Shown here: positions 1 to 35,976 of the stretch, one piece after another | Layout: every line of letters begins with the position of its first letter | Numbering within the stretch: position 1 is the stretch's first letter | Assembly (NCBI GenBank): GCA_030830285.1 | Contig: JAURNF010000012.1 | Coordinates: 1 to 35,976 of the forward strand | DNA from: Candidatus Kapaibacterium sp. | GTDB taxonomy: Bacteria > Bacteroidota > Ignavibacteria > Kapaibacteriales > Kapaibacteriaceae | Reading direction: 5' to 3' | Length of the DNA: 35,976 nt | Position numbers and translations under genes: made by a program | The notes under the pieces: model-generated | Told to the model about the DNA's origin: nothing | What the model saw: only the letters and a program-made list of their open reading frames with translations | Database searches by the model: none

Positions 1-1329
1 GAACTCTTGCACACGTTCGAGCGTGGTCGCTCCGATTCCGCGCGTTGGCTCGTTGATGATGCGAAGAATACTCTCTGTGTCGTTTGGGTTGACCAAGAGC
101 CGCAGATACGCAAGTACGTCCTTGACTTCCTTGCGCTTGTAGAAGCTTACTCCACTTACGATGTGGTATGGAGTGTTCGAGCGGCGCAGCGCATCTTCCA
201 ATGCCTGCGATTGCGCATTCGTCCGGTAGAGGATGGCAACGTCCTTGTGTGAATACCCGTACTTGGCCACACGTGCTGCAATCGCGCGTGCGATCATGTC
301 GGCCTCTTCCCGGTCGTCGCGACATGCCAGCACGGTGATCTTCTCACCTTCTGGGTTGTCGGTGAACAACGTCTTCTTCAACTGCGTCGTGTTGCGCTTG
401 ATCACACTGTCGGCGGCAGCAAGAATTGTCTTCGTCGATCGATAATTCTGCTCGAGTCGAACAACCGTCGCTTCGGGATAGTCGCGCTCGAAATCGAGAA
501 TGTTGCGGATATCAGCGCCACGCCAACGGTAAATGCTCTGCGCATCATCACCCACCACGCAGATGTTGCGGTACTTCTGCGCGAGCATGCGCACAACGTG
601 ATACTGCGCACGGTTGGTATCCTGATACTCGTCAACCATGAGATAGCGGAACCGATCCTGGAGCAACTCAAGAACATCGGGATGATGCTCGAGCAACTTG
701 ATGGTGTTCAAGAGCAAGTCATCGAAGTCCATCGCATTCGACTGCGTAAGACGCTTCTCGTATTCCTCAAAGATCTGTCCTGTCTGCTTCTCAGCAATTG
801 AGTCGGCATTGCGCGAGTATTCTTGCCACGAAATCATCGAGTTCTTCGCACCCGATATCCGCGAGCGCACGCCATTGGGAGGCAGCACTTGTTGCGACAC
901 GCCAAGCTGATTCATCACGGCCTTGATCGCCGCCGTTTGATCGTCGGTGTCGTAGATGGTAAACGATGAAGTGTACCCGATACGATCGGCATACTGCCGC
1001 AGAATACGCGCAAACATGGAGTGGAACGTGCCAGCCCAGATGCCGCGAGCTGTGCTTGAGCCAACGAGATGTGCAATCCGCTCCTTCATCTCTTGCGCAG
1101 CCTTATTGGTAAAGGTCAGCGCTAGGACGTGGTTCGGGTTAACACCGGAACGCAGCAGATAGGCAATGCGAAATGTGAGTACGCGCGTCTTTCCGCTACC
1201 AGCTCCGGCAATGATCAGTACCGGACCCTCTGTGGTGCGAACAGCTTGTGCTTGCGATGGATTGAGACCATTGAGGAGTTCACCTGCAGGTGACGAACCA
1301 TCACCCATCGGTGTAAGAGAAAGGGTCAT
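1..1329 (-). CDS. UvrD/PcrA-type superfamily 1 DNA helicase, N-terminal part (3' end beyond window)
   Basis: Manual translation from ATG at 1329 (-): MTLSLTPMGDGSSPAGELLNGLNPSQAQAVRTTEGPVLIIAGAGSGKTRVLTFRIAYLLRSG...FTNKAAQEMKERI...DFDDLLL...VDEYQDTNRAQY...GDDAQSIYRWRGAD...RIINEPTRGIGATTLERVQEF. Walker A/B and SF1 motifs present; open through position 1. Absent from ORF track because no stop lies in the window. Confidence 0.96.
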   Translation of the reverse strand, partial: MTLSLTPMGDGSSPAGELLNGLNPSQAQAVRTTEGPVLIIAGAGSGKTRVLTFRIAYLLRSGVNPNHVLALTFTNKAAQEMKERIAHLVGSSTARGIWAGTFHSMFARILRQYADRIGYTSSFTIYDTDDQTAAIKAVMNQLGVSQQVLPPNGVRSRISGAKNSMISWQEYSRNADSIAEKQTGQIFEEYEKRLTQSNAMDFDDLLLNTIKLLEHHPDVLELLQDRFRYLMVDEYQDTNRAQYHVVRMLAQKYRNICVVGDDAQSIYRWRGADIRNILDFERDYPEATVVRLEQNYRSTKTILAAADSVIKRNTTQLKKTLFTDNPEGEKITVLACRDDREEADMIARAIAARVAKYGYSHKDVAILYRTNAQSQALEDALRRSNTPYHIVSGVSFYKRKEVKDVLAYLRLLVNPNDTESILRIINEPTRGIGATTLERVQEF

Positions 1330-1559
1330 TCGCCCTCTCCACCAGATCCCGACTTCTTCACGTAGTCGGTGAGGTAGAACCCGCCACCTTTGTAGAGCAC
1401 ACCACCACCACCACTAATGCGACGCTCCACAACGCCATGTCCGGGATCGGCTTGTGTACACACATCCAGCGGACACGTCGTGAGGGGCGCGTCCTTCATT
1501 GCTTGAAACACTTCAAAGGTTGCACCACACGTGGTGCATGCATAGTCATAGGTTGGCAT
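1326..1559 (-). CDS. FmdB-family zinc ribbon protein
   Basis: MPTYDYACTTCGATFEVFQ... with two Cys pairs and Gly-rich GGGGVLYKGGGFYLTDY, typical of FmdB/CxxC_CXXC_SSSS proteins; ATGA overlap with the helicase start. Confidence 0.88.
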   Translation of the reverse strand: MPTYDYACTTCGATFEVFQAMKDAPLTTCPLDVCTQADPGHGVVERRISGGGGVLYKGGGFYLTDYVKKSGSGGEGE

Positions 1560-1573
1560 CGTCGAGCGATTCC

Positions 1574-2584
1574 TTACAATTCAACGAATCCGGTTTTCTT
1601 GTACACCTTGCGCAGTGTTTTGCGCGCGCGATCACGCGCATGCTCGCCACCGCGACGAAGTGTTGCCTTGAGCGTGTCCTCGTCTGCACGGATGGCCTCG
1701 TAGCGCGAACGAACAGGAGCAATAAACGAAACGATTGCCTCGCCAACTGCCTCCTTGAACTCCGCATACCCAAGCCCGGCAAACTCCTGTTCGATCTCAG
1801 CGATCGACGCACCGGTTGTGATATGATACAACGTCATCAAGTTTGCAACGCCTGCGCGTCGCTCAGCATCAAAACGAATGTCAGTGCCGCTATCGGTTAC
1901 CGCACGCTTGATCTTCGCACGAATCTCCGCATCTGAATCTGTCAGGAAGATGGTTGCCTTTTCGTTGACATCCGACTTCGACATTTTCTTCTCGGGCTCC
2001 TGGAGCGACATGATCTTGGCACCAACCTTTGGGATGTAGGGCTCAGGCACCGTAAACGTCGGCGAATAATGGAAGTTGAACCGCTCGGCTAGATTGCGCG
2101 TGAGTTCAAGGTGCTGACGTTGATCTTCACCCACTGGTACGAGATCGGCATTGTACAGAAGGATGTCTGCCGCCATCAACACGGGGTACGTGAACAATCC
2201 CACATTCACGTTGTCAGCATGCTGCGCGCTCTTGTCCTTGAACTGCGTCATGCGCGAAACTTCTCCGAATCCCGCGAGACACTCCAGCACCCACGCAAGT
2301 TGGGTGTGCTCGGGCACTGATGACTGCACGAAGAGCGTCGAAACCTCTGGATCAATCCCTGCTGCCATGTACATCGCAGCTACGTCAAGCGTGCGCTTGC
2401 GCAGCTTGGCTGGTTCTTGACGCACAGTGATTGCATGTTGATCAACAACACAGAACAACGAATCGTACTGATGCTGCAGCTCCACCCAATTGCGGAGCGC
2501 CCCACAGTACTGTCCGATGGTGAGGTTGTTTGTCGGCTGCATGCCCGACAGGATAATCTTGCGAGGTTGTGCGGTAGGTTCCAT
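1574..2584 (-). CDS. trpS: tryptophanyl-tRNA synthetase
   Basis: MEPTAQPRKIILSGMQPTNNLTIGQYCGALRNW...; KMSKS motif (EKKMSKSDVN). Start reassigned from 2701 to ATG at 2584, matching the family N-terminus and an upstream -7 box. Confidence 0.96.
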   Translation of the reverse strand: MEPTAQPRKIILSGMQPTNNLTIGQYCGALRNWVELQHQYDSLFCVVDQHAITVRQEPAKLRKRTLDVAAMYMAAGIDPEVSTLFVQSSVPEHTQLAWVLECLAGFGEVSRMTQFKDKSAQHADNVNVGLFTYPVLMAADILLYNADLVPVGEDQRQHLELTRNLAERFNFHYSPTFTVPEPYIPKVGAKIMSLQEPEKKMSKSDVNEKATIFLTDSDAEIRAKIKRAVTDSGTDIRFDAERRAGVANLMTLYHITTGASIAEIEQEFAGLGYAEFKEAVGEAIVSFIAPVRSRYEAIRADEDTLKATLRRGGEHARDRARKTLRKVYKKTGFVEL

Positions 2585-2591
2585 ACGTGAA

Positions 2592-2600
2592 GCAAAAATA
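2592..2600 (-). promoter_or_regulatory. TATTTTTGC -7-like element, 7 nt before trpS ATG
   Basis: Matches Bacteroidetes -7 consensus TAnnTTTG. Confidence 0.6.
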
Positions 2601-2622
2601 CCGAGTGCATGTCGGAATGACG

Positions 2623-2631
2623 CATTTTTGC
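2623..2631 (+). promoter_or_regulatory. CATTTTTGC -7-like element, 3 nt before ATG 2635
   Basis: 7 of 8 match to TAnnTTTG positions except first T; divergent to the trpS element. Confidence 0.4.
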
Positions 2632-2634
2632 AGC

Positions 2635-3195
2635 ATGATGTTGATACTTCGTTCCATCCTGCTCTTGGCCACAGCCGCAGCATTCGCTTCGCAGGCAGCA
2701 ATTGCCCAGGATGAACTTGACGGTACTGGTGGTCAGACCACCTCGTTCACAACAATCTCGATCATGCGGACGTGGACTCCTCAAGAGCGGGATTTCCCGA
2801 ATGGCGGGTTCAATTTGATGTCGTCGTTTGCTACTGATGACGATCGTCGTTGGTGGTTCGGCGTTGGGTTTCGTGCCATGGGCGTGTGGGAACGTGACGT
2901 CCTGGCGCTCACACTTGGTCCAACGTGGTGGTTCGCTGGCGACCAGAAGCTCGGTGCATTTGCATTTGCCCAAGCTGGACTTGGCATGGGCTCGACACGC
3001 GGCATCACGGGGTTCGATGTGTTTTCCGATCCGACACTGACGTTTGGTCTTGCCTCGGTTATCGGCGTTGCCGGCACGTGGCAAGTAGGACGCTGGGTAA
3101 ACCTACATGGTATGATTATTGGTTCGCATTACTCCAACGAGGGCGGACGCACGCCGTATGGCGTGTTGGTCGGACTTACCTTCGGCGGACGGTGA
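2635..3195 (+). CDS. secreted/outer-membrane beta-barrel-like protein
   Basis: Signal peptide MMLILRSILLLATAAAFASQAAIAQ then alternating Gly/aromatic strands. ORF track start 2587 is probably too early. Confidence 0.7.
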   Translation: MMLILRSILLLATAAAFASQAAIAQDELDGTGGQTTSFTTISIMRTWTPQERDFPNGGFNLMSSFATDDDRRWWFGVGFRAMGVWERDVLALTLGPTWWFAGDQKLGAFAFAQAGLGMGSTRGITGFDVFSDPTLTFGLASVIGVAGTWQVGRWVNLHGMIIGSHYSNEGGRTPYGVLVGLTFGGR

Positions 3196-3229
3196 TGAAT
3201 CTCTTCAACTTGCTTCTTCACGGTGCATC

Positions 3230-3886
3230 ATGATTCAACTGGCTCCTTCACTGCTCTCCTGCGACCTTCTCCACATGGGCGATGCAATTCGCGCATGCGA
3301 GGCAGGGGGCGCCGATCTGCTGCATTACGATGTGATGGACGGACACTTCGTGCCACCAATCACATATGGTCCAGACTTCGTACGTGCGATCAAACGCACA
3401 AGCAAGCTCCCTGTTGATGTACACTTGATGGTGACAAATCCGGATCACCAGGTCGAGCAGTTCGCCGAAGCTGGGGCCGACTGGATCAGCGTTCATGCAG
3501 AAGCAACGATCCATGCACACCGCACGCTTCAGCGAATCAAGGCACTTGGCAAGCGAGCTGGCTTTGTCCTTAACCCAGCCACACCTCTTGAATACGCCTT
3601 CGAAGCCGCTGGCGAAGCCGATTTCATCTTGTTGATGAGTGTTAACCCAGGGTATGGCGGACAGAAGTTCATCGAGTCATTCCTTCCCCGCTGCGAGCGC
3701 CTTCGCTCGTGGCTCGATACTCGTGGGTGCTCCCACGTGGAGATCGAAGTTGATGGTGGCATCAAGATCGACAATGCACGTCGTGCTGCAGATGCCGGTG
3801 CTTCGATTCTGATTTCGGGAAGCGGTGTGTTCTCAGGTTCCGTCGTTGACAATCTCAAGGCTATGCGCGAAGCTGTCGCTCGTTAA
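3230..3886 (+). CDS. rpe: ribulose-phosphate 3-epimerase
   Basis: MIQLAPSLLSCDLLHMGDAIRACEAGGADLLHYDVMDGHFVPPITYGPDFV...LLMSVNPGYGGQKFI...EVDGGIK; start ATG 3230. Confidence 0.96.
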   Translation: MIQLAPSLLSCDLLHMGDAIRACEAGGADLLHYDVMDGHFVPPITYGPDFVRAIKRTSKLPVDVHLMVTNPDHQVEQFAEAGADWISVHAEATIHAHRTLQRIKALGKRAGFVLNPATPLEYAFEAAGEADFILLMSVNPGYGGQKFIESFLPRCERLRSWLDTRGCSHVEIEVDGGIKIDNARRAADAGASILISGSGVFSGSVVDNLKAMREAVAR

Positions 3887-4698
3887 CCTCCGAGCACACT
3901 CTCCATTTCGGCACGCGTGGCAGCATCCCAATTTGCTCCCACAACGTCGAGCAATGCTCGCGAGAGATGGCAATACAACTGTCGGTCGGACGCAGGGATT
4001 GATTCTAACTGACGTCGCACAGCGTCGATGTCACCTCGCATCAGCGGACCGGTGATAGCAAACGCCGTGTTGTCGGCAATGGCAGTCGAAGCGTTCTGCA
4101 ATGTCCGCTGCATGATCGGCACAAGGAAGACATCAGCAGGGATGTCGGCCGAAGCAGCAAGACGTCGCGCAAGCTCGTATGCCGCATAGGTAAAGTTCGA
4201 TGCTGCAACTGCTGCTGCGTGATAGCGTCGTTTACGCTCATGCGTCATGTCTGTGAAGCGCCACGGAACACCGCCAAGCGACGCAATCAGGTCTCGCACA
4301 CTTCCCCACGCTGCATCATCTGCCTCAACGCCCCACCCAATGCCGTCGAGCGCCGTTGGATCGCTCGAGCCAAATGTCTGGAACGGATGTGCGGCTGCGC
4401 ATCGCGCACCACATGCGCGCAAGGGTGCCAACGCCTCGACACCGAGTGATCCATTCACGTGCATCACTACAACGTCATGCAATGCACTTGCCTTTGCGCG
4501 AGCAATCTCGGCGACAACGTCAGGCAACACATCATCCTTTGTTGCAATCACCACAACATCACCCAACGGCGTGGCATGCTCACACCATCCTGGAAACGAG
4601 GCACGATCGATAGCAACAACGCTGTGTACAACCGCAATGGCGCGCTGCTCAAGTGCACCACCTACGCGACCACGTCCGATGATGGTAATGGAGTGCAT
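3883..4698 (-). CDS. Rossmann-like and DUF2520 domain-containing protein
   Basis: MHSITIIGRGRVGGALEQRA... N-terminal Rossmann; AAHPFQTFG and AAAVAASNFTYAAYELA characteristic of DUF2520 proteins. Confidence 0.85.
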   Translation of the reverse strand: MHSITIIGRGRVGGALEQRAIAVVHSVVAIDRASFPGWCEHATPLGDVVVIATKDDVLPDVVAEIARAKASALHDVVVMHVNGSLGVEALAPLRACGARCAAAHPFQTFGSSDPTALDGIGWGVEADDAAWGSVRDLIASLGGVPWRFTDMTHERKRRYHAAAVAASNFTYAAYELARRLAASADIPADVFLVPIMQRTLQNASTAIADNTAFAITGPLMRGDIDAVRRQLESIPASDRQLYCHLSRALLDVVGANWDAATRAEMESVLGG

Positions 4699-6158
4699 TA
4701 CTTCGCAGACTCAAGTGTGTAGCCATCCTTGCCGTCTTTCATCGTCCATCCGCTGGCACTCAGCATGTCACGCAGACGATCACTCTCTGACCAGTTCTTT
4801 GCTGCTCGTGCAGCCCAGCGTTCTTCTGCGAGCGCACGTATGTCATCAGGCACAACAAGTGTTGGACGTTCTTCAATTGCGATAACGGCGAACACCTCGT
4901 TGACAACACGCAATGCGTCCACAACCGATGCTGCATCTGCTGGGGTGAGTGCGCGCGCAGGGTGTTCGTTCATAAACACAAACAACGCAGCAAGTGCACG
5001 AGGTGTGTGCACGTCGTCAGCGAGCGCCTGACCAACAGTGTCGATCAGCTGCTGGCCAACCCCGTCTGATGCTGAAGCGTGCAACGAACCAGCTACATCG
5101 ACAACATCATACACATAGTCCTGCACCTTTGCACGCGCAGTGCGTGCGGCAGTTACTCCGTCGAACGTGAAGTTGAACACGGCCCGATAGTGTGCTTGCA
5201 GCATGGCAAAGCGCACGTCGATTGGTTCGATGCCGCGTGCGATCAGATCGCGCATCGTGTAGAAGTTGCCGAGTGACTTCGACATCTTCTTGCCTTCGAC
5301 TTCGAGGAACTCGTTGTGCATCCAGAAAGATGCTTGGTCATGCACATGATATCCAGCAGTGCACTGCGCGAGTTCATCCTCGTGATGCGGGAATCGCAAA
5401 TCGACGCCGCCCGTATGAATATCGAACGGCAGTCCGAGCAGGTTCTGCGACATCGCCGAACATTCGATGTGCCATCCCGGACGTCCAGGAACATTCTGTC
5501 CGTCGATCTCGAAGTCCCATGATGGTTCGCCGTCTTTGCGCCCCTTCCAGAGCACGAAGTCACTCACTGACTCACGATCGTACTCGTCAGCATCGATGCG
5601 AACACCTTCGCGGAAGTTCTGCGTATCGATCGCAAACAAGCGTCCGTATGTGTGGTTTGCGGAGTACGCCGCCACATTGAAGTACACCGAACCATCGCTC
5701 ACGTAGGCATAGCCTGCGGCGAGGATGTCGCGCGTGAGCTCCTGCATCTGTGTGATGTAGTCCGTCGCACGCGGATTCGTCATGCGATCAACTTCAATAC
5801 CAAAGGTCTGCAGGTCGGCGAGGAACTCGCGTGTGAAGAACGATGTGAAACGACGGAGATTCTCCATCGGATCTGACGTCTGTTCGCCCATTTCTGCGCG
5901 CCACCGGGTAGACCCAACCGAACTGTCGCGAATCGTTTTATCGTCGATGTCGGTCACGTTCATCACCCAACGGACTGGGTAGCCCCCTATCACGCGCAAG
6001 GTGCGCTGCAAGACATCCGGGAAGAGGAATGCACGCATGTTCCCGATATGCGCCACATCATACACGGTGGGTCCGCATGAATACATGCGTACTCCATCGT
6101 CGCGAAGCGGAGCAAAGGGATCAATCGACTTGGTGAGGGTGTTGTACAGACGAATCAT
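4698..6158 (-). CDS. cysS: cysteinyl-tRNA synthetase
   Basis: MIRLYNTLTKSIDPFAPLRDDGVRMYSCGPTVYDVAHIGNMRAF...; EGKKMSKSLGNF motif. Start reassigned to ATG 6158. Confidence 0.96.
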   Translation of the reverse strand: MIRLYNTLTKSIDPFAPLRDDGVRMYSCGPTVYDVAHIGNMRAFLFPDVLQRTLRVIGGYPVRWVMNVTDIDDKTIRDSSVGSTRWRAEMGEQTSDPMENLRRFTSFFTREFLADLQTFGIEVDRMTNPRATDYITQMQELTRDILAAGYAYVSDGSVYFNVAAYSANHTYGRLFAIDTQNFREGVRIDADEYDRESVSDFVLWKGRKDGEPSWDFEIDGQNVPGRPGWHIECSAMSQNLLGLPFDIHTGGVDLRFPHHEDELAQCTAGYHVHDQASFWMHNEFLEVEGKKMSKSLGNFYTMRDLIARGIEPIDVRFAMLQAHYRAVFNFTFDGVTAARTARAKVQDYVYDVVDVAGSLHASASDGVGQQLIDTVGQALADDVHTPRALAALFVFMNEHPARALTPADAASVVDALRVVNEVFAVIAIEERPTLVVPDDIRALAEERWAARAAKNWSESDRLRDMLSASGWTMKDGKDGYTLESAK

Positions 6159-6161
6159 GTA

Positions 6162-6169
6162 CAAAAGTA
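6162..6169 (-). promoter_or_regulatory. TACTTTTG -7-like element, 3 nt before cysS ATG
   Basis: Exact match to TAnnTTTG. Confidence 0.6.
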
Positions 6170-6185
6170 CCACTGCAGTGGGCTA

Positions 6186-7424
6186 TCAGACTACTTCGTT
6201 GCCGCCAACAAACACGCTCCAGACGTGATTTACGCCATAATGATAGACGATGTCCTTGTACGACGGGACGTCGTACACGACGATGTCGGCCCACTTGCCT
6301 ACCTCGAGCGAACCAAGGTGTGCTGCAAGATTGAGGGCGCGTGCGCCATGCAACGTTGACGCGACGAGCGCCTCTTCGACACTCATGCGCATGTTTCTAC
6401 ATGCGAGCGAGAGCATCATCTGCATGTTCTCTGAGAAGCTCGAGCCAGGATTGCAATCGGTGGCAATACACACCACAGCTCCGGTATCAATCATCGTTCG
6501 AGCATCGGAGAACGGCAGTCCAAGCGTGTAGGCAGTGCCAGGCAGGAGTGTACACACAACGCCCGCATCACGCAATGCAGCAATCTCCGCAGCTGTGCTG
6601 TGTTCGAGATGATCAGCACTGATTGCACCAACACGCGCAGCCATCTGCGAAGCACCAACGAGTGCAATTTCATCGGCGTGGATCTTCGGACGAAGTCCGT
6701 GCGCGATTCCTGCACGCAGAATTCGCTCACCCTGCTCTGCGGTAAAGAAGCCTGCATCAACAAAGACGTCACAAAACGAAGCGATGCCCTGTTCGGCAAC
6801 GCGTGGGAGCATGTCGTTGATCACCAGATCAACGTAGCCTTCGGGATCGTGCTTCCATTCGGGAGGCACGGCGTGTGCACCAAGAAACGTACCGAGCACC
6901 CGCGCTTCGTGTCCGCGCTGCAACTCACCGACTGCTTCCAGCAGACGCAGCTCGCTGTTAGTATCGAGTCCGTAACCGCTCTTGATTTCCGCCGTTGTTG
7001 TGCCGTGATTCAGCGCCGATGTAAGCAATGCATCGCCAACATCGAGCAGTGATTCGACATCTGCTTCGCGCACAGCACGCATGGTGGTAAGGATGCCGCC
7101 GCCTTCAGCTGCTATCTCAGCATACGTTGCTCCAGCGAGACGTCGAGCAAACTCGTGCGAGCGAGAGCCCGCAAACACCATATGCGTGTGTGAGTCAACA
7201 AACCCTGGCAGCACTGTCTTGCCTGAGCAATCGATCACCTCTGTGTCATCTGTGATGTGCTGATCCACCTCGCTCGACGGACCAATCCAGCGGATCACAT
7301 CGTCGAAGATGATTGCACCATTATGAATCTCACCAATGTCACGCATCGCAGCACCGATTTTCTCGGTGGCTCCGTGCGCATTGATCGTGACGAGTGAATC
7401 AACGTTGACAAGTGCCGTACTCAT
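6186..7424 (-). CDS. hutI: imidazolonepropionase
   Basis: TVLPGFVDSHTHMVFAGSRSHEFARRLAGATYAEIAAEGGGILTTMRAVR...IKSGYGLD...; metal-dependent amidohydrolase, HutI pattern. Confidence 0.93.
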   Translation of the reverse strand: MSTALVNVDSLVTINAHGATEKIGAAMRDIGEIHNGAIIFDDVIRWIGPSSEVDQHITDDTEVIDCSGKTVLPGFVDSHTHMVFAGSRSHEFARRLAGATYAEIAAEGGGILTTMRAVREADVESLLDVGDALLTSALNHGTTTAEIKSGYGLDTNSELRLLEAVGELQRGHEARVLGTFLGAHAVPPEWKHDPEGYVDLVINDMLPRVAEQGIASFCDVFVDAGFFTAEQGERILRAGIAHGLRPKIHADEIALVGASQMAARVGAISADHLEHSTAAEIAALRDAGVVCTLLPGTAYTLGLPFSDARTMIDTGAVVCIATDCNPGSSFSENMQMMLSLACRNMRMSVEEALVASTLHGARALNLAAHLGSLEVGKWADIVVYDVPSYKDIVYHYGVNHVWSVFVGGNEVV

Positions 7425-7774
7425 GCTTGCAATTCCTCAGTATCGCCATGCGATTCATTACGCGCTGCGCGAGTGTGCTCGGCACGCGTGCGTGCCTTTG
7501 CGAGCTGTCGCTCCATGACAAGGTCTGCCAGCTGATCGGGCACATCCGGTGGGAGCGATGTAGCGAAGATCGACGAGACCAGCGGCTCTGGGACGTCGAT
7601 GCGATAGAGAATCGCCATCAGCTTTTCAGGGTTACGTGTGAGCAGTTCGATGATACGATTGAGCACCTGCTCGCGAATACGTTGATACGCATCTTGCTCA
7701 TCGATGTCGAGATCGAACGCACGAGCAATGATCGCAGACGCGCTACGCTGGATATCGTCCTCAGAGGATGTCAT
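7421..7774 (-). CDS. conserved hypothetical protein
   Basis: MTSSEDDIQRSASAIIARAFDLDIDEQDAYQRIREQVLNRIIELL...; overlaps hutI start by 4 nt and manC end by 14 nt, consistent with operon coupling. Confidence 0.7.
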   Translation of the reverse strand: MTSSEDDIQRSASAIIARAFDLDIDEQDAYQRIREQVLNRIIELLTRNPEKLMAILYRIDVPEPLVSSIFATSLPPDVPDQLADLVMERQLAKARTRAEHTRAARNESHGDTEELQA

Positions 7775-8840
7775 GACGATCCTGTGCACGCAGCGTAGTA
7801 ACGATGCGCTTCACGTCTTGCGCGCGATCTTTCGGACACACCATCGTAGCATCAGGAGTCACGACAACCACCGTGTCGCGCAGCCCCACGGTTGTTACCG
7901 TGTGCGCGCTTCCGTGTGCATTGACAATGATCGAACCTTCGGTGTCAACAACAGTAACCACGCCGTCGACCACGTTCTGTGCGTTGTCGAGCGGGCGCAT
8001 TCGTTCGAGCGCATCCCATGAACCAACGTCATCCCACGGGAACGTCGCTGGTACCACATGCACGTTGGTTGAGCGCTCCATCACGCCGTAATCGATCGAA
8101 ATGTCTGGCAGTGCGTGGAACATCTCCGACATATGCCCTGCATCGTTAGCCGCAAGGTCAGCGGTTAGCCCATCAATTGCATTGCCAACATCGGGCAACA
8201 CGTTCAGCATTGCAGAGCGAAGCGCCTCGGTGCGCCAGAAGAACATCCCGCTGTTCCACACATAACGTCCGCTGCGCACATACTCAAGGGCTGTGCTCAA
8301 ATCCGGCTTTTCTTTGAACTCAACAACATGCGACACACCAGAGACAACCGTTGGCTCGCCAACATGGATATACCCATACCCCGTCTCTGGTCGTGTCGGT
8401 GGAATACCAATCGTCACCAGCGCGTCATACGTTGATGCGAAGGTCAACGCACGCGACACATCAGCACGAAACGCATCGGCATTCCCAATGAAATGGTCTG
8501 CAGTTAATACCGCCATCAACGCGTCGTTGCCGTTCTCACGCGCACGAATCACGCTGCATGCGAGCGCCAAGCAAGGTGCAGTGTTTCGCTTTGCTGGTTC
8601 AGCAATCACATTCTCGCACGGAATTCCCGGCAGCGCGTCAATCAATGGCTGTTGGAGTACTTCGCTTGTGATGATGAGGATGCGCTCATGCGGAATCAGT
8701 GGTGCGATGCGATCAATCGCTTCTTCAATCATCATCGAAGACGATGTCAGCGCAAGAAGTTGCTTTGGCTTGCGCATCCTGGACACCGGCCAGAAGCGCT
8801 CACCAGAGCCGCCCGCCATGATCACGACGTAGGAATTCAT
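7761..8840 (-). CDS. manC: mannose-1-phosphate guanylyltransferase
   Basis: MNSYVVIMAGGSGERFWPVSRMRKPKQLLAL...; nucleotidyltransferase GGSGERFWPxSR...PKQ motif and ETGYGYIHVG, VEFKEKPD. Confidence 0.92.
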   Translation of the reverse strand: MNSYVVIMAGGSGERFWPVSRMRKPKQLLALTSSSMMIEEAIDRIAPLIPHERILIITSEVLQQPLIDALPGIPCENVIAEPAKRNTAPCLALACSVIRARENGNDALMAVLTADHFIGNADAFRADVSRALTFASTYDALVTIGIPPTRPETGYGYIHVGEPTVVSGVSHVVEFKEKPDLSTALEYVRSGRYVWNSGMFFWRTEALRSAMLNVLPDVGNAIDGLTADLAANDAGHMSEMFHALPDISIDYGVMERSTNVHVVPATFPWDDVGSWDALERMRPLDNAQNVVDGVVTVVDTEGSIIVNAHGSAHTVTTVGLRDTVVVVTPDATMVCPKDRAQDVKRIVTTLRAQDRHDIL

Positions 8841-9823
8841 GTAGTGTGTTGAAGGAGTTCAAGAATCTGCACGGCATTGGTTGCCGCGCCCTTTCGAAGG
8901 TTATCGGCGACGATCCACATCAGCAGACCGTTCTCGACGCTATCATCACGACGAATTCGTCCGACGTATACGGGATCGGTTCCATCAGCTTCTGCGGGTG
9001 TTGGGTAGACGCCGTTCTGCGGCTCATCACGCACAACAACGCCGGGTGACGATGCGAGCAGTGCACGTGCGTCATCGGGAGTGCACGGCTGATCGGTTTC
9101 AATCGCGATCGATTCGCCGTGTCCACCCACAACAGGCACGCGGACACATGTCACTGCCATGCGCAGCGAAGGCATGTGAAGAATGCGACGTGTTTCGCGA
9201 ATCATCTTCTGTTCCTCTTCCGAGGATTCGTCGATGGCGTTGATTGTATGGAACACGGTGTTCCCTGCCAGACGATGCTGCGTGATCCGACGCTCCGGTT
9301 CACGTCCCGCAAGTTCGGCCGTTAGCTGGTCTATCCCCTGCTGTCCAGCCCCACTTGGCGATTGGTACGTGCTTACAACAAGACGTCGGCAACCCCATCG
9401 TTGAATGATTGGCTGCAAGGCAACGACAAGCTCGATCGTACTGCAATTGGGGTTCGCGATGATCCCGTTGTGCGTGTATGCGTCGGCGGGGTTCACCTCC
9501 GGCACCACAAGCGGAACATCTGGATGCATCCGCCACGCACTTGAGTTGTCGATCACGATACAGCCCGCGGCTGCAGCTATAGGAGCGAACTGCGTGCTGA
9601 GCGTGCCGCCGCAACTGAACAGCGCAACATCGATACCAGCGAAACTGTCGGCACGGAGTTCCTGTACTGTGAGCATCTCGCCACGAAATGGCAACTGTGT
9701 GCCAACGCTGCGCGCAGACGCAAGGAGCGTGAGCGACGAGATGGGGGTCGCGCGCTCTTCAAGCACGCGAAGCATGGTGCGGCCGACAAGACCTGTGGCA
9801 CCGACAATGGCAACATTTATCAC
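8837..9823 (-). CDS. asd: aspartate-semialdehyde dehydrogenase
   Basis: GTG start; MINVAIVGATGLVGRTMLRVL...IIDNSSAWRM...VPEVN...IANPNCSTIELVVAL...STYQSPSGAGQQG. Confidence 0.95.
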   Translation of the reverse strand: MINVAIVGATGLVGRTMLRVLEERATPISSLTLLASARSVGTQLPFRGEMLTVQELRADSFAGIDVALFSCGGTLSTQFAPIAAAAGCIVIDNSSAWRMHPDVPLVVPEVNPADAYTHNGIIANPNCSTIELVVALQPIIQRWGCRRLVVSTYQSPSGAGQQGIDQLTAELAGREPERRITQHRLAGNTVFHTINAIDESSEEEQKMIRETRRILHMPSLRMAVTCVRVPVVGGHGESIAIETDQPCTPDDARALLASSPGVVVRDEPQNGVYPTPAEADGTDPVYVGRIRRDDSVENGLLMWIVADNLRKGAATNAVQILELLQHTT

Positions 9824-9825
9824 GT

Positions 9826-9834
9826 GCGAAAATA
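9826..9834 (-). promoter_or_regulatory. TATTTTCGC -7-like element, 2 nt before asd GTG
   Basis: TAnnTTTG with T to C at one position; back-to-back with the + strand element 9845-9853. Confidence 0.5.
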
Positions 9835-9844
9835 CGTCGCATCA

Positions 9845-9853
9845 TACATTTGC
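9845..9853 (+). promoter_or_regulatory. TACATTTGC -7-like element, 4 nt before ATG 9858
   Basis: Exact TAnnTTTG. Confidence 0.6.
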
Positions 9854-9857
9854 GTGC

Positions 9858-10577
9858 ATGAAGACACTTCTCCTTAGCATCTGCATTCTGGCCAGCGTTA
9901 GCATGTCTGCGCAATCGATCGACCCATTCAGCTGGGAGGGTCGGATTGGGTACGACCTCAACAAGATTGAATCGACCAAGAATTCATCGCGCTTTGTGTC
10001 GGATGCAGCACAGCCGATCTACATCGCCATCCCTTCTGCGATGTACGTCTACGGCGTAGCAGCATCACTTATCGATGCACCATCTGCGGATAAGCGATAC
10101 ATGGCAGAAACGGGTCTGCAGCAGTTCATCTCGCTGGGCATCACATATGGCGCTGTGCTCGGACTCAAGATGGCGATCGACCGGGAGCGTCCGTATCAGA
10201 AGTATGCCGGGATGATCGAGAACGGCGAAGAAGGAAACGACAAGTACTTCTCCTCCATGCCATCGGGTCACGCCGCCGGCGCAGCAGCGTTCGCAACAAC
10301 CATGAGTTTGCGCTATCCACAGTGGTACGTCATCGTTCCCACTGTTGGCTGGGCGCTCTGGACTGGTTACGCGCGCATGAATCTTGGTGTGCACTTCCTC
10401 ACCGATATCTTGGCGGGCTATGCACTCGGTGCAGGTATTGCCTACGGCGTACACCTGCTCAGCAGCCAGATCTTCAATCTTGCCGATCCAATCCTGCCGG
10501 CGTCCGGCTCAAACACAGCACTTGGTCTGAGCGGCACGCCCTACACGCCAATCTTCAGTTTCACGACGACCTTCTGA
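9858..10577 (+). CDS. PAP2-family phosphatase with signal peptide
   Basis: MKTLLLSICILASVSMSAQ signal; KMAIDRERPY, SSMPSGHAAGAAA, GYARMNLGVHFLTDILAG = PAP2 phosphatase motifs. Confidence 0.9.
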   Translation: MKTLLLSICILASVSMSAQSIDPFSWEGRIGYDLNKIESTKNSSRFVSDAAQPIYIAIPSAMYVYGVAASLIDAPSADKRYMAETGLQQFISLGITYGAVLGLKMAIDRERPYQKYAGMIENGEEGNDKYFSSMPSGHAAGAAAFATTMSLRYPQWYVIVPTVGWALWTGYARMNLGVHFLTDILAGYALGAGIAYGVHLLSSQIFNLADPILPASGSNTALGLSGTPYTPIFSFTTTF

Positions 10578-11365
10578 TGCGCGTCGCCTGCGTTCAGTTC
10601 GCACCCGTGTTTGGCAACCTTGATGCCAACACCGAGATCATCGTCAACCACATTGATCAGATCGATGCCGACGTTATCGTGTTCCCTGAACTCGCAACGA
10701 GCGGGTACTTTCACCTGGGACATGACGAGGTAACACGCATTGCCGAACCGCTCGCTGGACCAACAACGCAGCGAGTAATTGACGCAGCAACTCGCAGCGG
10801 CAAGGTCGTTGTCTGCGGCTTTGCCGAACGCGATGGCGAGATGATGTACAACGCAGCACTCATCGCAGGTAAGGGCATCGCACAACCGCGCGTGTATCGC
10901 AAGACGCATCTCTTCTACAAGGAAACCCTCGGGTTTACCCCCGGCAACAGTGGGTTCTTCACCGTCTACATCGAGCATCTCGACTGTACCATCGGCACCA
11001 TGATCTGCTACGATTGGCGCTTTCCGGAGAGCGCACGCGCGCTCGCCCTGCAGGGTGCCGACCTCATCGTATGTCCATCGAACCTCGTCACGCACATCTG
11101 GCGCATGGCCATGCCTGTGCGCGCATTCGAAAACAAGGTCTACCTGGCTGTTGCCAATCGCACTGGGGCTGAACACAACGCAGGCGAGGACGTAGCATTC
11201 AACGGACAATCCGCGATCTATGGGTACAACGGCAGCGTGCTGGCCGATGCCCCTGCCGAGGGCGATGCAATCGTGATTGCCGAACTCCATCCCGAGCAAA
11301 CACGGGATAAGGCGTTCAACAGCATCAACGACATCTTCAAGGATCGGCGCGAGGACATGTACTAA
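10577..11365 (+). CDS. carbon-nitrogen hydrolase (nitrilase superfamily)
   Basis: MRVACVQFAPVFGNLDANTEII...VFPELATSGY...YRKTHLF...IGTMICYDWRFPESAR: Glu/Lys/Cys catalytic motifs. Confidence 0.92.
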   Translation: MRVACVQFAPVFGNLDANTEIIVNHIDQIDADVIVFPELATSGYFHLGHDEVTRIAEPLAGPTTQRVIDAATRSGKVVVCGFAERDGEMMYNAALIAGKGIAQPRVYRKTHLFYKETLGFTPGNSGFFTVYIEHLDCTIGTMICYDWRFPESARALALQGADLIVCPSNLVTHIWRMAMPVRAFENKVYLAVANRTGAEHNAGEDVAFNGQSAIYGYNGSVLADAPAEGDAIVIAELHPEQTRDKAFNSINDIFKDRREDMY

Positions 11366-11379
11366 CATTGTTAGTACAT
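11357..11379. promoter_or_regulatory. Perfect 23-bp palindrome ATGTACTAACA-T-TGTTAGTACAT, putative MazEF operator
   Basis: Two 11-bp inverted arms around one T; overlaps the nitrilase stop codon and the TACATTTG box upstream of the antitoxin gene. Confidence 0.7.
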
Positions 11380-11383
11380 TTGC
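11375..11383 (+). promoter_or_regulatory. TACATTTGC -7-like element upstream of mazE-like gene
   Basis: Exact TAnnTTTG; about 30 nt before ATG 11414 (leadered). Confidence 0.55.
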
Positions 11384-11413
11384 AGTCTCGTTCACCTTGT
11401 CACGTTTCGCACC

Positions 11414-11647
11414 ATGAAAACCACCTTACGTAGGATCGGCAACAGCCGCGGTGTGCTCATTCCAGCATCATTCCTCAAAGAGTGCAACATGACCGACACG
11501 GTCGAGATTGATATCGTCGATAATCGGATTGTGATTACTGCAGTTTCGGCACCACGGCAGGGATGGTTCCCGACTGCGGTGAACGACGCATCGGAGCTCG
11601 AGAGCATCCGCATTGACGACGACGCACCTGAGTGGGAGTGGGAATGA
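11414..11647 (+). CDS. mazE: MazE/AbrB-family antitoxin
   Basis: MKTTLRRIGNSRGVLIPASFLKECNMTDTVEIDIVDNRIVITA: SpoVT-AbrB/MazE DNA-binding fold pattern with acidic C-terminal tail. Confidence 0.9.
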   Translation: MKTTLRRIGNSRGVLIPASFLKECNMTDTVEIDIVDNRIVITAVSAPRQGWFPTAVNDASELESIRIDDDAPEWEWE

Positions 11648-11970
11648 GGAATGCCACTCCATCGCTGCAACGAGGCGAAGTGTGGTGGGTCAACCTCGAT
11701 CCAACCATTGGCACAGAGATCTGTAAGTCACGTCCAGCTGTCATCATCTCGCCAGGCGACATGAATGCGGCGCTGCCGCGTGTGATTATCGCTCCACTCA
11801 CGTCAAAATCTCACCCACTTGGGTGTCGACCCCAAGTGACGTTTAAGCGGAAGCGAGGGTTGATTCTTCTCGACCAACTGCGTGCTATTGACAAACAGCG
11901 GCTCATTCGCCCTATGGGTATGATCTCCGAGGAGCTATGGCTTCCTGTGCTTTTGGAGATGCTGAGTTAG
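11644..11970 (+). CDS. mazF: MazF/PemK-family toxin (endoribonuclease)
   Basis: GEVWWVNLDPTIGTEICKSRPAVIIS...RVIIAPLTSK...GLILLDQLRAIDKQRL; ATGA overlap with the antitoxin. Confidence 0.93.
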   Translation: MRNATPSLQRGEVWWVNLDPTIGTEICKSRPAVIISPGDMNAALPRVIIAPLTSKSHPLGCRPQVTFKRKRGLILLDQLRAIDKQRLIRPMGMISEELWLPVLLEMLS

Positions 11971-11981
11971 CATCGCTACCG

Positions 11982-11990
11982 TAACTTCGC
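11982..11990 (+). promoter_or_regulatory. TAACTTCGC -7-like element, 2 nt before murC ATG
   Basis: TAnnTTTG with one T to C. Confidence 0.45.
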
Positions 11991-11992
11991 TC

Positions 11993-13363
11993 ATGGTTTT
12001 TTCTTCTGTACGGCACATTCACTTCGTCGGTATCGGCGGCATTGGCATGAGCGGCATCGCCGAGATCCTGCTTTCGCAGGGCTTTAGCGTTAGCGGCTCG
12101 GACCTCCACCGTACAGAGGTCACAGACCATTTGGCTTCGTTGGGCGCTCGCATTTGTGTTGGACATAGCGCCGATCACCTTGGTGATGCAGAAGTGGTTG
12201 TGTATTCCAGTGCCGTTCGCCCTGACGCCAACCCAGAGACGCGTGCCGCGCTCGACCGGAAGATCCCGATCATTCGTCGTGCAGAAATGCTCAGCGAAGT
12301 GTCGCGCCTGAAGTACTGTCTGGCCATTGCGGGCACGCACGGCAAGACCACCACAACATCCATGTGTGGACTCGTGATGATGAAGGCAGGGATGGACCCA
12401 ACGGTCATCGTCGGCGGCAAGCTCAAAGGGTTAGGGGGCTCCAATGCTCGCCTTGGTCACGGTGATTGGATCGTGCTCGAGGCAGATGAGTACGATAGAT
12501 CCTTCTTGCAGCTTCTACCCACGATCGCCATCATCACCAACGTCGAAGCAGACCACCTCGATATCTACAGCGATCTCGACGACATCAAAGAAGCGTTCTG
12601 CGAATTCACAAACAAGGTACCGTTCTACGGTACGGCCTGCGTCTGTATCGACGACGAAGGCGTTCGTGATATCCTTCCGTCGATCTCACGCGTGGTCATG
12701 ACCTTTGGCACATCGGACGATGCGACGGTACGTGCCACCAACATCGTCTACACGCAGCGCAATACGACCTTCACGCTCACAGTCAATGGTGTCGATCGCG
12801 GCGAGATCATGCTGCATGTTCCGGGCGAGCACAACGTGCGCAATGCTCTGGCGGCCTGCGCGATGGCGCTTCGCTGCGGGATTGCGTTCGAGAAGATTCG
12901 CGACGGACTTGCAGACTTTGGCGGCGTCTACCGTCGTTTCGAGCTGCGTGGCGAGCGCAACGGCGTGCTTGTCATCGATGATTATGCGCATCACCCAACG
13001 GAGATTCGCGCGACCATCGACGCAGCGCGCAACGGCTGGCCGGGACGTCGAGTGGTGGCGGTGTTCCAACCCCATACGTACACACGAACGCGTGACTTCG
13101 TTGACGAGTTTGCCAGTGCCTGTGCCGAGGCCGATGTCGTCGTCCTCACCGATGTCTACGCAGCGCGCGAACAGCCAATCCCAGGCATCACGGGAGAGCT
13201 TCTCGCCACGGCTGCACGCGCTCTTGGACATTCCAGCGTGCACTATGTACCCAACGTCGTGGATGTCGCCGGACAGATTTCGGGCATGCTCCAACCGGGC
13301 GACGTCGTCCTGACCATGGGGGCTGGCGATATTCACAAAGTGGCCACCGCCCTCGTCGATTAG
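11993..13363 (+). CDS. murC: UDP-N-acetylmuramate--L-alanine ligase
   Basis: VRHIHFVGIGGIGMSGIAEILLSQGFSVSGSD...IAGTHGKTTTTSM...LEADEYDRSFLQL...NVEADHLD...DDYAHHPTEI. Confidence 0.97.
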   Translation: MVFSSVRHIHFVGIGGIGMSGIAEILLSQGFSVSGSDLHRTEVTDHLASLGARICVGHSADHLGDAEVVVYSSAVRPDANPETRAALDRKIPIIRRAEMLSEVSRLKYCLAIAGTHGKTTTTSMCGLVMMKAGMDPTVIVGGKLKGLGGSNARLGHGDWIVLEADEYDRSFLQLLPTIAIITNVEADHLDIYSDLDDIKEAFCEFTNKVPFYGTACVCIDDEGVRDILPSISRVVMTFGTSDDATVRATNIVYTQRNTTFTLTVNGVDRGEIMLHVPGEHNVRNALAACAMALRCGIAFEKIRDGLADFGGVYRRFELRGERNGVLVIDDYAHHPTEIRATIDAARNGWPGRRVVAVFQPHTYTRTRDFVDEFASACAEADVVVLTDVYAAREQPIPGITGELLATAARALGHSSVHYVPNVVDVAGQISGMLQPGDVVLTMGAGDIHKVATALVD

Positions 13364-13397
13364 CCACCGTCTGGGCGTGCGCTAAGCCTGCCCTAAC

Positions 13398-13406
13398 TAA
13401 ATTTGC
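13398..13406 (+). promoter_or_regulatory. TAAATTTGC -7-like element
   Basis: Exact TAnnTTTG, 55 nt before ATG 13462 (leadered). Confidence 0.45.
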
Positions 13407-13461
13407 CGTTCGGGCGTCTTGGACGTCTGCTTTCCATCACTTCTAGATCGTGCAACATTTC

Positions 13462-15594
13462 ATGACGAAGTCTGCCATGACGACGATTCGTGTAGCAACG
13501 CTCGTGTTGAGCGTCCTTGTTCTTACCTCTGGCGCATCTGCGCAGAAGGCGAAGAAGAATGCCTCGCGTGTAATCGCCCCCTCAACAGTACTCGCCACCG
13601 TCGGCTCCGAGAATGTTACCCTCGGCGATGTAGAACGTGCGTTTCAGAAGAACCTCACACGTCGCGAGACACCGTTCGCGTCGGTACCCCGCGATACAGC
13701 GATGGAATTCTTACGTCTGTACACGAACTACCGCTTGAAGGTAGCAGATGCGAAGGATCGCGGCATTCACAAGGATTCAGCCGTCAAGGTCGATCTCGCA
13801 AACAACCGTCGGTTGCTTTCTGAGACATTCTTCTACGACAAAGCTGTCGTTGACAAGCGCGTTGAGCTGCTCGCACAGCGCCGCCTAAAGGAACTCAAGA
13901 TTGGCATCATTCTCTCGGCGATTCCTGATCACGCAACACGTCAGTGGGATACCACTGGCAGCCGCCTCAAGGCAGAGCGCTTTATCGCTGCCTTGAATGC
14001 AGGCGCAGACTTCGAGAAACTTGCGCGCGATTCGTCGGACGACAAGGAAACCGCTAAGGATGGCGGCATGCTTCCATGGATTTCTGGCGGAACCATCATC
14101 AAGGCCGTTGAAGACGAAGCATACGCGCTCAAGCCAGGTCAGGCATCACCAAAGCCAGTGACTTCACGCTTTGGCTACTTCATCGTAAAGGTTCTGCGTG
14201 AAGAGCCACGTGAGCAGGTGAAGTTCCGACACATCCTGCTTCAAGCAAAGGACGGACGTGACAGCGTTGCAACGGATGCGCTTGCAGATTCGCTGCTGCA
14301 GATCCTTGCGCTGAAGCCAGCACAACAACAAGCTGCACTCAATGCGCGACGAGTCACAAGCACGGGCGATGTGTTCGCAGATCTCGCACAGGCATACTCA
14401 GACGACAAGGCATCAGCTGCAAAGGGTGGCTTCTTGGGTAGCACGTATTCGCGCTCAGGGGGCATGGAAGCAAACGGACAGCGACTCGTGCCTGCGTTCG
14501 AAGAAGCGATCTTCCAACTCAAGGATGGACAGATCTCGGGCAAGGTCAAGACGCTCTTTGGAACACACATCATCGTGCACGACTCTACAAAGCGCGCAGA
14601 TGCAAGCGTTGAGCGCGATGCTGCAAAGCGCACGTACCGTCGACTGTACTTCGAAGAAGACAAGCGCATGGTGCTCGACTCGGTAAAGAACGCCCTTGGA
14701 TATCGCTGGGTGCCTGAGGCGCTTGCCATGTTCCTCGAAGCGATCGACTCAACGAAGAACACGCAAGACACAACATGGGCACGGAAGGTCACACCGTTTA
14801 TGTCTGACAAGGTGATCTACACCATGCCACGCGGTCCAATTACGATCGGACAGTTCACCGACTCACTGCGTCTGCGCATCGACATGCGTGGATTCACGTT
14901 GAATCGTGCTGGACTCGATCGTGCCATCAACAAGATTGGCGACCCGCTTGCACTCGAGCAAGCAACGAAGGATCTCGAAGTTCGCTATCCAGACTTTGCA
15001 TCGCTGATGCAAGAGTTCAACGACGGGATTCTTCTCTTCAAGGTCGAAGAGAAGGAAGTGTGGAGCAAGCTGCGTTTCGACACAGTGGATGCACGTGCGT
15101 TCTACGACACAACGCGTGCACGTTGGATGACCGAAGCAAAGGTCAATCTCACGGAGTGTTATCTCCTGAACGACTCGTTGGCAAAGGCAATTGCCGAGCG
15201 CGCACGCAAGGGCGAGAATCTTGCAACGCTTGCTGCAGAGTACACACAGCGCGAGGGCGCACGTGATCGTAAGGGCTCATTACTCGCGCAATCACCGAAG
15301 TCATCGAAGCTTGCACAAAGGGTTACTGCAACAACCAAGGTTGGCGACATCATTGGTCCATTCCCAAGTGATGCCGGTTGGAGTGTCATTCGATACGACG
15401 GTCCGGTAGCACCGCAGCAGAAGTCGTTCGACGACGCGCTGACAGAGCTTGCGCCTGCATACCAAGACGCACTCCAGAAGCGTCTCACCGAAGCATGGTT
15501 GTCGGGCGTGCGTGTCAAGCACCCAGTTGTGTACAACACAAAGACAATCGACGGCATCTGGACGGCATCGAAGACATCACGTTCGAAGAACTAA
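13462..15594 (+). CDS. periplasmic peptidylprolyl isomerase (PpiC/parvulin-type)
   Basis: Signal peptide VATLVLSVLVLTSGASAQ; FRHILLQAK... and parvulin-like repeats ending FGYFIVKV / FGTHIIVHD. Start chosen at 13462; 13450 possible. Confidence 0.87.
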   Translation: MTKSAMTTIRVATLVLSVLVLTSGASAQKAKKNASRVIAPSTVLATVGSENVTLGDVERAFQKNLTRRETPFASVPRDTAMEFLRLYTNYRLKVADAKDRGIHKDSAVKVDLANNRRLLSETFFYDKAVVDKRVELLAQRRLKELKIGIILSAIPDHATRQWDTTGSRLKAERFIAALNAGADFEKLARDSSDDKETAKDGGMLPWISGGTIIKAVEDEAYALKPGQASPKPVTSRFGYFIVKVLREEPREQVKFRHILLQAKDGRDSVATDALADSLLQILALKPAQQQAALNARRVTSTGDVFADLAQAYSDDKASAAKGGFLGSTYSRSGGMEANGQRLVPAFEEAIFQLKDGQISGKVKTLFGTHIIVHDSTKRADASVERDAAKRTYRRLYFEEDKRMVLDSVKNALGYRWVPEALAMFLEAIDSTKNTQDTTWARKVTPFMSDKVIYTMPRGPITIGQFTDSLRLRIDMRGFTLNRAGLDRAINKIGDPLALEQATKDLEVRYPDFASLMQEFNDGILLFKVEEKEVWSKLRFDTVDARAFYDTTRARWMTEAKVNLTECYLLNDSLAKAIAERARKGENLATLAAEYTQREGARDRKGSLLAQSPKSSKLAQRVTATTKVGDIIGPFPSDAGWSVIRYDGPVAPQQKSFDDALTELAPAYQDALQKRLTEAWLSGVRVKHPVVYNTKTIDGIWTASKTSRSKN

Positions 15595-15609
15595 CTACGT
15601 CGGCACACC

Positions 15610-16890
15610 ATGCGCACCCATCTCATCATCGTAACGATCATCCTCTTGAGCATTCTCACACTTCGTGGGCGTGCGCAGGATTCCATGGAGGGCATTGTTG
15701 CGATTGTTGGACGTGAGATTGTGCTCAAGTCAGACGTCGATGGACAGATGGAAATCATGGCGCAGCGCGATCCAAAGGTCAGCCGCAAGGATCCCGCGTT
15801 GCGTCAAGCCGTGCTTGATCAGCTCATCAACGAGCGCTTGATCATGACCAAGGCCATCGAGGACAGTGTCGAGGTGACAGAGGATGAGATCACGCAGCGC
15901 ATGGAGTATCAACTGCAATCGTTGATCCAGCAGTTTGGCTCTGAAAAGCGCATTGAAGACATGTATGGCATGAGCATGGCGCGCATCCGTCGTGAGTTTC
16001 GCGACGAGATCCGCAAGCGTCTACTTGTCGAGAAGATGCAGCAGAAGCAGTTCGCCGACATCAAGGCAACCCGTGCTGATGTTGAGGGATTTTACGAGCG
16101 GTACCGCGATTCGCTACCATCGATCCCTGAGCGTGTTGATCTCTACCACATTGTGAAGTACGTCAAGCCCTCGACTGAGAAGAACAAGGAAGCCGAAGCA
16201 CTCGCGTTACGCATCCGCGACTCAATCGTCAAGGGTGGATCATTCAGCGAGTTTGCGCGCAGGCATTCGGCCGACCCAATGAGTGCTGCCAATGGTGGCG
16301 ACTTGGGCACGGTGGAAAAGGGCAAGTTCGTTCCGTCCTTCGAAGCCGCTGCCTTCGCGCTGAGTCCGAACGAGATCTCCGCACCCGTTGAATCGCCCTT
16401 CGGATGGCATGTTATCCAGCTCATCTCGAAGACGTCGACCACTATGACTACGCGGCACATCCTTATTCGCGTCAGTCAGAGCGAAGCAGATCGCGATTCT
16501 GCCAAGGCTCAACTGTTGCGTATGAAGCAGGCTGTCGAGTTAGGCGATAGTTTCGAGAAGATCGCACGTGAGTACAGCGACGAGCGCGAGACACAAGGCT
16601 TTGGCGGTGCGATGGGTCAGATCGAACTCTCGCGTCTCCCAGAGGACATGCGCAGCGCCATCAACGCGCTCAAGGACGGCAGCGTGTCGGACCCAATGCC
16701 GTACGCAGCCGATCCAACGAAGCCTGGCTATCACATCCTGTATCGCAAGCGTCTCATCCCAGCGCACAAGCCCTCGGTGGACGACGATTACAAGCAGCTC
16801 GAGCAAATGGCATCGTTCGAGAAGAAGCAACGTCTCGAGCAGGAGTGGATCCTGAAGCTCCGCCGCGAGCTGTATTGGGAAGTGAAGTAG
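15610..16890 (+). CDS. surA: SurA-like periplasmic chaperone/peptidylprolyl isomerase
   Basis: Signal peptide then GIVAIVGREIVLKSDVDGQM...ALRQAVLDQLINERLI...; two parvulin domains (FGWHVIQL; TTRHILIRV). Confidence 0.88.
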   Translation: MRTHLIIVTIILLSILTLRGRAQDSMEGIVAIVGREIVLKSDVDGQMEIMAQRDPKVSRKDPALRQAVLDQLINERLIMTKAIEDSVEVTEDEITQRMEYQLQSLIQQFGSEKRIEDMYGMSMARIRREFRDEIRKRLLVEKMQQKQFADIKATRADVEGFYERYRDSLPSIPERVDLYHIVKYVKPSTEKNKEAEALALRIRDSIVKGGSFSEFARRHSADPMSAANGGDLGTVEKGKFVPSFEAAAFALSPNEISAPVESPFGWHVIQLISKTSTTMTTRHILIRVSQSEADRDSAKAQLLRMKQAVELGDSFEKIAREYSDERETQGFGGAMGQIELSRLPEDMRSAINALKDGSVSDPMPYAADPTKPGYHILYRKRLIPAHKPSVDDDYKQLEQMASFEKKQRLEQEWILKLRRELYWEVK

Positions 16891-16906
16891 GTCCCCCCGA
16901 GCTCCG

Positions 16907-16914
16907 TATCTTGC
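16907..16914 (+). promoter_or_regulatory. TATCTTGC element (one T short of TATCTTTGC), 3 nt before ATG 16918
   Basis: Context CTCCGTATCTTGCGGCATG parallels lepA CTCCGTATCTTTGC. Confidence 0.35.
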
Positions 16915-16917
16915 GGC

Positions 16918-17469
16918 ATGCAGGTTTCTTCACGCTGGTTTAAACTCTTCATTACCCTGTTCGCGCTTGGCGGTGTTGTGTGGTTTGGCACAAGCATCAC
17001 GCGGATGGTTGTTGGGTTTGATGTATTTGTCCCTGGGACGCTCGAACTGAAGACGACGCACTCGGAAGAGGTGCGTCTCCATACGATTTGGCTGTTTACC
17101 CTCTTGGGTGGGTGGACGGGTTGGGCGTTCGGCGTTGCCACAGTGGGTGGCTTGGGCACGGCAGTGATGCTACGCTCCCAGTATCGGACGCATGGCTATC
17201 TGATGATGGCCACGATCCTCTTCGCCCTCCTGATCCCTGTTCAAGCGTACGTTGCATGGCAAGACTATACGCTATGGACGCTGTTCGACCGTACGTCGGG
17301 GATGCCCCTTGCACAACCAGCAGAGATCCTGCGCGTGTTCCTGTACCGCTACACAACAACGGCTGTGAACGTGATGATTGGGATGTCGATGCTGGCTGCG
17401 CTGACTATCCTTCTTGTGATCACACTCCGTCCACTGGTTCAATCTTCTGTTTCGAACGCACGCTCATGA
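16918..17469 (+). CDS. hypothetical multi-pass membrane protein
   Basis: Four hydrophobic stretches (LFITLFALGGVVWFG; LFTLLGGWTGWAFGVATVGGLG; MMATILFALLIPVQAYV; VMIGMSMLAALTILLVITL). Confidence 0.7.
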   Translation: MQVSSRWFKLFITLFALGGVVWFGTSITRMVVGFDVFVPGTLELKTTHSEEVRLHTIWLFTLLGGWTGWAFGVATVGGLGTAVMLRSQYRTHGYLMMATILFALLIPVQAYVAWQDYTLWTLFDRTSGMPLAQPAEILRVFLYRYTTTAVNVMIGMSMLAALTILLVITLRPLVQSSVSNARS

Positions 17470-17777
17470 AGGCCGATAAGCTTTTCGACGAACTTCTTGC
17501 CCTGGCTAAGTCCCTCGGATATTCAGTCCGCCGCGAGTCGGGCACCTTCCGCGGTGGCGCATGCGTGGTCCACGAGCAACGCGTAATCCTGATCAACCGC
17601 TCAATGCCGATCGAGGCAGCTGCGGTGATTCTCGCGCGCGCACTCGCGCGCTTCGTCCCAGAAGATCAGTTCATGAAGCCAGCCGTGCGCGATATCATCG
17701 ATCGTGAGCAAGCATACCTTGCGGCACATCCTGATGTGACCTTCGCGCCCCAACAACAACCGGAAGAAGCCGCGTGA
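17466..17777 (+). CDS. conserved hypothetical protein
   Basis: MKADKLFDELLALAKSLGYSVRRESGTFRGGACVVHEQRVILINRSMP...; 4-nt ATGA and GTGA overlaps with neighbours. Confidence 0.75.
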   Translation: MKADKLFDELLALAKSLGYSVRRESGTFRGGACVVHEQRVILINRSMPIEAAAVILARALARFVPEDQFMKPAVRDIIDREQAYLAAHPDVTFAPQQQPEEAA

Positions 17778-18664
17778 CGAAATGTGCAACGGTGGCCATC
17801 ATCGGACGTCCCAATGCGGGTAAGTCGACACTGCTGAATGCCATCCTTGGCATGCACCTAAGCATCGTTACGTCGAAACCGCAAACCACACGCAAGCGCG
17901 TTGTTGGAATTCATACTCAAGACGATACACAGCTGGTGTTTCTCGATACACCAGGGATGCTGGCGCCACGCTATTCGCTTCAGCGACACATGATGGGCTA
18001 CATCGACGAGTCGCTCGACGCAGCAGATGTTGTTGTTGTGGTGGTCGATGCATCAATGGCTGTCGAACGTGGCTCAGTGCTCGATCCATTGTGGGTGCCA
18101 CAACTGGAACGTCGTAAGCGTCCAACGATTCTGGTGCTCAACAAGATGGATGCACTGCCGGTACGCAAAGAGGCACTCCCACTGATGGAGCAAGCGCGCC
18201 TGAGCGGACTGTTTGTGAAGGCTATTGCGATTAGCGCAAAGGACAACACCTACGTCGAGGATCTGGTTGCGATGATCTGCGAGCTCGCACCAGAAGCCCC
18301 CTTCATCTATCCCGACGATGTTGTATCAGATCAACCAGAACGCTTCTTCGTTGCCGAGTTCATCCGCGAAGCTATCTTCGCCAAGTTCGCCGAAGAAGTC
18401 CCGTACGCCACCGAGGTGATGATCACCGAGTTCAAGGAGCGTGAAGGGGGCAAGTGGTACATCGCTGCAGACATCATCGTTGAACGCGATAACCAGAAGG
18501 CAATCCTCATCGGCGCAAAGGGGTCGGCACTGAAGCAGGTCGGCGAAATTGCACGAGCAACCATCGAAGAACACCTCGGACAGCCAATCTTTTTGGAGTT
18601 GTACGTCAAGGTTCGCAACGACTGGCGCAACGATCGCGCCCAGTTGCTCTCGATGGGATATTAA
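17774..18664 (+). CDS. era: GTPase Era
   Basis: GTG start; TVAIIGRPNAGKSTLLNAILGMHLSIVTSKPQTTRKRVVGI...FLDTPGML...LNKMD; C-terminal KH domain. Confidence 0.96.
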   Translation: MTKCATVAIIGRPNAGKSTLLNAILGMHLSIVTSKPQTTRKRVVGIHTQDDTQLVFLDTPGMLAPRYSLQRHMMGYIDESLDAADVVVVVVDASMAVERGSVLDPLWVPQLERRKRPTILVLNKMDALPVRKEALPLMEQARLSGLFVKAIAISAKDNTYVEDLVAMICELAPEAPFIYPDDVVSDQPERFFVAEFIREAIFAKFAEEVPYATEVMITEFKEREGGKWYIAADIIVERDNQKAILIGAKGSALKQVGEIARATIEEHLGQPIFLELYVKVRNDWRNDRAQLLSMGY

Positions 18665-18670
18665 CTTTGC
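18662..18670 (+). promoter_or_regulatory. TAACTTTGC -7-like element, 4 nt before ATG 18675
   Basis: Exact TAnnTTTG; overlaps era stop codon TAA; a TTG lies about 16-17 nt upstream (agTTGctctcgatgggatat). Confidence 0.6.
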
Positions 18671-18674
18671 GCAC

Positions 18675-19430
18675 ATGAATCGACTTCGCATTAGCACATT
18701 CATCGCCATTGCAGCTGCACTGCAGCTCATCGTTGCGTGCTCATCCTCCAACTCGGTAACCAAACAGAAAACGGTTGACGATGTCTTCGGTGAAGCAAAG
18801 AAGGCCTACGACAACGGCGAATGGCTCGAAGCACAGTCGAAGTTTGAAGTCATCAAGCTGCAATACCCAGCATCACAGTACGCCGATGATGCACAGTACT
18901 ACCTGGCCGAGATCAACTTCGAGCGCGGTGAGTACATCATGGCGGCATTCAACTACAACTTGATGCGACGTTCCTATCCGTCCAGCGAATTCGTCCAACG
19001 CGCGATGTTTAAGACGGGTCTGTGCTACGATAAGATTTCACTTCCGGCCGACCGCGATCAAGAGAATACGATTAAAGCAATTCAAGCGTACTCCGAGTTT
19101 CAGACGATGTACGGACGCGACTCGCTGGCACGCGAAGCGGCTGTCCGCATCCATGAACTGCGCAATCGTCTCGCCGAAAAGTACTGGCTCATCACCGAGC
19201 ACTACATGAACACGAAGATCCGCCGCGCAGCCTTGATCCATCTCGATGCGATCATTGATGAATACGCGGATACAAAGTGGCTGGAGCCAGCACTGGTGCT
19301 GAAGCTTCGGATTCTGATCGACCAAGAGAAAACTGACGACGCACGTGCCGCACTAGCAACGTATCGACGGTTAGTGCGCGACCCACAAATGAGCGATGAA
19401 GTTGCAACGCTCGAGAAAGAACTCCCATGA
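18675..19430 (+). CDS. bamD: outer membrane protein assembly factor BamD-like lipoprotein
   Basis: Lipoprotein signal LQLIVACSSS; TPR-like YDNGEWLEAQSKFEVIKLQYPASQYADDAQYYLAEINFERGEYIMAAFNYNLMRRSYPSSEFV typical of BamD. Confidence 0.88.
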   Translation: MNRLRISTFIAIAAALQLIVACSSSNSVTKQKTVDDVFGEAKKAYDNGEWLEAQSKFEVIKLQYPASQYADDAQYYLAEINFERGEYIMAAFNYNLMRRSYPSSEFVQRAMFKTGLCYDKISLPADRDQENTIKAIQAYSEFQTMYGRDSLAREAAVRIHELRNRLAEKYWLITEHYMNTKIRRAALIHLDAIIDEYADTKWLEPALVLKLRILIDQEKTDDARAALATYRRLVRDPQMSDEVATLEKELP

Positions 19431-19906
19431 AGACTCCATCACAAAGTCTTGTCGTGATGACAGAGCTTGTGCTCCCAAACGACACGAACTACCTCGGCAA
19501 TCTCCTGGGTGGACGTCTGATGCACTGGATCGACATCGCCGCTGCACTTAGCGCACAACGTCACTCAGGCAAGGTCTGCGTTACTGCATCCGTCGATGAA
19601 ATCAGCTTCAACGAGCCAATCAAGCTCGGACACGTCGTGCATATTCGCTCACTGCTCACACGTGCATTCAAGACATCGATGGAAGTGTATGTGGAAGTGT
19701 GGCGTGAAGATCCACTCAACGGCACACAAACACGCACGTCGGAAGCATTCCTTACGTTTGTGGCCATTGATCAATACGGCAAGCCGCTTCCTGCACCACC
19801 ACTGGAGCCGGAAACCGAAGACGAACGCCACCGCTACGACGATGCAGCAATGCGTCGCGAGAATCGCCTGAAGGCACGCGAGACGATGAAGGTTCGTCGG
19901 GGATGA
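19427..19906 (+). CDS. acyl-CoA thioesterase (hotdog fold)
   Basis: MTELVLPNDTNYLGNLLGGRLMHWIDIAAALSAQRHSGKVCVTASVDEISFNEPIKLGHVVHI; ATGA overlap with bamD. Confidence 0.93.
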   Translation: MKTPSQSLVVMTELVLPNDTNYLGNLLGGRLMHWIDIAAALSAQRHSGKVCVTASVDEISFNEPIKLGHVVHIRSLLTRAFKTSMEVYVEVWREDPLNGTQTRTSEAFLTFVAIDQYGKPLPAPPLEPETEDERHRYDDAAMRRENRLKARETMKVRRG

Positions 19907-21186
19907 TGCGCCTCGCCGCTGTGCTGTTGATGCTCGTCACATATGCGGCAACCGCAGCTGACGACGCACCACGCATTCGGATGATTCGCGCCTACGGCGG
20001 TACAAACGAGCGTCTCCCACCAATCGTAATGCTCAACGCGTCTGGCGATGCATCGCTGGGTAGCCCCTTTGCAACGATTGAGTTTGATGTTGCTTCGTTA
20101 GCAATCCCCAATGTCTATGCTCGACTCACACACTGTCGGGCCGATTGGACGCCGGATGAGAACGGGTTTCTGACTGATGTGACACTCCGCACGAGCTTGG
20201 TCGATTGGGCTCTAGCCCCAGAACGATCACGCTACTATCGCTATCGCGGATCGATGCAAATCCCGAACGCACAAACAACGTTGCGGTTCAGTGGTAATTG
20301 GTTGGTCACAGTGCACGACGCGCAAACAGATGCGAAGCTCGCCGAGACACGCATCTTCGTGGTCGATCAGCGCGCGTCAATGGCCTTGAACTTCATGACG
20401 GATTTCTACGAGCCCCGTAAGCGCGTGAGCTCGATTGCATATACGATCGAGGCGCTGCTGCGCGACCCAACCAATGCGCTGCTGTCGAACAACCTGCATA
20501 CGGTGACGTTCTATCGCAATCATCGCTGGGCAGAACCGATGTTGGTGTCGCAACAGGCCGATGCAACAATGATGTTGCGCACCGACGGACAGAACGCAGT
20601 GGTCGGCATGCTGCAAGCAGGCAAGGTGTTTCGTCTTGCACGCATCCCAGCTCAGAACGAATACCGCGTGTTGGACCTCACGGATCTGAGTCGCTACCCG
20701 TCAACGGGCGAGCCGGTGCGAATGCCGCTGAGCGACCTGCGTCGCAATGGCATGTTCCTGGAGCGAGCAGACGATGGCGCGATGATTACGCGCGGCCTCG
20801 CAACGCGTGATGATGAATACATCCCTGTCGAGATCCTCCTCGATCCGGCACCGGGCGGACCAAGCGAGGATGATGTTGTTGTGGTGGGTTCGTTCAATCA
20901 GTGGAAGCCGGACCGGTCGTGGTTGATGTACTACGACGAAGACATCCGCCTGTATCGTTGTCGCAACTGGATCCGACGTGGACGTCACAACTATCTGTAC
21001 GCGACTGGCCGCCTCGACGCGGACACGGAACAGATCACGGATATCTCGTACGAAGAATTCGAAGGCAACACGGCATCGGCATCGAACAGCTTTGTTGCAT
21101 TCGCTTACTACCGCGAACTCGACTATGGTGGCTATGATGGTATTGTAGCCGTGGCTGCATCGAACATGTACGCCGGCGGACGGTAA
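19903..21186 (+). CDS. DUF5103 / type IX secretion system plug-like protein
   Basis: Signal peptide; VVVVGSFNQWKPDRSWLMYYDEDIRLYRCRNWIRRGRHNYLYA...EEFEGNTASASNSFVAFAYYRELDYGGYDGIVAV, resembling the DUF5103 C-terminal region. Confidence 0.75.
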   Translation: MMRLAAVLLMLVTYAATAADDAPRIRMIRAYGGTNERLPPIVMLNASGDASLGSPFATIEFDVASLAIPNVYARLTHCRADWTPDENGFLTDVTLRTSLVDWALAPERSRYYRYRGSMQIPNAQTTLRFSGNWLVTVHDAQTDAKLAETRIFVVDQRASMALNFMTDFYEPRKRVSSIAYTIEALLRDPTNALLSNNLHTVTFYRNHRWAEPMLVSQQADATMMLRTDGQNAVVGMLQAGKVFRLARIPAQNEYRVLDLTDLSRYPSTGEPVRMPLSDLRRNGMFLERADDGAMITRGLATRDDEYIPVEILLDPAPGGPSEDDVVVVGSFNQWKPDRSWLMYYDEDIRLYRCRNWIRRGRHNYLYATGRLDADTEQITDISYEEFEGNTASASNSFVAFAYYRELDYGGYDGIVAVAASNMYAGGR

Positions 21187-21192
21187 GGTCTG

Positions 21193-21201
21193 TATCTTCG
21201 C
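21193..21201 (+). promoter_or_regulatory. TATCTTCGC -7-like element, 3 nt before ruvB ATG
   Basis: TAnnTTTG with one T to C. Confidence 0.5.
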
Positions 21202-21204
21202 GGC

Positions 21205-22242
21205 ATGGCTCGCTCGAATGAACATACAGATCCGCAGCACCGCAGCGACGAAGACGTCGAATCAGCGCTGCGTCCTCAAGCCTTTGATGACTTCACGGGC
21301 CAGCCGAAGATTGTCGAGAACCTGCGCATTTTCATTGCTGCTGCACGCGGTCGTGGCGAGCCACTGGACCACGTGCTGTTGACTGGTCCGCCTGGCCTCG
21401 GCAAGACGACCCTGTCGCATATCATCGCACGCGAAATGCAGGCACAGATCAAGATCACGTCGGGTCCGGTGCTGGAAAAGCCCGGCGATCTCGCAGGTCT
21501 GCTCACGAGCCTCGATGAAGGCGACATTCTCTTCATTGACGAAATTCATCGCTTGTCGCCCGTGGTTGAAGAGTACTTGTACTCTGCCATGGAAGACTTC
21601 CGTCTCGACATCATGATCGACTCGGGTCCGGCCGCACGCTCGATTCAACTTGCCGTGCCACGCTTCACCCTTGTTGGTGCAACCACACGTCAGGGTCTGC
21701 TCACCGCACCACTACGCTCGCGCTTTGGCATCACGAACCGACTCGACTACTACGATGCTGCTGAGCTTACGCGCGTGATCACACGCAGCGCTGGTCTGCT
21801 CGGTGCCGCAATCGAACCCGCAGGCGCTGAAGAACTCGCACGCCGCGCACGCGGCACCCCGCGCATCGCAAACCGTCTGCTGCGTCGCACACGCGACTTC
21901 GCAGATGTGCGCGGCAGCGGCGTGATCACGCTCGACATCGCACGTATGGCACTTACAGCGCTCGACGTCGATGAGTTCGGACTCGACGAAATGGATACAC
22001 GGATCATTCTTGCGTTGATCGAGAAGTTCTCCGGCGGACCAGTTGGTGTAACAACACTTGCTGTGGCCGTAGGTGAAGAAGCCGGCACACTCGAAGAAGT
22101 GTACGAGCCGTTCTTGATTCAGCAAGGCTTCCTTCAGCGAACCCCACGCGGACGTATCGCCACACCGCTCGCGTATCGACATGTTGGCATCACCATTCCT
22201 TCATCACACCCTACTTTGTTCTCAGGAGATTCACCACCATGA
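21205..22242 (+). CDS. ruvB: Holliday junction branch migration helicase RuvB
   Basis: [54 protein letters not shown]...[24 protein letters not shown]. Confidence 0.97.
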
Positions 22243-23081
22243 TCTTGCGAACACTCGTTGTGCTTCTGTGGAGCAGTGCGCTGCTCACCGCAGCACCTCA
22301 AGCTGACTCAACATTTTCTGATTCGACACTCGCCGAACGTCCACCCGCAGAACGCGCTGCATCCATCATCGGACAGCACACGCGCCTGGTAATGAGCTCG
22401 AAGGATCTCCTTCAGTCAATGGCCTGGTGGACACGCATGGGATTCACACCGCGCAAACTCGCAGGCGAACGCGCAGACTCTGCGATAACGCTCAGCGACG
22501 GACAGGTGACGATTACCCTCGTGAGTGCCTCGCAGCCCTCTCCGATCATCGCCTATCGGTGCGCAAACTTGAGTCGACTCAAGGAACAACTCGACTCGCT
22601 CCTCATCGGCGTCAACGTCGATCTGCAGGGTCCAACCTACCGCGAACTACGTTTCCGCTCCCCCGGCGGCGTGCACGTAGCAGCACGCCTGGCAGCGATC
22701 GAACCCGACATCGCACCAACAAAGGAACCCAACCCCCTCTGCGGCGAACTCAAAGAGTACAGCACCAGCGTTGCATCGGTCACGCAGGAGAAGCAGTGGT
22801 GGGCCGACCTTGGATTTGCTCCAACAAAGCAGGCAACAAAGCCGTATCCCTTCGTCAACATGGCCGACAAGGCATGCGAGATTGGCATCCATCAAGATCG
22901 CGACATCGCCAACATGGCGCTCACGTACTTCATGCCTGACATGGAAGTGCGCATCGAGCGATTGAAGAATGCCGGCATGAAGCCAATCGAAGAGATTCCA
23001 ACGTCCGACAAGCGCATCGCAAACGCGATCTTTCAATCGCCGGATGGACAATTGGTGTTCCTCTTCGAGACTCCGAAGTAA
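22239..23081 (+). CDS. exported VOC/glyoxalase-fold protein
   Basis: N-terminal signal-like [21 protein letters not shown]; two VOC-like modules ([20 protein letters not shown]; ...[31 protein letters not shown]). Confidence 0.7.
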
Positions 23082-23087
23082 GGTTTC

Positions 23088-23096
23088 TATCTTTGC
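23088..23096 (+). promoter_or_regulatory. TATCTTTGC -7-like element, 3 nt before proS ATG
   Basis: Exact TAnnTTTG. Confidence 0.6.
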
Positions 23097-23099
23097 TTC

Positions 23100-24566
23100 A
23101 TGAGCAAAGACATTACCTCTCGCGCCGACGATTATTCACAATGGTACATCGACCTCGTTCGTAAGGCGGGGCTCGCAGATTATTCAGCTGTAAAAGGCTG
23201 CATGGTGATCAAACCCTATGGCTTCGCCATCTGGGAGAACATGCGCGATACACTCGATCGCATGTTCAAGGACACCGGCCATGTGAACGCCTACTTCCCG
23301 CTCTTCATTCCGAAGAGTTTCCTCAGCAAGGAAGCAGCACACGTCGAAGGCTTCGCAAAGGAATGCGCCGTCGTCACACACTACCGTCTGAAGAACGCCG
23401 AAGACGGTTCAGGCGTCGTGGTTGACCCAGACGCAAAGCTCGAAGAAGAACTCATCGTTCGTCCGACATCCGAAACGATCATCTGGAACACCTACCGCGA
23501 TTGGATCGATTCGTATCGCGACCTTCCCCTGCTGATCAATCAATGGGCAAACGTTGTGCGCTGGGAAATGCGCACACGCCTGTTCCTGCGCACAGCAGAA
23601 TTCCTCTGGCAGGAAGGTCACACCGCACACGCAACACGCGACGAGGCAATCGAAGAAACACGGAAGATGCTCGACGTGTACGCGACGTTCGCCGAAGAAT
23701 GGATGGCCATGCCAGTTGTGAAGGGCGTCAAGACAGCCAACGAGCGCTTCGCTGGCGCGGAAGACACCTACTGCATCGAAGCACTGATGCAGGATGGCAA
23801 GGCGCTGCAAGCTGGAACATCGCACTTCCTCGGACAGAACTTCGCTAAGGCATTTGATGTGCAGTTCAACACCAAGGACAACACACGCGAGTATGTGTGG
23901 GCCACGTCATGGGGCGTGTCAACACGCTTAATGGGTGCGCTCGTGATGGCACACTCTGATGACGATGGTCTGATGATTCCACCACGTCTTGCTCCAACGC
24001 AAGTGGTGATTGTTCCGATTCCAAAGCCAACACCTGAACTCCTCGAGCGCGCCAACGCAATCGCAGCCGATCTGCGCAGCAAGGGCGTGCGCGTAAAGGT
24101 CGACACCGACGATCAGAACCGTCCTGGCTACAAGTTTGCTGAATACGAGAAGCTCGGCATCCCAGTGCGACTCGGCCTAGGTGCACGCGATCTTGAAAAC
24201 GGCACCATCGAAGTTGCACGTCGCGACACAAAAGAGAAGTCAAGCGTCGAACTCACGTCACTCACATCACACGTGGTCGATCTGCTTGATGCGATTCAAG
24301 CCAACATGTTCGAACGTGCTCGCGCCTATCGCGATTCGCACATCACACCTGTCGACACCTGGGATGAATTTGTCCGCTTGCTTGACGAGAAAGGGGGCTT
24401 CCTCAGCGCCCATTGGGACGGCACTGGCGAAACAGAAGAGCTCATCAAGACAGAGACAAAGGCAACCATTCGCTGCATCCCGCTCAACAACCCTCAGGAA
24501 GCAGGCACGTGCATCAAGACCGGAAAGCCAAGCACTCAGCGCGTGCTGTTTGCACGAGCGTATTAA
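23100..24566 (+). CDS. proS: prolyl-tRNA synthetase (archaeal/eukaryotic-like, type 3)
   Basis: [38 protein letters not shown]...[24 protein letters not shown]...[12 protein letters not shown]...[12 protein letters not shown]. Confidence 0.96.
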
Positions 24567-24634
24567 GACGGTTGAGACGGTTGAGACAGATGTCTCACCG
24601 TCTCACCGTCTCAATAGTCTCAATAGTCTCAATC
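24567..24634. repeat. Tandem/inverted 8-9-nt repeat block forming a hairpin
   Basis: GACGGTTGA x2 (24567-24584), GACA(GA)TGTC centre, GTCTCACC x2 (24592-24607), GTCTCAATA x2 plus GTCTCAATC (24608-24634). Arm 24567-24588 pairs with 24591-24610 except two bulged T. Confidence 0.9.
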
Positions 24635-25504
24635 GCTGGCTGTGCCTCCATCCCTCCCTTACCATCGACAACGATCGTGTTGGCGGAGTTCGATGCGTCG
24701 CGTGGAGCGATTACATCTGTCGCTGAGATAACACCTCACGCTGGGTACAACAACCAGCCAGCGTTTTCGCTGGATGGATCGCACGTGTACTACGTTGATG
24801 ATGTCAACGGCGGCACGGACATCGTGCGATACGATCGTGCGTCGGGTGTGCGTACGCGGCTAACGAATACGTCGGAGGCGGAGTTCTCGCCTACGCCGAT
24901 GTCTGACCGACGGAGTTTGTCTGTCGTGCGCGTGGCGCGTCCAACGGCATCGGGAGAAGACTACACAGAGTCGCAGCAGCTGTGGCGGTACGACAGCACC
25001 GGACGTGCCATTGCGCCGATCATCGGCATGCGTCGCATCGGCTATCACTGCTGGATGAGCGATGCAATCGTTGCAGTGTTTGTTGTGGGCAATGAAGAGC
25101 GCGGCGAACCACACACACTCCGCGTGGTTGAACTCACATCACGTCAGTCGGTGACCGTCGCACGATCCATTGGCCGAACGATTCGAATGTCGCCACAACA
25201 ACGCCTCACGTACGTTGACAAATCTGACTCCACACGATGGGTCTTGATGTCGATCAAGGTTGGCGACGAACACGGCACGCCAATCCTTCCAATGCCGCGT
25301 GGGTCGGAAGACTTCGCATGGCTCGCAGATGGTCGTGTGCTAATCAGCACAGCCGACGGTCTCGTGCTCGCAACACAGACTGGCAGCGCGTGGGCATTCG
25401 CGCCCGTGTCGGGAGCACTTCCACTGCGCGGACGTATCGGACGCATTACGGTGAGTCCGGACGAACGCACGATTGCCATGGTGATCACACGTGAAACACG
25501 CTAG
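24590..25504 (+). CDS. lipoprotein with TolB/PD40-like beta-propeller repeats
   Basis: ATG 24590: MSHRLTVSIVSIVSIAGCAS lipobox; AGYNNQPAFSLDGSHVYYVDDVNGGTDIVRYD PD40-like repeat. ORF track start 24413 lies inside proS and is unlikely. Confidence 0.8.
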   Translation: MSHRLTVSIVSIVSIAGCASIPPLPSTTIVLAEFDASRGAITSVAEITPHAGYNNQPAFSLDGSHVYYVDDVNGGTDIVRYDRASGVRTRLTNTSEAEFSPTPMSDRRSLSVVRVARPTASGEDYTESQQLWRYDSTGRAIAPIIGMRRIGYHCWMSDAIVAVFVVGNEERGEPHTLRVVELTSRQSVTVARSIGRTIRMSPQQRLTYVDKSDSTRWVLMSIKVGDEHGTPILPMPRGSEDFAWLADGRVLISTADGLVLATQTGSAWAFAPVSGALPLRGRIGRITVSPDERTIAMVITRETR

Positions 25505-26618
25505 AACGTTCCACTGGTTTATTGCACTTGTCGTCATGTTGCTGAGCGCACCATCGATCTTTGCGCGCGATAGTACCGTCGTGACAGTACATGCGCTGCT
25601 TGATGCGGCGTATTCATCGTCGTTCAACGCACCACCAAACCACCAGCGTGCGTTCACACTTCAGCCATCACGGAACAATCAACTCGGCCTCATGCAGGGC
25701 ATCGCAGGCGTTGAGCTGCGCAACACACACGTGCGCGGGAAGTTCGCTGTGCAAAGCGGTTGGTTTGCCGATGTACTCTGGACAGGCGCGGATACAGCTG
25801 TTCGTTGGCTGAGCGAGGCATGGGCCGGCGTTCGGCTTACCGAGGGCATATGGCTCGATGCCGGCGTATACCCATCGCACATTGGCGCGGAGTCGATGAT
25901 CGCGCGCGACAACCTTGTGCTGTCGCGACTCTACGCGTCTGATGCTACGCCGTATGTCGAAACCGGCGCATCGCTCACGTGGGAAGAATCTGCGTCAACA
26001 ACGATCGCACTCCATGTGCTTAACGGATGGCAACGCATCACCGACAACAACGATGGCATCGCCGTCGGCACACGCATCACACACCGTCCAACAGACAATC
26101 TCGCCGTTACCTGGAGCACCTTTGTTGGTGATGAACAGCCCCGTGGACAAGAGCAGCAGATGCGGTGTTACAGCAACCTTTGGATGAGCTGGACGATTGC
26201 TACGAACACAACGCTCGTCGCCGTGGCCGACGTTGGAGCACAAGAACGCACGTTGAACGGCTATGACGTGGTGTGGTATCTCGGAGCGATTGCGGCATAT
26301 CGCATATCACCTGCGATGCAATTGGCAGCACGCATCGAGCACATGAACGACCAACGGAACGTCCTGTTCACGTCTGCCTCCAACCAACCGTTCGTCTCAA
26401 CCTCTGCATCGGCGAACATTGACGTACGCATCGGCGACAATCTGCTGCTGCGTGGCGAGGGGCGGATACTGCAAGCCCCATACGCAATGTTTCCATCACG
26501 TACGGGGCTTCGCATGAACGATGTCTTCGTAACGCTGTCTGCGTCGTATGCGTTTCAGCTACCGATTCTTACTCAGTATACAGCGTCGAGTTATCAACGT
26601 AGATCAAGTAATCCTTGA
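25491..26618 (+). CDS. putative outer-membrane beta-barrel (porin-like) protein
   Basis: GTG start; signal peptide WFIALVVMLLSAPSIFA; repeated amphipathic strands (TIALHVLNGWQRI...LAVTWSTFVGDE...LWMSWTIATNTTLVAVADVG...) ending NDVFVTLSASYAF followed by 20 extra residues. Confidence 0.72.
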   Translation: MKHARTFHWFIALVVMLLSAPSIFARDSTVVTVHALLDAAYSSSFNAPPNHQRAFTLQPSRNNQLGLMQGIAGVELRNTHVRGKFAVQSGWFADVLWTGADTAVRWLSEAWAGVRLTEGIWLDAGVYPSHIGAESMIARDNLVLSRLYASDATPYVETGASLTWEESASTTIALHVLNGWQRITDNNDGIAVGTRITHRPTDNLAVTWSTFVGDEQPRGQEQQMRCYSNLWMSWTIATNTTLVAVADVGAQERTLNGYDVVWYLGAIAAYRISPAMQLAARIEHMNDQRNVLFTSASNQPFVSTSASANIDVRIGDNLLLRGEGRILQAPYAMFPSRTGLRMNDVFVTLSASYAFQLPILTQYTASSYQRRSSNP

Positions 26619-26928
26619 TCTTACCGTCGACCATGTTGAACACGTTTGCGAACGGGACGCTGAGTGTTGAGCCGCTGTGACGTGTGTATGTCACGGTGCC
26701 TTCCGTGAGTACAAATCCGTCGCCTTCACGCACAACGAGGTCAGAGTGCTTGATTGCGGCGATGCTCTGGAACCATCCCTCGAGGAAGTTCACGATGGTG
26801 TCCTTGCCAACTACCGCTGGGTGGTTCGCAAAACGGAACTGTGCGTCGTCAGTCAGGAACGTTCCAAAGAGAACGTGATCCTTGGCATCGATGCCATTGA
26901 ACAGGACGCTGAAATCTGGGTTAGGCAT
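26569..26928 (-). CDS. SnoaL/NTF2-like domain protein
   Basis: MPNPDFSVLFNGIDAKDHVLFGTFLTDDAQFRFANHPAVVGKDTIVNFLEGWFQSIAAIKHSDLVVREGDGFVLTEGTVTYTRHSG...VFNMVDGKIKDYLIYVD. Start at 26928, not 27879. Confidence 0.85.
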   Translation of the reverse strand: MPNPDFSVLFNGIDAKDHVLFGTFLTDDAQFRFANHPAVVGKDTIVNFLEGWFQSIAAIKHSDLVVREGDGFVLTEGTVTYTRHSGSTLSVPFANVFNMVDGKIKDYLIYVDNSTLYTE

Positions 26929-27057
26929 GTCAATTCTCAGATAAAAGTGGGAAAGCATCAAGAACACGAACCTACGGGTTTTTGTTCCTATTTCCGACCA
27001 ATTGGTCGATTTCCCAGCATGCACACCGCGGGATAGCCCTGCCGTGCTCCTGCTCCG

Positions 27058-27066
27058 TATCTTTGC
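27058..27066 (+). promoter_or_regulatory. TATCTTTGC -7-like element, 6 nt before lepA ATG
   Basis: Exact TAnnTTTG. Confidence 0.6.
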
Positions 27067-27072
27067 CGTCTT

Positions 27073-28872
27073 ATGAAGAACTACCGCAACTTTTGCATCA
27101 TCGCGCACATTGATCACGGCAAGTCGACCCTGGCAGACCGTCTGCTGGAGCGTACAGGACGTGTGTCGGCGCGCGAGATGACAATGAATCAGATTCTCGA
27201 CGATAATCCTCTTGAGCAGGAGCGTGGCATTACGATCAAGCTCCACGCCATCCAGATGGATTACAAAGCCAACGATGGTGAGACCTACAAGCTCAACCTC
27301 ATCGATACTCCGGGTCACGTGGACTTCTCCTACGAGGTGTCGCGTTCGCTGAGTGCGTGCGAGGGTGCGCTGTTGGTTGTTGACGCAACACAGGGCGTTG
27401 AAGCACAGACGATTTCGAATTTGTTCATGGCGATTGATCAAGGACTTGAGATCATTCCGGTGATCAACAAGATCGATTTGCCAAGTGCCGTGACAACAAT
27501 CGATAACGTGAAGCAGCAAGTGATCGACTTGATCGGCTGCAAGGAAGAAGACATGATCCTTGCGTCGGCCAAGGCCGGCATCGGTATCGATGAAATTCTC
27601 GAAACTGTTGTTGCGAAGATCCCACCACCGAAGGGCGATCCGAAGGCGCCGCTGCGCGCGCTGATCTACGATTCGATCTTCGATGCCTATCGCGGTGTTG
27701 TTGTAAACGTGCGCGTGTTCGATGGCACGATGAAGGAGAAAGACAAGATCGTCTTCATGAACACGAACCAGACGTATGACCTTGACGAGGTTGGTGTGTT
27801 GCACATGCAACGTCAACGCACGGGCATTCTCGAAGCAGGCAACGTAGGGTACTTCACGGCGGCAATTCGTCGTCTGCAAGACTCCAAGGTTGGCGACACC
27901 GTAACACTTGCAAACAATCCAACAACGAACCCTATTGAAGGCTTCCGCGAAGTGAAGCCGATGGTGTTCTCGGGTATCTACCCGGCTGACAGTGATGATT
28001 TCGAGGACTTGCGCGAAGCACTCGGCAAGCTTTCGCTGAACGACTCTGCAATTAGCTTTGAGCCTGAGTCGTCAAGCGCGCTCGGCTTCGGATTCCGCTG
28101 CGGCTTCCTTGGTCTGCTCCACATGGAGATCGTCCAAGAACGTCTCGAGCGCGAGTTCAACCAAGTGATCGTCACCACCGTACCGAACGTACGCTACAAG
28201 GTGATCACCACACGCGATGAAATTCTCTGGGTCGACAATCCATCGCAATTGCCGAATCCAACGTTGATCAAGGAAATTCAAGAGCCATTCATTCGTGCAC
28301 AGATCATTGCGCCATCGGAATACGTTGGCACAATCATGAAGCTTTGCATGGACCGTCGTGGCACAATGTTGGGTCAGTCGTACTTGTCTGCAGATCGTGT
28401 TGACATGACGTTTGACCTTCCGCTGGCGGAAGTGGTGTTTGACTTCTACGACAAGCTGAAGTCCAATACGCGTGGGTATGCATCGCTCGACTACGAATAC
28501 TCCGACTACAAGCAAGGCGAGCTTGTCCGCATGGACATTCTCCTAAACGGCGAACCAGTCGATGCGCTGTCATCGATCGTTCACCGTCAGAAGGCACACG
28601 AGTGGGGCAAGAAGTTGTGCGCCAAACTCAAGGAGCTCATCCCACGTCAGATGTTCGAGGTTGCGATTCAAGCAGCGATTGGTTCGAAGATCATCGCGCG
28701 TGAGTCCATCAGCGCCATTCGCAAGAACGTGATTGCCAAGTGTTATGGCGGCGACATTTCTCGAAAGCGCAAGCTCCTCGAGAAGCAGAAGGAAGGCAAG
28801 AAGCGCATGAAGCAAGTAGGCAAGGTGGAGATTCCACAGGAAGCATTCCACGCAGTTCTCTCAATTGACTAA
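27073..28872 (+). CDS. lepA: elongation factor 4 (LepA)
   Basis: [29 protein letters not shown]...[19 protein letters not shown]...NKIDLPSA...[28 protein letters not shown]. Confidence 0.98.
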
Positions 28873-28878
28873 GAAGCT

Positions 28879-29850
28879 ATGTCGCTCATCGAAACCATCT
28901 ACAGCAAGTTCGGTCCGTTCGGACAGTGGCTTATCCGTCGACGTCGTGCTCGGTTGAATGCGCCTAAGCCTGAGACGTTTACGCAACATGTTGTAGCATG
29001 GATCAAGACGCTCGTCTGGGCCGTGTCTGTTGTGACCATCATCAACGGACTCGCCCTTGCATCGTTTACCGTGCCAACGGGATCGATGGAGCGCACGGTG
29101 ATGGCCGGCGACTTCCTCTTTGTCAACAAGTTCATCTACGGTCCATCAACACCGCAGATCATTCCGTTTCTCAATCTCCCCCTTCCGTTCTACAAGCTCC
29201 CGCCGCTGTCTGCTCCGAATCATGGCGACGTGATCGTCTTCATCTTTCCTGGCAACCGCGACGATGTGAAGGCAGATCACTTCGAGTACTACCTCAAGCG
29301 TTGCATCGCTGTTGCGGGAGACACGCTACAGATTCGCAGTGGACGCGTGTTTGTGAACGGCATCGAGCGTCCACTTCCGGAGCACGGACAGTTTGCGCCG
29401 TACAGCGCCGAAGAGCGTACGGCACGTCATGAATACGATCGGCCGGCTTCGTTCCCTCCTGGACGTCAGTTTACGCGCGATGATTACGGTCCGATCCGTA
29501 TTCCAAAGCAAGGCGACGTAATCCCACTCACACCTGAATCGCTCTACGAGTGGGCAACATTCATCCGTCGTGAAGGCCACACGGTCAATCTCGGCACCGG
29601 CACCATCGACGGACAGCCAGCGACATCGTACACCGTTGAGCGCGACTACGTGTTCGGCATGGGTGACAACCGCGACAACTCTGCCGACTCACGCTTCTGG
29701 GGCTTTATCCCAGAGAACGACGTCGTCGGCACACCAATGGTTGTGTATTGGTCATGGGAGCCCGACGATCTCCAAAGCGGCAAGCGCTTGTCGCTCTTCG
29801 AGCGCCTCGGAACCATTCGTTGGAGTCGCATCGGGACGATCATCAACTAA
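28879..29850 (+). CDS. lepB: signal peptidase I
   Basis: TM then FTVPTGSMERTVMAGDFLFVNKFIYG; YLKRCIAVAGDTL; FGMGDNRDNSADSRFWGF: Ser/Lys catalytic motifs, long insertion between boxes. Confidence 0.95.
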   Translation: MSLIETIYSKFGPFGQWLIRRRRARLNAPKPETFTQHVVAWIKTLVWAVSVVTIINGLALASFTVPTGSMERTVMAGDFLFVNKFIYGPSTPQIIPFLNLPLPFYKLPPLSAPNHGDVIVFIFPGNRDDVKADHFEYYLKRCIAVAGDTLQIRSGRVFVNGIERPLPEHGQFAPYSAEERTARHEYDRPASFPPGRQFTRDDYGPIRIPKQGDVIPLTPESLYEWATFIRREGHTVNLGTGTIDGQPATSYTVERDYVFGMGDNRDNSADSRFWGFIPENDVVGTPMVVYWSWEPDDLQSGKRLSLFERLGTIRWSRIGTIIN

Positions 29851-29851
29851 G

Positions 29852-30466
29852 ATGGATAGCCACCGGCTCTCGACTATCCGATGGCGCGATCTCGCCCTCA
29901 CGGCAGTCTTTGCTGCGTGTATTGCCGTTGCGCTCCGTGTGTTTGTGCTCAGCGCATATACAATCCCCTCGCACTCGATGGAGAACACCATTCTGCATGG
30001 TGACTACATCGTGATGAGCAAGATCACCTACCTCATGCGCGATGTGCGTCGTGGCGACGTGATCATCTTCTCGCTTCCGGATTCACTTCGCAAGGGTGAG
30101 TCGCTTCTCAATCCCGACGAGCTGTATATCAAGCGCGTCGTAGGAATGCCTGGCGACACGCTCGTGCTCACGCACGAGTCGATCACGATCAACGACGCGC
30201 TCCAACCAACACCGCCTGAGGCACGTCCGCCGTTCGACCCGCTTCTTAAGCCAAAGGAGCGAGCACGGACAATCATCGTGCCACCCGACCACTATTTTGT
30301 GATGGGCGACAATCGAAGCAACTCGTACGACTCACGTTCATGGGGGATGTTGCCGAGCGATCACATTGTTGGCTCGCCGCTGTTTGTGTACTGGTCATAC
30401 GGCGATACACCGAATAACCCTGCCGATCACATACGCTGGGATCGTCTCTTGCAGATCATCAAGTAA
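29852..30466 (+). CDS. second signal peptidase I
   Basis: MDSHRLSTIRWRDLALTAVFAACIAVALRVFVLSAYTIPSHSMENTILHGDYIVMSK; YIKRVVGMPGDTL; VMGDNRSNSYDSRSWG. Start reassigned to ATG 29852. Confidence 0.94.
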   Translation: MDSHRLSTIRWRDLALTAVFAACIAVALRVFVLSAYTIPSHSMENTILHGDYIVMSKITYLMRDVRRGDVIIFSLPDSLRKGESLLNPDELYIKRVVGMPGDTLVLTHESITINDALQPTPPEARPPFDPLLKPKERARTIIVPPDHYFVMGDNRSNSYDSRSWGMLPSDHIVGSPLFVYWSYGDTPNNPADHIRWDRLLQIIK

Positions 30467-31611
30467 TGCGCGGATACTACCTCCATATCCCCTTCTGCGA
30501 AAAGAAGTGTTCGTACTGCGACTTCTACAGTCTCGAAACCACGCAGCACATCGATGCATTCGTCGAGACGCTTCTGCGTGAAATCACGATGCGCGCAGAT
30601 GATGCAACAGACACTTCATCGACGACGCCCGTAACATCGGTGTTCTTTGGTGGCGGTACGCCGTCACTCCTCTCGCCTGCAACACTCACACGTATCGTCA
30701 ACCACGTACGCGCACATGTAGCGGTTGCAGCAAATGCAGAGTGGACCATGGAGTGCAACCCCGGAACGGTAACTGCAGAAACGCTTCAGGGATATGCCGC
30801 AGCTGGCATCAACCGACTCTCCTTCGGCGTGCAGTCCTTCACGGCATCGGAGCTCGAGTTTCTCGATCGCATACACTCGGCTGATGAAGCATCACAAGCA
30901 ATGTCACTTGCACGAGCAGCTGGATTTGAGAACGTCAACATGGATCTCATGTTCGCCGTGCCGGGTCAGACCTACGACACATTGCAGTACAACCTCCAGC
31001 GCATGCTTGCGCTGCAACCAGATCATATCAGCGCCTACTCGCTCATCTACGAACACGGCACACCGCTCTTTGCGAAGATGAAGAAGGGGCTTGTAACCCC
31101 CACATCAGAAGATGTTGATGCAGCGATGTATGCGCTCGTAATCGACACCCTTACACGCGCTGGATACGAACAGTACGAAGTCAGCAACTTCGCACGTACT
31201 GGCAAGCGTTGCATGCACAACCGCACGTACTGGCTCTGCGAGTCGTACACCGCTGTCGGACCCAGTGCACACGGACTTCTTGGCAGCACGCGGTATTGGA
31301 ATCACCGATCGCTCACGCAATGGACAGCGAAGGTGCACGCAAACGAACTTCCCGAAGCAAATCGCGAAACGCTCAGCACCAACGAACAGCTCACAGAGTT
31401 TCTCTTCTGCACGCTTCGTGCCGAAGGCATCCCCATCGCAACAGTACAACAGCGGTTCGGCATCGACATTCGCACAGCACTTGCCGAGCATCTTCCCGAC
31501 TGGATGAGTGCCGACTTTGTTCGCGATACCGGTTCGCACCTCACACTTACTGCTGAAGGCTACCGCGTGTGCGACGAACTCACCCTCCGCATGCTCGCCT
31601 GTGTTGAGTGA
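30466..31611 (+). CDS. hemW: radical SAM HemW-like (coproporphyrinogen III oxidase-like) protein
   Basis: MRGYYLHIPFCEKKCSYCDFYSLE (CxxxCxxC); FFGGGTPSLL; NRLSFGVQSF; NVNMDLMFAVPGQT; TAG TAATG overlap with upstream gene. Confidence 0.94.
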   Translation: MRGYYLHIPFCEKKCSYCDFYSLETTQHIDAFVETLLREITMRADDATDTSSTTPVTSVFFGGGTPSLLSPATLTRIVNHVRAHVAVAANAEWTMECNPGTVTAETLQGYAAAGINRLSFGVQSFTASELEFLDRIHSADEASQAMSLARAAGFENVNMDLMFAVPGQTYDTLQYNLQRMLALQPDHISAYSLIYEHGTPLFAKMKKGLVTPTSEDVDAAMYALVIDTLTRAGYEQYEVSNFARTGKRCMHNRTYWLCESYTAVGPSAHGLLGSTRYWNHRSLTQWTAKVHANELPEANRETLSTNEQLTEFLFCTLRAEGIPIATVQQRFGIDIRTALAEHLPDWMSADFVRDTGSHLTLTAEGYRVCDELTLRMLACVE

Positions 31612-31623
31612 GCGCCCTCCTAC

Positions 31624-32805
31624 CTATCGCCTTACTGCATCGGCAATCACAACTCGCACAGCACGACGTGCTGGGTATTGCGAGGCAACAATGGCGAGGA
31701 TGATGCCAATGGATGCAGCCACTACAACATCGATGGCGTGAACATCCACCGGGAGTGCGGGAATCGCATAGCCTTGCGTGACGTCGAATCGTATCCACGA
31801 GAAGGTGCGCTGGCCAATGCAGAGACCAACGCCTACGATGCTGCCAACGAGCACGCTGCCCACGCCAAGCACGAGACCTTGAAGCTGAAAGATGCGGTGG
31901 ACCTGTCGGTCGGTTGCTCCAATAGCCTTGAGTATGGCAATGTCGCGACGCTTCTCCATTACGCCGAGCGTGAGCGATACGAGGATGTTGAACGCAGCAA
32001 CGATTACGATGAGCGACAACACAATGAACGATCCTATACGCTCAAGACGCATCATGTCGAACATTGTCCGATGCAGGTCGCGCCACGTCTCAACCTGCAA
32101 GCCCCTTGCACGCATGATTTGTGCAGCATCTTCAGCACGATGAGGATCGTCGAGACGGATGTACGTGTATCGCGTTGTCGATGCGGGAGCGATGGTGGCA
32201 ACAACTGAATCAAGAACGTACATCTGCGGTGCGCTCGACGCGCCGTCTGCTGTGGGTGTGAGGATTCCACGCACCTGCACACGCGATCCAGACGGAATCG
32301 ACATCGTAAGAAGCGATGATTCAATTGCCTCGGGTGCGATGAGCGACAGCGTGTCACCGATGTATACGTTGAGCGCTTCGGCGATGTCGAGCGAGATCAC
32401 AGCACCAGTAAGTCCACCGCGACTCTCAACGCTGGCAGTTCCGATCATGGTTGCACGCGCTACGTCGTATTCAGCAAGTTCGTTGCGAATTCCGAGCGCT
32501 CGCGCGGCAGTGGAACGGCCGGGCAACTGCACAACGAGTGTGGACTGATAGACAGGTTGTACAAGGCGCGCACCACCGATCTCGCGCACATCGATTGGTG
32601 GACGCCCCATTACGCGCAGGTGCGGACCCGAGCTGGTCATGCTGTCGATGGCAACGTTGCGAAACCCGTTAAACAGCGACAGCACAATGATGAGGGCGGC
32701 AGTGCCAACGGCAATGCCTACCACCGAGATACCACCAATGAGTCCGATCGCCGATAATCGACGAGGGCGAACATATCTGAGTGCGAGTGCTGTTGTTGGG
32801 TTCAC
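31624..32805 (-). CDS. LolC/LolE-type ABC transporter permease (FtsX family)
   Basis: GTG start; LALRYVRPRRLSAIGLIGGISVVGIAVGTAALIIVLSLFNGF...GVMEKRRDIAILKAIGATDRQVHRIFQLQGLVLGVGSVLVGSIVGVGLC. Confidence 0.9.
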   Translation of the reverse strand: MNPTTALALRYVRPRRLSAIGLIGGISVVGIAVGTAALIIVLSLFNGFRNVAIDSMTSSGPHLRVMGRPPIDVREIGGARLVQPVYQSTLVVQLPGRSTAARALGIRNELAEYDVARATMIGTASVESRGGLTGAVISLDIAEALNVYIGDTLSLIAPEAIESSLLTMSIPSGSRVQVRGILTPTADGASSAPQMYVLDSVVATIAPASTTRYTYIRLDDPHRAEDAAQIMRARGLQVETWRDLHRTMFDMMRLERIGSFIVLSLIVIVAAFNILVSLTLGVMEKRRDIAILKAIGATDRQVHRIFQLQGLVLGVGSVLVGSIVGVGLCIGQRTFSWIRFDVTQGYAIPALPVDVHAIDVVVAASIGIILAIVASQYPARRAVRVVIADAVRR

Positions 32806-34922
32806 GACCGACGTTTGGATGGGAGGAACGATTGCTGCGAGCGCAACGGCGAATCACCTTGCGCAAGTCGACGGTAGAATCCGTCAGAATCAAGCACGCG
32901 CGTCTTCACCGTGTCGGCAAGATACGCCTTGAGTATCTCGCGCAATCGCTTCTTGACCTTCGTGTCATATACCGGGAACGCAATTTCAATGCGCCGGTCC
33001 ATGTTCCGCCCCATCCAGTCTGCACTCGAAATGAAGAGCGCATCATCTCCCCCATTGCGGAACCAGAAGATGCGACTATGCTCAAGGAATCGGTCGAGAA
33101 TGCTCCGCACCGTGATGTTGTCGCTCACCCCGGGTACTCCCGGTCGCAACGCGCAGACACCACGGACGATGAGCTCGATCTTAACACCAGCCATCGATGC
33201 TCGATACAGCGCCTGAATAATCGTCGTGTCGATGAGCGCATTCATCTTGGCGATGATGTGCCCCTTACCTCCCTGCTGCACGTGCGCGATCTCACGATCG
33301 ATCAGCGAGAGAAATGTCGAGCGCAGATTTAATGGTGCAACACCAAGGTGTTGCCACGAGGCATGTCGTGAGTACCCGGTGAGCAGATTAAACAGATGCA
33401 CGAAATCGCGCTCAAACTCCTGACGTCCAGTGAAGATCCCAACGTCGGTGTACACACGCGATGTGCCCAGATTGTAATTGCCTGTTGCAACGTGCGCATA
33501 AGTGAGCACGTTCACACCTTCTTTGCGCACTACCAGACACACCTTGCAATGGACTTTCAAGCCCATCACGCCGTAGACAACGTGCACGCCAGCTTGCTCA
33601 AGCGCACGCGCCCACTGGATGTTCGTCTCTTCATCAAATCGCGCCTTCAATTCAACAAAGGCGGTAACGTTCTTGCCAAGTGTCGCAGCACGCTTGAGCG
33701 CCTCGATCACCGGGGAACGTCCACCCGCGCGATACAACGTGATCTTGATTGCCAACACGTTCGCGTCTTCCGCAGCTGCCTCAATAAAGCGCACAACGGA
33801 ATTCGTAAACGAATCAAACGGATGGTGCACAAGGATGTCGCCATCCTTCAACACCTCGAAGATGTTCGTGCCGTCGCGCTCGAACTCTGCAACCTTTCGC
33901 GACGTAAACGGCACATCCTTGAGTGCTCGACGGTCGAGCTGCATCAGCGCTAAAAAGTCTTGCAGGTTCAGCGGCATATCCACGCTGTACACATCCGAAT
34001 GCTCCAACTCGAGCGCACGCGTGAAGAACTGCGTGAGCTTGCGTGGCATGTCCGGACTGATCTCCATGCGCACGGCGTCAGTACCCCAGCGGCGCTGCCG
34101 GATGCCTTCAGCAACAGCTGTGATCAAATCATTCGCTTCGTCCTCTGCGATGTCGACATCGGCGTCGCGCGTTACGCGGAAGAGGTGACTCTCCTCGACG
34201 CGCAGTCCGGGGAACAGGATGCTTGCGTGAGCACGAATGATGTCCTCGAACAGCACATAGTGGTGTCCACCCGTACGTGCCAACTTGATCAACCGCGGCA
34301 AGGCCGAAGGCAGCTGCACAACCGCCACCTTGATATCGTCATCATCGCTCTGCTCGTCGATGAGTTGGAACGCAATCGTCAGCGAGCGATTCAGCAGGCG
34401 CGGGAAGGGATGCCCAGGGTCAAGGGCAAGGGGCGTAAGCACCGGCATGATGTTGTCAACGAAGTCACGCTCGAGTTCGATGCGCTCTTCGGTTGACAGA
34501 TCGTCGTACTGATGAATGTGGATGCCCTCGCGCTGCAGCGCCGGCACGATGGTTGATCGCCACACGTCAGCTTGCCGCTTGTAGAGCGGAATGAGACGTG
34601 ATCGGATTTCTTTCATCTGTTCAAGGGGCGTCATCCCATCGGACGAGAGCTCGGTGACGCCGGAGTAGATCTGCTCTTGCAATCCGGCGACGCGAATCAT
34701 GAAGAACTCGTCGAGATTCGTCGAAAAGATCGCCAGGAACTTGAGTCGCTCCAGGAGCGGATGCGTGATATCCTCGGCTTCTTCTAAGACGCGCTTGTTA
34801 AACTCGATCCATGAGAGTTCACGGTTGAGATAGAGCGACTCATCGTCGAGATCAATCTGATGTGCGGTCGGCGAATGTCCTGCCGAGGTACGTTTGGTAG
34901 CTTTGGTGGTGCGCTTTGCCAT
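32802..34922 (-). CDS. ppk1: polyphosphate kinase 1
   Basis: LYLNRELSWIEFNKRVLEEAEDITHPLLERLKFLAIFSTNLDEFFMIRVAGL...ILVHHPFDSF...IKITLYRAG...SADWMGRNMDRRIEIAFPV. Confidence 0.97.
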   Translation of the reverse strand: MAKRTTKATKRTSAGHSPTAHQIDLDDESLYLNRELSWIEFNKRVLEEAEDITHPLLERLKFLAIFSTNLDEFFMIRVAGLQEQIYSGVTELSSDGMTPLEQMKEIRSRLIPLYKRQADVWRSTIVPALQREGIHIHQYDDLSTEERIELERDFVDNIMPVLTPLALDPGHPFPRLLNRSLTIAFQLIDEQSDDDDIKVAVVQLPSALPRLIKLARTGGHHYVLFEDIIRAHASILFPGLRVEESHLFRVTRDADVDIAEDEANDLITAVAEGIRQRRWGTDAVRMEISPDMPRKLTQFFTRALELEHSDVYSVDMPLNLQDFLALMQLDRRALKDVPFTSRKVAEFERDGTNIFEVLKDGDILVHHPFDSFTNSVVRFIEAAAEDANVLAIKITLYRAGGRSPVIEALKRAATLGKNVTAFVELKARFDEETNIQWARALEQAGVHVVYGVMGLKVHCKVCLVVRKEGVNVLTYAHVATGNYNLGTSRVYTDVGIFTGRQEFERDFVHLFNLLTGYSRHASWQHLGVAPLNLRSTFLSLIDREIAHVQQGGKGHIIAKMNALIDTTIIQALYRASMAGVKIELIVRGVCALRPGVPGVSDNITVRSILDRFLEHSRIFWFRNGGDDALFISSADWMGRNMDRRIEIAFPVYDTKVKKRLREILKAYLADTVKTRVLDSDGFYRRLAQGDSPLRSQQSFLPSKRRS

Positions 34923-34926
34923 GGTA

Positions 34927-34934
34927 CGAAGCTA
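34927..34934 (-). promoter_or_regulatory. TAGCTTCG -7-like element, 4 nt before ppk1 ATG
   Basis: TAnnTTTG with one T to C. Confidence 0.4.
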
Positions 34935-34978
34935 CCGAACAGCCAGCAATGGCGCATGTTACCTTTTTGTGTGCAGCA

Positions 34979-35976
34979 CTACTCCGCAACGATTACCACG
35001 CAGCGTCCGCGTACAACGTCCGTCGTATTTGCATCAACGGCCAGGATCGACGCGATGTAGGGTCCGGGCTCGACCCTCCGTCCAGCCGAATCCGTGCCAT
35101 TCCAGGCATACCTGCCCTCTGCTGCAATGAAGCAGCTGTTACACAGCGTGTGACGAACAAATCCAGCCTCGTCGTAGATGTCGATGCGCGCCCGCGCCTG
35201 TACAAAGGGTATCTGCCAGACGATCTGCGCTGTGGACTGACCGTGCATTGGATCAGACGATATCACCGATGGATACGCTGCAAGCGTCGCACTCGACGAA
35301 CCGTCACGTGCAACGCTGTTGCGTGCACCAGGCGTGGAGCGCGCAGGTGCGGCAGACGACGTCCATGCGGCTGACTGTTCGCTACGCATATGCTCACTCC
35401 GCTTTTCGAGCGACACGCCGTCGATGCTTCCAATACGCGGATGATGGTACGACCTGTCGTACCACATGCTATCAACGCGCAGACCCTCGGGAGTGCAAAG
35501 CACAATGAGCTCGCGCTCTTGCTGTATCGCAAGCGTTGGACTCGTCCGCGCGCGCGGCACAACGGTCTGCATCGATGCCGCCGACATCGATGCACATAGC
35601 ACGCCGAACCCGCTCGGCGGCACAACCAGCGGCGCAACACATCGATACTGCACACCACGCGTGGTCTCGATCACCCAGTCGGCAAGATCCACCGAATCGG
35701 ACGTGCCGTTCCAGATCTCGACAAGGTCGCATTCACCAGTGCGAGGTTGCGCAAGAACTTCGTTGATCATCACCATACCTGCCACCGGAGGAATCGTGAT
35801 GCGCGTCGCAATGACATCATTCTCCGGCCGATCGTCTGCTCCCTCGATGCGCGTGTGAATCGTGCGACATGCAACACGTTCGTGTCCTTGCACACAGCCC
35901 TCTGGCACGAGCCAGATCACCTCTTCGCCAACACGGAGGGGTCCGACCACGGTATCAAACACCACATCATCACAGC
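34979..35976 (-). CDS. secreted protein with lamin-tail-like domain and FlgD-Ig-like C-terminal domain (5' end beyond window)
   Basis: VMINEVLAQPRTGECDLVEIWNGTSDSVDLADWVIETTRG (LTD-like); C-term ARIDIYDEAGFVRHTLCNS...GRYAWNGTDSAGRRVEPGPYIASIL (FlgD Ig-like). Frame stays open to 35976. Confidence 0.75.
   Translation of the reverse strand, partial: CDDVVFDTVVGPLRVGEEVIWLVPEGCVQGHERVACRTIHTRIEGADDRPENDVIATRITIPPVAGMVMINEVLAQPRTGECDLVEIWNGTSDSVDLADWVIETTRGVQYRCVAPLVVPPSGFGVLCASMSAASMQTVVPRARTSPTLAIQQERELIVLCTPEGLRVDSMWYDRSYHHPRIGSIDGVSLEKRSEHMRSEQSAAWTSSAAPARSTPGARNSVARDGSSSATLAAYPSVISSDPMHGQSTAQIVWQIPFVQARARIDIYDEAGFVRHTLCNSCFIAAEGRYAWNGTDSAGRRVEPGPYIASILAVDANTTDVVRGRCVVIVAE

Follow-up and report, generated by a model that had tools for sequence, protein, structure and literature searches.

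Directly behind the stop codon of proS (TAA, 24564-24566) in a genome of Candidatus Kapaibacterium sp., an array of short repeats begins at 24567 and runs on into the reading frame of a predicted lipoprotein gene. A first-pass annotation had proposed that one and the same stretch of repeat DNA separates the two genes, folds into a hairpin around the start codon and encodes the core of the signal peptide. Our analysis of the window (the whole stretch of 35,976 nucleotides) and of related genomes supports the multiple role of the array and points to a gain of the repeat in this lineage.

Predicted hairpin and signal peptide at the junction

The array after the proS stop consists, in this order, of TTGAGACGG-type units, the ATG at 24590, two copies of GTCTCACC, two of GTCTCAATA and one of GTCTCAATC. 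The units are not uniform in length: those of the 5' arm and those from 24608 onwards have 9 nt, whereas those at 24592-24607 have 8 nt (Table 1). The two inverse arms, GACGGTTGAGACGGTTGAGACA and TGTCTCACCGTCTCACCGTC, were both found as the first-pass annotation had described them, and RNA folding rendered 7+8+5 = 20 stem pairs with two bulged U residues, in agreement with the 20 pairable positions and two bulges it had counted. The loop is AGAU, and the AUG does lie at the apex, its A and U being in the loop while its G closes the stem. The minimum free energy of the 100 nt at 24561-24660 is -39.7 kcal/mol, compared with -20.5 (sd 3.1) for shuffled sequences (z -6.1), and none of 200 shuffles was as stable. 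Five GTCTC motifs at 8-9 nt spacing are above chance according to both Markov shuffles and a reversed-pattern control. A search for known structured RNAs gave no Rfam match across the window.

Table 1. Positions of the genes and repeat elements at the proS/lipoprotein junction, with the basis of each assignment.
Feature	Position	Strand	Basis
proS (prolyl-tRNA synthetase)	23100..24566	+	Pfam ProRS-C_1, tRNA-synt_2b, HGTP_anticodon; ORF
In-frame GTG within proS, possible ancestral start of the lipoprotein	24509..24511	+	start codon at equivalent place in relatives
5' hairpin arm (GACGGTTGAGACGGTTGAGACA), GAGAC units in TTGAGACGG-type 9-nt repeats	24567..24588	+	sequence; RNA fold
Predicted lipoprotein, PD40 / TolB-like propeller repeat	24590..25504	+	PF07676, E 3.8e-12
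Probable start codon ATG, hairpin apex	24590..24592	+	ORF; RNA fold
3' hairpin arm (TGTCTCACCGTCTCACCGTC), GTCTCACC 8-nt units, coding from the ATG onward	24591..24610	+	sequence; RNA fold
Signal-peptide hydrophobic core, GTCTCAATA, GTCTCAATA, GTCTCAATC = VSI-VSI-VSI	24608..24634	+	sequence; ORF
Lipobox I-A-G-C	24632..24643	+	direct reading; Cys aligns with lipobox Cys of orthologues

Translation from the ATG at 24590 reads MSHRLTVSIVSIVSIAGC-ASIPP, and the 9-mers do encode VSI-VSI-VSI ahead of the lipobox, as had been claimed. From a reading of the sequence, MSHR-LTVSIVSIVS-IAG-C has the parts of a lipoprotein signal peptide, namely a positive n-region, a hydrophobic core and a lipobox ending in Cys, and the product is most likely exported and lipid-modified. 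TolB-type NCBIfam matches to the protein are weak and below cut-off; a BBP2 porin gene lies downstream. The double unit within the VSI-coding repeat is unique in the genome, and GTCTCAATAGTCTCAATA was found in the genome at this locus only. Spacings of 9 nt, an excess of which might point to selection on the coding sequence, make up 3 of 5 in this array and 6 of 24 elsewhere, numbers too small to establish such an excess. The view that copy-number changes would preserve the frame holds for 24608-24634, where the steps are of 9 nt; from the ATG to 24607 the units are of 8 nt, and a change there could shift the frame.

The ATG at 24590 has no clear Shine-Dalgarno sequence and lies inside a strong hairpin, which counts against its use as the start and against the explanation that we favour below. 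In-frame alternatives are found upstream of it at -3 (TTG), -6 (TTG) and -27 codons (GTG).

Two further regions of the window may be mentioned here. From a reading of the translations, the adjacent tandem ORFs at 28879-29850 and ~29852-30466 are both signal peptidase I-like (lepB-like), and 19903-21186, just upstream of a ruvB-like gene, encodes a protein in which the plug domain of type 9 secretion systems (PF17116) was recognised.

The same junction in related genomes

Orthologues of the lipoprotein are present in 10 of the 11 genomes of the genus, that of the window included. The nearest are those of G007 (CAJAIA010000020, 'uncultured Ignavibacteria bacterium') and G004 (CAMCXP010000006), with 78% and 77% protein identity, respectively; a scan of genome contigs turned up just these two as near relatives. 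The gene tree joins both with our genome with full support, leaving G002, G003 and G010 unresolved. A single alignment of 14.8 kb at 79% identity between G007 and the window spans the junction, at which the window is longer by a net 51 nt, in frame, and G007 has no array. No array was found at this junction in G004, G010 or G015 either. The lipoprotein frame of G007, G004 and G015 extends back into proS, with a start about 55 nt before the proS stop, at the equivalent of position 24509 (GTG in G007 and G004, ATG in G015). From that start the signal peptide of G007 reads MHQDRQAKHTARVVRTSVLILSLVVTSC, and the near relatives are accordingly predicted to rely on an unrelated hydrophobic core for export of the orthologue. 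The first-pass annotation had named an unrelated signal peptide in orthologues as a finding that would count against its proposal. The array-free closest orthologues, with their different core, do speak against a translational switch as a conserved device; a lineage-specific one is left unaffected.

G002 and G003 carry a GTTAC-type array with inverted copies at the same junction. With a start located behind it, no more than about 7 residues would precede the Cys; the usable start would hence lie before the array (GTG in G002, TTG in G003), and the arrays of both species are apparently translated. Their junctions fold with -41.2 (z -1.7) and -36.8 (z -3.8), respectively. Because G007, G004, G010 and G015 have no array, at least two independent gains are the simplest reading of this distribution. 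The reading that the array was gained in the lineage of the window, and not lost in the ancestor of G007 and G004, rests on those four array-free genomes within a poorly resolved genus tree. Upstream of the lipoprotein orthologue of G009 (L031), four near-identical blocks stand just before the start codon and combine a CCCCGGGCCAAGGCCCGGGG palindrome with GTCTC/CGTCTCT-type units, a compound structure unlike the simple arrays found elsewhere.

A class of short tandem arrays in the genus

A search of the genome and its relatives for such arrays, which the first-pass annotation had proposed, turned up GTCTCA arrays on six other contigs and a genus-wide class of related elements. The pattern GTCTCAN{2,4}GTCTC has 30 matches in the genome and its reversed control 2. 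GTCTCA arrays were located at about seven places (contigs C3, C33, which holds the window, C58, C139, C144, C205 and C208), with single GTCTCA pairs on C52 and C234. Those outside the window appear intergenic, most of them adjoining a stop codon or a tRNA gene, and inverted halves are also seen in the C58 and C205 arrays. The arrays on C3 and C205 sit at the same places in G007, and that on C208 at the same place in G004, with differences in copies, units and arms; the C139 array is missing in G007. The arrays are retained at some places, evolve quickly, and come or go elsewhere. By inspection, the C3 (L003) and C205 (L021) arrays, both at positions shared with G007, directly adjoin tRNA genes.

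For the genus, about 1.18 Mb of sampled contigs from the eleven genomes was surveyed, with additional pattern searches, an array being defined as at least 4 copies of one 5-mer at 7-9 nt spacing. This rendered 39 arrays, 33 of them intergenic and 14 with at least 2 inverted copies within 150 nt, whereas no array of at least 4 copies appeared in Markov shuffles (one per sampled sequence, in a slightly smaller sample). Compared with other gaps of at least 60 nt, arrays were commoner between convergent genes and rarer between divergent ones (convergent to divergent, 13:5 for arrays and 46:81 for other gaps; Fisher p 0.005). These figures are approximate, since the gene calls were simply longest ORFs and part of the contigs had been chosen for the lipoprotein gene or for known arrays. 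Counts in draft genomes are probably underestimates as well, because contigs of G005 and G009 start or end inside arrays (L155:14304-14420, L156:1-83, L224:1-244), which indicates that arrays probably break assemblies.

The repeated unit varies by species. It is GTCTCANN here and in G007, and AGTGACG in G001 and G005, and AGTTAC-type units have 105, 447 and 403 matches in G001, G002 and G003, compared with 8, 14 and 14 in the reversed controls. Outside the taxonomic family, 50 of 296 relatives at phylum level have triple GTTAC at 7-8 nt spacing, the reversed control being also high in some other genomes, so that short tandem arrays are not peculiar to the genus. The array at the proS junction is a member of this genus-wide, mostly intergenic class of 7-9 nt tandem arrays, often with inverted halves. 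With shared-unit arrays above chance and a bias to intergenic positions and gene ends, the class belongs with the heptamer-type simple sequence repeats.

Intergenic heptamer arrays are known from other bacteria. Direct repeats of TAACTGA have been described in Beggiatoaceae, Cyanobacteria and Bacteroidetes; in some Bacteroidetes one species carries an array that a close relative lacks at the same junction (MacGregor 2015, PMC4679880). Like these, the arrays of the genus repeat a short unit of around 7 nt in tandem, lie mostly between genes and often adjoin start or stop codons. TAACTGA is, however, one conserved unit repeated mostly directly just upstream of starts, whereas the genus arrays differ in unit from one species to the next and commonly have inverted halves, the units of our genome have 8-9 nt and the array at the proS junction is predicted to be translated. 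The AGTTACN/TAACTNG units of G001, G002, G003 and G012 differ from TAACTGA by one or two bases. The GGGAATC heptameric repeats of Xanthomonas and Nostoc, which avoid divergent gaps and coding DNA (PMC4692102), and other cyanobacterial heptanucleotide repeats resemble the genus arrays in lying between genes, near stop codons and partly inverted; those repeats are G-rich with quadruplex potential, unlike the genus arrays, one of which became coding. Repeats in the coding region of a leader peptide are likewise known, from the CTCTT repeats of Neisseria opa (PMC3960869), and the array studied here is also a tandem repeat within signal-peptide coding DNA. The likeness covers the position of the repeat only, opa having a frame-shifting pentamer of proven phase variability, while the present array, known from its sequence, has mixed 8- and 9-nt units and an inverted half that forms a hairpin. 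Finally, REP/BIME elements with their RAYT transposases are also intergenic hairpins scattered through a genome, and genes with Y1_Tnp domains are present in the genus (10 of 11 genomes), but the genus arrays have no fixed palindrome. Mobility of the RAYT/REP type found no support for these arrays, as neither GTCTC nor GTTAC arrays flank the four Y1_Tnp loci inspected, one of them in our genome. Templated repeat addition by a reverse transcriptase or a telomerase-like enzyme was not supported either, RVT_1 being found in 1 of 11 genus genomes, a different one from ours.

Origin of the junction array

We consider it probable (roughly 0.7) that a young, lineage-specific array was gained in frame at the proS/lipoprotein junction, took over the hydrophobic core and provided the ATG at 24590. 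As apparently still in the closest relatives, the lipoprotein gene would ancestrally have started within the 3'-terminal part of proS. A GAGAC/GTCTC array would then have formed in the stretch from the proS stop to the lipobox and lengthened it by the net 51 nt, possibly through slippage together with copying or conversion between arrays. This array would have put VSI-VSI-VSI in place of the old hydrophobic stretch, so that export of the product as a lipoprotein most likely continues, and it would have contributed a new ATG at the apex of the hairpin. Independent initiation at this ATG is probably restricted by the hairpin. Since the AUG is buried in it, and a ribosome stopping at 24566 would open its base, translation of the lipoprotein is probably tied to that of proS.

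A start at the possibly ancestral GTG 24509 would account for much of this history as well, in which case the whole array would be a translated N-terminal extension and the ATG at 24590 incidental. No stop interrupts the frame from proS across the array, the length of the insert is divisible by three, an equivalent start is available in G007, G004 and G015, and G002 and G003 seem to translate their own arrays. We nevertheless regard this as unlikely, because about 31 residues would precede the hydrophobic core, compared with a textbook short lipoprotein signal from the ATG. Synonymous divergence from G007 gives no clear sign of an overlapping coding constraint in the proS 3' end, amounting to 5/18 in the final 18 codons and 53/162 in the others. 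Quite unlikely, in our judgement, is that the hairpin serves as a proS transcription terminator or as a stabiliser of the mRNA end, its coding use being a side effect. The stability of the hairpin, the conserved position of a hairpin-type array at another locus (C205 and G007) and the convergent enrichment and divergent depletion of the class are all in its favour. The first-pass annotation had also thought of a terminator, but no U-tract or T-run follows the 3' arm, which makes the hairpin not a canonical terminator, and no terminator match was obtained at this site; termination here would moreover silence the next gene, whose start it overlaps, and four relatives have no array at the junction at all.

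Slippage could also make the locus phase variable in the manner of opa, altering the length of the core in 9-nt steps or the frame in 8-nt steps and so switching export or expression of a surface lipoprotein. The tandem units do lie within the signal-peptide coding region, and homologous arrays differ between species in copy number and arms. Divergence between species is not, however, equivalent to variation within a population, and only two or three identical units follow one another in a lineage-specific array of mixed 8- and 9-nt units, so that we hold this to be improbable. These alternatives and the gain of the array are not mutually exclusive.

Intergenic heptamer arrays and repeats in leader-peptide coding regions being already known, the new part is apparently the documented conversion of an array into a signal peptide, which from the sequences compared would have taken place at one gene twice. 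With near relatives lacking the insert, the junction provides a clean before-and-after case of repeat DNA that turned into a signal peptide and probably also gave rise to a start codon; in another lineage, a repeat of a different kind stands at this gene. Moreover, intergenic arrays are numerous in this uncultured genus and their units vary among its species, so that a comparison of the genomes offers a way to study how such a unit spreads. It is conceivable, though we think it improbable, that a species-specific unit of 7-9 nt is carried by some mechanism to new gene junctions in this genus and repeatedly creates new N-termini. If so, start codons and export signals would arise from arrays time and again in these bacteria, the hairpin tying translation at the gene start to the upstream gene.
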